A DNA stretch of 64,000 bases, taken from assembly GCA_947497945.1 (NCBI GenBank), contig CANMIP010000025.1, positions 1-64,000 of the forward strand, read 5' to 3'. This stretch comes from an uncultured Tropicimonas sp. (lineage in GTDB: Bacteria > Pseudomonadota > Alphaproteobacteria > Rhodobacterales > Rhodobacteraceae). The position numbers and the translations under genes were made by a program. Positions 1 through 64,000 of the stretch are shown piece after piece. The notes below the pieces were generated by a model, which was not told the DNA's origin, made no database searches, and worked only from the letters and a program-made list of their open reading frames with translations. Each line of letters opens with the position of its first letter. The stretch's first letter is position 1.

Positions 1-762
1 GCCAACACCCCCCGCTTCACTGGGAGAATTGAATCAGCGATTAGGGCACCTAACAAGGAGAGTTTTTCAACAAAATACGCCCTTGTTGACAACTGCTGCA
101 GTCGGGATGGACGGTGGCTTCCGAGTACGAAGCCGTCATCCGATTTTTTTCATCAACTGACTGCGATATCGCAAAAAAGCTCAACCACTCTTATTTGGGG
201 TGAGGACCTGCTCAGACCGTTCGCGACACTGACCGTATATCGCCTGTGAAGACGCACAAGTCTTCCGCAAGTTGATGGATTCACCCGAGTTTCAGGATTT
301 TGGCAAACTCGCACCGGCACGCATGCATGTAGATTCCTGTATCCTTCGTCGCTGACGGGAAGGAAGTTTGGCCATATACTGACTAATGCCGCCCTCTTCA
401 TACTAAATATGGCCGCGTCCTTTCTGATCGCGACCACTTTTCGCCGAGGCGTCAGGGCCTACGGAATGCCGGCCAATGTCCCACCACACGGAAGGCGTCA
501 TCGCTGCCCGCCCCCCCTTCCGAGGCGCGCCGGGCAATCCACAAAACCTGCGCTTGAAACCGATCCTGCCGTCGAACCCGGCGCAAAACAGGACGAAGCG
601 CGCCTTCGCACTTGCAATCTGCCGCGACCTGCGTATGTTCGCGCATCTTCCACACACCCTTGCAAGGGCACCAAAGCCGGCGTATGACGCGCCGACGAAT
701 GAAACACTTGCCGCCGGATGATGCCCGCAGGGCGCCGGCCGGCCCTAACCCGAGGTTGCGAC
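1..762. other. Lower-GC upstream region without a convincing gene
   Basis: No open frame here has a recognisable family or the strong third-position GC bias of the neighbouring genes. The first ~400 bases are clearly more AT-rich than the rest of the window. A frame open from base 1 to 249 on the plus strand (about 82 codons) could be the 3' end of a gene that starts outside the window, but its codon use is unlike the local genes and I do not recognise the product. In related bacteria as I remember them, a YceD/DUF177 gene usually sits just before rpmF. None is visible here. Confidence 0.5.
110..150 (+). terminator. Possible rho-independent terminator
   Basis: GACG..GCTTC and GAAGCCGTC can pair as a 9-bp stem with a 3-nt bulge and a 7-nt loop, followed within a few bases by seven T residues at 144-150. 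It would serve a plus-strand gene ending at or before the window edge. It lies inside the doubtful open frame 1-249, so only one of the two is likely to be real. Confidence 0.35.
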
Positions 763-969
763 ATGGCTGTCCCTCAGAACAAGATCACCCGCTCGCGCCG
801 TGGCCAGCGCCGCTCCCACGATTCGCTCTCCGGGGCAAATCCGAACGAATGCTCCAATTGCGGCGAGCTGAAGCGCCCGCATCACGTCTGCCCCGCCTGT
901 GGCCATTACGACGATCGTGAAATCGTCGCCATGGTCGAGGAAGTTGATCTCGACGAAGACGCTGCCTGA
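763..969 (+). CDS. rpmF: 50S ribosomal protein L32
   Basis: Codes for 68 residues beginning [20 protein letters not shown], the standard N-terminus of bacterial L32. Four cysteines follow in two CxxC pairs (CSNC and CPAC), the zinc-ribbon form of the protein. L32 is a small component of the large ribosomal subunit near the peptidyl-transferase centre. It is followed 34 bp downstream by plsX, and the rpmF-plsX-fabH order is widespread in bacteria and probably one transcript. The acidic tail ([10 protein letters not shown]) is longer than in E. coli, as is common in Alphaproteobacteria. Confidence 0.97.
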
Positions 970-1003
970 ACGGCCAAGTTCCGGCAGCCGGGGGCGCAAG
1001 GCT

Positions 1004-2095
1004 ATGAGCATTGACGCGCAGGACAACCTGCCGGATGCGACTCCGCCGGAGCTCGCGGGAAAAATCGTGATTTCGGTCGACGCCATGGGCGGCGACCACG
1101 GGCCGGCTGCAATCGTGGCCGGCTGTGCCATTTCCGCAAGGAAGAATCCGGATATCGGCTTCATCCTGCACGGAAAACGCGAGGAACTCGAGCCGCTGGT
1201 GGCCAAGCGCCACCTGGTGGATCGCTGCGTGATCCACGATGCGCGCGAGATCGTCACCATGGACACCAAGCCCTCCACCGTCATGCGACGGGGCAAGGAC
1301 ACCTCCATGTGGTCGGCGATCGATTCCGTGCGCCATCACGAGGCAACCGTTGCCGTTTCCTGTGGCAATACCGGCGCGCTGATGGCGCTCTCCATGGTCC
1401 GGCTGCGCAAGCTGCCCGGGGTGAACCGCCCTGCCATCGCCTGCCTCTGGCCGTCGCGTTCCGAGACCGGCTACACGGTTATGCTTGATGTCGGCGCCGA
1501 CATCCGCGCCGATGACAGCGACCTGCTGCAATATGCGCTGATGGGCTCCTCCTATGCCCGCAACGGGCTCGACATCCGCCGCCCGCGAGTCGGGCTGCTC
1601 AATGTCGGCACCGAGGAGCACAAGGGCCGGTCCGAGTTGAAATCCGCCCATGCGCTGATCACCGAGGCTGCACCGCATTCCGATTTCGACTTTGTCGGCT
1701 TCGTGGAGGGCGGCGACATCCCGAAGGGCAATGCAGACGTCATCGTGACCGACGGTTTCACCGGCAATGTCGCCCTCAAGACCGCCGAGGGCACGGCCTC
1801 GCTGATCCGCGACCTGCTCTCGCAGGCCTTCAAGCACACGATCCTGAGCCGAGTCGCCGCGATTCTCGCGCTGACATCGCTGCGGCGCCTGTCCAAACGG
1901 ACAGATCCGCGACGCGTGAATGGCGGCGTGTTTCTCGGACTGAACGGCACGGTGGTCAAATCCCACGGCTCCGCGGACGCAACAGGCGTCTCTGCGGCAA
2001 TCAAACTGGCCTTTCAGCTGGCGCAAGCCGGCTTTTCCGACCGACTCGCAGCCCGTGTGGCCTCGACCTCGGCGCCGCGACAGGATATGTCGTGA
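1004..2095 (+). CDS. plsX: Phosphate acyltransferase PlsX
   Basis: 363 residues. PlsX makes acyl-phosphate from acyl-ACP and phosphate, the first step of bacterial phospholipid synthesis with PlsY. The family hallmark VDAMGGDHGP lies at residues 25-34, and the NVGTEEHKG and VTDGFTGNVALKTAEG segments further on are also typical. The frame is open further upstream, but that would overlap rpmF. The ATG at 1004 gives a product of family length with a short variable leader before the Rossmann-like core. It sits between rpmF and fabH on the same strand, fitting the conserved lipid operon. Confidence 0.96.
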   Translation: MSIDAQDNLPDATPPELAGKIVISVDAMGGDHGPAAIVAGCAISARKNPDIGFILHGKREELEPLVAKRHLVDRCVIHDAREIVTMDTKPSTVMRRGKDTSMWSAIDSVRHHEATVAVSCGNTGALMALSMVRLRKLPGVNRPAIACLWPSRSETGYTVMLDVGADIRADDSDLLQYALMGSSYARNGLDIRRPRVGLLNVGTEEHKGRSELKSAHALITEAAPHSDFDFVGFVEGGDIPKGNADVIVTDGFTGNVALKTAEGTASLIRDLLSQAFKHTILSRVAAILALTSLRRLSKRTDPRRVNGGVFLGLNGTVVKSHGSADATGVSAAIKLAFQLAQAGFSDRLAARVASTSAPRQDMS

Positions 2096-2149
2096 CGCAA
2101 CGTTCCGGTTGACCCAACGGGAGCGCGGAAAAGCAACAAGCAGGCCGGA

Positions 2150-3121
2150 ATGCAGATAAGAGCTGTCGTGCGTGGCGTGGGCCACTATCTCCCCGAGCGG
2201 ATCGTCGAAAACAGCGAGTTCGAATCCATGCTGGAGACATCGGATGAATGGATCCGGTCACGCTCCGGCATCGAGCGGCGTCACTTCGCGGCGGAGGGCG
2301 AAACGACCTCCGATCTCGCGGCAGCAGCCGGGCGCGCGGCGCTGGCAGATGCGGGGATGGAGGCCGACGAGATCGATGCCATCGTGCTCGCCACCTCGAC
2401 GGCCGACCTGACCTTTCCGTCCGCGGCCACCATGGTGCAACACAAGCTCGGCATGACGCGTGGCTTTGCCTATGACATGCAGGCGGTCTGCGCCGGTTTC
2501 GTCTTCGCGCTGTCGAACGCCAATGCGCTGATCCTGTCCGGACAGGCGAAACGCGTGATGGTGATCGGGGCCGAGACCTTCTCGCGCATCCTCGACATGA
2601 CGGATCGCGGCACCTGCGTGCTCTTCGGCGACGGCGCGGGCGCGCTGATCCTGGAAGCGCAGGAAGGCGATGGCACGGTCGAGGATCGCGGCATCCTGGC
2701 GACCGACCTGAACTCGGACGGAAAATACTGCGATATCCTTTATGTCGATGGCGGCGTCTCCACCGGGACGACCGGTGTTCTGAAGATGCATGGCAAGGAG
2801 GTCTTCCGCCACGCCGTCGAGAAACTGGCCGACACCGCCAGACGCTCGATGGCGCAGGTCGGGCTGTCGCATGAGGATGTCGACTGGATCGTGCCGCACC
2901 AGGCCAATATCCGTATCATCAAGGGCACCGCGAACCGGCTGAAAGTGCCTATGGAGCGGGTGATCCAGACCGTGCAGGATCACGGCAACACCTCGGCAGC
3001 TTCGATTCCCCTCGCCCTCTCGGTGGGCAAGCGGGAGGGCAAGATACAGCCCGGACAGCTGGTCGTGACCGAGGCAATTGGCGGCGGTCTGGCCTGGGGA
3101 TCGGTGGTTATCCGCTGGTAG
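2150..3121 (+). CDS. fabH: 3-oxoacyl-[acyl-carrier-protein] synthase III
   Basis: 323 residues, the usual KAS III length. It condenses acetyl-CoA with malonyl-ACP to start fatty-acid synthesis in the cytosol. The catalytic triad is visible: Cys114 in QAVCAGFVFA, His250 in IVPHQANIRI and Asn280 in DHGNTSAASIP. The C-terminal GGGLAWGSVVIRW end is typical. It starts 54 bp after plsX and is probably cotranscribed with it. Confidence 0.97.
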   Translation: MQIRAVVRGVGHYLPERIVENSEFESMLETSDEWIRSRSGIERRHFAAEGETTSDLAAAAGRAALADAGMEADEIDAIVLATSTADLTFPSAATMVQHKLGMTRGFAYDMQAVCAGFVFALSNANALILSGQAKRVMVIGAETFSRILDMTDRGTCVLFGDGAGALILEAQEGDGTVEDRGILATDLNSDGKYCDILYVDGGVSTGTTGVLKMHGKEVFRHAVEKLADTARRSMAQVGLSHEDVDWIVPHQANIRIIKGTANRLKVPMERVIQTVQDHGNTSAASIPLALSVGKREGKIQPGQLVVTEAIGGGLAWGSVVIRW

Positions 3122-3147
3122 GGGCGGATTTCCCACCCGCCGCACCC

Positions 3148-3196
3148 GCATCTGCGATGCTTGGCGGCGGTCGGGCGTGGCGCGCATCTGCGATGC
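3148..3196. repeat. Two copies of a short hairpin motif before ihfA
   Basis: The 13-mer GCATCTGCGATGC occurs at 3148-3160 and again at 3184-3196. Each can form a GCATC/GATGC stem. In the second copy the pairing extends to CGCGCATC/GATGCGCG, 8 bp. They lie in the 279-bp gap after fabH. They may end the fabH transcript or be small repeats; no T-run follows, so a simple terminator is not certain. Confidence 0.5.
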
Positions 3197-3345
3197 GCGC
3201 ATGCCGGGATTTATCCATACAATTCCTGCGCCTAGCAACACCTGACCGGACCTGAAGCGCAGCATTTCCGCCGCCAGATCCGGATTTGACCAAGTCATTT
3301 CGTCGCCCTTGCACAAGATTCACCTCGGCACCCAAGTCGTTGATA

Positions 3346-3374
3346 TTGACTGAAATACATCGCTCGCCTACGCT
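3346..3374 (+). promoter_or_regulatory. Candidate sigma-70-type promoter for ihfA
   Basis: TTGACT at 3346-3351 and TACGCT at 3369-3374 are separated by exactly 17 bases and lie 27 bp before the ihfA start codon. Both boxes are reasonable matches to the housekeeping consensus. This is a pattern match only. Confidence 0.45.
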
Positions 3375-3400
3375 CGCCAAAAAACAGGGATGGACGACGT

Positions 3401-3703
3401 ATGAGCGACAAGACCTTGACCCGTATGGATCTCAGCGAGGCAGTGTTCCGCGAAGTGGGACTGTCCCGCAATGAATCGGCAGCGCTTGTGGAGAGCGTCC
3501 TGCAGCATGTCTCCGACGCGCTGGTGAAGGGAGAGCAAGTGAAGATCTCCTCCTTCGGCACCTTCTCCGTGCGCGAAAAGGCCGCCCGTGTCGGCCGCAA
3601 TCCGAAGACCGGCCAGGAGGTTCCGATCTCCCCGCGCCGCGTTCTGACCTTCCGGCCCTCGCATCTGATGAAGGAGCGGGTCGCCGCCGGCAACCGCAAG
3701 TAA
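3401..3703 (+). CDS. ihfA: Integration host factor subunit alpha
   Basis: 100 residues, the HU/IHF DNA-bending fold. The protein binds and sharply bends specific DNA sites as a heterodimer with IhfB. The N-terminal helices ([20 protein letters not shown]) and the flexible DNA-binding arm containing [12 protein letters not shown] with the intercalating proline are clear. Length and sequence fit the alpha subunit rather than HU. A MerR-type regulator follows 12 bp downstream, probably in the same transcript. Confidence 0.96.
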
Positions 3704-3715
3704 GGCCCTCCAAAC

Positions 3716-4756
3716 ATGAACGGAAAATCCCCCGACGCGTTCCGCACCATAAGCGAGGTGGCGGATTGGCTTGGTGTGAACACCCATGTTCTGCGCTTCT
3801 GGGAGAGCAAGTTCACGCAGGTCAAGCCGATCAAACGCGCCGGCGGACGGCGCTATTACCGGCCCGCCGACATGGAATTGCTCGGCGGCATCCAGAAATT
3901 GCTGCACGACGAGGGAATGACCATCAAGGGCGTGCAGAAGATCCTGCGCGACCAGGGCGTGCGTGCGGTGTCGGCGATGTCGAAGCCGGTCGATCCCCCC
4001 GAGGAGATATCGGCAGCGCCCGAGGCCCCTGAAGAGATGGAGACCGTCGCGGCAGTCGCAGAAGAAGCGCCAACGCAAGCCCTTCCGGGTGAGGTCGCGA
4101 CGCCGGAGGCGCCGGTCGAAAGCGCGCCCATCGACAGGATCGAAGCCCACACCGAGGCGCCTGTCGAACCGGACGCCACGCCAGTCCGGGCGGACGCCTT
4201 GCACCCGGAGACGGCGGAGAGCGCCCCGCCCCCTGCGGAACCGGACGAATTGGTCGCCGAGCCCCCTCAGGACGAGATAGAGGCCGTTTCCGACATCGAG
4301 CCAACAGAATCGGCGGCTGCGGCCCGCGCAGAACAGGCCGTCGAAGCAGAGACGCCGCCAGAGATCGCCGTATCGCCCATCCCCGAAGCGCTGGAGGACA
4401 CCACCGTCGCCGAACTGGAGACTGTGGCGGAAGAGCCTGCGCCAGTGACGCCCCCAGAGCCGGCACCAGAGCCTGAAGCTCCCCAGATGCCGCTCTTCTC
4501 GCGCCGCATGGTCGCCACCAACCAGGAGCCTCCCGCCACCCTGCCCGTCCCCGAGACCGAATCCGCGCTCACGCACGGCGCCGGGTCTCCGGCAGCGCCG
4601 CCCGCCGGCCCGATCATAGCGCCGCTCCCGCCCGCTGCCATATCGCTCACCGAAGCGCTGGAACGTCTCCAGCCGATGCAGGTTTCGCCCGCCCAGCTTG
4701 CGCCGATCCATGCGCAGCTGATTGCCCTGCGCGAGCGGATGGACGCGGCGAGGTGA
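3716..4756 (+). CDS. MerR-family DNA-binding protein with long acidic tail
   Basis: 346 residues. Residues about 9-85 form a MerR-type winged helix-turn-helix ([19 protein letters not shown], then [11 protein letters not shown]). Residues about 90-290 are low-complexity and rich in Glu, Pro, Ala and Val. The last ~45 residues again look ordered ([20 protein letters not shown]). No effector-binding domain or metal-binding cysteines are seen, so it is not a metal sensor of the classic kind. It is coupled closely to ihfA (12 bp) in an arrangement common in Rhodobacterales. Its targets are unknown to me. Confidence 0.85.
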
Positions 4757-4820
4757 TGGAAAAATTCCCTTGCGATTGCCTCTTGCCCTCGCTGGGAAAT
4801 AAGGTATCAAACCCGAACGT

Positions 4821-4897
4821 CGGGCTATGGCGCAGCCTGGTAGCGCGTCCGTCTGGGGGACGGAAGGTCGCAGGTTCGAGTCCTGCTAGCCCGACCA
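4821..4897 (+). tRNA. tRNA-Pro, anticodon GGG
   Basis: 77 nt with a 7-bp acceptor stem (CGGGCTA/TAGCCCG), an anticodon stem TCCGT/ACGGA with the 7-nt loop CTGGGGG (anticodon GGG), a T-arm containing GGTTCGAGTCC, discriminator A and an encoded CCA. It reads CCC, and CCT by wobble. It stands between the MerR-like gene and dcd with its own terminator directly after it. Confidence 0.97.
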
Positions 4898-4906
4898 TAC
4901 ACAAAA

Positions 4907-4937
4907 CCGCCCGCGACCTTCGGGGAGCGGGCGTTTT
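4907..4937 (+). terminator. Rho-independent terminator after tRNA-Pro
   Basis: CGCCCGC (4908-4914) pairs with GCGGGCG (4927-4933), followed by TTTT and preceded by AAAA, so it could act in both directions. It begins about 10 nt after the tRNA 3' end. Confidence 0.75.
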
Positions 4938-4979
4938 GCTGTCCGCCGCCTGCGTGGCGCCAATGCGAGGGAGGGTCTC

Positions 4980-6059
4980 ATGAACGGTGTATTGCCAAGC
5001 CAGGCCATCACGGCCCTGATCGCCGAAGGGGCCATTGCCGCCGACCAACCCTTCGCCACCGGCCAGGTCCAGCCTGCGAGTCTCGATCTGCGGCTTGGCT
5101 CCGAGGCCTATCGTGTCCGCGCTTCGTTTCTTGCCGGGGCCGGACGGTCGGTCCGCGAGCGGCTGGCCGAATTCGAGATGCACCGAATCGATCTCAGCGA
5201 AGGCGCGGTCCTGGAGAAGAACTGTGTCTATGTCGTGCCCCTGCAGGAGCGACTCGCACTGCCCACCGCGATCAACGCCGTTGCCAACGCGAAATCCTCG
5301 ACCGGGCGTCTGGACCTGCTGACCCGTGTCATCACCGATGGCGGAGTCGAATTCGACCGGATCGGATCGGGCTATAACGGCCCGCTCTATGCCGAGATCT
5401 GTCCGCGCAGCTTTTCGGTCCTCGTCCGCCCGGGCATGCGCCTGAACCAGATCCGCTTTCGCAGCGGCAAGGTCACGTTGGACGACACCGCGCTGCGCGC
5501 CCTGCATGACGAGGTCGGGCTGGTCTCCGGACCGGCGACAATCTCCGAAGGGCTCGGCTTCTCGGTCGATCTGCAACCGGATGCGGGGCGGCTTGTCGGG
5601 TGGCGTGCCAAGCCGCATGCCGGTGTGATCGATCTCGACCGGATCGGCCATTACGCACCGCGGGATTTCTGGGAAAAGGTCGAAACGGAAGACGGTCGGA
5701 TCATCCTCGATCCCGGCGCCTTCTACATCCTGGTCAGCCGTGAGGCCGTGCATATCCCCCCCGACTACGCGGCCGAGATGGCGCCCTATCTCGCCATGGT
5801 TGGCGAGTTCCGCGTCCATTATGCAGGATTTTTCGATCCCGGCTTCGGCCATGCCGCAGCCGGCGGCGGCGGCGCGCGGGGGGTGCTGGAGGTACGCTGT
5901 CACGAAGCACCTTTCGCACTGGAACACGGGCAGGTTGTAGGGCGGCTGGTCTATGAGCGGATGGCGGAGCGGCCGGGTGCGCTCTATGGCGAGGGAATAG
6001 CCTCGAACTATCAAGGCCAGGGCCTCAAACTGTCGAAGCATTTCCGCACGGCGGACTAG
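4980..6059 (+). CDS. dcd: 2'-deoxycytidine 5'-triphosphate deaminase, long form
   Basis: 359 residues, roughly twice the length of E. coli Dcd; this extended form occurs in Alphaproteobacteria. It deaminates dCTP to dUTP for dTMP synthesis. The N-terminal half shows the dUTPase-like fold, with QPASLDLRLGSEAYR near the start and the AKSSTGRLDLLTRVITDGG segment (residues about 102-120) holding the conserved Ser-Thr-Arg region. A second copy-like segment follows, with LDPGAFYILVSRE and VGEFRVHYAGFFDPGFG, so the protein looks like an internal duplication. A good GAGGGAGGG ribosome-binding site precedes the ATG. It stands alone after the tRNA terminator. Confidence 0.9.
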   Translation: MNGVLPSQAITALIAEGAIAADQPFATGQVQPASLDLRLGSEAYRVRASFLAGAGRSVRERLAEFEMHRIDLSEGAVLEKNCVYVVPLQERLALPTAINAVANAKSSTGRLDLLTRVITDGGVEFDRIGSGYNGPLYAEICPRSFSVLVRPGMRLNQIRFRSGKVTLDDTALRALHDEVGLVSGPATISEGLGFSVDLQPDAGRLVGWRAKPHAGVIDLDRIGHYAPRDFWEKVETEDGRIILDPGAFYILVSREAVHIPPDYAAEMAPYLAMVGEFRVHYAGFFDPGFGHAAAGGGGARGVLEVRCHEAPFALEHGQVVGRLVYERMAERPGALYGEGIASNYQGQGLKLSKHFRTAD

Positions 6060-6193
6060 CAGCGCGTCCCGAACAACGATCCTGCGGAGATTTCGTCAGC
6101 GCCAAAGCGTCCGCTTCCCAGACAAAACGCCTCTCGACAGCGATTGCTGCGGCGGAAACCATCGAAAAGGGAAGCGGAAATCGCTTTCACATC

Positions 6194-6243
6194 TTCCTTT
6201 TTCCCTAAATATCCCGGGGGATTGGGGGCAGCGCCCCCAATCC
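6194..6243 (-). repeat. Short dispersed repeat, copy A, 3' of the porin gene
   Basis: Read on the minus strand it is an 11-bp perfect hairpin (GGATTGGGGGC / GCCCCCAATCC) followed by CCCGGGATATTTAGG and GGAAAAAGGAA. The same order of blocks appears at 26497-26542 on the plus strand. It starts 63 nt after the porin stop codon in the porin's own direction and may end or stabilise that mRNA. Nothing else is seen in the 247-bp gap between dcd and the porin gene. Confidence 0.65.
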
Positions 6244-6306
6244 TTGAGCCCAGCTTTCCGCGTCAACCAACATCTGGCTGCCGCGCAACTCCTTGGTGAG
6301 CCGCGC

Positions 6307-7566
6307 CTACCACCACTGTTCCAGCTGCAGGCCAAAGCTCATCCCGTCGGTCGCGCTTCCGAAGGCCTCCTGGTTGGTAATCGCGCCCTCGTCGCTCCAG
6401 TTCGCCCAGGTTGCGAAAGCCCGAAGCTGCGGACGCGCGAAATACCCCGTCTTGCCGAAGCTGTAGAAGGGCGCCAGCGTTGCCTTGGTCAGCGACGCCG
6501 TGTCCTCACCCTCGGTTCGGACCTGGTCGTAGCCCAACTCGAAGGCAACGCCCCAGTTCTTGGTGATGTTGTAGCTCGGCCGGATACCGGTGGAGAACCA
6601 GGTCTCGGTTTCGCCGTCGATCTCGGTCTGTTGCCAGATCGCGGTGGCCTGAGTTTCGAGTTCGTCGCTGGACTGATAGACCGCCTGCGTCACGAGGCGA
6701 ATACGGCTGTCGCCGCTGTCGGCCTCCGTATTGCCTTTCGAGTCGAAATCGATTCCGGCGCCCTGCCCGTACATCAGCGCGTTTTTCCACTCGCCCCAGG
6801 CGAGGTCGGTATTCTCTGCATGGACGCGAACCGAATAGCCGTCATCGCCAGTGTGATCGTCGCCCTGCCCATCGGTCCAGCCGAGCCCCAGCTCGCCTTT
6901 CCAGCTGCCGCCAAGCGCGATATCGTGGAAGCGCAGATCCAGCGTTCCGGATTGGTAATCCATGTCGTCATCGTCGCGGTCATAGTAGAAATAGGCCGCT
7001 GTCACGTGGGTCGCGCCGAGATCGACATTCTCCAGGCCGATGCCGTCGCCGGAGAAGTTCTCGTAGTAGAAATCGTTCATGTGGATATCGCGGCGCCGAT
7101 AGAAGCGGCGTCCGGCCCAGAGGAAGCTCTCGGCGAGCGCGCCCGAGCCGAGCCGTTCGATGCCGAGATAGGCCTGGGCAATGTCCTCCCAGGAATCATA
7201 ATCGGCCCCGGTCGTCAGGGCGTTGGAATCCCCGCCGCCCTGGTACATGAACTCGGCGACGAAATCGGAGCCGCTGCCGATCTCCCCCCGGTAGCCAAGC
7301 GATACCTCGCCATAGATATCGCTTTCATTGCCGAGACGGTATTTCGCGGCGGCGCCGTCAAGCTGGAAGGCGGTAAAGTCGTCGCCATCCGTCGAGCCGA
7401 AGCCGAGACGATAGTACCCGTGGCTGAACACACCGTATTTGCTCTCGGTGACAGCATCCGGCCCCTCGGTGTCCCCTATCGTAAGCTCTTCAACGGCGAC
7501 CTGGGCCGCTGCCGTACAGGCCAGCGCGATCGATGCACCAAATGTTGCCTGAAATACCCGTTTCAT
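6307..7566 (-). CDS. LamB-type carbohydrate porin
   Basis: 419 residues with an N-terminal signal peptide (MKRVFQATFGASIALACTAAA). The remainder has the alternating aromatic/polar pattern of a beta-barrel and ends in ...LQLEQWW, a typical barrel-closing C-terminus. The segment RRFYRRRDIHMNDFYYENFS with GIGLENVD matches the LamB/maltoporin signature, so it should be an outer-membrane trimer passing sugars. No sugar ABC transporter lies beside it, so the substrate cannot be read from context. It follows scpB on the same strand after 140 bp, probably with its own promoter. Confidence 0.85.
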   Translation of the reverse strand: MKRVFQATFGASIALACTAAAQVAVEELTIGDTEGPDAVTESKYGVFSHGYYRLGFGSTDGDDFTAFQLDGAAAKYRLGNESDIYGEVSLGYRGEIGSGSDFVAEFMYQGGGDSNALTTGADYDSWEDIAQAYLGIERLGSGALAESFLWAGRRFYRRRDIHMNDFYYENFSGDGIGLENVDLGATHVTAAYFYYDRDDDDMDYQSGTLDLRFHDIALGGSWKGELGLGWTDGQGDDHTGDDGYSVRVHAENTDLAWGEWKNALMYGQGAGIDFDSKGNTEADSGDSRIRLVTQAVYQSSDELETQATAIWQQTEIDGETETWFSTGIRPSYNITKNWGVAFELGYDQVRTEGEDTASLTKATLAPFYSFGKTGYFARPQLRAFATWANWSDEGAITNQEAFGSATDGMSFGLQLEQWW

Positions 7567-7706
7567 GACTGCCCTCTTTTATTTTCGGCCGCGCCTCGAG
7601 GCCCGGCCAGGCTTTGTTTTCCAGACAAGCCTAGCCTCGCAGGATTCATAGCGGCAAGCCCCGTGGCGCAATTTCCGGTTGAGTGTGGCGGCGAGGTCAG
7701 ACGGGC

Positions 7707-8378
7707 TCAGACGGGGCCGCTATCTTCCTCATCCTCGAACATGTCGGGCTGGTCTTCCTCGTCATCTTCGCGCTCGTCGAGCCCGAAGCCCGGCGGCGGA
7801 CGATTGTCGAGCAGGCCGGCGGCGCGCAGGTCGCGCAGCCCCGGCAGGTCGCGGGCGCTTTCGAGCCCGAAATGGTCAAGGAAGGCGGGTGTGACCACGA
7901 AGGTCACCGGGCGGCCGGGGGTCATCCGGCGGCGGCCGAAGCGGATCCACTCCATCTCGAGGAGCTGGTCGATCGTGCCGCGGGAGACGGAAACGCCGCG
8001 GATTTCCTCGATTTCCGCGCGGGTTACCGGCTGGTGATAGGCGATGATCGCCAGCGTTTCGATGGCGGCACGGGAGAGCTTGCGGGTCTCTACCGTCTCC
8101 TTCTGCATCAGGAAGCCGAGATCGGGGGCGGTTCGGATTGCCCAGCGGTCGCCGATGCGGGTGACATTCACCCCCCGGCCCTCGTAGCGCTTGCGCAGCC
8201 GTTCAAGCGCCGTGATCGCATCCGCACCATGCGGCATGCGGGCATTTAGCTCGGCCACGGTGACCGGCTCCGCGGACGCAAAGAGGATGGCCTCGACCAT
8301 CCGCTCCTGTTCTCCCTCTGGCGGCGCCTCGAAGAGGCTTTCCTCAGGCTGTGCCAGCCCCTCTTCCGGATCAGACAT
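7707..8378 (-). CDS. scpB: Segregation and condensation protein B
   Basis: 223 residues. ScpB is the winged-helix partner of ScpA in the SMC condensin complex. The core (residues about 26-180) includes MVEAILFASAEPVTVAEL, LSRAAIETLAIIAYHQPVTR and GRPVTFVVTPAFLDHFGL, all standard. The tail is strongly acidic (DEREDDEEDQPDMFEDEED). An alternative ATG lies 18 bp upstream at 8396; I chose 8378 because the stop of scpA falls within the first 8 bases, the usual overlapped start. Last gene of the SPOR-nagZ-scpA-scpB group. Confidence 0.93.
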   Translation of the reverse strand: MSDPEEGLAQPEESLFEAPPEGEQERMVEAILFASAEPVTVAELNARMPHGADAITALERLRKRYEGRGVNVTRIGDRWAIRTAPDLGFLMQKETVETRKLSRAAIETLAIIAYHQPVTRAEIEEIRGVSVSRGTIDQLLEMEWIRFGRRRMTPGRPVTFVVTPAFLDHFGLESARDLPGLRDLRAAGLLDNRPPPGFGLDEREDDEEDQPDMFEDEEDSGPV

Positions 8379-9168
8379 CGCGGCCCTCGGATGCACGTAT
8401 CTGGATCGGGGCGAAAGTCTCGGTCTGGCGGATCGAGATCCGGCCGGCCTTCACCAGTTCCAGCGAGGCGGCAAAGGTCGCCGCCGTGGCCGTGCGGCGC
8501 CGCGCCGGGTCCAACTCCCACCCTTCGGGCAGGTAGGACATCAAATCCGTCCACTCGCCGGCATAGCCGACCAGCGGCTTGAGCCGTTCCAGCGCCTCTT
8601 CCATGGTGAACAGGTTCGCGCGGTCCATCACGAAGGGGCGGAAATCGTCCTTGGTGCGGATGCGGGCATAGGCTTGCATCAGGTCAAGCAAGGTCGCGGT
8701 CCAGGTCACGCTGCGGGTGCGCTCGACCACCTCGATCTCGCCGCGCACGAAGAAATCCTTGCCCTTCTGGTCCCGTGCCATGAGCTTGGCGGCAGCATCC
8801 CGCATCGCTTGCAGGCGTTCGAGCTGGTAGGCCAGATGCGCGGCCAGCTCGTCCCCCGAAGGCCCGTCAGCGCCCGGTTCGGGCGGCAGCAGCAAGCGCG
8901 ACTTGAGGAAGGCCAGCCAGGCGGCCATGACGAGGTAATCGGCGGCCAGCTCGATGCGCAGCGTCTTCGCCTTCTCCACGAAGGAGAGATATTGCTCGGC
9001 GAGTTTCAGCACCGAGATCTTGAGCAGGTCCACCTTCTGCGTCCGCGCCAACGTCAGCAGCAAGTCCAGCGGGCCCTCATAGCCATCGACATCGATGATA
9101 AGCGCCTCGGCGGCGAGCCTTTCGGCCACCGCTTCGTCCTTTACCGCCGATACCATGTCCTCAGCCAT
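8371..9168 (-). CDS. scpA: Segregation and condensation protein A
   Basis: 265 residues. ScpA is the kleisin of bacterial condensin and bridges the SMC heads. The diagnostic DGYEGPLDLLLTLARTQKVD motif is near the N-terminus, followed by LKLAEQYLSFVEKA and YLVMAAWLAFLKSRLLLP. The C-terminal winged helix ends FAASLELVKAGRISIRQTE. The frame is open upstream into nagZ, but the ATG at 9168 gives the family length and overlaps the nagZ stop by 8 nt. It overlaps scpB by 8 nt as well, implying translational coupling. Confidence 0.94.
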   Translation of the reverse strand: MAEDMVSAVKDEAVAERLAAEALIIDVDGYEGPLDLLLTLARTQKVDLLKISVLKLAEQYLSFVEKAKTLRIELAADYLVMAAWLAFLKSRLLLPPEPGADGPSGDELAAHLAYQLERLQAMRDAAAKLMARDQKGKDFFVRGEIEVVERTRSVTWTATLLDLMQAYARIRTKDDFRPFVMDRANLFTMEEALERLKPLVGYAGEWTDLMSYLPEGWELDPARRRTATAATFAASLELVKAGRISIRQTETFAPIQIRASEGRDV

Positions 9169-10177
9169 AGACTTCCCCGTCCAGAAGGTCGTGAAGTTCG
9201 GCCTCAACGGCCGGAATGTCAATCTCTTGCGGCGGCTGGCGGCGGTCCAGCGCCGAGTTCGCCCGCGCCAGCGCACGCGCCTCCAGCGCCCCGGACGCCG
9301 CCACGACAGCGCGCATCTCGTCCAGTTCTCCATTGCAGTGCAGCGCGACATCGCAGCCCGCCGCGATCGACGCCGCCGCGCGCTCGCCAACCGTGCCGTC
9401 CAGCGCCTCCATCGAGAGGTCATCGGTCATCAGCAAACCGTCAAAGCCGATCTCCTCGCGGATCAGCGACACCATGACCGGCGATTGCGTGGCCGGATGC
9501 CCGCTGTCGAAGGCGAGGTATTTCAGGTGCCCGGTCATGCCCATCGGAAGATCCGCAAGCGCCTTGAAAGGCGCAAAATCGATCTCGCGCAGGGCGTCGG
9601 CGGCGGCCTCGACAACGGGCAGGTCCTTGTGGCTGTCCGCTTGGGAGCGGCCATGGCCGGGGATATGTTTCATCACCGGCAGCACGCCGCCCGCCATCAG
9701 CCCCTCTGCCGCGGCGCGGGCGCCGGTGATGACGCTGGCAGCGTCCTCGCCAAAGCAGCGATTGCGCAGGAAAGGATGGGTCTCGGGCCGGGCAATATCG
9801 GCAGTGGGGACACAATCGACATCGATGCCGAGCGCCAGCAACTCATGCGCGATCAGGCGATAGCGCAGGAAGCTCGCCCGTGCGGCCGCCTCCAGGTCAT
9901 TCGCGCGGGCCATCTGGTCGAGCGGTGGATGCCACTGGCGCCAATGCGGCGGGCGAAGTCGCTGCACGCGACCGCCTTCCTGGTCGATCAGGATCGGTGC
10001 GTTGCGCCCGACGGCGTCCCGCAGGTCTGAACATAGGCGCGTAACCTGTTCTGGTGTCTCTATATTTCGCCCGAACAGGATTAAGCCCAGGGGCTGCGCC
10101 TCGGCGAAGAAGGCACGCTCCGCAGGCAGGAGCGCCGTCCCCCAACAGCCGAGGATCGCCGCCGAAAGCGCGCTCAC
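9161..10177 (-). CDS. nagZ: Beta-N-acetylhexosaminidase (GH3)
   Basis: 338 residues, a single-domain family 3 glycoside hydrolase. It removes GlcNAc from GlcNAc-anhydroMurNAc-peptides in cytoplasmic peptidoglycan recycling. Visible hallmarks are the KHIPGHG substrate/catalytic His loop (residues about 170-176), ILIDQEGGRVQRL and the catalytic aspartate loop LLMTDDLSMEA. There is no signal peptide. It overlaps the SPOR gene by 4 nt and scpA by 8 nt, so the four genes form a tight operon joining cell-wall turnover, septal binding and chromosome segregation. Confidence 0.93.
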   Translation of the reverse strand: MSALSAAILGCWGTALLPAERAFFAEAQPLGLILFGRNIETPEQVTRLCSDLRDAVGRNAPILIDQEGGRVQRLRPPHWRQWHPPLDQMARANDLEAAARASFLRYRLIAHELLALGIDVDCVPTADIARPETHPFLRNRCFGEDAASVITGARAAAEGLMAGGVLPVMKHIPGHGRSQADSHKDLPVVEAAADALREIDFAPFKALADLPMGMTGHLKYLAFDSGHPATQSPVMVSLIREEIGFDGLLMTDDLSMEALDGTVGERAAASIAAGCDVALHCNGELDEMRAVVAASGALEARALARANSALDRRQPPQEIDIPAVEAELHDLLDGEVYG

Positions 10178-11328
10178 TTGGAGATAACCGGAATGCAGTC
10201 GGCCCGCTCGGCGACAAGCGCGGCGCAGAAACGCCGGGCGTCGGACAGGTCTTCGAAGCCCATCGCCCGCAGGCGCCAGAAGCTGCGCCCGCCGGCCTTG
10301 GCTTCGACCACGACCTGGGTCTTGTCGGCCATCAGCCCATCGAAACGGCCCGAGATCCGCTCCCAGCCCGTTTGCGCCTCGGCGGCGGAATCGAATGCGC
10401 CGAGCTGGACCATGCGGGTGCCGGCCGGCACGGCAGAGGCTTCCATCACCGCCGGACGCAGGGTCACGGTCGTCCCCATGGCTTCGGCAAGGGCGGCCTC
10501 GACCGCAGAGGCGGTGGCGTTGGCGGTGGTGGCGGTCGTTGTGGTGCGACGACTCGGGCGGGGGGTCGGTCGCGGTGAGATCTTGATGCCAGGACCGGTC
10601 ACAACGGCCTGCTCGGCCGCCTCTGTCTCGACGGCTTCTTGCGCGGCCTCCTCGAGCAGGCTGGTCGAAGCGCTCGCGGTCTCGGTGCCCGCCTCGGTCG
10701 CGGCGGGACTGGTGATCTCGGTCTCGCCGAGCGGCCGCTGGCCCGCGGTGCTCGCTTCCGCCAGCGCCAGGGCGCGGGCAACAGGATCGTCCTCGGGAAG
10801 CTCCTGGGTCAGCGCGGCAGTTTCCGGTGTCACATCCTGCGGCAGCAGCTCGGCATCGGCGGCCTCGGCGGCATTGCCGAGAACCGTTCCTTCCGGGGCC
10901 TCCAGCTGCGCCACTGGCAGGTCTTCATCCGTCAGGTCGACCGGCGGCGGCGCCAGCACGAGCCGCGCCTCGGGTTCGGAGGCCGTGCCAACGGCCTGAA
11001 CGTCATTGACCGCCAGCCCGGCATGGTCTGCCACCTGCCCGCCCGGGTTCTCCGGCGCGATCCGCACCGGACCATCCAGCGCGCGCACAACGGGTATGCC
11101 GTTCACGTCGCGCATGATCTGCTTGTAGCCCCAATAGCCCCCAAAGCCGATCACCGCGAGGGACAGCACTGCGCCAAGCGCATGTGCCGCAATACGAAAC
11201 CCGCCCGCGCCGCCGGCGCGATAGGCTTCTTCCTCACCGGGAATGCCGTGAAGTTCGAATTCTGGATATGCCTGTCCCTGAGCCACGTCCATGGCCCCGG
11301 ACCGCTGGGTTTGTCCCCGGTCCATCAT
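10174..11328 (-). CDS. SPOR-domain membrane protein
   Basis: 384 residues. A short cytoplasmic N-terminus precedes one membrane segment (about residues 46-66, AAHALGAVLSLAVIGFGGYWG). A long Ala/Glu/Pro/Thr-rich periplasmic linker follows, then a C-terminal SPOR domain (about 305-384: MVQLGAFDSAAEAQTGWERI and the FCAALVAERADC end). SPOR domains bind denuded glycan strands at the division septum, so a septal or peptidoglycan role is likely. The start could be Met1, Met2 or Met13. It lies 82 bp after argS and overlaps nagZ by 4 nt. Confidence 0.85.
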   Translation of the reverse strand: MMDRGQTQRSGAMDVAQGQAYPEFELHGIPGEEEAYRAGGAGGFRIAAHALGAVLSLAVIGFGGYWGYKQIMRDVNGIPVVRALDGPVRIAPENPGGQVADHAGLAVNDVQAVGTASEPEARLVLAPPPVDLTDEDLPVAQLEAPEGTVLGNAAEAADAELLPQDVTPETAALTQELPEDDPVARALALAEASTAGQRPLGETEITSPAATEAGTETASASTSLLEEAAQEAVETEAAEQAVVTGPGIKISPRPTPRPSRRTTTTATTANATASAVEAALAEAMGTTVTLRPAVMEASAVPAGTRMVQLGAFDSAAEAQTGWERISGRFDGLMADKTQVVVEAKAGGRSFWRLRAMGFEDLSDARRFCAALVAERADCIPVISK

Positions 11329-11410
11329 GCTCCGCCTCGTTACTCTTCCCGCGGAACGTCGTCAGACGCGTCGCGGGGCTTGCCTGCCAATGCCCCGCGA
11401 CGCTGTTAAA

Positions 11411-13156
11411 TCAGCGCATTTCTTCCATCGGGGTCACGCCCAAGATACCAAGACCGGTGGAAATAACAACGGAGACAGCGCGGGCCAGCGCGATTTTCGC
11501 CTGGCTCGTGGCAGGATTGTCCTCCTGCAGGAACCGCAGCTCCGGTTCGTCGTTTCCGCGGTTCCAAAGCGCATGAAGATCGCCCGCCAACTCATAGAGA
11601 TAAAAGGCAATTCTATGCGGCTCATTGGTCCGCGCCGCGATCTCCAGCAGGCGTGGCCATTCGGCAACCTTTGCCGCCAGCGTGATCTCCGCGGCATTGG
11701 TCATGCCAGAGAGATCCGCCGCGCCGAGCGTTGCGTCGTCAATGGCGATCCCCGCGGCTTGCGCCTTGCGCAGCACCGACTTGATCCGCGCATGGGCATA
11801 TTGGACGTAGAAAACCGGGTTGTCCTTGCTCTGTTCGAGCACCTTGTCGAAGTCGAAATCGAGCGGCGCGTCGTTCTTGCGGGTGAGCATGACGAAGCGC
11901 GTCACGTCCGGCCCGACCTGGTCGACCACGTCGCGCAGGGTGACGAAGGTCCCCGCCCGCTTCGACATCTTGAAGGGCTCGCCATTCTTGTAGAGCTTCA
12001 CCAGCTGGGTGAGCTTGATGTCGAGCGGCACCTTGCCGTCGGACAGCGCCGAGACCGCCGCCTTCATCCGCTTCACGTAGCCGCCGTGATCGGCGCCGAA
12101 CACGTCGATCAACGCATCGAAGCCGCGTTCCACCTTGTCGAAGTGATAGGCGATATCGGGGGCGAAATAGGTCCAGGACCCGTCGGATTTCTTCACCGGG
12201 CGATCCACGTCATCGCCATGTTCGGTGGACTTGAAGAGCGTCTGCTCGCGCGGCTCCCAATCCTCGGGCTTCTTGCCCTTGGGCGGCTCCAGCACGCCTT
12301 CATAGATCAGGCCCTTGTCCTCCAGCGCCTTCAGCGCCGCCTCGATCCGCCCTGTGCCATAGAGCGATTTCTCGGAGTAGAACTTGTCCATCTTCACGCC
12401 GAGCGCCGCGAGATCCTCGCGGATCAGCGCCATCATCGCCTCGGTGGCGAAATTGCGGACCTCCTGCAGCCAGACGCTCTCGGGCTGATCGACATAGGCA
12501 TCGCCCACCTTCTCCTTGAGCGCCTGCCCCGTGGCGATCAGGTAGTCGCCGGGATAGGTGCCATCCGGGAAGGCGACCTCCTGCCCATGCGCTTCCAGGT
12601 AGCGCAGATAGACCGAACGCGCGAGCGTATCGACCTGCCCGCCGCCATCGTTGATGTAGTATTCCCGCGTCACCTCATGGCCCGCGAAGGCCAGCAGGGA
12701 GGCCAGCGCATCGCCGAAGACCGCGCCGCGGGTATGGCCGACATGCAGCGGTCCGGTCGGGTTGGCGGAGACATATTCGACATTGATCCGCTTGCCCTGC
12801 CCCATCTGCGAGCGACCGAAATCATCGCCCTCAGCGAGCACGGCGCGGACCACATCGGCCCAGACGGAGGGCGCGAGCCGCAGGTTCAGGAAACCGGGGC
12901 CAGCGACATCGGCGGTGACAATCCGCGGGTCGGCCGCCAGCCTTTCGGCCAGCGCTTCGGCGATGTCGCGGGGTTTCTTCTTCGCCGGCTTGGCCAGCAC
13001 CATGGCGGCGTTGGTCGCCATATCGCCATGCAGCGGGTCGCGCGGCGGCTCGACGGCAACATTGTCGAAGCTCAGCCCTTCGGGCAGCAGACCCTCGGTG
13101 GCAAGCGCGTCGAGCTCTTGCGTGACCAGGGCACGGATATCGGCATAGATGTTCAT
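11411..13156 (-). CDS. argS: Arginyl-tRNA synthetase
   Basis: 581 residues, class I synthetase. The HIGH-type motif appears as HVGH in [20 protein letters not shown] and the second signature as [15 protein letters not shown]. The N-terminal Add-1-like domain and the C-terminal anticodon-binding helical domain ([15 protein letters not shown], then [16 protein letters not shown]) are both present. It probably heads or precedes the SPOR-nagZ-scpAB operon. Confidence 0.97.
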
Positions 13157-13326
13157 TCTTCAGGCTCCGCTGGCATTGCCGCGGGGTGTATCACGGGGGC
13201 GGGCCGCGTCAATGGGACCCGGCGCCCGCGGCAGGTCGATCCTGCGGGGACAGTTCCGAAGCCAAAGACCGCCCGAAGGGCTCAAGAGGAATGCGCCGAA
13301 GGCGCGCAATCTGGCAGCCGGCCGGA

Positions 13327-14475
13327 TCAGCCGTGGCCGACAATCAGCCGCGCATGTTCCTGCAGGGCGAAACGATCCGTCATCCCGGCCACGTAATCCG
13401 CCACGACCCGCGCCAGCGCCGTCGCGCCCTCCGCCCGCGCCACGTCCTCTTGCCAGGCCGCCGGCATCCGCCCGGGATTGCCCATGAAGAAGGGAAAGAG
13501 CTCCTCCACGATCCGGGTCACCCGCGCCCGCTCCTCCATCACGCTCGGCGCGCGATACATGCGCGAGAAGAGGAAGGCCCGGATTGCCTCGATCTCCTGC
13601 CAGACAGGCTCCGAGAAACACACCACCGAGTGGCCGAGATCGCGCAGAGCCTGCGCGTCACGTGCCCCGGACTCCGCCAACAGCCGCCGTGATGTGTCGA
13701 TCACATCCGTCACCATCACCCCGAAGACCCGCCGCAGAGCCTCGTGCCGCCGACGCTTGTGGTCAAGCCCCGGCCAGGTCGCATCGACCTCCGCATAGGC
13801 CGGCCCGACAATCGGCAGGGTCTGGACCTCCGGGTCGGTGAAGAGCCCGGCCCGCAACCCGTCCATCAGGTCGTGGTTGTTATAGGCGATGTCATCAGCC
13901 AGGGCTGCGACCTGCGCCTCGGCGCTGGCATGGGTTCCCAGCTCAAGATCGTGGATCCGGTTGTACTCCTCGAGCCCGTAAGGCAGCGGCCCCAGTACCG
14001 GGCCGTTATGCTTTGCGATCCCTTCCAGCGTCTCCCAGGTCAGGTTCAGCCCGTCGAAACCGGCATAGTGCCGCTCCAGCGCCGTCACGATGCGGATGGC
14101 CTGGGCGTTGTGATCGAAACCGCCATGCGGCGCCATCAGCGCCTGCAACGCGTCCTCGCCCGTGTGGCCGAAGGGTGGGTGGCCGAGATCATGGGCGAGC
14201 GCGACAGCCTCGGTCAGCTCCTGGTTCAACCCCAGCGAGCCAGAAATGGTCCGCGCCACCTGCGCCACCTCGATGGAATGGGTCAGGCGGGTGCGGAAAT
14301 AATCGCCCTCATGCTCGACGAAGACCTGGGTCTTGTGTTTGAGCCTGCGGAAGGCCGAGGAATGGATAATACGGTCGCGATCTCTTTGAAAAGGAGAGCG
14401 AAAGGTGCTCATGGCTTCTTCATGCAGCCGGCCACGGCTGGCGGCGGGATCGCAGGCATAACGGGCGAGGGTCAT
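13327..14475 (-). CDS. dgt: Deoxyguanosinetriphosphate triphosphohydrolase-like protein
   Basis: 382 residues from the ATG at 14475. HD-domain dNTP triphosphohydrolases cut dNTPs to nucleoside and triphosphate. The metal-binding residues are visible in TRLTHSIEVAQVART, then LAHDLGHPPFGHTGEDAL and the later DDIAYNNHDLMDGL. The length fits the shorter bacterial dGTPase-like group rather than E. coli Dgt. The frame is open further upstream, but that part overlaps the divergent Fe-S carrier gene. The two genes are divergent with a 78-bp gap. Confidence 0.92.
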   Translation of the reverse strand: MTLARYACDPAASRGRLHEEAMSTFRSPFQRDRDRIIHSSAFRRLKHKTQVFVEHEGDYFRTRLTHSIEVAQVARTISGSLGLNQELTEAVALAHDLGHPPFGHTGEDALQALMAPHGGFDHNAQAIRIVTALERHYAGFDGLNLTWETLEGIAKHNGPVLGPLPYGLEEYNRIHDLELGTHASAEAQVAALADDIAYNNHDLMDGLRAGLFTDPEVQTLPIVGPAYAEVDATWPGLDHKRRRHEALRRVFGVMVTDVIDTSRRLLAESGARDAQALRDLGHSVVCFSEPVWQEIEAIRAFLFSRMYRAPSVMEERARVTRIVEELFPFFMGNPGRMPAAWQEDVARAEGATALARVVADYVAGMTDRFALQEHARLIVGHG

Positions 14476-14553
14476 GGGAATCCTTGTTGAGCCGGTCCAA
14501 GCGCCATATATCCGGGATAGACGCGAATGGCGACGGGACATAAGAGGCATTTC

Positions 14554-14877
14554 ATGGCATTGACCCTGCCCCCGAGAGTAACAGAGCGCGCCTTCGAGCG
14601 CCTGGCCGAGATCGAAGCGGCCCCGAAAGCGCTGCGCGTTGCCGTCGAAGGTGGCGGATGCTCGGGCTTTCAATACGAGATCACGCTGGACGAACCCGGC
14701 GCAGATGACCTTGTCCTCGAAGGGCTGGGGCAAAAAGTGGTGGTCGATTCCGTCTCCCTGCCCTTCCTCGAGAACGCCACAATCGATTTCTCGGACGAAC
14801 TGATCGGCGCGCGGTTCACGGTTGAAAACCCCAATGCCAGCTCCTCCTGCGGCTGCGGCATCAGCTTCTCCATGTAA
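14554..14877 (+). CDS. erpA: A-type iron-sulfur carrier protein (ErpA/IscA family)
   Basis: 107 residues. A-type carriers deliver Fe-S clusters to apoproteins. The three conserved cysteines are present: one in GGGCSGFQYEIT and two in the C-terminal SSCGCGISFSM. The ATG at 14554 (MALTLPPRVTERAF) is preferred over the one at 14527, because an AGAGG ribosome-binding site precedes it and homologues begin there. Which A-type carrier it is (ErpA, IscA or SufA role) cannot be settled from sequence alone; it is not in an isc or suf operon here. Confidence 0.88.
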   Translation: MALTLPPRVTERAFERLAEIEAAPKALRVAVEGGGCSGFQYEITLDEPGADDLVLEGLGQKVVVDSVSLPFLENATIDFSDELIGARFTVENPNASSSCGCGISFSM

Positions 14878-14971
14878 GCCCTGATCACGAGGGGTTTTTC
14901 TTCTCGCGCTGCCTTCGCCCATCCCGTAGCCTCACCGTCAGGGACCGAACAGGATGGGAGGGGATTTCCCG

Positions 14972-15631
14972 ATGGGTGACCGGATGTCGGAGCTGCGATG
15001 GGGCACGCTGCTGCTGCTGCTTGTCTGCGCTATCCTGCTTGAGCCCCTGATCGGAACCTCGCGTATTGCCGAACTGGCCAGCCTTGCATTGTTCGAAACC
15101 TCGGTGCTCGGGGCAATCTTCATGAGCGCCGAGACCCGCCGGGTCCAGCAGGTCGGCTTTGTGCTGGCCGTCACCTGGTTTGCGGCCAGCGTTGTCGCCG
15201 TTCTCGAATACGAGGTCGGCAGACTGGTTGCCTGGCTCTCGGTGATCCTGGTGTTCGGCGCGCTGACGCTCACATTCCGCAACATGATGCGGCGCGGGCA
15301 AAGCGACATGGACACATTGCTCGGCGCAATCTTCGGCTACCTGTTGCTGGCGATGGCCTGGGCGATGCTCTACGTCCAGATCGAACGCTGGTGGCCGGGG
15401 TCCTTCTCGGTGCCCGAACAGAGCGATATCTGGGCCTCGATGCTCTATTACAGCCTCGTGACCCTGACCACGCTGGGCTATGGCGACGTCTTGCCGGTCT
15501 CGGACATCGCGCGGATGGCGGCCGGGTTCGAGGCGGTGGTCGGCGTGCTTTATATCGCGGTCATGGTCGGGTCCATCGTCTCCGGACTGCATGACCGCCG
15601 AACGGAAGAGCGTCCTGATCCGCCGGCCTGA
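14972..15631 (+). CDS. Potassium-channel-type membrane protein
   Basis: 219 residues from the ATG at 14972, which has a GGGAGGGG ribosome-binding site; ATGs at 14954 and 14984 are alternatives. Several hydrophobic segments occupy residues about 12-135. A pore loop follows with the potassium filter TLTTLGYGD (about residues 164-172) and a last membrane helix (VVGVLYIAVMVGSIVSGL). No cytoplasmic RCK/TrkA domain is fused. It resembles the ion_trans_2 group with four N-terminal helices and should form a tetrameric potassium-selective channel. Confidence 0.85.
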   Translation: MGDRMSELRWGTLLLLLVCAILLEPLIGTSRIAELASLALFETSVLGAIFMSAETRRVQQVGFVLAVTWFAASVVAVLEYEVGRLVAWLSVILVFGALTLTFRNMMRRGQSDMDTLLGAIFGYLLLAMAWAMLYVQIERWWPGSFSVPEQSDIWASMLYYSLVTLTTLGYGDVLPVSDIARMAAGFEAVVGVLYIAVMVGSIVSGLHDRRTEERPDPPA

Positions 15632-15740
15632 ACCGAGGGGCTTTCAGAAGGCGCCGAGATGGGGGCAGCGTCCGTTTCGCGTCCATTCGCCATCCGGCCG
15701 CGCAGCCCCCGGCCCCGCAAGAGCAATTCGCCCCCGCAAA

Positions 15741-15767
15741 AGAAAAAGGGGCGCCCGGAGGCGCCCC
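15741..15767 (-). terminator. Terminator downstream of nrdJ
   Basis: GGGGCGCC and GGCGCCCC (15748-15755 and 15760-15767) form a perfect 8-bp stem with loop CGGA. An A-rich run precedes it on the plus strand, giving a T-rich tail on the minus strand. It lies about 130 nt after the nrdJ stop codon. The rest of the 269-bp gap shows no gene. Confidence 0.6.
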
Positions 15768-15900
15768 GTAAGTTTGGCTTATCAGGCTCGGTTTTTTGTA
15801 CCGCCCGGTTTTCTGCCTGCGGCCTGATCCGCCCTCGGGGCGAGCGCACCCGCCCCCGAACCCGCACCAGCCTGGGGAACAGGCCGGCGTGGTATTGCTC

Positions 15901-18900
15901 TTAGCTACACCCGCTCGTCGACCCGCAGGTGTTGCATTTCATGCAGGTGCCGTTGCGCACCAGCGTGTAGTTTCCGCACTCGCCGCATGCCTCGCCCTCA
16001 TAGCCCTGCATGCGGGCCTTGACGCGGTTATCCATCGTCGTGATGGCGCCGACCGAGGTCTCTGCGACGGCCTGAACCTCCGGCACCAGCGTCTGAAGCG
16101 TGGCGAGCGGGTCGGTGGCACCATCGAGTGCGGTGCCACCGACCATGCTCTCAACACCGCCCTGAAGTACAACCAGCTCTTGGGGTAGCCGTTTGCGCAG
16201 GTAGCCGGTGGAGGAAATCTGCTTGAGGACCTGGAGGGACTTGCTGGCAGCAGATTCCGAGAGTTCGGTGATGTTGTTGACGCCTTCGTTGTAATCGCCC
16301 TTGCCGAGATCGTCGAATGTGTGGCCCGAGGGCTTCACATGCGCGAGGTCGGTGCGGTCGAGATAGGAGACCGCGAGTTCGCGGAAGATGTAGTCGAGGA
16401 TCGACGTCGCGTTCTTGATCGAGTCGTTGCCCTGCACGATGCCGGCCGGCTCGAACTTGGTGAAGGTGAAGGCGTCGACGAATTCCTCCAGCGGCACGCC
16501 ATATTGCAGGCCAACAGAGACCGCGATGGCGAAGTTGTTCATCATCGCCCGGAAGCCCGCGCCTTCCTTGTGCATGTCGATGAAAATCTCACCGAGCTGG
16601 CCGTCCTGGTATTCGCCCGTGCGCAGGTAGACCTTGTGGCCGCCGACATTGGCCTTCTGGGTGTAGCCCTTGCGGCGCTCCGGCATCTTTTCGCGATGCG
16701 ACCGGACGATCTCCTTCACGATCACCTTCTCGATGATCTTCTCGGCCAGAACCTGTGCCTTCTCCTGCGGCGCGCCGGTTTCCAGGATCTCCTGCGCTTC
16801 CTCGTCATCCTCGACAAGGGCGGAGGCCAGCGGCTGGCTCAGCTTGGAGCCGTCGCGATAGAGCGCGTTGGCCTTGGTGCCGAGCGACCAGGACAGCTCA
16901 TAGGCTTTCTGGCAATCCTCGATGGTGGCGTCATTGGGCATGTTGATCGTCTTGGAGATCGCGCCCGAGATGAAGCTCTGTGCGGCGGCCATCATCTTGA
17001 TATGGCTGTCGACGGAGAGGAAGCGCTTGCCCTTCTTGCCGCAGGCATTGGCGCAATCGAAGATCGCGTAATGCTCTTCCTTCAGATGCGGCGCGCCTTC
17101 CAGCGTCATCGTTCCGCAGACATGGTCGTTGGCCGCGTCGATCTGGGCCTTGGTGAAGCCGAGATCGGTCAGCATGTCATAGGAGGGATCGTTCAGCTTC
17201 TCGGCCGGGATGCCCAGCACATCGGTGCAGAATTCCGCACCCAGCGTCCACTGGTTGAAGACGAAGCGGATATCGAAGGCCGCGGCCAGTTCCTTCTCGA
17301 TCTTGTCGATCTCGACCTGCGAGAAGCCGTTGCCGGCAAGCGTCGTATGGTTGATGCCCGGGGCGTTGCCGAGCGAGGCATGGCCGACCGCGTAGGAGAC
17401 GATCTCGCCAATCTGCGCGGTGCTGTAGCCGAGCTTTTCGAGCGCGGCCGGGACCGAGCGGTTGATGATCTTGAAGTAGCCGCCACCGGCCAGCTTCTTG
17501 AACTTCACCAGCGCGAAATCGGGCTCGATGCCAGTCGTGTCGCAATCCATCACGAGACCGATCGTGCCGGTCGGCGCGATGACGGAAACCTGCGCGTTGC
17601 GGAAGCCGTTGATCTCGCCGAGGCGCAGCGCCTCGTCCCAGGTGCTGCGGGCCAGCTCGTTCAGGCTCTTGTCCGGGTTGGAGGCGTGGTCGAGCGGGAC
17701 CGGCTTCACGGCGAGCTGCTCATAGCCTTCCGCGCTGCCATGGGCGGCGTTGCGGTGGTTGCGGATGACGCGCAGCATGTGCTTGGCGTTGCGCTCATAG
17801 CCCGAGAAGGGGCCAAGCTCGCCGGCGATCTCGGCCGAGGTCGTGTAGGCCACGCCGGTCATGATCGCGGAGAGCGCGCCACAGAGGGCCCGGCCCTCGT
17901 CGCTGTCATAGCTGTAGCCCATGTTCATCAGCAGCCCGCCGATATTGGCATAGCCGAGGCCGAGCGTGCGGAAGTCATAGGAGAGCTGGGCGATTTCCTT
18001 GGACGGGAACTGCGCCATGGTCACCGAGATTTCCAGCGTCAGCGTCCAGAGGCTGGTCGCATGCATGTAATCCTCGGCCTGGAACACGCCGTCCTTGAGG
18101 AAGGTCAGCAGGTTCATCGAGGCCAGGTTACAGGCCGTGTCGTCGAGGAACATGTACTCGGAGCAGGGGTTGGAGCCGCGGATGGCGCCATCTTCCGGGC
18201 AGGTATGCCAGGCATTGACGGTGTCATGGAACTGGATGCCGGGATCGGCACAGGCCCAGGCGGCGTGGCCGATCTGTTCCCAGAGATCGCGCGCCTTGAT
18301 GGTCTTGGCGACCGAGCCGTCGATGCGGCGCAGCAATTCCCAGTCGGCATCGTCCTGCACGGCCTTCAGGAAGGCGTCGGTGACGCGGACGGAGTTGTTG
18401 GAGTTCTGACCGGAGACGGAGCTGTAGGCTTCGCTGTCCCAATCGGTGTCATAGGTCGGGAACTCGATGCTGGCATAGCCCTGGCGGGCATATTGCAGCA
18501 CGCGATTGACATAGGTCTCGGGGATCGCAACCTGCTTGGCCGACCGGATCGCCTTTTTCAGCGAGGGGTTCTTCTTGGGGTCGGTGGCGTCGGCTTCGTC
18601 GCCATCCCACTGGCCGATGGCGTCGAAGATCTCGTTGAGCTTGGCTTCATGCATCTTGGAACCGGCCACGATGGAGGCAACCTTCTGCTCCTCCTTGACC
18701 TTCCAGTTGATGAACTCCTCGATATCGGGGTGATCGGCGTCGCAGATCACCATCTTGGCGGCGCGCCGCGTGGTGCCGCCGGACTTGATGGCGCCTGCGG
18801 CGCGGTCGCCGATCTTCAGGAAGCCCATGAGACCGGAGGACTTGCCGCCGCCCGAGAGCGACTCGCCTTCGGCGCGCAGCGAAGAGAAGTTGGTGCCGGT

Positions 18901-19590
18901 GCCGGAGCCGTACTTGAACAGGCGCGCCTCGCGGACCCAGAGATCCATGATGCCACCCTCATTCACCAGGTCGTCGGAGACGGACTGGATGAAGCAGGCA
19001 TGGGGCTGCGGATGCTCATAGGCAGAGTTGGACTTGGTCAGCTTGCCGGTCTTGTAGTCGACATAGTGGTGCCCCTGGCTGGGTCCGTCGATGCCGTAGG
19101 CCCAGTGCAGGCCGGTGTTGAACCATTGCGGGCTGTTCGGCGCGGCCCGCTGCGTGGCCAGCATGTGGCGCATCTCGTCGAAATAGGCGCGCGCATCGGA
19201 TTCGGCGGTGAAGTAGCCGCCCTTCCAGCCCCAGTAGGTCCAGGCGCCGGCCATGCGGTCGAAGACCTGGCAGGCCGAGATCTCGCCGGTGAAACGCTCG
19301 TTCTCGGGCAGCGCCTCCAGAGCCTTCTCGTCCGGAACCGAGCGCCAGAGAAACTCCGGAACGCCCTTTTCCTTGACCTTGCGCAGCTTGGCGGCAACGC
19401 CGGCCTTGCGGAAATACTTCTGTGCGATCACGTCCGAGGCGACCTGGCTCCACTCGGCCGGCACCTTGATGCCGTCCAGCGCGAAGACGGTGGTGCCGTC
19501 AGGATTGCGGATCTCTGATTTCGTCGTGGTGAAGGCCAGCCCGGCGTAGGCATCTTCTCCGGCCTTGGTAAACTTGCGATCGATCTTCAT
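15901..19590 (-). CDS. nrdJ: Vitamin B12-dependent (class II) ribonucleotide reductase
   Basis: 1229 residues, the long alphaproteobacterial form. It reduces ribonucleotides with adenosylcobalamin as radical source and needs no oxygen. Visible marks include [33 protein letters not shown] (active-site region) and the glycine-rich substrate loops. The cysteine-rich C-terminus ([18 protein letters not shown], then CGSTSGCS) supplies redox-active and probably zinc-binding cysteines. It stands alone, with no nrdA, nrdB or nrdR nearby. Two NrdR-like boxes lie about 205-250 bp upstream. Confidence 0.97.
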
Positions 19591-20143
19591 AGGTCAAGCC
19601 CCGTGCGTGTTCTTGTCGTCCGCCCCTGCCAGGCGGCTTTCAGAGTGGATGGCGCGCACGGGCTGTTCCCCTGCCCTCTCGCGGCCATGCGAACCGTTTT
19701 TCAGAGCGCAGAAGAGACACACGCCCCTCGCCGGGCATGGAAGATCGGGCGCTTGGCCCTTTCGTGTCGGTGTGTCAGTCCCCTGCGACCCGCCGCCACT
19801 ATATGTTGTGGTCTTGTCGTTTCGCTCGCACAAATTGGCGTGCCCGCCCCTACAGGTCAACGGGAAAAATTTAAACGAATTGCAAATCTTTTACTTGACC
19901 GCCGGGTTGGACTCAGACGCGGCTGATTCAACATGTTAATGCCGTTTTCGCCCCACAATTGGTGCTGCACTGCGGAAAGCCCTGCAAAATATAGGGTTAG
20001 GCTGTGGATATCACGCGATACCTTAGGTAACGAATGTTAATGCCCCGTGCGCCACCCACATGTTCGGCCGCATCCGGCGCTTTGCGTGAAGTTCTACTAG
20101 ATCTTGTGTCCTCATGGCTGTGTTGCGCAGGACGCAAAACAGC
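19591..20143. other. nrdJ upstream region
   Basis: No gene is supported between the nrdJ start and the terminator after betA. On the minus strand it holds the nrdJ regulatory region: two NrdR-type boxes, a TTGACC hexamer at 19855-19860, and about 205 nt of leader. The stretch from about 19860 to 20040 is markedly AT-rich. An 11-mer, ATGTTAATGCC, is repeated at 19933-19943 and 20034-20044. I looked for a cobalamin riboswitch B12 box in the leader and did not find one. Confidence 0.55.
19796..19843 (-). promoter_or_regulatory. Tandem NrdR boxes upstream of nrdJ
   Basis: Two palindromic 16-mers, CCACTATATGTTGTGG (19796-19811) and GCACAAATTGGCGTGC (19828-19843), start exactly 32 bp apart, three helical turns. 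That spacing and the ACAC..GTGT-like arms are typical of the paired sites bound by NrdR, the ATP/dATP-sensing repressor of ribonucleotide reductase genes. A TTGACC hexamer lies 11 bp upstream of the distal box on the minus strand, so bound repressor would cover the promoter. Confidence 0.7.
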
Positions 20144-20173
20144 GAACGCCCCGCCTTGACGGGCGGGGCGTTC
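20144..20173 (-). terminator. Terminator after betA
   Basis: GAACGCCCCGCC (20144-20155) pairs perfectly with GGCGGGGCGTTC (20162-20173), a 12-bp stem with a 6-nt loop, 24 nt after the betA stop codon. An AAAA run just upstream on the plus strand gives a T tract on the minus strand. Confidence 0.8.
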
Positions 20174-20197
20174 TGTCGGGGGCCGGCTCGGGCCCGC

Positions 20198-21856
20198 TCA
20201 ACGCTGCGCGGATTGCCAGCCCGGATGGCGCCAGGGCTCAATATTTTCAGGCGCAAGCGGGGTGCGGCCAAGGATATGGTCGGCCGCTTTCTCGCCGACC
20301 ATGATCGATGGCGCGTTGAGATTGCCATTGGGGATTCGCGGGAAGATCGAGCTGTCGGCCAGTCGCAGTCCCTCCACCCCGATGACCCGGCACTCCGAAT
20401 CAACCACCGATCTCGGGTCGTCGACCCGGCCCATCCGGCAGGTGCCGCAGGGATGATAGGCGCTCTCGGCGTGGTCGCGGATAAAGCCGTCGATCTCGTC
20501 GTCACTCTGCAGGTCGGAGCCGGGTTGGATCTCATGCTTGACGAAAGGCTTGAAGGCGTCCTGCGCGAAGATCTCGCGCGTAAGCCGGATGCAAGTGCGA
20601 AACTCTTCCCAATCCTGCTCTTGCGACATGTAGTTGAAGAAGATCCGCGGCGCCTCCTTCGGATCGCCCGAGCGCAGCGTGACCTCGCCGCGCGAAGGCG
20701 AGCGCATCGGGCCGACATGGGCCTGGAAGCCATGCCCCTCCGCGGCCGCCTTGCCGTCATAACGCACGGCAATCGGCAGGAAATGATACTGGATGTCGGG
20801 GTAATCGATGCCAGCGCGGGAGCGGATGAAGGCAGCGCTTTCGAACTGGTTGGACGCGCCAAGCCCCTTGCCGGTGAAGAGCCATTGCGCCCCGATCAGC
20901 GCCTTGCTCACGAGATTCCAGTGCTTGTAGAGCGTGATCGGCTGCAGCGAGGCCATCTGCAGATAGACCTCGAGATGGTCCTGCAGGTTCTGGCCGACCC
21001 CGGGCCGATCCGCCACGACCTCGATGCCATGCTCCGCCAGATGCGCAGCCGGACCAATGCCCGAATGCATCAGCAGTTTGGGCGAGTTGATGGAGCTGGC
21101 AGCGATGATGACCTCGCGATCGGCCCGGATCACCTCGATCTTGCCGCCGCGCTCGACCTCGACGCCAACCGCACGCCCCTCCTCGATGACTACCTTGCGC
21201 GCCAGTGCCCGGACCAACTTGCAATTGCCACCCTTCAAAGCCGGCCTGAGATAGGCGTTGGAGGTCGACCAGCGCCGACCCTTCCAAACATTTTGCTCCA
21301 TGGCGCCGAAGCCTTCCTGCTTCTCGCCATTATAATCGTCGGTGAGCTCGTACCCGGCTTGGCGTCCCGCCTCGACAAAGGCGGCATGGAGCGGGTTGTC
21401 GCGCGGACCGCGGATCACATGGAGCGGGCCATCGCTGCCGCGCCAGGCCGGGTCGCCGCCATGCCCGCCATCATGCCAGTGCTCCATGCGCTTGAAATAG
21501 GGCAGCACGTCGCTGAAGCCCCAGCCCTCGGCGCCCTCTTCCGCCCAATGGTCGAAATCGCCGGCATGGCCGCGCACATAGACCATGCCATTGACCGAGG
21601 AGGAGCCGCCGACGACCTTGCCGCGAGGTGTGGCCAGCCGCCGCCCGCCAAGGCCCGGCTCGGGTTCGGTCTGGAAGCCCCAGTCATAGAGCCCCATATT
21701 CATCGGGTAGCTCAGCGCGGCCGGCATCTGGATGAAAGGTCCCCAATCGGGGATGCCATGCTCGATGACCAGCACCTTCCGACCCGCTTCCGCGAGCCGA
21801 TAGGCGATGGCACAACCGGCGCTGCCTGCGCCGACAACGATATACTCTGCCTGCAT
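20198..21856 (-). CDS. betA: Choline dehydrogenase
   Basis: 552 residues, GMC flavoprotein family. It oxidises choline to betaine aldehyde, usually membrane-associated, passing electrons to the respiratory chain. The FAD-binding N-terminus ([19 protein letters not shown]), the GMC signature region [20 protein letters not shown], the catalytic histidine (about residue 468, [11 protein letters not shown]) and the ending [16 protein letters not shown] are all seen. Its ATG shares one base with the betB stop codon (TGATG), so translation is coupled. Last gene of the betI-betC-betB-betA operon. Confidence 0.96.
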
Positions 21857-23316
21857 CAGAAGGGCGCCTCGACGTCGTTCATCGCCACGTAGACCGCTTT
21901 CACTTCGGAATAGCTGTTGATGGCTTCCTTGGAATTCTCCCGCCCGACGCCGGAGCCTTTCATGCCGCCAAAGGGGGCTTCGACCGGGGCAAGATTATAG
22001 GTGTTGATATAACAGGTGCCGGCATCGACGGCGGCAATGACGCGGTGGGCGCGGGTGAGGTCCTGGGTGAAGACACCTCCCGAAAGGCCGAACTCCGTGT
22101 CATTGGCGCGGGCGATGACCTCGTCCTCCTCCTCGAAGTCGAGCACGGCCATGACCGGGCCGAAGATCTCCTCGCGGGCGATGGTCATGTCATCGGTCAC
22201 GTCGGCGAAGATGGTCGGCTGGATATAGTTGCCCGGCCCCTCGATCACCGCGCCACCATAGGCGAGGGTCGCGCCCTCTTCCTTGCCCTTCTCGATATAG
22301 CCCAGCACGATCTCGCGCTGCGCCGCCGAGACCATCGGGCCAAAGCTGGTCGCCTCATCCATCGGGTCGCCGATCACCGCGCCGTCGAGCCGTTCGGCCA
22401 TGCGCTTGAGGAAGGCCGCCTTGATAGCCTTATGGACGAAAACGCGGGTGCCGTTGGAACAGACCTGGCCCGTGGAATAGAAATTGCCGAGGATGGCGCC
22501 GGAGACGGCGTTTTCGAGATCGGCATCGTCGAAGATTATCAGCGGCGACTTGCCGCCAAGCTCCATCGTGACATGTTTCATCTGCGCGGCGGCGGCAGAA
22601 TAGACCTTCTTGCCGGTAGGCACGGAGCCGGTCAGCGAGACCTTGGCAACGCGCGGATCGGTCGTCAGCGCCGCGCCGACATCGCCCAGCCCCTGCACCA
22701 CATTATAGACCCCCGGAGGCGCGCCGGCCTCGGTCAGGATCTCGGCGACCTTGAGGGCGCAGAGCGGCGTGGTTTCCGAAGGCTTGAAGACCATCGTGTT
22801 GCCGCAGGCGAGTGCGGGAGCGCCCTTCCAGCAGGAGATCTGCGTGGGGTAGTTCCAGGCGCCGAGCCCGACGCAGACGCCGAGCGGTTTGCGCATTGTG
22901 TAGACGAAATCGCCGCCCGGCTGCGGGATGTATTCGCCGGTCAGCGCGCCCGCGAGACCGCCGAAATACTCCAGCGCATCGGCGGCAGAGGTGGCGTCGA
23001 CATAAAGTGTTTCCTGCAACGGCTTGCCGGTGTCATAGGTCTCCAGCTCGGACAGCTCGCGATTGCGCGCGCGCATGATATCGGCGGCGCGGCGCAGGAC
23101 GCGGCCGCGTTCCGTGCCGGTCAGCGCGGCCCAGGCGGCCTGCGCATCGCGCGCCGCATTCAGGGCGCGGTCGATGATTTCGGGCGTTGCCGAATGGACC
23201 TGGGCGATCTTCTCGCCGGTTGCGGCATAGATCACGTCGATCGGCGTGCCGGCCGTGTCTTCGACATATTCGCCATTGATATAATGGCTTGCCGTTGGTT
23301 TGGGGTCGATGGGCAT
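21856..23316 (-). CDS. betB: Betaine aldehyde dehydrogenase
   Basis: 486 residues, aldehyde dehydrogenase family, converting betaine aldehyde to glycine betaine with NAD(P)+. The general base Glu252 ([10 protein letters not shown]) and nucleophile Cys286 ([11 protein letters not shown]) are present, as is the cofactor loop [11 protein letters not shown]. The start at 23316 is 24 bp after betC. It forms the osmoprotectant-synthesis pair with betA. Confidence 0.96.
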
Positions 23317-23340
23317 CAGGGGGCTCCGTTTAAAGCAGGC

Positions 23341-24849
23341 TCACTCGCCGCGCGGGAAACGCGCGGTTTCCTCGACGGTGTTGAGGTCCATGTGATTGCG
23401 CATGAAGCGTTCGGACGCTTTCTGCAAAGGCTGGTAATCCCAGGGGCAATAGGCCCCGTTTCGCAGGGCGTCGTAGACGACCCAGCGGCGGGCCTGGCTC
23501 TGGCGTACCTCGGCGTCGAAACGGTCGAGATCCCAGCGGGCATCGGCCTCCGCCCGCAAGGCGGAGAGTGGGCCGGCATAGGCGGGGTCGGTGACGAGAT
23601 TGGTCAGCTCGTGGGGATCGGTGTCGAGATCGAAGAGCTGTTCGGGGTCGAGCGCGCAGCGGTTGTATTTGAGGCTTCCGCGCCGCAACGAGACAAGCGG
23701 CGCGTAGGACGCCTCGGCGGCATATTCCATCGCGACCGGAGCCTCGCGCTCCGCCCCCTGCCCCAGCTTCACGAGACTTTCGCCATCGCTCCAGGGCTGA
23801 ACCTCGTTCATGTCGATCCCGGCCAGTTCGCAGAGCGTGGGACAGATATCGATGGTCGAGACCGGCGCTTCGATGCGGCCGGGCTCCATGTCGGGCGAGG
23901 AAATCATCAGCGGCACCCGCGAGGAGCCCTCGAAGAAGGACATCTTGAACCAGAGCCCGCGCTCGCCAAGCATGTCGCCATGGTCGGAGAGGAAGAGAAT
24001 TGTCGCCTCTTGCCGGGTGTTTTCCAGCGTGTCCAGGATCTCGCCGATCTTGTCGTCGAGATAGGAGATATTTGCGAAATAGGCGCGTCGGGAGCGGCGG
24101 ATGTCCTCGTCGGTGATCTCGTAGTTGCGCCAGTCATTGGCGTCGAGGATGCGCTGCGAATGCGGGTCCTGCGCATCGTAGTCGAGCGTCGGGATCTCGG
24201 GCATCAGGTGCGCGCAATCTTCGTAGAGATCCCAGTATTTGCGCCGCGCGACGTAAGGATCATGCGGATGGGTGAAGCTGACGGTCAGGCACCAGGGACG
24301 GTCGTCCTTGGCGCGCGCAAGATCGCGGATCTTGCGGGTGGCGTGATAGGCGACCTCGTCGTCATATTCCATCTGGTTGGACGTCTCGGCGACCCCTGCC
24401 CCCGTGACCGAGCCCATATTGTGATACCACCAGTCGATCCGTTCGCCGGGCTTGCGGTAATCCGGGGTCCAGCCGAAATCGGCGGGGTAGATATCGGTGG
24501 TCAGGCGCTCCTCGAAACCGTGGAGCTGGTCCGGGCCGGCGAAATGCATCTTGCCCGAGAGGCAGGTCTGGTAGCCGGCGCGGCGCAGGTGATGGGCATA
24601 GGTCGGGATGTCGGCGGCAAGCTCGGCGGCATTGTCATAGACACCGGTGCGCGAGGGCATCGCGCCGGTCATGTAACTCGCCCGGGACGGTGCGCAGAGC
24701 GGCGAGGCGGCGTAGCTCGTGGCAAAGCGCGTCGAGCGCGCGACGAGGCGCTTGAGATTGGGGGCGTGCAGCCAGTCCGCCGGACCATCGGGGAAAAGCG
24801 TCCCGTTGAGCTGGTCCACCATGAGGATCAGGATATTGGGTGCGCTCAT
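23341..24849 (-). CDS. betC: Choline-sulfatase
   Basis: 502 residues, sulfatase family. It releases choline from choline-O-sulfate and so feeds betA/betB. The sulfatase motif is CAPSRASYMTG with Cys52, the residue matured to formylglycine. Metal-binding sequence NILILMVDQLNG is at the N-terminus and FLSDHGDMLGERGLW further on. It has no signal peptide, fitting the cytosolic enzyme known from rhizobia. It overlaps betI by 4 nt. Its presence means the organism can use choline-O-sulfate as a source of carbon, sulfur and osmoprotectant. Confidence 0.95.
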   Translation of the reverse strand: MSAPNILILMVDQLNGTLFPDGPADWLHAPNLKRLVARSTRFATSYAASPLCAPSRASYMTGAMPSRTGVYDNAAELAADIPTYAHHLRRAGYQTCLSGKMHFAGPDQLHGFEERLTTDIYPADFGWTPDYRKPGERIDWWYHNMGSVTGAGVAETSNQMEYDDEVAYHATRKIRDLARAKDDRPWCLTVSFTHPHDPYVARRKYWDLYEDCAHLMPEIPTLDYDAQDPHSQRILDANDWRNYEITDEDIRRSRRAYFANISYLDDKIGEILDTLENTRQEATILFLSDHGDMLGERGLWFKMSFFEGSSRVPLMISSPDMEPGRIEAPVSTIDICPTLCELAGIDMNEVQPWSDGESLVKLGQGAEREAPVAMEYAAEASYAPLVSLRRGSLKYNRCALDPEQLFDLDTDPHELTNLVTDPAYAGPLSALRAEADARWDLDRFDAEVRQSQARRWVVYDALRNGAYCPWDYQPLQKASERFMRNHMDLNTVEETARFPRGE

Positions 24850-25433
24850 GCGGCGTCTCCGATCAGAAGGTCCAGATAGCCGAGGACCTGGGCGCAGGCG
24901 GCCCCGGGATTCGGCGGCGCTTCGTGCAGGGCTTCATGCAGGTAGATCCCGTCGATCATCGCCGCGACGCCTTCGGCGCCGGCTTCGGCCTTGGGTTTCT
25001 CGCCAAGCAGCGGGGTCAGTTCATGCAGGAGATTCGACCGCAACCGGTGCCTATAGACACGCAAGAGCCGCATCGCCTCTTCGGAGCGCTGCGCGAGAAC
25101 GTAGAAATTGAGCCATGTGGCGATCGTGTCGCGGCAGAAGTTCATCTCGGAGAACCCCGCGCCGACAATGGCTTCCAGCCGCTCTCGGTTTCCATTGGCG
25201 GCGGCCAGCCCGGCCCGCACCTCCGCGCCATAGGCGCTCAGGGTATGGCGCATCGCGGCCAGAAGAAGCGTTTCCTTGTCGCCGAAATAATGATGCGCCA
25301 GCGCCGCCGAGACCCCTGCCCGCCTTGCGATCTGGCTCACAGTGACGTCAAGCGAGCCAAGCCGGCCGATCTCGGCAATTGTTGCCTTGACCAGAGCTGC
25401 CCGCCGAATAGGCTCCATGCCCAATCTTGGCAT
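24846..25433 (-). CDS. betI: TetR-family transcriptional repressor BetI
   Basis: 195 residues from the ATG at 25433 (MPRLGMEPIRRAALVKATI), matching the usual BetI start and length. The frame is open upstream, but that would cross the operator. The N-terminal helix-turn-helix is IGRLGSLDVTVSQIARRAG followed by VSAALAHHYFGDKETLL. BetI represses bet genes and is released by choline. It is the first gene of the minus-strand bet operon and divergent from choX, with a shared palindromic operator between them. Confidence 0.94.
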   Translation of the reverse strand: MPRLGMEPIRRAALVKATIAEIGRLGSLDVTVSQIARRAGVSAALAHHYFGDKETLLLAAMRHTLSAYGAEVRAGLAAANGNRERLEAIVGAGFSEMNFCRDTIATWLNFYVLAQRSEEAMRLLRVYRHRLRSNLLHELTPLLGEKPKAEAGAEGVAAMIDGIYLHEALHEAPPNPGAACAQVLGYLDLLIGDAA

Positions 25434-25485
25434 AACTTGCGGCGTCCTTCGAAGTTTCAGGTTGCCAAGAGAGAGTAGGTTGTTC

Positions 25486-25505
25486 TTAATTGACTCGTCA
25501 ATCAA
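25486..25505. promoter_or_regulatory. Probable BetI operator between betI and choX
   Basis: TTAATTGACTCGTCAATCAA is an inverted repeat with 9-bp arms around TC, one mismatch. It lies 53 bp before betI and 33 bp before choX, placed to control both divergent promoters. BetI sites in other bacteria are similar AT-rich TTGA..TCAA palindromes. Assignment rests on position and symmetry. Confidence 0.7.
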
Positions 25506-25537
25506 CAAAAAACCGAACCAACAGGGAAACACTTGAG

Positions 25538-26461
25538 ATGAAGCGTTTTGCATTGACCGCTGCCCTTATGCTGGGAACGTCCGGAGCTGCCATGGCTGCT
25601 TGCGACGAGGTCACCTTCTCCGATGTCGGCTGGACCGACATCACCGCCACCACCGCTGCGACCACCTTCGTGCTGGAAGCGCTCGGCTATGAAACCGATA
25701 TCAAGGTGCTCTCCGTGCCGGTGACCTATACCTCGATGGCGGAGGGCGATATCGACGTGTTCCTCGGCAACTGGATGCCCACGATGGAGGCCGATATTGC
25801 CCCCTATCGCGATGCCGGAACCGTGGAAACGGTGCGCGAGAACCTTTCCGGCGCGAAATACACCCTGGCGGTGAACAAGGTGGCGATGGATCTCGGGATT
25901 GCCGATTTCGCCGATATCGCGAAGTTCGCGGATGAGCTGGATGGCGAGATCTACGGCATCGAGCCGGGCAATGACGGCAACCGGCTGATCCAGTCGATGA
26001 TCGACGGGGATGCGTTCGGTCTCAAGGACTTCAAGGTCAAGGAGAGCTCCGAGCAGGGCATGCTGGCGCAGGTGGCCCGAGCGACCAAGAAAGATGACCC
26101 GATCGTCTTTCTCGGCTGGGAGCCGCATCCGATGAATGCCAATTTCGACATGGGCTACCTGACCGGTGGCGACGATTTCTTCGGGCCCAATCTCGGCGGT
26201 GCCTCGGTCTATACCAACACGCGGGCCGGCTATGTGGGCGAATGTCCGAATGTGGGCAAGCTGCTGGGCAATCTCGTCTTCTCGCTGGAGATGGAGAACA
26301 AGATCATGGGCGCCATTCTTGACGATGGCGCGGATCCGGTGAAGGCCGCCTCGGCCTGGCTGGGTGCCAATCCCGACGCCTGGATGGGCTGGCTGGACGG
26401 TGTGACTGCCAAGGATGGCGGCGATGCAGCCGCGGCCGTGAAGGCTGCCCTGGAGATGTGA
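25538..26461 (+). CDS. choX: Choline ABC transporter substrate-binding protein
   Basis: 307 residues from the ATG at 25538. The signal peptide is MKRFALTAALMLGTSGAAMA with cleavage before ACDEV. The mature part is an OpuAC-type quaternary-amine-binding protein, with features such as VFLGNWMPTMEAD and FLGWEPHPMNANFDMGYLTG that supply the aromatic cage for the trimethylammonium group. Together with choW and choV it forms a periplasmic choline uptake system in the inner membrane. The preferred ATG excludes a short upstream in-frame extension that would cover the BetI operator. Confidence 0.94.
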   Translation: MKRFALTAALMLGTSGAAMAACDEVTFSDVGWTDITATTAATTFVLEALGYETDIKVLSVPVTYTSMAEGDIDVFLGNWMPTMEADIAPYRDAGTVETVRENLSGAKYTLAVNKVAMDLGIADFADIAKFADELDGEIYGIEPGNDGNRLIQSMIDGDAFGLKDFKVKESSEQGMLAQVARATKKDDPIVFLGWEPHPMNANFDMGYLTGGDDFFGPNLGGASVYTNTRAGYVGECPNVGKLLGNLVFSLEMENKIMGAILDDGADPVKAASAWLGANPDAWMGWLDGVTAKDGGDAAAAVKAALEM

Positions 26462-26496
26462 GACTCCGGCCCGTGACGTGACGCGTCTTGAGGGCG

Positions 26497-26542
26497 CCGG
26501 GGGCGCTGCCCCCGGACCCCCGGGACATTTGTGGAAAAAGGA
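26497..26542 (+). repeat. Short dispersed repeat, copy B, between choX and choW
   Basis: Starts 36 nt after the choX stop. It contains GGGGGCGCTGCCCCC as a hairpin, then ACCCCCGGGACATTTGTGG and GGAAAAAGGAA, the same blocks as copy A behind the porin gene. Within an operon, such a hairpin after the binding-protein gene could raise ChoX relative to ChoW and ChoV by protecting the upstream mRNA or partly stopping transcription. Confidence 0.65.
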
Positions 26543-26583
26543 ACTGTGCGGGGCGTCTTCGAGGCGCCTCGTCTGGAGGCCCG

Positions 26584-27420
26584 ATGGAGTGGTTGACGGA
26601 GAACAAGATCCCGGTGGGATCGGCGGCGGAGGCCGTGTTCGACTGGTTGCAGGATCATGGCGAGTGGTTTTTTGACGGGCTTTCGGAGCTGCTGGAGGGG
26701 CTGATCGACGGAATCCTGCTTGTCTTGCAAACGCCGCATCCCTTGCTCGTCGTGCTGGCCTTTGTCGCGCTGAGCTGGTTGCTGCAGCGAAGCTGGAAGG
26801 TCTGTGCCTTTGTCGGGCTCGGTTTTCTTTTCATCATCAACCAGGGCTATTGGGAGGAAACGACCGAGAGCCTGACGCTTGTCTTGTCGGCTTGTGTTGT
26901 CTGCATGGCGATCGGGGTTCCGATCGGGATTGCCGCGGCGCATCGACCGCGGCTTTATGCCGGGATGCGGCCGGTGCTGGACCTGATGCAGACGCTGCCG
27001 ACCTTCGTTTATCTCATTCCGGCGATCGTGTTTTTTGGCATCGGGATGGTTCCCGGGCTGATTGCGACTGTAGTTTTCGTGGTCCCTGCCCCGATCCGGC
27101 TGACTTATCTCGGCGTCTCGACCACGCCCAAGGACTTGCTGGAGGCAGCGCGGGCCTTCGGGGCGACGCCCTTTCAGGTGCTGTCCAAGGTCGAGCTGCC
27201 TTTCGCCTTTCCGCAGATCATGGCGGGGTTGAACCAGACGATCATGTTGTCGCTGTCGATGGTTGTGATCGCAGCGCTTGTGGGCGCGGACGGGCTGGGC
27301 GTGCCTGTTGTGCGGGCGCTCAACCAGGTGAACACGGCGCTTGGCTTTGAATCGGGTTTCGTGATCGTCGTCGTGGCGATCATGCTGGACCGGATCCTGC
27401 ATGTGGGGACGAAGAAATGA
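26584..27420 (+). CDS. choW: Choline ABC transporter permease
   Basis: 278 residues from the ATG at 26584, which has GGAGG eight bases ahead; an upstream in-frame ATG at 26488 would translate the hairpin repeat and is unlikely. The sequence is mostly membrane helices with the permease EAA-type loop GVSTTPKDLLEAARAFGATP (about residues 179-198). It is the inner-membrane channel subunit of the ChoXWV importer and overlaps choV by 4 nt. Confidence 0.94.
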   Translation: MEWLTENKIPVGSAAEAVFDWLQDHGEWFFDGLSELLEGLIDGILLVLQTPHPLLVVLAFVALSWLLQRSWKVCAFVGLGFLFIINQGYWEETTESLTLVLSACVVCMAIGVPIGIAAAHRPRLYAGMRPVLDLMQTLPTFVYLIPAIVFFGIGMVPGLIATVVFVVPAPIRLTYLGVSTTPKDLLEAARAFGATPFQVLSKVELPFAFPQIMAGLNQTIMLSLSMVVIAALVGADGLGVPVVRALNQVNTALGFESGFVIVVVAIMLDRILHVGTKK

Positions 27421-28451
27421 GTGTGGCTGTTCGTTTCGACAAGGTTTCGATTGTCTTTGGCAACCAGCCGGAGCGGGCCCTGCCCTTGATGGATGCGGGC
27501 CAGAGCCGGGCCGAGATCCAGGAGGCAACGCGCCAGATTCTTGGCGTGCATGATTGCTCGCTGGAGGTGGAACGCGGCGAAATTCTCGTGTTGATGGGGC
27601 TTTCGGGCTCCGGCAAATCGACCCTGCTGCGCGCCGTCAACGGGCTGAACCCGGTTGTGCGCGGGGCGGTGCATGTCTCTGACGGCGAGGAGATGGTCGA
27701 CATTTCGCATGCGGACAAGGCGGTGCTGCGTCGGATGCGGCTGTCTCGCGTTGCGATGGTGTTCCAGCAGTTCGGGCTGCTGCCCTGGCGAACGGTGCGG
27801 GAGAATGTCGGGCTGGGGCTGGAGCTTGGCGGGATGGATCGCAAGGCGCGCGATGCCAAGGTCGAGGCCCAGCTGGAGCTGGTTTCGCTCTCCGACTGGG
27901 CGGATCGTAAGGTGAGCGAGCTCTCGGGCGGAATGCAGCAGCGGGTTGGTCTTGCGCGGGCTTTCGTTACGGACGCACCGATCCTGCTGATGGACGAGCC
28001 GTTCTCGGCGCTGGACCCGCTCATTCGGGCAAAGCTGCAGGACGAGTTGCTGGAACTGCAGGAACGGCTGCACCGGACGATCATCTTCGTGAGCCATGAC
28101 CTCGACGAGGCGTTCAAGATCGGCAACCGGATAGCTATCCTGGAAGGCGGGCGGATCGTGCAATGCGGCACCCCGCAGGAAATCTTTTCCGAGCCGGCCG
28201 ATGACTATGTGGCCGATTTCGTGGCGCATATGAACCCGCTGGGGGTGTTGCGGGCCTCGGATGTGATGGAACAGGTATCGGGTATCGCGCCGGAGCGGCT
28301 GATCGGGGCCGACGTTCCGGTAGAGGACGTGATGCGGATCCTGTTGGATGAGGGGATCGCCATCGGCGTGCAGCGCGGTGGCGCATTGGTCGGGCAGGTG
28401 ACGAAGGCGACAGTGATGCACCGGCTGCTCGATCCTCGGGCAGACCTTTAG
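27417..28451 (+). CDS. choV: Choline ABC transporter ATP-binding protein
   Basis: 344 residues. Walker A GLSGSGKST is at 61-69, followed by a Q-loop region FQQFGLLPWRT, signature LSGGMQQRVGLARAF, Walker B ILLMDEPFSALDPL and an H-loop FVSHDLDEAF. An ~80-residue C-terminal extension (VEDVMRILLDEGIAIGVQRG) looks like the CBS-related regulatory tail of glycine-betaine ATPases. It powers choline import with choX and choW. Confidence 0.95.
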   Translation: MSVAVRFDKVSIVFGNQPERALPLMDAGQSRAEIQEATRQILGVHDCSLEVERGEILVLMGLSGSGKSTLLRAVNGLNPVVRGAVHVSDGEEMVDISHADKAVLRRMRLSRVAMVFQQFGLLPWRTVRENVGLGLELGGMDRKARDAKVEAQLELVSLSDWADRKVSELSGGMQQRVGLARAFVTDAPILLMDEPFSALDPLIRAKLQDELLELQERLHRTIIFVSHDLDEAFKIGNRIAILEGGRIVQCGTPQEIFSEPADDYVADFVAHMNPLGVLRASDVMEQVSGIAPERLIGADVPVEDVMRILLDEGIAIGVQRGGALVGQVTKATVMHRLLDPRADL

Positions 28452-28497
28452 ACAAGGCGCCGTCCCCGGACCCGCCGAAGGCGGGCCACCCCCAACC

Positions 28498-28534
28498 GAA
28501 AACGAGGCGCGCGCCTTGCGCGCGGGCCGTTTTC
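28498..28534. terminator. Bidirectional terminator between choV and the MmcQ-like gene
   Basis: CGCGCGC (28508-28514) pairs with GCGCGCG (28518-28524) around CTT, flanked outside by GAAAACG and CGTTTTC, which can extend the stem and supply T tracts on both strands. It lies between two convergent genes. Confidence 0.6.
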
Positions 28535-28560
28535 CGGCGGGAGCGCCCCCCCGGCCGGGT

Positions 28561-28908
28561 CTAGCTGCGCGGAGGAAAACTGGCCTGGAGCTTCTTCGTC
28601 AGGCTGGCGCGGATCAGGTCATAGGACACCGTGATCCGGTGCTCTGTTTCGTCCGGCGCGGTCGTGCCGAATGGCATGAGCACCCAGGAACGGTGGAAAT
28701 AGGGCGCCTTTTCGAACGTCCCGGTCTCGCGAAGCATTTCCGCGGTATCGATATCGGCGCATTTGACGGAGACGCCCCGCCCTTCGGCGCCGATGGCGGC
28801 AAAGATCTTGCCGCCGATCTTCCAGATATCGTGGCCCGGTCCGAACGGGGCAGACAGCTCGGCGCCCGGTAGTGTCGCACAGAATTTGTTGATGGCTTCT
28901 CTGTTCAT
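28561..28908 (-). CDS. MmcQ/YjbR family protein
   Basis: 115 residues with the MmcQ/YjbR (CyaY-like fold) pattern: an N-terminal helix MNREAINKFCATLPGAEL, then GHDIWKIGGKIFAAIG, VSVKC and the YFHRSWVLMPFG region. The family is a small DNA-binding-like domain of uncertain function. It is a single gene, convergent with choV and divergent from cysS. Confidence 0.85.
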   Translation of the reverse strand: MNREAINKFCATLPGAELSAPFGPGHDIWKIGGKIFAAIGAEGRGVSVKCADIDTAEMLRETGTFEKAPYFHRSWVLMPFGTTAPDETEHRITVSYDLIRASLTKKLQASFPPRS

Positions 28909-29249
28909 AGCAAGAGTTTGCCCTCCGGCGAGGGACGGGACAAGACTCTCTTCGGAAGGAAAGGCCTTTGCCGGCGCATGTCACTGTCCGACATGGAAGC
29001 CGTGCCCACCGGCGCACCGCTCCAAAGGCTTATACTGGTTCAACTCCGACTTTTCGACCGCTTCTGAGGCCGGCACGGAATAAAGCTTGGCTCCAACGCC
29101 CCCCCGCGCTAAGACAGCGCCATGAACCGTCGCAGCATCATTATCTGCATCTGCATTACCTGCTGACATCGTCAGGCGGGCCGGTTCCTTCATTCCCTTT
29201 CCAGATCGAAGTTGCTAGACCCGCCGCGCGCGCAACGCGAGGAGTGATC
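28909..29249. other. Gap between the MmcQ-like gene and cysS
   Basis: 341 bp between divergent genes. I see no supported gene or RNA. A TATACT hexamer at 29031-29036 could be a -10 element for cysS, but no convincing -35 element lies at the right distance. Confidence 0.4.
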
Positions 29250-30653
29250 ATGGCCGAGATAAGGCTCTGGAATACAAGGACCCGCAGCAAGCAAGTGCTG
29301 CAGCCGATCGACCCCGACAATGTGCGGATGTATGTCTGCGGGCCGACCGTCTATGACCGGGCGCATATGGGCAATGCCCGCCCCGTGATCGTCTTCGACG
29401 TGCTCTACCGGCTGTTGCGTCATACCTACGGCGCCGATCACGTGACCTATGTGCGGAATTTCACCGACGTCGACGACAAGATCAACAAGCGGTCCCAGGA
29501 GAGCGGCCGTCCGATTTCGGAGATCACCGAGGAGACCATCCGCTGGTATCACGAGGATATGGGTGCGCTTGGCGTGATGGTGCCGAACCACGAGCCACGC
29601 GCAACCGCCTATATCGCCGAGATGATCGCCATGATCGAGGGGTTGATCGCGGACGGGTACGCTTATGCCGCCGACGGGCATGTGCTCTTCGCGGTCGAGA
29701 AATACGATGACTATGGCAAGCTCTCGGGCCGTTCCATCGACGACATGATCGCCGGTGCGCGGGTCGAAGTCGCGCCCTACAAGCGCAACCCGATGGATTT
29801 CGTGCTCTGGAAACCGTCCTCCGAGGATCTGCCCGGCTGGGACAGCCCTTGGGGGCGCGGCCGGCCCGGCTGGCATATCGAATGCTCGGCCATGTCGCTC
29901 GCGCTTCTGGGCGAGAACTTCGACATCCATGGCGGCGGCAATGACCTGATGTTCCCGCATCATGAGAACGAGATCGCGCAGAGCCGTTGCGCCCATCCGG
30001 GCAGCGACTTTGCCCGGATCTGGATGCATAACGAGATGCTGCAGGTCGAGGGCAAGAAAATGTCCAAGTCGCTGGGGAATTTCTTCACCGTGCATGACGT
30101 GCTGGGACAGGGAATTCCGGGCGAGGTGATCCGGTTTGTCTACCTGCAGACGCATTACGGCAAGCCGATGGACTGGACGGCGGAGAAGGCGCGGGCCGCG
30201 CAGGCGACGTTGCGCAAGTGGAGGGGGCTCGTCTCGGGCATTGAGCCCTCCACGAGCCCCGCGCCCGAGGTGATCGCGGCGCTCAGTGACGACCTGAACA
30301 CATCGGGCGCGATTGCCGCGCTGCACAAGCTGGCCGGTGCGGGCGATCTCGCCGGGCTAAAGGCGTCGGCGCAGCTCATGGGGCTGTTGCTCGACGAGAT
30401 GGGCGATTGGGTGGCGCCACGCTTCGTTGATTCTGGCGGACTGCAGGTAGGCGTAAACGCGGAGATCGCCAGCAGAATTGACGATCTCGTCGAGGCCCGC
30501 ACTAAAGCGAAGGCGGAGAGGGATTTCACAGAAGCCGACCGAATTCGCGATGGATTGTCCGCAGCTGGGATCATCTTAAAAGACGGAAAAGAAGGCACGG
30601 CTTGGGAGTTTGGTGAGTCCGTCGATCTCCAGAAGCTGGAAGATCTCCTGTGA
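29250..30653 (+). CDS. cysS: Cysteinyl-tRNA synthetase
   Basis: 467 residues. Zinc ligand Cys30 sits in [10 protein letters not shown] and the HIGH-type motif is HMGN at 39-42. The second signature is [13 protein letters not shown], and the [11 protein letters not shown] and [18 protein letters not shown] segments are standard. The ATG at 29250 follows an AGGAG site directly; a longer in-frame start at 28968 would add ~90 residues not found in the family. It is followed by cimA on the same strand after a 160-bp gap that holds a large palindrome. Confidence 0.97.
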
Positions 30654-30690
30654 CCGCCCGCAAAACCACCGCCCGGGGCGCTTGCGTCCC

Positions 30691-30757
30691 GGGCAGCGCC
30701 CGAACCGCCCCCCCGGGGCGGGCGCTTCTCGCCCACCCCGCGGTTCGGGCACTGCCC
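30691..30757. repeat. Large cruciform-type palindrome between cysS and cimA
   Basis: GGGCAGCGCCCGAACCGC (30691-30708) and GCGGTTCGGGCACTGCCC (30740-30757) are inverted copies with 17 of 18 matches. The 31-nt centre carries its own GGGCG/CGCCC stem. A separate short CCCGGG/CCCGGG pairing lies just upstream. The element may act as a terminator for cysS or an attenuator before cimA, though no T tract follows it. Confidence 0.65.
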
Positions 30758-30813
30758 TCCGTTCGGTGTGTGGCTTGGGACAATGACGAATTTCAGAAAG
30801 GAAGGGGTGCGGC

Positions 30814-32445
30814 ATGAGCAAGGAACGGCTCTACCTGTTCGATACGACCCTGCGGGATGGACAACAGACGCAGGGGGTACAGTTCAGCCTTGAGGACAAG
30901 CACCAGATTGCGCGGATGCTGGACGAGCTCGGAATCGACTATGTCGAAGGCGGCTGGCCCGGCGCCAACCCGACCGACAGCGACTTCTTCGAAGCCGCGC
31001 CGGAGCTGAAGAACGCGACCTTCCTTGCCTTTGGCATGACCAAGCGGGTTGGCCGTTCGGCGGCCAATGACGAGGTGCTTGCGGGCGTGGTGAATGCCAA
31101 TACACCGGCGGTCTGTCTTGTCGGCAAGAGTTATGATTTCCACGTGACCAAGGCGTTGGGCGTCGAGCTGGAGGAGAATATCGCGGCGATCGCCGACTCG
31201 ATCTCCTATCTCGTCGGGCTCGGGCGTGAGGCGATGTTCGACGCGGAGCATTTCTTCGACGGCTACAAGGCCAATCCCGAATACGCGCTGGCGAGCCTGC
31301 ATGCCGCGCTGGAGGCCGGCGCGCGTTGGGTCGTGCTGTGCGACACCAATGGCGGCACGCTGCCGAGCGAGATCGGCGAGATCACCCGGGCGGTGATCGC
31401 AAGCGGCATTCCCGGGGACAAGCTCGGCATCCACACCCATAACGACACCGAAAACGCCGTCGCCGGCACGCTGGCCGCCGTCGAGGCGGGCGCGCGGCAG
31501 GTCCAGGGCACTCTGAACGGCCTCGGCGAGCGCTGCGGCAATGCCAACCTCGTCTCGCTGATCCCCACCCTGCTGCTCAAGGAGCCCTATGCGAGCACGC
31601 TGGAGACCGGGGTCACTCCGGACGGGCTGGAGAGCCTGACGCGGGCGAGCCGGTTGATGGACGACATCCTGAACCGGGTGCCGCAGCGCAGTGCGGCTTA
31701 TGTCGGCGCCTCGGCCTTCGCACACAAGGCCGGGCTGCATGCGAGCGCCATGCTCAAGGATCCGTCCACCTATGAGCATGTCGACCCGTCGGTGGTCGGC
31801 AATGAGCGGATCATCCCGATGTCCAACCAGGCCGGGCAGTCGAACCTGCGCAAGCGGCTCTCGGATGCCGGGCTGAGCGTCGAGAAGGGCGATCCGGCGC
31901 TGGCGCGGATTCTTGATCTCGTCAAGGCGCGCGAGGCGGCGGGCTATACCTATGACACCGCGCAGGCGAGTTTCGAGCTGCTGGCGCGGCGCGAACTGGG
32001 CCTCTTGCCGAGCTATTTCAAGATCGACCGCTACCGGGTCACGGTGGAGCGGCGCAAGAACCGGTTGGGGGAGACGATCACGCTCTCCGAGGCTGTTGTC
32101 GTGCTCTTCATCGATGGCGAGAAGCGGCTCTCGGTGTCGGAATCGCTCGATCCGGACGGCTCGGATCGTGGCCCCGTGAACGCGCTCAGTCGGGCGCTGG
32201 CCAAGGATCTCGGGCCGCTCCAGCCCTTCATTGCCGATATGAAGCTGGTCGATTTCAAGGTGCGGATCACCAATGGTGGCACCGAGGCGGTCACCCGGGT
32301 TATTATCGACAGCGAGGATGCCGATGGGCGGCGCTGGTCGACGGTGGGTGTGTCGCCCAACATAGTCGATGCCTCCTTCGAAGCTCTGCTGGAGGCGATC
32401 CAGTGGAAGCTGCTGCGCGACGGAGCACCCGCCGAAACGAAGTAA
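30814..32445 (+). CDS. cimA: (R)-citramalate synthase
   Basis: 543 residues, alpha-isopropylmalate/homocitrate synthase superfamily. It condenses pyruvate and acetyl-CoA to citramalate, the threonine-independent route to 2-oxobutyrate for isoleucine. The catalytic start LYLFDTTLRDGQQTQGVQFS, the metal-binding HTHNDTENAVAGTLAAVEAG and the GERCGNANL motif are present, with a C-terminal LeuA-type regulatory domain. FDTTLRDGQQTQGV and the total length match CimA better than LeuA. Confidence 0.9.
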   Translation: MSKERLYLFDTTLRDGQQTQGVQFSLEDKHQIARMLDELGIDYVEGGWPGANPTDSDFFEAAPELKNATFLAFGMTKRVGRSAANDEVLAGVVNANTPAVCLVGKSYDFHVTKALGVELEENIAAIADSISYLVGLGREAMFDAEHFFDGYKANPEYALASLHAALEAGARWVVLCDTNGGTLPSEIGEITRAVIASGIPGDKLGIHTHNDTENAVAGTLAAVEAGARQVQGTLNGLGERCGNANLVSLIPTLLLKEPYASTLETGVTPDGLESLTRASRLMDDILNRVPQRSAAYVGASAFAHKAGLHASAMLKDPSTYEHVDPSVVGNERIIPMSNQAGQSNLRKRLSDAGLSVEKGDPALARILDLVKAREAAGYTYDTAQASFELLARRELGLLPSYFKIDRYRVTVERRKNRLGETITLSEAVVVLFIDGEKRLSVSESLDPDGSDRGPVNALSRALAKDLGPLQPFIADMKLVDFKVRITNGGTEAVTRVIIDSEDADGRRWSTVGVSPNIVDASFEALLEAIQWKLLRDGAPAETK

Positions 32446-32460
32446 AGTGGAGGGATTACA

Positions 32461-33180
32461 ATGGATTTCAGCGCGTTCTTCACCTTGCACAAGGACCTGC
32501 CCCGGGAGGGGCCGGGCACGCCGGAGGACGTGGCTTGGGCGGTGAACCTTGCCGGAACCCATGGGCGTGCAAGGGTCTGCGACGCGGGCTGCGGCCCGGG
32601 CGCGGACACGGAAACCCTGGCCGAGTTGCTGCCCGAGGCCTGGATCGACGCGCTGGACCTGCATCCCCAATTCGCGGAAGCCGCGGCGGCGCGGGTGGCG
32701 CGGTTCGGGCCACGGGTGAAGGCCTGGGCGGGGTCGATGGCGGAGCTGACCGGTCCCTATGACCTGATCTGGTGTGCCGGGGCGCTCTATTTCCTTGGCG
32801 TGACCGAGGGACTGACGGCCTGGCGGCCGGCGCTGACACAGGCCGGGAAGATTGCCTTTTCCGAGCCGGTCCTGCTGGGCCCGGACGAGCCGCAGGCGGT
32901 TCGGGATTTCTGGGAGGACTATCCGCAGATCACGGAACTGGCCGGGATCGAAGCGCGCGTTGCGGCGGCGGGATACCGGATCCTCGGCACGCGCGAGATC
33001 GTCGGAGCGCCCTGGGAGGCCTATTACACGCCAATGAAGGCGCGGATTGCCGAGCTGCGCGCGGAGGGTGTGTCGGACGCAGTCGAGGCCGCGCTTGTCG
33101 AGGGCGAGGTGGAGATCGCCAATTGGCGCGCGGCGACAGATCGGGTGGCCTATCTGCTGGTCGTGGCGGAGTCCGCATGA
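32461..33180 (+). CDS. Class I SAM-dependent methyltransferase
   Basis: 239 residues. The SAM-binding motif I is RVCDAGCGPGADTETLAE (about residues 38-55), with acidic motif II at DALDLHPQFAEAA and motif IV LIWCAGALYFLG. The C-terminal half carries extra helices. It starts 15 bp after cimA and its stop overlaps the next gene (ATGA), so the three genes look cotranscribed. The substrate is unknown. Confidence 0.8.
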   Translation: MDFSAFFTLHKDLPREGPGTPEDVAWAVNLAGTHGRARVCDAGCGPGADTETLAELLPEAWIDALDLHPQFAEAAAARVARFGPRVKAWAGSMAELTGPYDLIWCAGALYFLGVTEGLTAWRPALTQAGKIAFSEPVLLGPDEPQAVRDFWEDYPQITELAGIEARVAAAGYRILGTREIVGAPWEAYYTPMKARIAELRAEGVSDAVEAALVEGEVEIANWRAATDRVAYLLVVAESA

Positions 33181-33947
33181 GCATTGCCGATTGCGCAGCA
33201 CTGGTCGAGCGCGGGGATCCGGATCGGTTTCGCGCTGCCATGACGGCCCCTGTCGCGGCGCGGGAGGTGCTGTTTCCGCTCTATGCCTTCAATGTCGAAG
33301 TCACGCGCGCGCCCTGGGCAAGCCAGGAGCCGATGATCTGCGAGATGCGGCTGCAATGGTGGACCGACCTGCTCGGCGAGATCGCCGACGGGGCGGCCAT
33401 TCGGGCCCATGAAGTGGCGACGCCACTGGCCGGGCTGGTGCGGGAGAACGGTCTGGACGTGGCGCCCCTGCAGGCGCTGGTTCAGGCCCGGAGATGGGAT
33501 ATCTATCGCGCACCCTTCGAGAGTCTCGACGCCTTTGACGCCTATCTGGACGCGAGCGCCGCGGGGCTGATGTGGGCCACCGCGCAGGCACTCGGAGCGC
33601 CGGCGGAGACGGAAAGGACCGTGCGCGATATCGGCTGGTCCGGAGGGCTCGCGGCTCTGTTGCGGGCGGTTCCCGCCCTGGAGGCGCGTGGTCGGCACCC
33701 GCTTCACGACGGTCGTCCGGAGGCTGTCGCCGCGCTGGCCCGGCGCGGGCTGGAACGCTTGTCCGCCGCGCGACAGGTGGGGCTTCCGAAAACCGCCTTG
33801 CCGGCCCTGCGGGCGGCCTGGCGCGCAGAGGCCAGCCTGACCCGCGCGGCGGCAGCACCGCATCGGGTCGCGGATGGCCAGCTGGAGGAAGGCCCGTTGC
33901 GGCAACGGGCGAGCCTCTACCGGCGCGCCTTGTCCCGCGGTTGGTAG
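33177..33947 (+). CDS. Squalene/phytoene synthase family protein, NDUFAF6-like
   Basis: 256 residues from the ATG at 33177, overlapping the methyltransferase stop by 4 nt. The sequence FPLYAFNVEVTRAPW and EMRLQWWTDLLGEI place it in the squalene/phytoene synthase fold. The paired aspartate-rich metal-binding motifs of true synthases are not evident; the helix expected to carry the first one reads EMRLQWWTDLL. That pattern resembles the complex I assembly factor NDUFAF6 group, which is common in Alphaproteobacteria, so a respiratory assembly role is more likely than terpenoid synthesis. Confidence 0.75.
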   Translation: MSIADCAALVERGDPDRFRAAMTAPVAAREVLFPLYAFNVEVTRAPWASQEPMICEMRLQWWTDLLGEIADGAAIRAHEVATPLAGLVRENGLDVAPLQALVQARRWDIYRAPFESLDAFDAYLDASAAGLMWATAQALGAPAETERTVRDIGWSGGLAALLRAVPALEARGRHPLHDGRPEAVAALARRGLERLSAARQVGLPKTALPALRAAWRAEASLTRAAAAPHRVADGQLEEGPLRQRASLYRRALSRGW

Positions 33948-34143
33948 CGTTCGGCGCAGAGTGACGGCAACCGCGCCTGCCGCGACGGGACGAAAGAAAT
34001 CTTCGAGCAAGGGGCGGTTCGGTATCATCGACGCAAATCTGCCGCCGCGCCCAGTCCGGAGACTTCTTCCTTCACGGCGCGGCCCAATGGCGTTTGCCAA
34101 GGGCCCCGCAAGCAGCAATTGCCGCGCGCCGACAGAGTGTCCC

Positions 34144-35334
34144 TCAGACCAGCGTCAGACAGATGCCGCCAATCGCACCGACAAGCACCACGCTCCAGGA
34201 GGGCAGTTTCCAGCTCACAAGCAGGACGAAACAGGCCAGCGCCAGCGCGAACCCGGCCATGTCCTGCACCCCGGCGGTGAAGACCGGGTCATAGAGCGTC
34301 GCGCCGAGGATGCCGACAACGGCGGCATTGGCGCCTTGCATCGCCGATTGCGCGCGCGGCTGGCGACGGAACCTGTCCCAGAAAGGTAGCGCGCCCAGCA
34401 AGAGAAGGAAGCCGGGCAGGAAGACTGCCAGCAGCGCAATCACCGCACCGCCCAGCCCGCTGGCGACGGCGCCGAGATAGGCGGCGAAGGTGAAGAGCGG
34501 CCCCGGGACCGCCTGCGCCGCGCCGTAGCCGGCAAGAAAGGCATCGGCCCCGACCCGCCCGCCCTGAACCATTTCCGCCTCCAGCAGGGGCAGCACGACA
34601 TGCCCGCCCCCGAAGACCAGCGCGCCGGCGCGGTAGAAACTGTCGAACAGCGCAGCGACCGGACCCAACCCGGCCAGCAGCGGTAGCGCGGCGAAAAGCG
34701 CGAGGAACATGGCGAGGCAGGCCCCCCCCGCGCGCGGCGTGATCGGAACCGGCAGGCTCGCGTCGAGATCCGAGGCGGCGCCGCGCCCGAGCGCGAGACC
34801 GGCCAGCCCGCCCGCGAGGATTGCGCCGACCATCGCCACGGGCCCCGGCAGGGCTGCCAGCAGCGCGACCGCCAGCACGGCGATACCGGCGCGTTCGCGA
34901 TCCGGACAGAGGCTCCGGGCCATGCCGAGCACCGCTTGTGCCACGATGGCGACGGCAACGAGCTTCAAGCCGGAGATTGCCCCCTGCCCCACCGGTCCGT
35001 CCAGCGCCGCCGCGCCGGCGGCGAAAGCGATGAGCAGCAAGGCTGATGGCAGCGTGAAAGCCGCAAAGGCCGCCGCAGCGCCCCAAGGACCGGCCCGCAT
35101 CAGGCCGATGGCAAAGCCGACCTGGCTTGACGCCGGGCCCGGCAGGAACTGGCAGAGCGCCACGAGATCGGCATAGGCCCCATCCGAGAGCCAGCCGCGC
35201 CGGGTCACGAACTCATCGCGGAAATAGCCCAGATGCGCGATCGGTCCGCCAAAGGAGGTCAGGCCGAGCTTGAGGAAGGCGGCGAAAACCTCGCCGGGGC
35301 GGCCTTCCGTGGTCTTGGGCAGGGCATCGGTCAT
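34144..35334 (-). CDS. chrA: Chromate efflux transporter
   Basis: 396 residues, long-chain ChrA family with two homologous membrane domains. The first has FGGPIAHLGYFRDEFVTRRGWL and LCQFLPGPASSQVGFAIG; the second has FGGGHVVLPLLEAEMVQGG and GYGAAQAVPGPLFTFAAYLG. These FGGP/PGP motifs are the family marks. It exports chromate across the inner membrane in characterised members. It stands alone, and no chrB regulator is seen. Confidence 0.9.
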   Translation of the reverse strand: MTDALPKTTEGRPGEVFAAFLKLGLTSFGGPIAHLGYFRDEFVTRRGWLSDGAYADLVALCQFLPGPASSQVGFAIGLMRAGPWGAAAAFAAFTLPSALLLIAFAAGAAALDGPVGQGAISGLKLVAVAIVAQAVLGMARSLCPDRERAGIAVLAVALLAALPGPVAMVGAILAGGLAGLALGRGAASDLDASLPVPITPRAGGACLAMFLALFAALPLLAGLGPVAALFDSFYRAGALVFGGGHVVLPLLEAEMVQGGRVGADAFLAGYGAAQAVPGPLFTFAAYLGAVASGLGGAVIALLAVFLPGFLLLLGALPFWDRFRRQPRAQSAMQGANAAVVGILGATLYDPVFTAGVQDMAGFALALACFVLLVSWKLPSWSVVLVGAIGGICLTLV

Positions 35335-35405
35335 TCTCGGTAGATCCGGCTTGTTCGCGGCGTCTTATGCGGGGCCAATCTTGCAGCCTTGCGACAGATC
35401 ACAGC

Positions 35406-35441
35406 AAAACGGGCGCGCAGGAAAGCCCGCGCGCCCGTTTT
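35406..35441 (-). terminator. Terminator after eda
   Basis: AAAACGGGCGCGC (35406-35418) and GCGCGCCCGTTTT (35429-35441) form a 13-bp perfect stem with a 10-nt loop; the A/T ends give a T tract on both strands. It lies 22 nt downstream of the eda stop. Confidence 0.85.
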
Positions 35442-35462
35442 GTTTCATTTCGTCCGTCTGGC

Positions 35463-36104
35463 TCAGGCGCCGAGCTTCGCGGCCTCGGCGGCAAGCGCCG
35501 TGATCGCGTCCCAGTCGCCGGCCTCGACGAGGTCCTTCGGCGCAACCCAGGAGCCGCCGACGCAGAGCGTGTTGGACAGCGCCAGATAAGTCGCCGCGTT
35601 GGAGGGCGAGACGCCGCCCGTCGGGCAGAACTTGATCTGCGGCAGGGGCGCGCCGATCCCCTTCAGCGCCGGCGCGCCACCGGCGGCCTCGGCGGGGAAG
35701 AATTTCTGCACCGTGTAGCCGCGCTCCAGCAGGCGCATCGCTTCCGACGCGGTGGCGGCACCCGGCAGCAGCGGCAGGTCCGCCTCTTCGCACGCATCCA
35801 GCAGGCGGTCCGTCGCGCCGGGGGAGACGCCGAATTTCGCGCCCGCGTCCTTGGCGGCGGCAACATCTGCAGGCGTCAGCAACGTGCCCGCGCCGACCAC
35901 GCCGCCCTCGACCTTGGCCATCTCGCGGATCGCGTCCAGAGCGGCCGGGGTGCGCAGGGTGATTTCCAGCGCCGGCAGACCGCCCGCGACCAGCGCTTCG
36001 GCCAGCGGCCGGGCCTTGCTGGCATCGTCGATCACCAGCACCGGCACAACCGGCGCCAGGCGGCAGATTTCAGCGGATTTGACAGAGGCTTCCTGAGGGG
36101 TCAT
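35463..36104 (-). CDS. eda: 2-dehydro-3-deoxy-6-phosphogluconate aldolase
   Basis: 213 residues from the ATG at 36104, preceded by AAAGGA. The enzyme splits KDPG to pyruvate and glyceraldehyde 3-phosphate, the last step of the Entner-Doudoroff pathway. The Schiff-base lysine lies in [14 protein letters not shown], with the catalytic Glu in [13 protein letters not shown] and the phosphate loop [12 protein letters not shown]. It follows edd by 114 bp in the same direction. Confidence 0.96.
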
Positions 36105-36218
36105 CGAATGTCCTTTCGGTGTCCGGCCGGGGAGAGGCCGGGAAATGTCGCGAGCACGGCGCGAGCACAAAGAATGCGCCGGCGCGCGAGGGTCAAGGCT
36201 TTCCTTTGCCGCAGGCGG

Positions 36219-38024
36219 TCAGAGAACCGCGCAGGCGCCCTCGGTCGAGGGGCCAACATTGGCGCGGAAACTGGCGAACAGCTCGCGTCCGATACCTTGG
36301 GCATTGGCAGAGAGATCGGCTTCGACGGGCGCGCGCGTCTCGAAATCCGCTTCCAGCACGTCGAGCGTGCCAGCGACGGCATCCACGCGGAGGAGGTCGC
36401 CATCGCGCAGCCGCGCAAGCGGGCCGCCGGCAGCCGCTTCCGGGCTGACATGGATCGCCGCCGGGACCTTGCCCGAGGCGCCCGACATCCGGCCATCGGT
36501 CACCATCGCCACCTTCAGCCCGCGCTCCTGCAGCACCGCGAGCACCGGCGTCAACGCGTGCAGCTCCGGCATCCCGTTCGCGCCCGGCCCCTGGAAACGA
36601 ACCACGACAACGGTATCCTCGGTGAATTCGCCGGCCCGGAAGGCCGCCTTGACCGAGCCCTGGTCGTGGAAGATCCGCGCCTTGGCCTCGATCACCTGAC
36701 GCTCCGGCGCCACCGCCGAAACCTTCATAACGCCTTGGCCCAGCGAGCCCCTGAGCTGCTTCAGCCCGCCGGTCGGCTGGAACGGCGTGGCGGCCGGACG
36801 CAGGATCTTTTCGTTGAGGCTCTCGCCTGCCCCCTCTTGCCAGACCAGCGTGTCGTCGATCAGCTTCGGCTCGCGGGTATAGAGCCCGAGCCCCTCGCCC
36901 GCCACGGTCCGCGTGTCCGGGTGCAGCAGGCCCGCTTCGAGCAGCTGGCCGATCATGAAGCCAAGCCCGCCTGCGGCGTGGAAATGGTTCACATCCGCAA
37001 GCCCGTTCGGATAGACCTTCGCGAGCAGCGGCACGACCTCGGAGAGATCGGCGAAATCTTCCAGCGCAAGCTGGATCCCCGCTGCCTTGGCCATTGCCGG
37101 CAGATGCAGCACGAGATTGGTCGATCCGCCCGTCGCCATCAGCCCGACCATGCCATTGACGAAGGCCCGCTCGTCGAGGATCTCGCCCGCAGGCGTGAAG
37201 GCGTTGCCGAGCGCGGTGATCTCCAGCGCGCGTTTCACGCCAGCCTCCGTCAGCGCCGCACGCAGCGGCGTGTTCGGGGTCACGAAGCTCGCGCCGGGCA
37301 GGTGCAGCCCCATGAACTCCATCAGCATCTGGTTGGTATTGGCGGTGCCATAGAAGGTGCAGGTCCCGGCAGTGTGATAGGAGGCCATCTCGACCTCCAT
37401 CAGCTTGTCGCGGCCAACTTCCCCTTGCGCGAATTGCTGGCGCACCTTCGCCTTCTCGTCATTCGGGATGCCGCTCGGCATCGGCCCGGCCGGCAGGAAA
37501 ACCGCCGGCAGATGGCCGAAACTCGCCGCCGCCATCACCAGACCGGGAACAATCTTGTCGCAAACACCAAGATAGAGCGAAGTATCGAAACAATTATGGC
37601 TCAGCGCCACGCTGGCCGCCATCGCGATCACGTCGCGCGAGAAGAGGCTGAGTTCCATGCCTGCCTGGCCTTGCGTGACCCCGTCGCACATCGCCGGCAC
37701 GCCGCCAGCCACCTGCGCCGTCGCGCCCGCCGCCCGCGCGACCTCACGGATCTGCGCCGGGTAAGTCTCGAAGGGCTGATGCGCCGAGAGCATGTCGTTA
37801 TAGGCCGTGACGATCCCGATATTAGGCGCGCGCCCCTCGGCCAATGCGCCCTTGTCCTCTCCCATCGCCGCATAGGCATGGGCCTGGTTGCCGCAAGTCA
37901 GATGCGCCCGCGCCGGACCTGCCGCCGCCATTGCCCGCATCCGGTCCAGATACTCTCCCCGGCTGTCGCGGCTGCGTGCGATGATTCGGTCTGTCACCTT
38001 TGCGACATTGGGGTTGAGGCTCAT
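36219..38024 (-). CDS. edd: Phosphogluconate dehydratase
   Basis: 601 residues, IlvD/Edd family Fe-S dehydratase that converts 6-phosphogluconate to KDPG. Cluster cysteines are seen in [13 protein letters not shown] and [20 protein letters not shown] strong AAGGAG precedes the ATG at 38024. With eda it forms the complete Entner-Doudoroff pair. A LacI-type palindrome overlaps its upstream region. Confidence 0.96.
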
Positions 38025-38051
38025 GGGACTCGCTCCTTGATTGCTGGGATC

Positions 38052-38080
38052 GGCCTAGCAAGTTAACGCTAACGGGTCAA
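38052..38080 (-). promoter_or_regulatory. Candidate edd promoter with LacI-type operator
   Basis: On the minus strand TTGACC (38080-38075) is followed after 17 bases by TAGGCC (38057-38052), a weak -10. Between them lies GTTAACGCTAAC (38062-38073), an imperfect palindrome of the GTTA..TAAC type bound by many LacI-family sugar regulators. A repressor bound there would block the promoter, so sugar-controlled edd-eda expression is likely. No LacI-family gene is in the window. Confidence 0.5.
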
Positions 38081-38252
38081 TTCGGGCCCTGCTTTTATGC
38101 AGTTGCTCCGCAGGCGGCGTCAATTGAGGCAGAAGGGCTGCCATGTGAATCCTGCAACCCGGAGTTTCCGCTAACATGGCTGGTCGCCCGGCCCTTCCTG
38201 ACTTATCTCGCCCACAGGGAGCAAACGAAAGCACAAACGAGCGGGACGAAAG

Positions 38253-38393
38253 ATGAACGATACAGAACTGAACCTGCACGAAATCCAGGCCGAAGCCTCC
38301 CGTCAGCGCGCAGCCGCCTTTGCCCGCATGGTCGTGGCAACGGGCCGTTTCGTGATGCGCTCCTTCCGTCGCGGCGGCGAACAGGCCGTCTGA
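38253..38393 (+). CDS. Small basic protein, 46 residues
   Basis: An uninterrupted frame from ATG 38253 to TGA 38391-38393, product MNDTELNLHEIQAEASRQRA and then AAFARMVVATGRFVMRSFRR with a short GGEQAV tail. The N-terminal half is predicted helical and acidic, the C-terminal half amphipathic and Arg-rich. Codon use has strong G/C third positions like the neighbours. A GGGA-type ribosome-binding site lies ahead. It sits in the gap between edd (divergent) and the RlmI-like gene. I do not recognise the family; its size and Arg-rich end recall DUF1127-type small proteins, but the diagnostic motif is missing. Confidence 0.55.
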   Translation: MNDTELNLHEIQAEASRQRAAAFARMVVATGRFVMRSFRRGGEQAV

Positions 38394-38440
38394 GCCGCTT
38401 CGCCCTTCCCCTCGCGCCTTCCAGGCGCTAGGTCGGGCGG

Positions 38441-39646
38441 ATGAATGAAACCGCCGCCCCCCTTCCGACTGTCCGCCTCAAGCCGAAAGCCGATGCCCGC
38501 GCCCTGCGCCACGGCTTCCCTTGGGTCTATTCCGACGAACTGGTCACCGACCGGCGCACCAAGGCGCTCGCGCCGGGCACGATTGCGCGCCTGGAGGATT
38601 CCGAGCGCCGCCCGATGGGCGTTGTCGCAGTCACGCCAGAGTCCCGTATCATCTGCCGCATGCTCGACCGCGACCCCGAGGCCGTGATCGACCGTGCCTG
38701 GCTCGCCGCCCGCATCGCGCGGGCACAGGAGCTTCGGGCCCGGCTCTTCGATGCCCCCTATTACCGCCTTGTCCATGCCGAAGCCGACGGGCTGCCCGGT
38801 GTCGTGATCGACCGGTTCGGCGACGCCGCCGTGATCCAGCCCAACGCCGCCTGGGCGGACCGGCTGACGGATGCGCTGGCCGAGGCGCTGGTCGAGGTGA
38901 CTGGCTGCAGCACCATCGTCAAGAACGGCTCGGGCCGCGCGCGGACACATGAAGGTCTGCCGGAGGAGATGAGTGTTCTCAGGGGCGCGGTCGATGGGCC
39001 GATCCCGGTGCCGATGAACGGCGCGACCTATATGGCGGACCTGCTGGGCGGCCAGAAGACCGGCCTGTTCTATGACCAGCGCCCGAACCACGCCTTCGCG
39101 GCGCGTTTCGCCGAAGGCGCGCGGGTGCTCGATATGTTTTCGCATGTTGGCGGGTTCGGCCTTGCCGCGCTGGCCGCCGGGGCGATCTCCGCGACCTGTG
39201 TCGACGGCTCCGCCGCCGCGCTGGAACTGGCCGAGGCCGGGGCACGCGCCGCCGGCACCGATGACCGCCTGACCACACGCAAGGGCGACGCCTTTGCAAC
39301 GATGGAAGCGCTGGCCGCCGAGGGCGCGCAATTCGACCTCATCATCTGCGATCCGCCCGCCTTCGCTCCCTCGCGCCAGTCGCTGGAAGCGGGGCTGCGC
39401 GCCTATGAGCGCGTGGCGCGGCTTGCGGCGCCGCTGGTGGCTCCGGGCGGCTATCTCGTGCTCTGTTCCTGCTCTCACGCGGCGGATCTGACCAAGTTCC
39501 GCAACGCCTCGGCGCGCGGCATCGGTCGCGGCGGCCGGCGCGGACAGCTTCTGCACACCGGCTTTGCCGGCCCGGACCACCCGATGCTGCCGCAGTTGGC
39601 CGAGAGCGGCTATCTCAAGGCGCTGGTCTTCCGGCTGGCGCCGTGA
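38441..39646 (+). CDS. RlmI-like class I rRNA methyltransferase
   Basis: 401 residues. The N-terminus has a PUA-like RNA-binding domain (VRLKPKADARALRHGFPWVYSDE). The central part is typical of the RlmI/YccW family (ADGLPGVVIDRFGD, then LGGQKTGLFYDQRPNH). The SAM domain follows with VLDMFSHVGGFGLAAL and the catalytic-type motif IICDPPAFAPS. E. coli RlmI methylates C5 of 23S rRNA C1962; the same target is inferred. Its stop overlaps the GTG start of the PIN gene by 4 nt. Confidence 0.85.
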   Translation: MNETAAPLPTVRLKPKADARALRHGFPWVYSDELVTDRRTKALAPGTIARLEDSERRPMGVVAVTPESRIICRMLDRDPEAVIDRAWLAARIARAQELRARLFDAPYYRLVHAEADGLPGVVIDRFGDAAVIQPNAAWADRLTDALAEALVEVTGCSTIVKNGSGRARTHEGLPEEMSVLRGAVDGPIPVPMNGATYMADLLGGQKTGLFYDQRPNHAFAARFAEGARVLDMFSHVGGFGLAALAAGAISATCVDGSAAALELAEAGARAAGTDDRLTTRKGDAFATMEALAAEGAQFDLIICDPPAFAPSRQSLEAGLRAYERVARLAAPLVAPGGYLVLCSCSHAADLTKFRNASARGIGRGGRRGQLLHTGFAGPDHPMLPQLAESGYLKALVFRLAP

Positions 39647-40188
39647 CGCGGGCGCTGCTCGACGCCTGCGTGCTCTATCCGACGGTGATGCGGGAAGTCC
39701 TGCTGGGCGCGGCCTCAGAGGGGCTGTTCACGCCGCTCTGGTCCGAGCGTCTGCTGGAGGAATGGGCGCGGGCGGCCGCGCGGCGCGGGGAACTGGACGA
39801 GATGCAGGCGCGCGGCGAGATCGCGCTTCTGCGCGCCCATTGGCCAAAAGCCTCCATCCAGCCGCGCGACGGCGATCTCGCCCGGCTCTGGCTGCCCGAC
39901 GAGAACGACATCCACGTCCTCGCCGCCGCCATTGCCGGCTCCGCCGATCTCGTCGTGACGCTGAACATCAAGGATTTCCCGCGCAATATCCTCGCCGAGG
40001 AAGGCGTGGCGCGGCAGGATCCGGACGGGTTCCTGCATGCGCTCTGGCTGGAGCATCCCGAGGCGCTGCAACGGGTCGGCGCGAAGGTTCTTGCACAGGC
40101 CGAGGAGATGGACAGCGTTCCCCATGACCTGCGCAAGCTGCTGAAAAAGGCGCGTTTGCCGCGACTTGCCAAGGCTTTGGCGGGGTGA
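39643..40188 (+). CDS. PIN-domain protein
   Basis: 181 residues, starting with GTG that overlaps the previous stop (GTGA). The N-terminus RALLDACVLYPTVMREVLL carries the first PIN aspartate. Further acidic positions lie in EEWARAA, DENDIHVLAAA and VTLNIKDFP, giving the metal-binding cluster of a PIN ribonuclease. About 60 residues follow the domain. No antitoxin-like gene is next to it; instead it is translationally coupled to an rRNA methyltransferase. It may therefore be a housekeeping RNase rather than a VapC toxin. Confidence 0.75.
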   Translation: MTRALLDACVLYPTVMREVLLGAASEGLFTPLWSERLLEEWARAAARRGELDEMQARGEIALLRAHWPKASIQPRDGDLARLWLPDENDIHVLAAAIAGSADLVVTLNIKDFPRNILAEEGVARQDPDGFLHALWLEHPEALQRVGAKVLAQAEEMDSVPHDLRKLLKKARLPRLAKALAG

Positions 40189-40221
40189 GATCGCTCGAAG
40201 CTGGCGAACGGAGCGCTGACT

Positions 40222-40382
40222 GGCATGGAAGCAAGGCGAAGCCGCCATGCCTGCGCCTGCCCGTCCCGACGGGCTGGCGCTTTGTTTCCGGCGCTCAACG
40301 GATCGATCTTTTGCGGATTTGGCAGGGATAAAGCGCAGACCACACTCGTTTCAGCGCCACCCCACGGGCAGGCGCTGGCATG
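40222..40382 (-). repeat. Dispersed palindromic intergenic element, copy 1
   Basis: In minus orientation it begins CATGCCAGCGCCTGCCCGT and reads through the conserved core TTTATCCC..CCAAATCCG to the inverted end ACGGGCAGGCGCAGGCATG (18 of 19 bases match the start). A terminal hairpin GGCATGG...CCATGCC follows. Similar to copies at 46405 and 53199. It lies between the convergent PIN gene and ileS. The remainder of the 303-bp gap holds only the ileS terminator. Confidence 0.85.
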
Positions 40383-40437
40383 GCGACCCTTGCGGGGCCG
40401 TCGACGGTAGCTTTGTCGAACCTAATGCCAACTGAAA

Positions 40438-40477
40438 AAGAACGCCGCGAATGGTTTCGCAGCGTTCTTCGTTTTTT
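40438..40477. terminator. Bidirectional terminator at the ileS 3' end
   Basis: AAGAACGCCGCGAA (40438-40451) pairs with TTCGCAGCGTTCTT (40456-40469), 13 of 14 bp, with TTTTTT at 40472-40477 on one side and AAAAA just before the left arm. It ends about 15 nt from the ileS stop codon and can also stop plus-strand transcripts from the PIN gene. Confidence 0.85.
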
Positions 40478-40491
40478 GGCCTTGGTGAGCC

Positions 40492-43425
40492 TCAGCCAAG
40501 CGCCGCATCGCAACGCTGGCAAGTGCCGTCATGCTCGTGCGTGCCGACATCGGGCAGGATCTTCCAGCAGCGCTGGCATTTCTCGCCCTCGGCCCGCTTG
40601 AAGACCACACCAACGCCCGGGGATTCCTCCAGCGTGAACGCCCCCTCGGGCGCGACGCCCTCGGTCAGGGTGATCTGGCTGGAGATGCAGATATCGGCGA
40701 AATTCACCGTCCGCAGCAGTGTCACCAAGGCGACATCCTCGACGAACACTTCCGGCGCAGCTTCCAGGGAGGAGCCGATCACCTTGTCGCGCCGCTGTAC
40801 TTCCAGCGCGGCGGTCACGACACGGCGGACATTGCGCACCCGCTCGACAAGCGTGTCTAGCTCCGGCTTGTTCCACTCGGCCGGCGTCTCCGGGATATCC
40901 TGCAGATGCACCGAGCTTTCAGCGCCCGGATACCGCTCCAGCCAGACCTCTTCCATCGTGAAGACCAGAACCGGCGCGAGCCAGGTGGTCAGGCGCTGGA
41001 ACAGGATGTCCAGCACGGTCAACGCCGAGCGGCGGTGCAGGCTGTCATCGGCGTCGCAATAGAGCGCGTCCTTGCGGATATCGAAGAAGAAGGCCGAGAG
41101 ATCGACCGTGGCGAAGGTGAAGACCTTCTGGAACACGCCCTGGAAGTCATAGGCCTCGTAGCCCTTGCGAACCTCCTGGTCGAGCTCGTAGAGCCGGTGC
41201 AGCACCCAGCTCTCCAGCGGCGGCATCTCTTCCACGGCCACCGGCTCGATCTTGTCGAAATCGCCCAGCGAGCCAAGCAGGAAGCGCATCGTGTTGCGCA
41301 GCCGGCGGTAGCTGTCGGCGACGTTCTTCAGGATCTCCGGGCCGATGCGCAGATCGGCCGTGTAGTCCGATTGCGAGACCCAGAGGCGCAGGATATCGGC
41401 GCCATATTGCTTGATGACCTGTTCGGGCGCGATGGTGTTGCCGAGCGACTTGGACATCTTGTTGCCCTTCTCGTCCAGCGTGAAGCCATGGGTCAGCACG
41501 CCACGATAAGGCGCGCGGCCATTGGTGCCACAGCTTTGCAGCAGCGAGGAGTGGAACCAGCCACGATGCTGGTCGGTGCCTTCGAGATAGAGATCGGCGA
41601 TGCCGTCCTCGGAGCCGTCCTCCCGGTCGCGCAGTACGAAGGCATGGGTCGAGCCGCTATCGAACCATACGTCCAGCACGTCGAAGATCTGCTCGTAATC
41701 ATCGGCAGCGTAATCGGAGCCGAGGAAACGTTCCTTGGCGCCGTCCATATACCAGACATCAGCGCCTTCGGCCTCGAAAGCCTCGACGATGCGGGCATTC
41801 ACGGCGTCATCGCGCAGCAGGAAGTCAAGATCATCGGGCAGCGCGCCCTTCTTGACGAAGCAGGTCAGCGGCACGCCCCAGGCGCGCTGGCGCGAGAGCA
41901 CCCAATCCGGGCGGTTCTCCATCATCGAATGGATCCGGTTACGCCCGGTCTCGGGTGTCCATTTCACCGTGTCGATGGCGTTGAGCGCGCGGCTCCGGAT
42001 CGTCTTGCCGAGCGCGTCCTGCCCGTCGCCGACCTCGCGGTCGATGGAGGCGAACCATTGCGGCGTATTGCGGAAGATCAGCGGCGCCTTGGAGCGCCAG
42101 GAATGCGGGTAGCTGTGCTTGATCCGGCCACGCGCGATCAGCGCGCCGACACCGGCCATGGCGTCGATCACCCGCTTGTTGGCGTCCTTCTCCTTGCCCT
42201 TGTGATCAAAGATCACAGCGCCGCCGAACAGCGGCAGCTCGGGGCGGAAGGTGCCATCTTCCAGCACGTTATGAGTCATTTTCAACCCGTGCTTGACGCC
42301 GAGGATGAAGTCATCCGCGCCGTGCGACGGTGCGGTATGGACAAAGCCCGTGCCGGCCTCGTCGGTGACGTGGTCGCCGGGCAACATCGGGACATCGTAA
42401 TCCCACTCGCCCATCCCGCCCTCGATGCCCCGGAACGGGTGCGCACAGACCATCAGGTCAAGCTGCTTGGCGCTGATATCCTCGGTGCGCTCGAAGGCGT
42501 CGACGCGCGCGGATTTCATCACCTCCTCGGCGAGATTGTCGGCCAGCAGGTACTCGTCGCCCACCTTGGCCCAGTTCTCCTCGGGCGCTTCGGTGACCTT
42601 GTAGAGCCCGTAGGAGAGCTCGGGGTTGAAAGCCACGGCGCGGTTGGAGGGGATGGTCCAGGGCGTGGTGGTCCAGATGATCACGTTCACGCCGCGCTGC
42701 GGCTGGCGGGCTCCGTTCTGGTCCAGCGCGCGGATGACCGGGAACTTGACCCAGATCGTGTGGCTCTGGTGGTCGTGATATTCGACCTCCGCCTCGGCCA
42801 GCGCGGTCTTCTCGACCACGGACCACATGACGGGCTTCGAGCCCTGATAGAGCGTGCCATTCATCAGGAATTTCATGAACTCGCCGGCGATGACCGCCTC
42901 GGCATGGTAGTTCATGGTCAGGTAGGGATCGTCCCAGTTGCCGGTCACGCCGAGCCGCTTGAACTCGTCGCGCTGGATATCGACCCATTTCTCGGCAAAG
43001 GCCCGACATTCGCGGCGCAGCTCGACAACCGGCACCTCGTCCTTGTTCTTGCCCTTCTGGCGATACTGCTCCTCGATCTTCCACTCAATGGGAAGGCCGT
43101 GGCAGTCCCAGCCCGGGATGTAGCGGGCATCCTTGCCCATCATCTGCTGCGAGCGGACGACCATGTCTTTGAGGATCTTGTTGAGCGCGTGGCCGATATG
43201 GAGATTGCCATTCGCATAGGGAGGGCCGTCATGCAGGGTGAAGGGCGTGCGCGGGATCGCGGCGGCCTTCTCGCGCAGCTTTTCGTAGATGCCAATCTCG
43301 GCCCAGCGGTCAAGCCAGGCGGGCTCGCGCTTGGGCAGGCCCGCGCGCATCGGGAACTCCGTGCGCGGCAGGTTGAGGGTGGGCTTGTAGTCGGGCGTAT
43401 TGGGTTCGGGCGTGTCGGCGCACAT
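40492..43425 (-). CDS. ileS: Isoleucyl-tRNA synthetase
   Basis: 977 residues, class I synthetase. The HIGH motif is in [12 protein letters not shown] and the KMSKS motif in [14 protein letters not shown]. The editing domain lies in between. The C-terminus carries a zinc-knuckle segment with cysteine pairs ([11 protein letters not shown] and TCQRCDAAL), so it is the bacterial zinc-bearing form. It is a single gene with its own terminator. Confidence 0.97.
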
Positions 43426-43993
43426 GGGTTGCGTCCTCTGGATATACGTCTGTTCGGATGGTTCGGTCGGCGCGGGCAGCCCATACGCCTTGTCCCGGCG
43501 GCTCGATCTCTCAGAGCGCCGGGCCGGTAATTCGAATGATGATCGACCATATCAGCATCTTGAGCGCGGGCTTAGCGCAATCGCAGGCGGGGGTCCAGAG
43601 CGGCGATACGTCCCGGCAGTGCAGCCGTGGGGAGCGGGGCTGATTGCGCGCCGCACAGGTCGTTGTTGCGGCCGGAGAACCGCCCTGTGGGTGGCCAATT
43701 TTCCCGCACCGTAGCCCATGTCACCGCCTGCCCGTGAGGTGGCGAAGCGGCGTGCAAACTCCGCGCCGTGTTTGAGCGATGTTCGAAGACGGTCAGCCCC
43801 GCAGTGCGGGGTGTCAATGCTCCAACCCGAAAGGGGAGCCTTGGGACAGTCAGGCTTCGAAAGACCCGGGCATCCGCAGGGCAGCGGCGCCGGGTCCCTT
43901 GCCCTTCAGCACTCGCCCCCATCTCGCCAATCGGCCCCGCGCCCGGACCTGCAACCGGATCTCTCGGCAGCCCCTGTCGCCTTGTGGCCCGCG
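43426..43993. other. Gap between ileS and selD
   Basis: 568 bp without a supported gene. It includes a degenerate partial copy of the dispersed element near 43716-43755 and a 7-bp palindrome CCCCGCAGTGCGGGG at 43797-43811. The ileS promoter should lie in the left part on the minus strand; I cannot pick it out. Confidence 0.4.
43716..43755 (+). repeat. Partial, degenerate copy of the dispersed element
   Basis: CCATGTCACCGCCTGCCCGT followed by GAGGTGGCGAAGCGGCGTGC resembles the left end of the three full copies (CCATGCCAGCGCCTGCCCGT then GGGGTGGCGC). The core and right end are not found, so this is one end only or a chance match of a GC-rich hairpin. Confidence 0.4.
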
Positions 43994-45058
43994 TCAGGCC
44001 ACCACGATCCGGGGATCATCCGTCTGCGCGCCAACTTCGCCCACAATGGAGGCCTGTTCGAACCCGTGCTGCGCGAACACTGCCTGCACCGAGGCCAGCG
44101 CATCCGGGGCGCAGGAGACCAGCAGGCCACCCGATGTCTGCGGATCGGTCAGCAAGGCGCGATCGACCTCCGAGAAGCCGGCCGGCAGAGCCACTTCCGC
44201 GCCGTAGCTGGCCCAGTTCCGGCCCGAAGCGCCGGTGACAAAGCCATCCTCCGCCAGCGAGCGGACCTCGTCCATGAAGGGCACGGCCGACCAGTCAAGC
44301 TGCGCCTCGCAGCCGGCCCCACGCATCATCTCCAGCATATGACCGCCGAGCCCGAAGCCGGTGACATCCGTCATCGCATGCACCCCGGTCAGCTCGGCAA
44401 GCTCCGGTCCGGGCGTGTTGAGCTGGGTCGTCATCGCGATCATGCGCGCATATCCCGCCTCGCTCAGGGCGCCCTTCTTCAACGCCGCCGAATAGACCCC
44501 TGCCCCGAGCGGCTTGCCCTGCACCAGCAGGTCGCCCGTCCGGGCCGAGGCGTTCTTCTTGATCAGGTCGGGATGGACCAGCCCCAGCGCAACCAGCCCG
44601 TAAATCGCCTCGACCGAGTCGATGGAATGGCCGCCAACGACCGGGATACCCGCCGCCCGCGCCGCCGTCTGACCGCCTTCGAGGATACGACCGATCGTCT
44701 CCTTGGAGAGCACGTCGATCGGCATCCCGACAAGCGCCAACGCCATGATCGGCCGCGCCCCCATCGCATAGACATCGCTGATCGCATTGGTCGCGGCGAT
44801 GCGGCCGAAATCATGCGGGTCGTCGACGATCGGCATGAAGAAATCGGTTGTGGCGACCAGCGCCTGCTCGTCATTGAGCCGGAAGACAGCCGCGTCATCC
44901 GCATTTTCCGTCCCCACCAGCAACGCCTCGGGCAACGCCATCGGGCTCGTCTGCCGCAGGATCTCGGAGAGCACCGCGGGGGCGATCTTGCAACCGCATC
45001 CGCCGCCATGGGACAGCGAAGTCAGGCGCGGTTCGGAGGAAATGGTGTCGGCGGTCAT
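43994..45058 (-). CDS. selD: Selenide, water dikinase
   Basis: 354 residues from the ATG at 45058. It makes selenophosphate from selenide and ATP. The active-site motif SHGGGCGCKIAP places Cys21 and Lys24 at the positions of E. coli Cys17 and Lys20. The ATP-binding region has DDAAVFRLNDEQALVATTDFF and the glycine-rich VHAMTDVTGFGLGGH. It carries Cys, not selenocysteine, at the active site. No selA, selB, selenouridine synthase or tRNA-Sec is in the window, so the use of the selenophosphate is not shown here. Confidence 0.94.
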   Translation of the reverse strand: MTADTISSEPRLTSLSHGGGCGCKIAPAVLSEILRQTSPMALPEALLVGTENADDAAVFRLNDEQALVATTDFFMPIVDDPHDFGRIAATNAISDVYAMGARPIMALALVGMPIDVLSKETIGRILEGGQTAARAAGIPVVGGHSIDSVEAIYGLVALGLVHPDLIKKNASARTGDLLVQGKPLGAGVYSAALKKGALSEAGYARMIAMTTQLNTPGPELAELTGVHAMTDVTGFGLGGHMLEMMRGAGCEAQLDWSAVPFMDEVRSLAEDGFVTGASGRNWASYGAEVALPAGFSEVDRALLTDPQTSGGLLVSCAPDALASVQAVFAQHGFEQASIVGEVGAQTDDPRIVVA

Positions 45059-45268
45059 GGCGTGGCTCCAGCGCGAAAAGGCGGTTTGGACGGGTTCGAC
45101 GTGAGTGGCCGCACTAGTCCCGCCGGGCCGTGCTGTCAATGTCACGCGGCCGCCGGAGGGGCGCTCCCCTGCCCTGAAACCGCCACACGCGCCGAAGGCG
45201 CGCCACCCCCCAAAGGGACGAGATGCCGAAGGCGTCGAGTGCCGAGGGGAAGCCCGCCCGCAGCGGGC

Positions 45269-46243
45269 TCAGACGGTCGGGGTTGCGCCCGCGAGCACGG
45301 TCCGGAAGACATCCGTGTCGACATTGCCGCCCGAGAGAACGACACCGACCTTGCGCCCCGCCATCGCGCCGCGTTCCTGGCAGAGCGCCGCAAGCGCCGC
45401 CGCCCCCGCCCCTTCGGCGACGTTGTGGGTGCATTCGAAATAAAGGCGCATGGCGGCGGCGACCTCGTCATCGCTCACGGCGACAATCCGCGCCGCACCG
45501 CGCCCATAGATCTCGACCGCCTCCGGAACCGGGATACGCACCGCCATCCCGTCGGCAAAGGTCGCGGCGCTGTCGGTCTCCACCGGCCGTCCGGCCTCGA
45601 CCGTGAGCTTGGCACAGGCGGCCCGTGTCGAGACCACGCCGACGATTTCGGTCGCCAGCCCAAGCGCGTCGCGCGCCAGGATCGTGCCGCAGATGCCCGA
45701 GCCACAGCCGATCGGCACATAGACCGTGTCGAGATCCCCGAGCGCGTTGAACATCTCCCAGCCATAGGTGCCGACCCCGCGCACCAGTTCGGGATGGAAG
45801 GGCGGGACGATGGCCAGCCCTTCCTCCGCCGCGACGCGCACCGCCTCTTCGCGCGCCGTATCGAAATCGCTGCCATGGACGACAAGCTCGGCGCCATAGG
45901 CCTCCATCGCGGCGTTCTTCTCCACCGAATTCCCCTCGGGCACAAAGACCAGCGGCCGCAACCCGGCCGCCCGCGCCGCCAGCGCCTGGCTCTGGCCGTG
46001 ATTGCCGCGCGTTGCCGTGCAGATCCCGGGCACCTCCGGCTGGCTGCGCCGGAGCCAGTCGATGAAGGTGATACCGCCGCGGACCTTGAACGCACCGGTC
46101 GGGGCGTGGTTCTCATGTTTCACCCATGTCTCGACACCGATCCGGCGGGAGAGCAGCGGCCAGTGGCGCTGCGGGGTCGGCGGAACGAGACGGTGCACCA
46201 TCTCGGCGGCAGCGTCGAATTCCTCGGCGGAGAATCGGATCAT
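45269..46243 (-). CDS. Threonine/serine dehydratase-like PLP enzyme
   Basis: 324 residues from the ATG at 46243, with AAGGAG ahead; a longer in-frame start would read through the repeat element and is rejected. Fold-type II PLP enzyme: lysine Schiff base Lys53 in APTGAFKVRGG, the TRGNHGQSQALAA asparagine loop and the phosphate-binding loop GCGSGICGT. There is no C-terminal ACT domain, so it resembles catabolic threonine dehydratases and related enzymes such as EutB of ectoine breakdown. The context gives no hint of the substrate. Confidence 0.8.
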   Translation of the reverse strand: MIRFSAEEFDAAAEMVHRLVPPTPQRHWPLLSRRIGVETWVKHENHAPTGAFKVRGGITFIDWLRRSQPEVPGICTATRGNHGQSQALAARAAGLRPLVFVPEGNSVEKNAAMEAYGAELVVHGSDFDTAREEAVRVAAEEGLAIVPPFHPELVRGVGTYGWEMFNALGDLDTVYVPIGCGSGICGTILARDALGLATEIVGVVSTRAACAKLTVEAGRPVETDSAATFADGMAVRIPVPEAVEIYGRGAARIVAVSDDEVAAAMRLYFECTHNVAEGAGAAALAALCQERGAMAGRKVGVVLSGGNVDTDVFRTVLAGATPTV

Positions 46244-46622
46244 GGCGGGCTCCTTGCGATTGCGCGCAGAGAAGCACTGCCGGGGCAGACGAGCAATCGG
46301 GGATGGCGCGACGCACCGTCTCAACCGACGCCCGCATCTTGGAGAGCGCCTCATTGCCGAAGGCGCGGCCCTTGGCTCCGTTGGCACAGAAAAGCACCTC
46401 CAGTCGTGCCAGCGCCTGCCCGTGGGATGGCGCAGCGACAGCCGAAGTCCGCGTTTTATCCCACCAAATCCGAATAAGACCTGAGCGTTGCACGCGGGTG
46501 AGAAAGCGCCAGCCCGCCGGGACGGGCAGGCGCCGGCACGGTGGCCTTCGGCCTTGATTCCGTGCCCGCCAGCACTCTGCCCCAATGCCCGCTATCGGTT
46601 CAGGGCGCGTCTGCCCCCAGGT
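46244..46622. other. Gap between the carrier gene and the dehydratase-like gene
   Basis: 379 bp, mostly occupied by copy 2 of the dispersed element (46405-46566). No gene or clear terminator is seen in the rest. Confidence 0.4.
46405..46566 (+). repeat. Dispersed palindromic intergenic element, copy 2
   Basis: Begins CGTGCCAGCGCCTGCCCGT and carries the core TTTTATCCC..CCAAATCCG. It ends in ACGGGCAGGCGCCGGCACG, inverted with 18 of 19 matches, then a hairpin GGCACGG...CCGTGCC with inner GGCC/GGCC. Relative to copy 1, the second base of each inverted end and the matching hairpin positions change together (A/T pair in copy 1, G/C pair here). Confidence 0.85.
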
Positions 46623-47993
46623 TCAGAAATATCTCAGCCAGAGATAGACGTTGGCGATCATCAGCGTCAGGATCATGATCGGAAATGCGACCCGCGCGAA
46701 GGCGATGAAACCGATCGGCTGATGCGCCTTCTCGGCAAAGGCGGCGACGGTCAGGTTCGCCGAAGCGCCGAGCAGCGTTCCGTTGCCGCCGAGACAGGCG
46801 CCGAGCGCCAGCGACCACCAGAGCGGCTCGATATTCCCCGCCCCGAATGTCGCCTCCGTCGACTCGATCAGCGGGATCATGGTCGCCACGAAGGGGATAT
46901 TGTCGAGGATCGCCGACAGGATACCCGAGGCCCAGAAGATCAGGAAGGCAGTCCACATCATGTCCCCTTCGGTGAAGTCGAGCACGGCCTGTGCGAAGAT
47001 CTCCAGCAGGCCGACATGTTCGACCCCGGCAACGATGACGAAGAGCCCGCCGAAGAAGAAGATCGTGACCCATTCCACTTCGCCGAAGACATGGTGGAAC
47101 GTGTCCGACTGCTGGTCCGCCGGCTGGTGGCCATAGGCCAGCAGCATCAGCAGCGCCGCGCCGGCCAGTGCCGAGGTGCCCGGCTGGATTCCATAGCCAT
47201 GGCCGAGGGTGAAACCCATCAGCACCAGCGCCAGCACGCCCAGCGACTTGAACATGAGCTTGCGGTCCTGGATGGCGCCGCCAGCATCGAATTTCATGAT
47301 CCGGTCGCTGGCCGATTTCGGGATCTGTTTCAGCGCCTTGCGGTTCATCAGGTAGATGATCCCGGTCAGCACGACGAGACAGATTGCGGCGATCGGCGCG
47401 AGGTTCATGACGAAATCGTTGAAGCTCAGCCCGGCGGCGGAGCCGATAATGATGTTGGGCGGGTCACCGATCAGCGTTGCCGTGCCGCCGACATTCGAGG
47501 CCAGGATCTCGGCAACGAAGAACGGAAAGACCTTGGTCTCCAGCGCTTCGGTGATCAGCAGGGTGATCGGCGCGATCAGCAGCACGGTGGTCACGTTGTC
47601 CAGCAGCGCCGAGAAGATCGCGGTGATCAGCGTCAACATGATCAGGATGCCGGTCGGGTCCGCCTTGACCGCCTTGGCCGCCTTGATCGCCACATATTGG
47701 AACAGGCCCGAGCGCGAGGTGATGGCAACGATGATCATCATGCCGATCAGCAGCGCCAGCGTGTTGGCGTCGACACCGGCCACGGCCTGCGCCTGGTTGA
47801 TGATCCCGAACAGGACCATCAACGAGGCGCCGAGCATGGCCAGCACCGCGCGGTTCACCTTCTCGGTGATCAGCGCGGCGTAGACGAGGATGAGGATGCC
47901 GGTGGCCATCCAGAGCGGGTCGATCCCGAGCATGTCGGGGAGCGAGAAGCCCGCCCCATGCCCTGCCCCATGGGCTGCTGTTTGCTCACTCAC
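46623..47993 (-). CDS. NhaD/ArsB-type ion transporter
   Basis: 456 residues with about 11-12 membrane helices, ion transporter superfamily. Typical conserved stretches are SALLDNVTTVLLIAPITLLI, ASNVGGTATLIGDPPNIIIG and, in the second half, SAILDNIPFVATMIPLIES with GACLGGNGTLLGASANL. These paired DN and GG(N/T) motifs fit sodium/proton antiporters of the NhaD kind or arsenite/anion pumps; sequence alone does not choose. The first 18 residues are His/Gly-rich. It overlaps the preceding CBS gene by 8 nt. Confidence 0.82.
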   Translation of the reverse strand: MSEQTAAHGAGHGAGFSLPDMLGIDPLWMATGILILVYAALITEKVNRAVLAMLGASLMVLFGIINQAQAVAGVDANTLALLIGMMIIVAITSRSGLFQYVAIKAAKAVKADPTGILIMLTLITAIFSALLDNVTTVLLIAPITLLITEALETKVFPFFVAEILASNVGGTATLIGDPPNIIIGSAAGLSFNDFVMNLAPIAAICLVVLTGIIYLMNRKALKQIPKSASDRIMKFDAGGAIQDRKLMFKSLGVLALVLMGFTLGHGYGIQPGTSALAGAALLMLLAYGHQPADQQSDTFHHVFGEVEWVTIFFFGGLFVIVAGVEHVGLLEIFAQAVLDFTEGDMMWTAFLIFWASGILSAILDNIPFVATMIPLIESTEATFGAGNIEPLWWSLALGACLGGNGTLLGASANLTVAAFAEKAHQPIGFIAFARVAFPIMILTLMIANVYLWLRYF

Positions 47994-48501
47994 TGTTTTC
48001 GTCTTCCATATCTTCGGGTTGGGCCAGCACGTGTTCGAGCAGCGAGTTGGCGCTCATCGTGCCCACGAACCGGTTGGTGTCGGGATCGACGAGAATCACG
48101 TGCCGCTTGTATTGGTGGATGAGGAAAATGCCTTCCATCACCGGCGTTTCCGGCGCGGTAACGGGTATATTCTCCGGGTTGGAGAGATTGTCCCCGACCT
48201 TCTCGTTCTTGAGCTGGTCGAGCCGGGCGGCGAAATCCTCTTCCGTCAGGCGCATGAAGCCGAGATAGTTGAGCGGCACGCGCGTGTGCTCAAGGCCGAT
48301 CAGCGCCGCCTTGGGCAGGATCAGCTTGAGCAGGGTCGGCGCAGTGAAGACACCGACATATTTGCCCGCGTGATCAACCACCGGCAGGAAGCGCGCGCGG
48401 CTCTGCTTGATGATGTTGAAGGCCTTGGCGACGCTCTCCTCCGGATGGATCGTGTGCTGCACCTCCGGTGCCACCATCACATCAAAGCATGTCAAACCCA
48501 T
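47986..48501 (-). CDS. CBS-domain protein
   Basis: 171 residues with two CBS motifs: the first around HTIHPEESVAKAFNIIKQSRARFLPVVD, the second around IPVTAPETPVMEGIFLIHQYKRHVILVD followed by NRFVGTMSANSLLEHVL. CBS pairs bind adenine nucleotides and gate partner proteins. Its 3' end overlaps the start of the transporter gene by 8 nt, so the two are translated together and the CBS protein probably regulates the carrier. Confidence 0.85.
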   Translation of the reverse strand: MGLTCFDVMVAPEVQHTIHPEESVAKAFNIIKQSRARFLPVVDHAGKYVGVFTAPTLLKLILPKAALIGLEHTRVPLNYLGFMRLTEEDFAARLDQLKNEKVGDNLSNPENIPVTAPETPVMEGIFLIHQYKRHVILVDPDTNRFVGTMSANSLLEHVLAQPEDMEDENSE

Positions 48502-48921
48502 ATCGGACCTCGATTTCTCTACAATGGGACCGCCTGCTTGCCTGTCGGCCCGGGGCGGGCGATGTCGCCGCTGGACTCACCCGACAGAGTAAGCCGGTTG
48601 CGGGCCACTGCAATGGCTGCTTGATTTCACTTCTTCACCTCTCGCGCCAGCGAGCAGATTGCATAGCCGGGTTTCCTTTGCCGCAGCGTCACATTGGTGG
48701 GAAGCGAGTCGTTTTCGTCCTGAACGACCGGACAATGCGGTCAGCCGCGCGAGACGGGACCGGTCTTCCGGAGGACAATGAGCGCATGCGCCGGGTCGGC
48801 GGAATGCGTCAGAGGGAGTAGCACCAGCTGCCCCCTTGTCGGGGCCCGATCACATCCCGGCTCTCGGTTCCTTTACCGCGGCAGGCTGGTGATCGGGGCT
48901 GCGAGACCCTAGACATGTGGG
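48502..48921. other. Gap between the CBS gene and selO
   Basis: 420 bp between divergent genes. I find no open frame with neighbour-like codon use, no RNA gene and no clear promoter or terminator. Confidence 0.4.
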
Positions 48922-50364
48922 ATGGATCTGAAAATCGCCTTCGACAACAGCTATGCGCGCCTTCCGGGCCGGTTCTTCATGCGGCAGGCGCCCGTTCCGG
49001 TGCGCGCGCCGGAGCTCTTGCTGCTCAATCTCGGTCTGGCCGAGGAGCTGGGACTGGCCGGGGACGCGCTGCAATCTCCCGATGGTGTCGAGATGCTTGC
49101 GGGCAATGCCGTGCCAGAGGGCGCCGAGCCGCTGGCGCAGGCCTATGCCGGGCATCAGTTCGGAGGATTCTCGCCGGTGCTGGGCGATGGCCGGGCAATC
49201 CTTCTGGGCGAGGTGATCGATGACACCGGAACCCGGCGGGATCTCCAGCTCAAGGGATCCGGGCAGACAGCTTTCTCGCGCCCCGGCAGCGACGGACGGG
49301 CGCCGCTTGGGGCGGTGATCCGGGAGTTCATCGTCTCAGAGGCGATGCATGCGCTCGGCATCCCGACCACGCGGGCGCTGGCGGCGGTGGCCACGGGCGA
49401 GCATGTCCGGCGCGAGGCGATGCTGCCGGGCGGCGTGCTGACGCGGGTTGCGTCCAGCCATATCCGGGTCGGAACCTTCCAGTTCTTCGCCGCGCGAGGC
49501 GATACCGAGGCGCTCCAGGCGCTGCTCGACTACGCTATCGCGCGCCACTTTCCGCAGGCCGACGGCCCGATGGGCTTCCTTGACGCCGTGATCGAAGGCC
49601 AGGCCAGGCTGGTGGCGCAATGGCTGGGCGTGGGCTTCATCCACGGCGTGATGAACACCGACAACACCGCGATCTCCGGCGAAACCATCGATTTCGGCCC
49701 CTGCGCCTTCATGGACAGCTTCCACCCGGCCACCGTCTATTCCTCCATCGATCGGGGCGGCCGCTACGCCTATATGCGCCAGCCGGAGATCCTCGCCTGG
49801 AACCTCGCGCAGCTTGCCTCGGCGCTCCTGCCGCTGATGGGCGAACCGCAGGACGCGGCGCTGGAGGCGGCACAGGCGGCGGTCGAGCGCTATCCGGAGT
49901 TGGTGCGCGCGCAATGGGCCGAGGTGTTCGGCCGCAAGATCGGGTTGCAGCGCCGCGAAGATGGCGACGCGGCGCTGGCGGCGGGGCTGCTGGAACGGAT
50001 GGCCGAAGAAGGCGCGGATTTCACCAACACGTTCCGCGCGCTTGTGACGGGCCGGGCACGGGACGAATTCACCGATCCACTGGCCTTCGATCATTGGGAA
50101 GAAGGTTGGCGCGCGCGTCTTGCGCGGGAACCGGAGCCCGAGGCGCTGGCCGCACGGCTGAAACAGGCGAACCCGGCGGTGATCCCGCGCAATCACCGGG
50201 TCGAACAGGCGATCGCGGCGGCGATGCAAGGGGATCTGTCCGTGGCGACGCGGCTCATCGGCGCGCTGGCCCGGCCTTTTGACGACCTTCCGGAAGAGCT
50301 GGCCGACCTCGCCCGACCGCCGCTGGAGGAAGAGCGGGTTCAGCGCACCTTCTGCGGCACCTGA
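48922..50364 (+). CDS. selO: SelO/YdiU family protein adenylyltransferase
   Basis: 480 residues. SelO is a pseudokinase-fold enzyme that transfers AMP to Ser, Thr or Tyr of target proteins. Family features include [20 protein letters not shown], the nucleotide-binding [20 protein letters not shown] and [20 protein letters not shown] (catalytic Asn/Asp region). The C-terminus ends TFCGT; in many SelO proteins this penultimate region has selenocysteine or cysteine, here cysteine. The 3' end overlaps the convergent EamA gene by 25 bp. Confidence 0.93.
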
Positions 50365-51239
50365 CGGTTGATCAGCACCAGCCCCAGCGTGACAAGCGCC
50401 AGCGCACCGAGCAGGCCGGGCGCCAACTCTTCGCCGAGGATCAGCCAGCCCATCGAGACCCCGAATATCGGAGTCAGGAAGCTGAAAGCGGCAACGGAGG
50501 CCGGGGGATAGACCGAAAGCAGCCAGAGCCAGATCGAGAACCCGATCGAGACGACGAGCACGGTCTGCACCGCGAGTCCCCACCAATGGATCGGCTGCGG
50601 CTCGCGAAGCAGCTCGCCAAAGAGCGGCGAGAGCACAAGCAGGAGCGGCGCCGAGACGGCAACCTGCCAGAAGAGCTGGCTCTGCGCATCGACCCCGGCA
50701 AGCTTTGTGCCACGCGCACAGAGCGCGATCCCGGCCCAGGCAAAGGCCGCGCCAAGGGCGTAGAGATCGCCGGCCAGCGATGCCTCCCCGCCCCCGCTAC
50801 CCCGGTTGAGGATTGCCCATGCGACGCCGGCGAAGGCGACCAGCAGGCCCGCCACCTTGTTCCGGTTCAGCCGCTCGCCGGGCAACACGAAATGCGCAGC
50901 AATCGCGAACCAGACCGGCATCGAATAGAAGATGACCGAGGAGCGGCTCACCGTCGTCAGGTCCAGCGCCTTGAAAAGGAAAAGGAACTCTGCAGTGAAG
51001 GCCAGGCCGATCAGCAGCCCGGCCGGCCAGATCTCTCGCCGCAGGTCCAGGCGCTTGCCCGCCAGCCGCATCAGCAGCCAGATGCAGGGCACCGCGCCGG
51101 CCGAGCGCAGCCCGGCCCAGAAGACGGGCTGCAACCCCTCGTTCACGACCTTGATGATGACCTGGTTGAAGCCCAGGAAGGCCGAAAAGCCGATCAGCGC
51201 CAGCGCACCGAACATGTCGATCCTGTCCTTGCGCGGCAT
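50340..51239 (-). CDS. EamA/DMT-superfamily transporter
   Basis: 299 residues, ten predicted membrane helices in two EamA repeats; conserved [20 protein letters not shown] and [20 protein letters not shown] close the repeats. Such proteins export or exchange metabolites. The start [13 protein letters not shown] allows a second ATG nine codons later. Its last 25 bp overlap the 3' end of selO in antisense. Confidence 0.85.
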
Positions 51240-51413
51240 TGGCGATCCTCCTTGACCGGGCCGACCTGCGCCAGCACATGGCGGAAGTCAAGCCGGCGCA
51301 ACAGAGGCAGCGTTGCAACGCTCCCCGGATTGTTACCGCGCCGGCGGATCAAAAGAGTTCACGCCGAATCACCCCCGCGATAGCCTCGCCCCATAACAAG
51401 GACGGAAAAATAC

Positions 51414-51572
51414 ATGTCCGAGAGAGCAGTGGCGACGGTTCGTCCCGAAGAGGCTGGGGACGAAGCGGAAATCTGCGGGCATCTGCCCCGCTATCCCGAA
51501 TATGAAGGGGACTCCCCTTGCCGGGAGACAATCGACGCGGTCGATCTCGTCTCCGGCGAGGGCCAGGCGTGA
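51414..51572 (+). CDS. Small protein, 52 residues, coupled to the DUF2927 lipoprotein
   Basis: Reads MSERAVATVRPEEAGDEAEI and on through CGHLPRYPEYEGDSPCRETI to a short DAVDLVSGEGQA tail, with stop TGA at 51570-51572. That stop overlaps the GTG of the next gene (GTGA), the arrangement of coupled genes. An AAGGA lies upstream, rather far (about 12 nt) from the ATG. The protein is acidic, has two cysteines and no signal peptide or membrane segment. I do not recognise the family. Support comes from the overlap and from neighbour-like codon use. Confidence 0.6.
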   Translation: MSERAVATVRPEEAGDEAEICGHLPRYPEYEGDSPCRETIDAVDLVSGEGQA

Positions 51573-52942
51573 GGCTGCGCGCGATCCCGTTCGCGGCGCT
51601 GACCCTTGCGTTGGCGGCCTGTGCCCCCGGACCCTCGGCCGACATTGCCGCCCGACAGGTGAGCAATGCCGCCCCGTTGCCGGCCATGCGAAGCTTCTCC
51701 ACAGTCTCGTCGTCGCCCAGCGTCCGGACCAACCGTCAGCTTGCCGGCGACTTCCTCGAACTGACCTTCGAGCTGGAAAGCGGCCGCGAGATCCCGCGCC
51801 TGACCCGGTTCGACGGCGAGATCACGCTGGAGCTGCGGGGAGAGGCCTCGCAAAGCGTCCGGCGCGACCTCGACCGGCTGATCGCGCGGCTGAAGCGCGA
51901 GGCCGGGCTGCCCGTCCGGCTGGCCCGGACCGGCGAAGCGGCCTCCATCGTGGTCGAGGTGCTGCCGCGCAAGGAACTGCAACGCGCGGTGCCGCAGGCG
52001 GCCTGTTTCGTCGTCCCGCGCGTGCGCGGTTGGGAGGAGTTCCGCAAGGCGCGCCGCTCGGGCAAGGTCGACTGGACAACGCTCTACGAGCGCGAGGTGG
52101 CCTCTGTCTTCCTGCCCGGCGATGTCTCGCCACAGGAGGCGCGCGATTGCCTGCACGAGGAGATCGCCCAGGCGCTCGGACCTCTCAACGACCTGTATCG
52201 GCTGCCGGATTCCGTCTTCAACGACGACAATTTCCACACCGTTCTGACCGGGTTCGACATGCTCATGCTGCGCGTGACCTATGACCGGGCCCTGGCCAAC
52301 GGGATGGGACGGGAACAGGTCGCGGCCGCCCTGCCCGGCATCCTCGCCCGGCTCAATCCGCGCGGCGAACGCGCCGGCCCGCCGCCCGCACAACCGACAC
52401 CGCATATCTGGGTCGAGGCGATCGAAAATGCGCTCGGTCCGCGCGGCACGCCCGGTTTCCGCCGCGCCCAGGCGCGACGCGCGGTCGATCTTGCCGGCGC
52501 GGCCGGCTGGAACGACACCCGCATGGCCTTCTCGCTCTATGCCTATGGCCGGCTGGCGCTCAACACCGCCCCGGACCAAGCCCTCTCCGCCTTTGTCGAA
52601 GCCTCCAATATCTACCATTCGCTCCCCGACACGCAGGTCCAGGCCGCCCATGTCGCCATGCAGCTCGGCGCTTTTTCCCTGAGTGCCGGCGAGGCCAACG
52701 CGACGCTGAGGCTGGTCGAAAGCAACCTTGCGGCGGTCCGACAGGCAGAGAATGCGGCCCTTCTGTCGACCCTGCTGATGATGCGGGCCGAGGCGCTGGA
52801 ATTGCTCGGACGCAGCTCCGAGGCAGCCGCGCAGCGCAACGAAGCGCTTGGCTGGGCCCGCTACGGTTTTGGCTCTGACAGTCTGGTGCGCGAACGCGCA
52901 AGCGAGATCGCGGCCCTTGCCCCCGTCCGGGCCGGCTTGTAA
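51569..52942 (+). CDS. DUF2927 lipoprotein with C-terminal repeat region
   Basis: 457 residues from GTG 51569. It begins MRLRAIPFAALTLALAAC, a lipoprotein signal with Cys18. The DUF2927 domain (about residues 50-265) includes the conserved CLHEEIAQALGPLNDLYRLP with a zincin-like HEE, then VFNDDNFHTVLTGFD. The last ~150 residues have alternating helices of TPR type (LSAFVEASNIYHSLPDTQVQ). DUF2927 is a protease-like domain of unproven activity, so a periplasmic membrane-anchored hydrolase or scaffold is a guess. An in-frame ATG at 51518 would add residues before the signal sequence and is unlikely. Confidence 0.8.
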   Translation: MRLRAIPFAALTLALAACAPGPSADIAARQVSNAAPLPAMRSFSTVSSSPSVRTNRQLAGDFLELTFELESGREIPRLTRFDGEITLELRGEASQSVRRDLDRLIARLKREAGLPVRLARTGEAASIVVEVLPRKELQRAVPQAACFVVPRVRGWEEFRKARRSGKVDWTTLYEREVASVFLPGDVSPQEARDCLHEEIAQALGPLNDLYRLPDSVFNDDNFHTVLTGFDMLMLRVTYDRALANGMGREQVAAALPGILARLNPRGERAGPPPAQPTPHIWVEAIENALGPRGTPGFRRAQARRAVDLAGAAGWNDTRMAFSLYAYGRLALNTAPDQALSAFVEASNIYHSLPDTQVQAAHVAMQLGAFSLSAGEANATLRLVESNLAAVRQAENAALLSTLLMMRAEALELLGRSSEAAAQRNEALGWARYGFGSDSLVRERASEIAALAPVRAGL

Positions 52943-52971
52943 GCGGCTGTCGAGGCAAGGGGAGAAGAACG

Positions 52972-53136
52972 ATGATTGTCATTCTGGCCGCGCTGGCCGG
53001 CGCGATCTGGGGCGGGCTGCTGGCCAAGAAACGGGGCGGCAAACCGGCGGATATCGCACAATACGCGGCGGGCTACGGCATCGCATTCGCGCTTGCGGGG
53101 CTGTTTGTGACCATTGTCCTGGAGCGGCTCCTCTAG
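52972..53136 (+). CDS. Small two-helix membrane protein, 54 residues
   Basis: Reads MIVILAALAGAIWGGLLAKK, then RGGKPADIAQYAAGYGIAFA and LAGLFVTIVLERLL. Two hydrophobic segments (residues about 2-18 and 33-50) flank a short positive loop, so both ends should face the same side. A strong AGGGGAG ribosome-binding site lies ahead, 29 nt after the DUF2927 stop, so it is probably in the same operon. The function is unknown. Confidence 0.7.
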   Translation: MIVILAALAGAIWGGLLAKKRGGKPADIAQYAAGYGIAFALAGLFVTIVLERLL

Positions 53137-53198
53137 GTTTGGGCGGCCGCCGACGGAGCGAGTCTTCGCTGCGAATGCAAAGAACGACTTTCGGTAAC

Positions 53199-53343
53199 CG
53201 TGCCAGCGCCTGCCCGTGGGGTGGCACTGCACCCTCAGTGGTCTGCACTTTATCCCGGCCAAACCCGAAATGGATCAGGAAATAGCGCGCTTGTAACTAA
53301 GCGCCAGCCCGCCGCAACGGCGGCTTCGCCCTGTTTCCGTGCC
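53199..53343 (+). repeat. Dispersed palindromic intergenic element, copy 3 (right end shortened)
   Basis: Begins CGTGCCAGCGCCTGCCCGT like copy 2 and keeps the core CTTTATCCC..CCAAACCCG and AAGCGCCAGCCCGCC. The segment that should hold the inverted right end is missing: the sequence passes to CCGCCGCAACGGCGG, itself a hairpin, and then TTTCCGTGCC. It fills much of the 346-bp gap between the small membrane protein and the VWA gene; the rest shows no gene. Confidence 0.8.
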
Positions 53344-53482
53344 CGCAATCGCCCCTTTGCGACCGCCCGCAAACGGGGCAGCGTCTCCCCCTCCCCCCTT
53401 GCGCCGTATTCGACCTTGCCGGAACTTGACCCTCGCGCCCTCTCGCCCGACTGTGGCGTGCAAGACCAAACCGAGAGGCACG

Positions 53483-54664
53483 ATGTTCCTTCCCTTCTTC
53501 CAGACCCTGCGCGAGGGCGGCGTCCCCGTTTCTCTGCGCGAATATCTCGCCTTCCTGGAGGGGATGTCGGCCGGGCTCGTGACCTATGATCTCGACGGGT
53601 TTTACTATCTCGCCCGCTCCGCCATGGTGAAGGACGAACGCCATCTCGACCGCTTCGACCGCGCCTTCGCCGCCTCCTTCGATGGCGTGGAAGCGATCAC
53701 CGCCGAACAGGTGATGGAAGCGCTGGACCTGCCGGAGGACTGGCTGCGCAAACAGGCCGAGAAACATCTCAGCCCCGAGGAAATGGCCGAGATCGAGGCG
53801 CTTGGCGGCTTCGACAAGCTGATGGAGACGCTCAAGGAACGGCTCAAGGAGCAGGAGGGCCGCCATCAGGGCGGCAACAAGTGGATCGGCACCGCCGGCA
53901 CCTCGCCCTTCGGCGCCCATGGCTATAACCCGGAAGGCGTGCGCATCGGCCAGAAGGAGAGCCGGCACAGGCGCGCGGTCAAGGTCTGGGACAAGCGCGA
54001 ATTCCGCAATCTCGATGACAGCGTCGAGCTGGGCACGCGCAATATCAAGGTGGCGCTGAAGCGGCTCCGGCAATGGGCGCGGCATGGCGCCCATGACGAG
54101 CTGGATCTCGACGAGACGATCCGCGCCACTGCCGATCACGGCTATCTCGACGTCAAGATGCGGCCCGAGCGGCATAACGCGGTCAAGGTGGTGATGTTCC
54201 TCGATGTCGGCGGCTCGATGGACCCGTTCATCAAGGTGGTGGAAGAGCTGTTCTCGGCCGCGCGGGCCGAGTTCAAGCATCTCGAATACTATTACTTCCA
54301 CAATTGCCTCTATGAAGGCGTCTGGCGCGACAATCGCCGCCGCTGGGACGCGCAGACCCCGACCTGGGAGGTGCTCAACACCTATGGTCCTGATTACAAA
54401 TGCATCTTTGTCGGCGATGCCGCGATGAGCCCCTACGAGGTGCTGCATCCCGGCGGGGCCAACGAGCACTGGAACGCGGAGACCGGCGAGACCTGGCTGC
54501 GCCGCGCGCGGGCACAATGGCCGGACCATCTCTGGATCAACCCGACGCCCGAACGGCTCTGGGGCTACACCCAATCCATCGGCATGATCCGCCAGATATT
54601 CGAGGAACGCATGGTGCCGATGACGCTGGAGGGGATCGACCGGGGCATGCGCGAGCTGGGCTGA
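53483..54664 (+). CDS. VWA-domain protein, CoxE-like
   Basis: 393 residues from the ATG at 53483 (MFLPFFQTLREGGVPVSLRE); an upstream in-frame ATG would start inside unrelated sequence. The N-terminal half is helical, with an acidic/charged middle. The VWA domain contains the MIDAS-like motif FLDVGGSMDP, with Asp-x-Gly-x-Ser intact. CoxE-type VWA proteins usually work with a MoxR AAA+ ATPase to insert metals or remodel complexes. No MoxR gene is adjacent here, so its partner must lie elsewhere. Confidence 0.85.
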   Translation: MFLPFFQTLREGGVPVSLREYLAFLEGMSAGLVTYDLDGFYYLARSAMVKDERHLDRFDRAFAASFDGVEAITAEQVMEALDLPEDWLRKQAEKHLSPEEMAEIEALGGFDKLMETLKERLKEQEGRHQGGNKWIGTAGTSPFGAHGYNPEGVRIGQKESRHRRAVKVWDKREFRNLDDSVELGTRNIKVALKRLRQWARHGAHDELDLDETIRATADHGYLDVKMRPERHNAVKVVMFLDVGGSMDPFIKVVEELFSAARAEFKHLEYYYFHNCLYEGVWRDNRRRWDAQTPTWEVLNTYGPDYKCIFVGDAAMSPYEVLHPGGANEHWNAETGETWLRRARAQWPDHLWINPTPERLWGYTQSIGMIRQIFEERMVPMTLEGIDRGMRELG

Positions 54665-54758
54665 AGCCGTCTCGCCGCAATTCGGCGTCCAGCGCTTGGT
54701 TGCGAGACCAGGCCGCGACCGTTATCGCGAACCCACCCTCTCCTTGCCGGGTCATCCG

Positions 54759-55625
54759 ATGTTTCGCCCCTCCGCCACTGCGCTCTTCCTTGCCGCGGTC
54801 TTCCTGATCACCGCCATGTCGGCCATCGTCCGGCTGCTTGCCTCCGACCTGCCGATCGGACAGATCCTGTTCTGGCGCTCGGCGGCGGCGCTGGTGCCGA
54901 TCCTGGGATATATGGCGCTGCGCCGCGAGTTTCCGGCCGCCCTGGCGACGCGCCACCCGAGACTGCATCTCACGCGCAGCCTGTTCGGCGTGCTCTCCAT
55001 GGCACTGTCCTTCCTCTCCCTGGCCTATCTGAGCGTGGCGACGGCCCAGGCGCTCGCCTATCTGACGCCGGTCCTGACCCTGCCCATGGCGGCGCTGATG
55101 GCGGGGGAGCAGCTTACGCGGCGGGTGGTTCTGGCGGCGCTCACAGGCTTCGCGGGGGTGCTCTTCATGGCGGGCGGGGCGCTGGCCCTCCCCGGACAGG
55201 GCGCTATGATCGGCGTTGCGGCCGGCCTGGGATTCGCACTGACCATGGCCTTTGTCCGGGTGCATATCCGCAGCATGACCCGCACCGAACGCCCCTCCAC
55301 CATCGCCTTCTACTTTGCGCTCACAGGCAGCGCCGCGGGGCTGGCCAGCGCCCCTTTCGGCTGGCAGCCCCATGACGCGGCGACGCTGGGCTGGCTGCTC
55401 CTGGCCGGCCTGCTCGGCGGGCTTGCCCATGTGCTCTCTGCCGAAGCGGTGGCCCGGGCGCCGGTCTCGCGCCTTGCCCCGCTGGAATATACCGGCCTGC
55501 TCTGGGCGATCGGCTTCGACATCCTGCTCTTCGGCGACCTGCCCAGCTGGTACGGCGCGGTCGGGGCCACGGCGATTCTCGCGGCCGTCGCCCTGGCCAC
55601 GCGACCCACGGCCCCCGCGCAATAA
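54759..55625 (+). CDS. EamA/DMT-superfamily transporter
   Basis: 288 residues with about ten membrane helices and two EamA repeats (QILFWRSAAALVPILGYMAL opens the first; LAPLEYTGLLWAIGFDILLF closes the second). The substrate is unknown; RhtA-like amino-acid or S-adenosylmethionine exporters share this pattern. It starts 94 bp after the VWA gene and is followed 48 bp later by the M48 protease gene, all on the plus strand. Confidence 0.85.
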   Translation: MFRPSATALFLAAVFLITAMSAIVRLLASDLPIGQILFWRSAAALVPILGYMALRREFPAALATRHPRLHLTRSLFGVLSMALSFLSLAYLSVATAQALAYLTPVLTLPMAALMAGEQLTRRVVLAALTGFAGVLFMAGGALALPGQGAMIGVAAGLGFALTMAFVRVHIRSMTRTERPSTIAFYFALTGSAAGLASAPFGWQPHDAATLGWLLLAGLLGGLAHVLSAEAVARAPVSRLAPLEYTGLLWAIGFDILLFGDLPSWYGAVGATAILAAVALATRPTAPAQ

Positions 55626-55673
55626 TCCCTTGCGGCCTTGCCGTGGCGGCCGCGCCGGCCCATATTTTCAACT

Positions 55674-56369
55674 ATGTTGAAGCTCACCCCCATCCTGCTG
55701 ATGATTGCCTACGGGTTGATCATGTATCGTTTCTCCGCCTGGAAAACCGCGAAGGAGCTGGATACGCGCTCGACCGAGCTGGCCGATCCCGGCTTGCGGC
55801 GGCTGACGGACCGGATGGCCGAGGCGCTGGATCTCGACCGGATCCGCGTCTTCATCTACGAGGTTGCACCGATCAACGGGCTGGCCGCGCCGGACGGGCG
55901 CATCTTCATCACCCGCGGCTTTTATGACCGCTATCGCGCCGGCGAAGTGTCGGGAGAGGAAATAGCCTCCGTCATCGCCCATGAGCTCGGCCATGTCGCG
56001 CTCGGTCATTCACGGCGCCGGATGATCGATTTCTCCGGCCAGAATGCGGTCCGCATGGCGCTCGCAACCATGCTCAACCGGTTCCTGCCGGGCCTGGGCG
56101 CGCTGATCGCCGGGGCGCTGACCTCGCTGCTCGTCGCGCGACTGAGCCGGCAGGACGAGTTCGAGGCGGATGCCTATGCCTCCGCGCTGCTGGTCAAGTC
56201 CGGGATCGGGACAGCGCCGCAGAAGAGCCTGTTTTCCAAGCTCGAACAGCTGACGGGCGGTCTCGGCGCGGGCACCCCCGCATGGCTGATGAGCCATCCG
56301 AAGACGAAGGCGCGCGTGGCGGCCATAGAGGCGCGGGAGGCGCGGTGGGACGCTCCAAGGATCGAATGA
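55674..56369 (+). CDS. M48-family zinc metalloprotease
   Basis: 231 residues. One N-terminal membrane helix (ILLMIAYGLIMYRF) anchors it. The HExxH motif HELGH is at residues 103-107 in VIAHELGHVALGHSRRR, and the third zinc ligand Glu is in QDEFEADAYASALL. The fold is like HtpX/Oma1/BepA but shorter, so it may be a minimal membrane protease for protein quality control. The start at 55674 is preferred over an in-frame ATG 36 bp upstream that would precede the helix with a basic stretch. Confidence 0.88.
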   Translation: MLKLTPILLMIAYGLIMYRFSAWKTAKELDTRSTELADPGLRRLTDRMAEALDLDRIRVFIYEVAPINGLAAPDGRIFITRGFYDRYRAGEVSGEEIASVIAHELGHVALGHSRRRMIDFSGQNAVRMALATMLNRFLPGLGALIAGALTSLLVARLSRQDEFEADAYASALLVKSGIGTAPQKSLFSKLEQLTGGLGAGTPAWLMSHPKTKARVAAIEAREARWDAPRIE

Positions 56370-56466
56370 GGAGAAGGGCGGCATGGGGGCCGGTCGCAGA
56401 TCTTGATCCGGTTTCGGATGGAGCGGGCAATGCCCGCCGACATGTGTCCCCGCAGGCAGGACGCCG

Positions 56467-56796
56467 CTAGCGCCGCATACCCGTGCCGATCTTATCCAGG
56501 ATACGTTCGACCTCGCCCATGCCGGTCTCGCGACTGCGCGCGACAATGGCATCGAAACGGCGGCGCAGCGCCTCCTTCTCCTTGCCCTTGCAATCATTCC
56601 AGGGTCGCCCCTGCAGCCCCATTTCGATCACGTAATAGCCGATGAAATGCGGCCGTGTGCCGATCTCGAGCAGCCGGCGATAGGTCTCGTCGGCGCCAAG
56701 CGCACGCAGTTCATCCGCCGAACGGATGCCGGCACGCGTACAGGCGGCCTCCATGGCCGGGCCAAGATTACGTATCGATGAGACGGGGTCTGCCAT
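56467..56796 (-). CDS. TfoX C-terminal-domain protein
   Basis: 109 residues; the first ~80 match the TfoX/Sxy C-terminal domain (SSIRNLGPAMEAACTRAGIR, then SADELRALGADETYRRLLE). That domain carries a helix-hairpin-helix-like nucleic-acid-binding fold. The N-terminal TfoX domain that drives competence genes is absent, so a competence role is not implied. It is convergent with the M48 gene; the gap has a short GCGGGC/GCCCGC hairpin near 56424. Confidence 0.8.
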   Translation of the reverse strand: MADPVSSIRNLGPAMEAACTRAGIRSADELRALGADETYRRLLEIGTRPHFIGYYVIEMGLQGRPWNDCKGKEKEALRRRFDAIVARSRETGMGEVERILDKIGTGMRR

Positions 56797-56853
56797 GGTG
56801 GCAAACCTACCTGTCCGGGCAGCACGAGCAAGGTGCCGATCAAAATAGCCCGG

Positions 56854-57006
56854 TCAGATACTTGCGAAATCAGTAAAGGAATAGCGTGGGCGACGGCCCA
56901 GTTCCGGCGTCGGCTTTTGCTGTTCACGCGCGGGATCGCGCCGTGTCTTGGCCTCGGGCGGGGATTCAGCTGCAGTCTTGGGTGGTGGTGTCTGGTACTC
57001 ACTCAT
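56854..57006 (-). CDS. Possible small protein, 50 residues
   Basis: From ATG 57006 it would read MSEYQTPPPKTAAESPPEAK and on to an RRPRYSFTDFASI end. It is Pro- and charge-rich without membrane or signal segment. No good ribosome-binding site is seen and the region is somewhat AT-rich. It lies upstream of the TfoX-like gene on the same strand. Treat it as a weak candidate. The rest of the 396-bp gap (56797-57192) holds nothing I can name. Confidence 0.3.
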   Translation of the reverse strand: MSEYQTPPPKTAAESPPEAKTRRDPAREQQKPTPELGRRPRYSFTDFASI

Positions 57007-57192
57007 CTGTTCTGGCTCACATTTAAGCGGCCGGACAACGCGCCGGCCGGTGGGTCGTTGGTCCTGCAATGAGAGCAGAAAGTGTTAACAAAAGACAGGG
57101 GAATTCTCTCTGGAGACAGATTGTTTCCAATACCACCCGGATTATTGCAACATTGTGAAGCCACCTCTCACCAAGGGTAAGAAACGCGCCCC

Positions 57193-58167
57193 TTATTCCG
57201 GGATGCAAATCTCACCGGCCCGGATGGCTTTGACCGTTCGCGCGATCAGCGCCACCATGATCACCAGCAACAGGATATAGAACAGCGCCGCCAGGACCGC
57301 GTGGAACCCTGACCCGGTCAGCGCCGCGAAGCGGAAAGTGGCAGAGGTCATCGCGGCCGTGGGAAAGCTCAGCGCCCACCAGGAGAGCGCGAAGGGGCTC
57401 GACCCGAATTTGGGCGCCTGCACGGCGACAAGGGCAGCAAAGATATAGGCCACATTGAGCAGGATGCGGGCGGGTGCATCAATCTGGCCGCCATTGAGAT
57501 TGACCCAGGCAATGAAACCCACGGCGGGCGGCGCGACGAGGATCGCCAGCGTCGGCAGCAGCTTGCTGGGCAGCGGATCGTGGAAGATCAGCCGGTTCAT
57601 CACCAGCACGAGCAGCACGATCCAGAAGACCAGGCCGACAGAGAAGAAGAACCAGGACAGCTCGACAAAACCGAGCCCGACGCCGCCGAGCGGGGCGACG
57701 ACATTGCCGACCGCCGGGATGAACCAGGCCGGGGAGATATGCAGGGGCAGGAAGGGTTTATGGCCGATCCAGCCGGAGATCACGGCCAGCGTCAGCCCGA
57801 GCTGGAGGCTGGCGCCGACGATCCAGACAAGGCGCGCCAGCCAGGGCAGCGACGGCGCCAGCGCTGCGGCGATCAGCAACAGCGAGATCGAGATGGCCGG
57901 GAAGAAGGCCTTCTTGACCGGGTGCTCCCATTCGCCGAGGAAATGGCCCCGGTGGCGGGTCCATTTCAGCGCGAAGAACCAGCAGAGCGCCGCGAAGGCG
58001 ACAATCGTGCCGAGCAGGACAAGGGTTGAGAGGATGGCTGGCAGGCCCCAGGCGTGCTCGGCGGCGTGGGTGGCAAGGGTCAGCCCGGCAAGTCCCATGA
58101 TGGTGGCAAAGAACGTGACGGGGAAATGCGCGAGCGTCGGCTCGGCTACCGTTTCGATTTCACTCAT
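57193..58167 (-). CDS. TDT/SLAC1-family transporter (TehA-like)
   Basis: 324 residues with ten predicted membrane helices. Conserved segments include LAHFPVTFFATIMGLAGLTL at the start, LHISPAWFIPAVGNVVAPLG in the middle and SWWALSFPTAAMTSATFRFA near the end; the last two hold the phenylalanine-gated anion pore pattern of TehA/SLAC1. It should conduct small anions or export sulfite- or tellurite-type oxyanions. It follows DUF5368 by 132 bp on the same strand as the sulfide:quinone-reductase-like gene. Confidence 0.85.
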   Translation of the reverse strand: MSEIETVAEPTLAHFPVTFFATIMGLAGLTLATHAAEHAWGLPAILSTLVLLGTIVAFAALCWFFALKWTRHRGHFLGEWEHPVKKAFFPAISISLLLIAAALAPSLPWLARLVWIVGASLQLGLTLAVISGWIGHKPFLPLHISPAWFIPAVGNVVAPLGGVGLGFVELSWFFFSVGLVFWIVLLVLVMNRLIFHDPLPSKLLPTLAILVAPPAVGFIAWVNLNGGQIDAPARILLNVAYIFAALVAVQAPKFGSSPFALSWWALSFPTAAMTSATFRFAALTGSGFHAVLAALFYILLLVIMVALIARTVKAIRAGEICIPE

Positions 58168-58299
58168 TGCTCAGGTGCTCCAATGATCGCGCGCGCGCCA
58201 TGTGGAAAAGCTTGGTCAATCCCATGCTGCCCGCAAGCTGAATTGGGGATGGCGCGACCATATAGCCGCGCCGTCCCACCGTCGTATCCGCCCTGAGGA

Positions 58300-58668
58300 T
58301 CAGTACTCGTCCAGATCCTCTTCCGTCTTCGGCCAGACCAGCGATTCCAGCGTGTAGACGAGGATCGCCAGCCCGATCGCGCCGGCCACGGCCACCCCGA
58401 GCAGCACGAAGACGTCGATCGGCCCGCCGATATCGGCGAAGCTCGAGTTGGTCATCGTCTGCACGAAGAGCACCGCCGCGATGGCGCCAAAGGGCATCGA
58501 GAGCTGCGCCCAGAGGAACTTGCTCCAGCTCACGGCCCGGTCGCGGATCAGCACGTAGATATAGAGCAGCGTTACGATCACCGCGACGGCCACCATGGCC
58601 CAGAACAGCCAGAAGCCGAAGATCTCTTCGAAGACGGCGATGAGGGTTTCGAATGTCAGGTCCTGCAT
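58300..58668 (-). CDS. DUF5368 membrane protein
   Basis: 122 residues with three hydrophobic helices: FWLFWAMVAVAVIVTLLYIY, then PFGAIAAVLFVQTM and VFVLLGVAVAGAIGLAILVY. It has an acidic C-terminal tail (EEDLDEY). It starts 10 nt after the flavoprotein stop, so it is cotranscribed and probably a membrane partner or anchor for the exported flavoenzyme. No catalytic residues are evident. Confidence 0.75.
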   Translation of the reverse strand: MQDLTFETLIAVFEEIFGFWLFWAMVAVAVIVTLLYIYVLIRDRAVSWSKFLWAQLSMPFGAIAAVLFVQTMTNSSFADIGGPIDVFVLLGVAVAGAIGLAILVYTLESLVWPKTEEDLDEY

Positions 58669-58678
58669 GTCTCTCTCC

Positions 58679-59983
58679 TCAGGCCTTGCCGCGCAGCATG
58701 GCGTTATAGGTGGCTTTCAGCGCGACTTCCTTCATCAGCCAGGAAATCCACAGCTCTTCCAGCGGCGCGACGATGCCCGGGAAGGAGGGCACGAGATTGT
58801 TGTTGTAGTCGAACTCGATCAGCATCGCGCGGCCGATCCGGGTGATCAGCGGACAGGAGGTATAGCCGTTATACAGCTTGGTGCCCTCCTTGCCCTCGAT
58901 GGCGGCGACGAGATGGTCCTCGACCACCGGCACCTGCCATTTCACGCTCGCCGCCGTCTTGCCCTTCGGCACGCCGGAAATGTCGCCGACCGAGAAGATC
59001 TCCGGGTAGCGGACATGCTGGAGGTTGTACTTGTCGACCTCGAGCCAGCCCTGCGCGGCCCATTTGCCCTCGTGCCAGGGCAGGTCGGAATTGCGGATCA
59101 CGTCGGGGGCGACCTGCGGCGGGATGACATTGGTGAAGTCGTAGGGCAGTTCGGTGTCACCCTCGGGCGTCGAGAAAGTGGCGAGTTTCTTGCCGGGGTC
59201 GATGGCCTTCAGCACATGGTCGAAGGTCGTCTCGAAGCCGCGGTCCTCAAAGAGCATCCGCACCTTCTCGTTGACGATCGGCACGCCGAAGAAGCTCTTG
59301 GAATGCGCCGCATAGGTGATGTTCATTTTGTCGCGCGTGTCTTTCTTGCGGGCATAGTCATCGGTGATGAAGGTGTATTTCAGCGGTGCGCCGGCGCATT
59401 TCATCTCCGTCGCGGGACGATAGAACAGCCCTTCGCCGCCCTCGTCGGTGAACGTGTCCATCGCGGCCCAGGTCTTCGCGGCGTATTCGGGGCCGGCATA
59501 GACCGCACCGATGCCATCCTTGCCGACCATGTCGAGCGAGAAGCCCTCGATGGCGTCCCAGTCCAGCTTGAGGCCAAGCGCGACGATCAGGTAGTCGTAT
59601 TCGACCGAGGCGCCGCCAGCAGTTATCACCTTCTTGCCGACCGGATCGATCTCTGCGGCATATTCGGGGACCAGCCTGGCGGAGCGCGGCAGCCAGTCCG
59701 GCGTCTGCGTGACCGAGTAGTCGGCCGGTTTGAGACCGGCAGCGATCAGTGTGAAGCCCGGCTGGTACCAATGCTGCTTGCGCCCATCGATCAGCGTGAT
59801 CTCGGCGCCGTCGAGACGCTCGTCCAGCCGGTTGGCCATCGCCGTTCCCGCGGCCCCCGCGCCAAGGATCACGATCTTCGCCCTGGTCTTGACCTTGGCG
59901 GCGCGGGCCGGTGCGACCTGCAATCCCGTCAGCGCGGCCGCACCGACGGCCAACCCGAAGAACTGTCTGCGACTCGTCTTCAT
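58679..59983 (-). CDS. Tat-exported sulfide:quinone reductase-like flavoprotein
   Basis: 434 residues from the ATG at 59983, with GAGGAAAA ahead. It opens with a Tat signal (SRRQFFGLAVGAAALTG), then an FAD-binding motif VILGAGAAGTAMANRL. The protein has only two cysteines, Cys196 in ATEMKCAGAPLKYTF and Cys377 in YNGYTSCPLITR, placed like the redox pair of type II sulfide:quinone reductases. The end PLEELWISWLMKEVALKATY is an amphipathic membrane-binding region of the SQR kind. It should oxidise sulfide to sulfane sulfur and reduce quinone from the periplasmic face. A FNR-type box is upstream. Confidence 0.82.
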   Translation of the reverse strand: MKTSRRQFFGLAVGAAALTGLQVAPARAAKVKTRAKIVILGAGAAGTAMANRLDERLDGAEITLIDGRKQHWYQPGFTLIAAGLKPADYSVTQTPDWLPRSARLVPEYAAEIDPVGKKVITAGGASVEYDYLIVALGLKLDWDAIEGFSLDMVGKDGIGAVYAGPEYAAKTWAAMDTFTDEGGEGLFYRPATEMKCAGAPLKYTFITDDYARKKDTRDKMNITYAAHSKSFFGVPIVNEKVRMLFEDRGFETTFDHVLKAIDPGKKLATFSTPEGDTELPYDFTNVIPPQVAPDVIRNSDLPWHEGKWAAQGWLEVDKYNLQHVRYPEIFSVGDISGVPKGKTAASVKWQVPVVEDHLVAAIEGKEGTKLYNGYTSCPLITRIGRAMLIEFDYNNNLVPSFPGIVAPLEELWISWLMKEVALKATYNAMLRGKA

Positions 59984-60399
59984 TTCCAATTCTTTTCCTC
60001 CGTAAACGGGCATGAGAAACGCTCCGCCCCCCAAACTTTTCTTGCCTGCATAGGCAATCTCTCTCCACCGAAGAAGCATTGCATACATTCGCATGCATTG
60101 ATCCATATCAAAAGCGCATCCAAGAATCATATTATAGAGCAGCTTTTTGCGGAGCTACTCAGGAAACATGCCGCCGATCAGGAAAGAGGGCGTTGCCCTC
60201 ACAGCCGAGCCACGCCGCCGCCTCGATGAGAGGAAGCAAGAGCCCCGCCAGGGGCGGTCGCTCAAACCTCCCCCAACCTGTCTGCGCAACTTTGCCAGGG
60301 GTCCACGCCGCGCAGCGGCGCCACCGCCGCTCGAGCTTTCTCGGCGGCACGCCCCCCCTTCCGACCCGCCCTGCCCCGGGTATTTTGCTCTCCGCCCAC
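59984..60399. other. Upstream region of the flavoprotein gene
   Basis: About 415 bp between the cyd terminator and the flavoprotein start. The right-hand part (near 60127-60140) is AT-rich. A FNR-type palindrome lies at 60098-60111. The rest is GC-rich, with a CCCCGGGTATTTT segment near 60374 that resembles part of the short dispersed repeat. No gene is supported. Confidence 0.5.
60098..60111 (-). promoter_or_regulatory. FNR/FnrL box upstream of the sulfide:quinone reductase-like gene
   Basis: TTGATCCATATCAA is a perfect match to the consensus TTGAT-N4-ATCAA. It lies 115-128 bp upstream of the ATG. FnrL activates genes at low oxygen in this bacterial group. Confidence 0.8.
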
Positions 60400-60426
60400 A
60401 AAAAAGCCGGGGCGCAATGCCCCGGC
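60400..60426 (-). terminator. Terminator of the cyd operon
   Basis: On the minus strand GCCGGGGC and GCCCCGGC (60426-60419 and 60413-60406) form an 8-bp stem with a 5-nt loop, followed by TTTTTT (60405-60400). It lies 41 nt after the cydX stop. Confidence 0.9.
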
Positions 60427-60467
60427 AGTGCCGCTCCAGGAAAGGGAACACGTGGAGCGATGGGTGA

Positions 60468-60578
60468 TCAGCTCTCGTCGGCCAGTGCCCGGTCCTCCTG
60501 CATCTCAAGCCACATGGCGTTGAGAACGGCGAGAAGCGCGGCGAGCGGGAGGCCAAGGAGCCAGGCGAAATACCACAT
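60468..60578 (-). CDS. cydX: Cytochrome bd oxidase small subunit CydX
   Basis: 36 residues: MWYFAWLLGLPLAALLAVLN, then AMWLEMQEDRALADES. CydX is a single-helix subunit that stabilises the haems of the bd oxidase. The MWYFAWxLG start and the position 13 nt after cydB are diagnostic. It is followed by the operon terminator. Confidence 0.95.
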   Translation of the reverse strand: MWYFAWLLGLPLAALLAVLNAMWLEMQEDRALADES

Positions 60579-60591
60579 GGGAGTTACCTCT

Positions 60592-61755
60592 CTAATAGAC
60601 GGATTCGGAATTGTCGGCGATCTCCTCCTGGGTGACCTTGCCCCAGAGCACCCAATAGACCCAGGACGTGTAGGCCAGGATCAGCGGCACGAAGATCACC
60701 GAACTGACCAGCATCACGAAGAGGGTCAGATGCGAGGAAGAGCTGTCCCAGACGGTCAGCGACGAGTTCGCGTCGACCGAGGAGGGCAGAATGAACGGGA
60801 ACATGGTCAGGCCCACACTCGAGATCACCCCGAAGATGCCCAGCTTGGACCAGAGCAGCGGCGCGACGTCCGAATGCCCGTTCAGCGTTCGCGCTGCCAT
60901 CAGGATGCCGCCGAAGCCGAGCAGCGGCGCGATGGCGATCCATGGCCGGGCGGCATAGGCGAGCAGCCAGCTCTCGGTCCGCACGATTTCCGAGAGCAGC
61001 GGGTTGGACGGCCCGTCCGTCACCGGCGCCTCTGCAAAGGCGAAGCCCTCGATGCCGAAGGCCAGCCAGAGCCCGGCCGCCGCATAGCCCGCGGCCGCAA
61101 GGGAACCGAAGAGCGGGCCCATCTGACGGGCGCGGGTCTCGACCATGCCATCCGCCTTCAGCGCCAGCCAGGCCGCGCCGTGCTGGAGCAGCATGAGGAG
61201 CGAGACCAGCCCCGCCAGCAGCGAGAACGGGTTCAGCAGCCCGAAGAACTTGGCATAGAACGGCCCGTCATAGATCGAGAGCAGCTCGGGAGAGAGGTGG
61301 AACGGCACGCCGACAAGGATATTGCCGACCGCGACGCCGAAGATCAGCGCCGGCACCGCGCCGCCTACGAAGAGCGCCCAGTCCCATCCGTTGCGCCAGC
61401 GCGCCGAGGGCCGCTTGGAGCGGTATTTGAAGCCGACGGGGCGCAGGATCAGCGCCGCCAGCACGGTGAACATCGCAAGGTAGAAGCCCGAGAAGCTGAC
61501 CGCGTAGAGCGGCGGCCAGGCGGCGAAGATCGCCCCGCCCCCGAGGATGAACCAGACCTGGTTGCCTTCCCAGACCGGGCCGACCGTGTTGATCGCCTGC
61601 CGGCGTTCAAGGTCGGTTCGGGCGACGAAGGGCAGGAGCGCGCCGACGCCGAGGTCGAACCCGTCGGTGAGGGCGAAGCCGATCAGCAGCACGCCGAGCA
61701 GCAGCCACCAGATCACCCGCAGGATTTCAAAGGAAAGAAGTTCGTGAAGGATCAT
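60592..61755 (-). CDS. cydB: Cytochrome d ubiquinol oxidase subunit II
   Basis: 387 residues with eight to nine membrane helices. The N-terminus EILRVIWWLLLGVLLIGFAL with the acidic residue of the proton path and DGFDLGVGALLPF are standard. QVWFILGGGAIFAAWPPLYA follows. Subunit II supports the haem-bearing subunit I in the high-affinity bd oxidase, which reduces oxygen to water at very low oxygen. It starts 6 nt after cydA. Confidence 0.96.
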   Translation of the reverse strand: MILHELLSFEILRVIWWLLLGVLLIGFALTDGFDLGVGALLPFVARTDLERRQAINTVGPVWEGNQVWFILGGGAIFAAWPPLYAVSFSGFYLAMFTVLAALILRPVGFKYRSKRPSARWRNGWDWALFVGGAVPALIFGVAVGNILVGVPFHLSPELLSIYDGPFYAKFFGLLNPFSLLAGLVSLLMLLQHGAAWLALKADGMVETRARQMGPLFGSLAAAGYAAAGLWLAFGIEGFAFAEAPVTDGPSNPLLSEIVRTESWLLAYAARPWIAIAPLLGFGGILMAARTLNGHSDVAPLLWSKLGIFGVISSVGLTMFPFILPSSVDANSSLTVWDSSSSHLTLFVMLVSSVIFVPLILAYTSWVYWVLWGKVTQEEIADNSESVY

Positions 61756-61761
61756 GTCTCT

Positions 61762-63375
61762 TTACTCCGCAGGCGTGTGCACACCGGGCACCTTGCCGTC
61801 ATGCGTGCGCAGACGGTGCTCGTGGCGGGCAGTCCATTGCTCCGTCTCGGGGACGTCCAGATAGGGCCCCTTGCGGATATACTTGACCATCAACCCCATC
61901 TCGATGACGAAGAGCACCGAGTAGAAGGCGACGAAGCCGACCAGCGTGATCAGCAGATCCGCAATCGAGAGATGCGAGACCGACATCGCCGTCGGCAGCA
62001 CCCCGTCCACCGTCCAGGGCTGGCGGCCAAACTCGGCGACGAACCAGCCAAGCTCGGCGGCAATCCACGGCGCGGGGATGATCCAGACCGCAAGCCGCAG
62101 CGCCGGCCGCGGGAAGGTCATGCCCTTCCAGTTGGCCCGGTAGAAGAAATAAGCCATCAGCGCGATGAATGCGAAGCCGAGCCCGACCATCAGCCGGAAG
62201 GCCCAGAAGAGCGGCCAGACGGTCGGAACGGTGTCGTTGGAAGCCAACGCGATCTGGTGCTCGGTCGCCTCGCGCGGATCGTCGACATAGCGCTTGAGCA
62301 GGAAGGCAAAGCCGAGATCGGCGGAATGCGCCTCGAACTGTTCCTTCAACTCCGGCGTCATCTCGCCCCTGGCCGCGCGGATCTGCTCCAGTGCGTCATA
62401 GGCGATAAGACCGGACTTGATGCGGGCTTCGGCATTCTCGACCAGTTCGGCAATGCCAGGGATCTCCTGCGTCAGCGAGCGCGTGCCGATCAGCCCCATC
62501 ATCCAGGGGATATGCAGCGCGTAATGCGTCTCGCGCGCTTTCATGTCCGGGAACCCCACGGCGGTGAAGGAGGCCGGCGCGGGCTCGGTGTGCCACATGC
62601 CTTCGATGGCGGCGAGTTTCATCTTCTGGCTGTGGGTCGCGGCGTAACCGGATTCGTCGCCCAGCACGACGACGGAGAGCGCCGAGGCGAGGCCGAAGGA
62701 GCAGGCCACCGCGATGGACCGGCGGGCGAGCGCCACGTGGCGGTCATTGAGCATGTACCAGGCCGAGACGCCGAGCACGAAGACCGCCGCCGTCACGTAG
62801 CCGGCAGACACGGTGTGCACGAACTTGGCCTGCGCGGTCTCGTTGAAGACCACGTCGAAGAAGGAGGTCATTTCCATGCGCATCGAGACCGGGTTGAACT
62901 CGGCGCCGACGGGATGCTGCATCCAGCCATTGGCGATCAGGATCCAGAGCGCGGAGAAGTTCGAGCCGATGGCGACGAGCCAGGTCACGGTGACATGCTG
63001 GACCTCGCTCAGCTTGTCCCAGCCGAAGAAGAACAGGCCCACGAATGTGGCTTCCATGAAGAAGGCCATAAGCCCCTCGATGGCCAAAGGTGCACCGAAG
63101 ATATCGCCAACGTAGTGGCTGTAATAGGACCAGTTCATGCCGAACTGGAATTCCATCGTGATGCCCGTGGCGACGCCGAGGACGAAATTGATCCCGAAGA
63201 GCGTTCCCCAGAATTTCGTCATTTGCCGCCAGATCGGGCGATTTGTCATCACATAGACGCTCTCCATGATCGCAACCACGATCGAAAGACCGAGCGTGAG
63301 CGGGACGAAGAGGAAGTGATACATGGCCGTCATCGCGAATTGCAGTCGCGACAACTCCACAAGATCGAGTTCCAT
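61762..63375 (-). CDS. cydA: Cytochrome d ubiquinol oxidase subunit I
   Basis: 537 residues from the ATG at 63375, with GGAGG ahead. It carries haems b558, b595 and d and the quinol site. The N-terminus VELSRLQFAMTAMYHFLFVP places the first haem-ligand histidine. GRQPW is seen in EFGRQPWTVDGVLPT, a family signature. The Q-loop region between helices 6 and 7 appears long, like the E. coli CydA type. First of cydA-cydB-cydX; cydC lies upstream with a 139-bp gap that carries a FNR-type box. Confidence 0.96.
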   Translation of the reverse strand: MELDLVELSRLQFAMTAMYHFLFVPLTLGLSIVVAIMESVYVMTNRPIWRQMTKFWGTLFGINFVLGVATGITMEFQFGMNWSYYSHYVGDIFGAPLAIEGLMAFFMEATFVGLFFFGWDKLSEVQHVTVTWLVAIGSNFSALWILIANGWMQHPVGAEFNPVSMRMEMTSFFDVVFNETAQAKFVHTVSAGYVTAAVFVLGVSAWYMLNDRHVALARRSIAVACSFGLASALSVVVLGDESGYAATHSQKMKLAAIEGMWHTEPAPASFTAVGFPDMKARETHYALHIPWMMGLIGTRSLTQEIPGIAELVENAEARIKSGLIAYDALEQIRAARGEMTPELKEQFEAHSADLGFAFLLKRYVDDPREATEHQIALASNDTVPTVWPLFWAFRLMVGLGFAFIALMAYFFYRANWKGMTFPRPALRLAVWIIPAPWIAAELGWFVAEFGRQPWTVDGVLPTAMSVSHLSIADLLITLVGFVAFYSVLFVIEMGLMVKYIRKGPYLDVPETEQWTARHEHRLRTHDGKVPGVHTPAE

Positions 63376-63464
63376 TAATTGCCTCCGTGCAGGATTCAAG
63401 CGGTGAAGGTATATTTTCGATACCGCTTTAATGGGTCTTTTGCACGGGGTCTGGCCGCCTCACT

Positions 63465-63478
63465 TTGACACAGATCAA
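63465..63478 (-). promoter_or_regulatory. FNR/FnrL-type box between cydC and cydA
   Basis: TTGACACAGATCAA differs from TTGAT-N4-ATCAA at one arm base. It lies about 90-103 bp upstream of the cydA ATG and after the cydC stop. It suggests a separate low-oxygen promoter for cydABX inside the cydC-cydA gap. Confidence 0.65.
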
Positions 63479-63514
63479 CAAGCAGACGGAATTAGAATAT
63501 TTCTATTTGTTTCG

Positions 63515-64000
63515 TTACGTCCCGCAACCGGCGCTCCCGTCCAGCGGCAGCTCCCGCGCCGCCCAGTCCCGCTCGACGGCGCGATGCGCGGCGAGCAGGA
63601 TGGTCGCCTCGGGGCAATAGGCGCGCAGCCCCGCAAGAACGCTGCGCGCGGTGGCGCGGTCCAGCCCCTCGGTCGGCTCGTCGAGCAACAGCAGCGCGGG
63701 GCGCCGCAGCAGCGTGCGGGCCAGCGCAAGGCGGCGCGACTCGCCGCCGGAGAGCCCCCTGCCCCCTTCGCCCAGCCGCGCCTCCAGCCCGCCCATCGCC
63801 TCGATGACCGGGCCGAGGGCAACAGCCTCCAGAACCGTTTCGAGCCTGTCCGGCGAAGCGTCGGGCGCCGCGAGGCGAAGGTTCTCGGCGATTGTGCCGC
63901 CGATCAGCGCCGCGCGCTGCGGCAGGTAGCCGAGATGGGCGCGCAGGCCTGGCTCGGACCAATCCGCAAGGGGCCGTTCGGAGAGACGGATCTCGCCCGC
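63515..64000 (-). CDS. cydC: ABC transporter CydC, C-terminal part
   Basis: Partial: the frame enters from the right window edge and codes for the last 161 residues. They belong to an ABC ATPase domain: a Q-loop region GYLPQRAALIGGTIAENL, signature LSGGESRRLALARTLL, Walker B PALLLLDEPTEGLDRAT and an H-loop LLAAHRAVERDW. The position directly upstream of cydA identifies it as CydC, one half of the CydDC thiol exporter needed for bd oxidase assembly. The membrane domain and Walker A lie outside the window. Confidence 0.88.
   Translation of the reverse strand, partial: AGEIRLSERPLADWSEPGLRAHLGYLPQRAALIGGTIAENLRLAAPDASPDRLETVLEAVALGPVIEAMGGLEARLGEGGRGLSGGESRRLALARTLLRRPALLLLDEPTEGLDRATARSVLAGLRAYCPEATILLAAHRAVERDWAARELPLDGSAGCGT

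Follow-up and report, generated by a model that had tools for sequence, protein, structure and literature searches.

Three similar non-coding stretches lie between genes in the window analysed here, a 64,000-nt stretch of a Tropicimonas genome, and they raise the question of what kind of element they are and how it reached its present places. A first-pass annotation had read them as copies of one element, and our model search returned all three at the positions and on the strands it had given: copy 1 at 40222 to 40384 (minus strand; model positions 2 to 166), copy 2 at 46403 to 46566 (plus; model 2 to 166), and copy 3 at 53198 to 53343 (plus). The left end that they were said to share, GCCAGCGCCTGCCCGT, occurs free of mismatches only at the three copy positions of the window; when up to 3 mismatches are allowed it has 11 matches, where 3.0 would be expected. 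The shared core, TTTATCCCNNCCAAAYCCG, is found with up to 3 mismatches only in the three copies (0.15 expected), copy 2 needing all 3 on account of one missing base. Read directly from the sequence, the inverted ends of copies 1 and 2 do match at 18 of 19 positions. The 19-bp inverted ends are thus real, but the inverted part is longer, with arms of about 30 bp, because GGGATGGCGC and GCGCCAGCCC, which lie inside the ends, also pair; in copy 3, most of the right (3') arm is deleted. Absent from the first description were a degenerate fourth copy between ileS and selD (43717 to 43855, plus; model 4 to 131; E = 2.7e-7) and weakly conserved outer ends, with which the unit reaches up to about 256 nt in this genome.

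Gene positions were predicted with a purpose-written codon-usage script. Copy 1 sits in a gap between convergent genes, a PIN-domain gene (39643 to 40188, plus) and ileS (40492 to 43425, minus), and its right outer end occupies 40189 to 40221; an alignment of 31 copies shows this end, which reads CAGCGCTCCG...CGATCT along the minus strand, to be weakly conserved. Copy 2 is bordered by two minus-strand genes: a CitMHS/ArsB-type transporter gene (46623 to 47933), whose 3' end faces it, and a threonine dehydratase gene (45269 to 46243), which begins on its other side; sequence and the same alignment place its right outer end, CAGCACTCTGCCCCAATGCCCGCTATCGGTTC, at 46570 to 46601 (plus). Copy 3 starts 61 nt past a small predicted ORF, upstream of a VWA/CoxE-type gene, with its left outer end, GCCGACGGAGCGAGTCTTCGCTGC, at 53149 to 53173 (plus).

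The element belongs to no family that we could name; the annotation, too, had not recognised it as a named one. Against Rfam 15, the window gave nothing at gathering score except one tRNA, and copy 2 searched at E ≤ 10 gave only four weak matches, far below threshold; with no family at threshold, a named Rfam RNA was rejected. Neither Rfam nor the portion of the literature covered by our searches yielded a name for the repeat or a report of it.

The 166-nt core folds into a long hairpin of about 30 bp, formed by the two arms, and a second hairpin on the 3' side. In copy 2 (plus strand throughout), pairing and covariation place the long hairpin's 5' arm at 46403 to 46433 and its 3' arm at 46507 to 46541 (GCGCCAGCCC and ACGGGCAGGCGC.GGCAC). 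The core-motif search and the alignment locate a conserved unpaired apical motif, TTTATCCC.CCAAATCCG, at 46454 to 46472, and covariation assigns the 3' hairpin IV (GGCACGG...CCGTGCC), whose 5' strand is common with the long-hairpin base, to 46535 to 46566. Among 65 selected copies, two-sided changes occur at 24 of 32 pairs (187 cells), a level reached in none of 500 shuffles and compared with at most 50 cells in slid controls. This set comprised the first 24 copies of this genome in locus order (HMM score at least 128, near-complete match) and near-complete copies from ten other genomes; truncated copies were left out, so the pairing percentages lean high. Alignment column 148 pairs with one partner in 55 of the 65 copies and with the other in all 65. 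A bistable switch between the long-hairpin base and hairpin IV is nonetheless not supported, since the long form is better by a mean of 8 kcal/mol and the two forms lie within 4 kcal/mol in just 13 of 65 copies. Extra small hairpin modules are nested in 9 of 19 copies picked for odd length or a cut-off match, and the arms have decayed in one copy that lost its loop.

The annotation had proposed searching the rest of this genome and related Rhodobacterales, and both hold many copies. The model search found 110 distinct places in this genome at E ≤ 0.01 (best E-values to 1e-41), 79 of them at 46.9 bits or more, and the alignment also holds across the non-palindromic loop, outside the palindromic ends, so that the similarity is not of the chance kind the annotation had allowed for. 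At different loci, the best copy pairs have one common unit of 234 to 257 nt with 90 to 93% identity, against a median of 77% (1249 pairs). Of the 14 places where the left outer end occurs, 12 coincide with or adjoin a core match or a remnant of one, and two do neither; the idea that the outer ends are a separate repeat was rejected on this count. Relatives of the repeat were present in 117 of 295 family genomes, sampled at about one per genus, while among 385 genomes drawn from across the class the matches came from this genome and one other family member, with none outside the family; nine and seven candidates per genome were scored, respectively, so both searches give minimum copy numbers and can overlook weak copies. 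Among nine genomes of the same genus, four had no match, four had 3, 3, 10, and 14, and this genome had 94 rows, reverse echoes included. The subfamilies are lineage-specific, and an exact 41-base pattern recurred in 44 stretches, all from Rhodobacterales by record titles and the genera looked up. The repeat is thus a larger phenomenon than first described: a family of small, non-coding elements with a core of about 166 nt.

The intergenic placement noted in the window extends to the genome as a whole. None of 72 copies (the 79 best places minus their 7 weakest) overlaps a predicted gene. Of the 113 copies that could be scored for it, 105 have at least one predicted gene upstream, ending towards them. 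REP and BIME repeats are also placed at gene 3' ends. Convergent gaps hold 32 of the 72 copies, compared with 6.0 expected by intergenic length (chi-square, three classes, P = 9e-29), and in codirectional gaps orientation is weakly biased (33 sense, 21 antisense). A copy downstream of the same transporter gene is common to another species. Terminator targeting found no support: a terminator-like hairpin stands between gene 3' end and copy in 13 of 86 cases in this genome (wrong strand, 2 of 86) and in 2 of 17 in the G016 genome, near the baseline of 10 of 92 (wrong strand, 2 of 92) and therefore no enrichment. By eye, several slots start directly behind a terminator. One G016 copy (L102) is an exception to intergenic placement, overlapping a predicted gene by 148 nt.

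Two Alloyangia genomes, G683 and G682, allowed orthologous slots to be compared. Of 28 slots, 7 contained copies that were oriented alike, and 5 contained a copy that had decayed or suffered an internal deletion; in 8 no element was called, and the other 8 contained a different, seemingly unrelated copy in reverse. These slots are a non-random set (31 of the 48 listed G683 copies and two weaker ones were examined, some chosen because a copy stood at the expected place in both genomes, and five lacked an orthologous stretch for comparison); one class (L258) rests on slot lengths, two reversed pairs (L263, L267) include partial copies, and the partner of L239a appears as no element in one readout and as a truncated element in another. 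The contig pair read throughout (G683 C7 and G682 C26) has six copies: one same, two reversed, and three without an element called. Simple inversion of a single copy was rejected, as reversed pairs differ in their loops as much as unrelated pairs do. In four of the seven same-orientation pairs, loop identity (0.65 to 0.71) overlaps that of unrelated pairs (maximum 0.79), so the contrast of eight reversed with no unlike same-orientation pairs is weaker than its binomial P of 0.008. The slot differences are unpolarised, and several are losses in one genome. No clean empty site was found in these comparisons, and between this genome and others of its genus the intergenic DNA is too diverged for one.

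The annotation had called the element MITE-like or REP-like and suggested looking for target-site duplications and an autonomous relative. No consistent duplication appeared at the best-defined borders of 21 copies of this genome set side by side by eye. Among its rows, again by eye and in an assembly of 115 contigs, no left-only match stood opposite a right-only one so as to frame an autonomous element, and nothing that combined these ends with an open reading frame was found in this genome. The REP-type Y1 transposase (PF01797) had 0 matches there, against 5 positives among 14 control genomes, and REP/RAYT membership was rejected on that basis. The reading as a dispersed structural element of no recognised family is thus supported by dispersal, subfamilies, covariation, intergenic 3'-end placement, and the Rfam result, and "mobile" rests on copy dispersal and slot turnover rather than on a recognised transposition signature.

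Starting from the multicopy genomes, lineage subfamilies, compensatory pairing, 3'-end placement, nested modules, and slot turnover demonstrated above, we consider it probable that this is a mobile but non-autonomous repeat of Rhodobacterales, mosaic in build and similar to ERIC and YPAL, which selection keeps at gene 3' ends. Spread would occur when one copy is copied into a resident copy or changes places with it, probably via a folded single strand, with an enzyme supplied in trans by a separate, putative source. Selection would purge copies that land in genes or promoters and spare those at 3' ends, and any effect on transcripts or DNA topology would be secondary. More speculatively, we see some chance, though not a large one, that resident copies are swapped in place for other family copies in reverse, via a recombination process that uses the palindromic arms.

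Family-wide conserved pairing is more than a decaying MITE needs and can also mean a host function. One such function would be that of a 3' UTR RNA element: along lines suggested for REP and ERIC, its hairpin would make the upstream transcript more stable, block read-through, or insulate neighbouring operons. The downstream placement, the conserved pairing, the copy shared behind the transporter gene, and the decayed arms of the loopless copy all fit this idea; we nonetheless think it unlikely, given the weak orientation bias in codirectional gaps, slot orientations that differ between close genomes, the four genus genomes without a match, folding that favours neither strand (sense better in 30 of 65, P = 0.30), and a G-U versus C-A asymmetry in the long hairpin that is not significant (33:23). 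A BIME-like DNA topology element, a cruciform-prone palindrome between convergent genes that would serve a topoisomerase or nucleoid protein as a putative binding site, would account for the excess in convergent gaps, the symmetry of the structure on both strands, and the little weight of orientation. We regard it as improbable, because the convergent preference can also reflect selection against promoter damage and several close relatives have no match.

Membership in the CIR family is very unlikely. The parts of PMC2229807 consulted describe CIR repeats, from Caulobacter and other alphaproteobacteria, as intergenic, about 110 bp long, and made of two arms with a linker and a highly conserved GANTC, and our repeat is likewise alphaproteobacterial, intergenic, and folded in a conserved way, with GANTC towards the 3' side of some copies. 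No more than 32 of 65 copies, however, have GANTC within their final 45 nt, the core has 166 nt with one long hairpin joining its two ends, and the class-wide draw found no match outside the family; the two are set apart here by description. Chance similarity of GC-rich hairpins, which high G+C and palindromic arms might invite, is refuted by the motif counts, the model E-values, the alignment across the loop, and the 41-base pattern.

Rhodobacterales are well-studied marine and metabolic models, and yet a structured repeat in 117 of 294 sampled genera of the family, with some 100 places in this genome, is without an Rfam model and goes unreported in the literature that our searches covered. 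Annotating it would aid intergenic and small-RNA annotation in the family. It also offers a natural test bed for the movement of small palindromic repeats without a visible transposase, for 3'-end clustering, and for unlike, opposite-orientation copies in one slot of close genomes. Were in-place exchange true, the family would be less a classical transposon than a collection of 3'-end blocks, common to Rhodobacterales genomes, that can be swapped in either orientation, and the recombination process would be an undescribed one.

Among known systems, NEMIS/Correia and RUP, named as MITEs in the sections consulted of PMC3733652, are similarly short, dispersed, and non-coding with terminal inverted repeats, which our repeat carries at its core ends; neither a target-site duplication nor a partner transposase was found for it. 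REP and BIME (PU) repeats, which the same sections present as palindromic, intergenic mosaics of small hairpins, share those traits but have a unit of 20 to 40 nt, against a core of 166 nt in a genome without the Y1 transposase. ERIC/IRU and YPAL (RU-1, RU-2) of enterobacteria and Yersinia, in the extracts consulted of PMC2267715 and PMC2229807, are intergenic, non-coding repeats of 127 to 168 bp in many copies, ERIC being a single long stem-loop. The Rhodobacterales repeat resembles them, by description and with sequences checked via Rfam, in size range, intergenic and non-coding nature, copy number, and the long stem-loop joining both ends, and it differs in its host group, in a second 3' hairpin, one strand of which also belongs to the long hairpin, and in the modules nested within some copies.

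The first-pass annotation had put forward three copies of an intergenic element in the window (40222-40382 on the minus strand; 46405-46566 and 53199-53343 on the plus strand) that share a left end and a core. All three copies are present at these places and align from end to end, non-palindromic middle included. Three occurrences in the window were counted for the exact left end, and likewise three for the core motif when up to three mismatches are allowed, well above the numbers in shuffled sequence. We built a sequence-only model, R1, from 28 copies (alignment A2) and searched the 5.79-Mb source genome, obtaining 141 rows at E ≤ 0.01. Removal of overlapping rows, most of them caused by the palindrome also matching on the reverse strand, left 110 distinct places; 79 score at least 46.9 bits, and 77 are 140 nt or longer. 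One R1 match in the window, at 43717-43855, is an additional, degenerate copy.

In element orientation, the aligned copies comprise a 5′ arm (consensus AGCCGTGCCAGCGCCTGCCCGTGGGATGGCGC), an apical part of 70-80 nt with a conserved CACTTTATCCCGGCCAAATCCG, a 3′ arm (AAAGCGCCAGCCCG..ACGGGCAGGCGCTGGCACGG), and a 3′ hairpin (GGCACGGCGGCCTTCGGCCTTGATTCCGTGCC); the arms and apical part form a long hairpin. In the source genome, this core is preceded by a weaker outer end, TTGCGGACGGAGCGG..TTCGCTGCG, and followed by another, ATCAGCGCTCCGCCCCAACGTCCGCTATCGGCTC. The two best-matching copy pairs there share 257 and 234 nt, so the unit in this genome extends to about 256 nt. Among 21 copies from G016, a genome of another genus, the core alone is conserved and the outer ends are not. 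Left outer ends also occur at G000:C3:134281-134306 and G000:C6:73936-73961 (G000 being the source genome), where the R1 rows show no core match nearby; these may be what deletions left behind, or they may belong to a small repeat of their own. Nested perfect small hairpins, located at two preferred points, were found in 9 of 19 source-genome copies chosen for odd length or a cut-off match (L060, L063, L065, L066, L068, L070, L071, L084, and L087; e.g. GGCGATTGC..GCAATCGCC, GGGCATTGC..GCAATGCCC, and GCGCCATTGG..CAATGGCG). They may be independent REP-like units, and copies that carry them resemble BIMEs in their mosaic build.

Genes were called with a purpose-written codon-usage gene finder. 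The copies do lie between genes, as first proposed: none of the 72 source-genome copies scored overlaps a predicted gene (a 73rd is a fragment at a locus edge). Their neighbors are convergent in 32 cases, codirectional in 34, and divergent in 6, against 6.0, 39.6, and 26.4 expected from the length of 172 copy-free gaps. The 21 copies of G016 agree (9, 11, and 1, with one copy overlapping a predicted gene), as do 20 copies from other genomes (10, 9, and 1, with two more at edges). Codirectional gaps hold 33 sense and 21 antisense copies. Terminator-like hairpins between the stop codon and the copy were not enriched (13/86 vs. a baseline of 10/92).

Pairing was assessed in alignment A3, 65 selected copies from eleven genomes (24 from the source genome, 20 from G016, and 21 from nine others). 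The long hairpin shows two-sided changes in 21 of 30 pairs (152 cells), a level reached in none of 500 shuffles, and slid controls gave at most 40 cells; the upper long hairpin and the 3′ hairpin together show them in 24 of 32 pairs (187 cells). One 3′-hairpin pair (AU 40, CG 18, GC 7) is unbroken in 65/65 copies, and the same letter also pairs with the long-hairpin base in 55/65; thus, three segments covary. A switch between the long-hairpin base and the 3′ hairpin was unsupported by an energetic test. Local pairing between the two 3′ segments also reaches 94% in A3, but its balance of G-U to C-A (1 to 13) counts against it on this strand. We saw no strand preference in folding (sense better in 30/65 copies, P = 0.30) or in G-U vs. 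C-A in the long helix (33 to 23, P = 0.23).

Relatives were found across Rhodobacterales. Within the genus, five of nine genomes match at E ≤ 1e-8, the source genome with 94 rows and four others with 14, 10, 3, and 3; four have no match. In the family, as assigned by the genome collection's taxonomy, the structured model R2 has matches at E ≤ 1e-9 in 117 of 295 genomes, which represent 294 genera; nine candidates were scored in each. Of 385 genomes drawn across the class (E ≤ 1e-6, seven candidates per genome), only the source genome and one other family member gave a match. An exact 41-base pattern recovered 44 stretches from an 84,980-species collection, titled Puniceibacterium, Sediminimonas, Aliiruegeria, Alloyangia, Roseovarius, Salipiger, Paracoccus, and others, or Rhodobacteraceae bacterium; the 14 genera checked are Rhodobacterales, which NCBI splits into Roseobacteraceae and Paracoccaceae. 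Distant matches lie on plasmids of Salipiger, Pacificitalea, and Pseudosulfitobacter (6 records), one of them between two same-strand ABC-transporter genes.

No target duplication was found at the borders of 21 copies, nor a Y1 transposase in the source genome. One copy, downstream of a transporter gene present in both, is common to the source genome and its genus mate G004, but intergenic DNA among genus mates was too diverged for a comparison of empty sites. We compared two Alloyangia pacifica genomes, KcN7-14 (G683, 48 matches) and DSM 26894 (G682, 23 matches at E ≤ 1e-5), at 28 orthologous intergenic slots whose flanks are 86-96% identical, mostly 90-94%. G682 holds a same-orientation copy in seven slots (L163, L223a, L225b, L238, L239a, where the partner is truncated, L240, and L261), a decayed or internally deleted one in five (L176, L217, L229, L241, and L258), and no called element in eight (L211, L213, L215, L219a, L235, L239b, L252, and L254). 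Four of these eight contain 3′-hairpin-like fragments by eye, two per orientation, with noise-level profile scores; other sequence makes up the remainder. At L214:7740-7795, the G682 counterpart of L213, lies GCCTCCGGCGGGAGTATTTGGGGAAAGATGAA, a short motif common at the ends of Rhodobacterales genes; it is absent from the window, and L212 carries the partly similar CCCCGGGATATTTACGACATATGGAAG. The slots may also be used by a second 3′-end repeat. A palindrome pair, GTTTCACGTGAA/TTCACGTGAAAC, resembling ParB parS sites, directly adjoins one slot (L215:2235-2290 and L216:6992-7050).

The oddest result is slot reversal: the remaining eight slots (L219b, L223b, L225a, L231, L233, L237b, L263, and L267) hold a copy in opposite orientation. 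Mean loop identity is 0.78 for the seven same-orientation pairs, 0.50 for the eight reversed pairs, and 0.51 for unrelated pairs (n = 210); six full-length reversed pairs range from 0.51 to 0.65, against 0.58 for 132 unrelated pairs. Because their loops are as unlike as those of unrelated pairs, the reversed partners look like different copies rather than flips, and the flanks near the element differ as well. A copy inserted inversely next to one already in place would create a very long palindrome and might thereby cause the older copy to be lost; neighbors in the same orientation, by contrast, persist as tandem arrays. Such arrays of 2-3 copies occur at G002:C12:176819-177520, G111:C3:92690-93094, G160:C6:124897-125308, and L099:2003-2360, with spacings of 229-376 nt in G002, G016, G111, and G160; in the source genome, neighboring copies within 600 nt are all on one strand.

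The roughly 100 places, the lineage-specific subfamilies, and the slot turnover indicate that copies have spread. Our preferred reading is a non-autonomous repeat that is either mobilized in trans or swapped through its palindromic arms, with selection confining it to 3′ ends. It was not recognized as a named family at first sight, and Rfam 15 gave no match at threshold; we found no published report of it in the literature searched. The element departs from REP/RAYT and from CIR in defining traits that were tested, and from MITEs in one such trait. By their descriptions, the nearest known kinds are ERIC and YPAL in form, REP/BIME in placement and mosaic build, and CIR repeats in host group.
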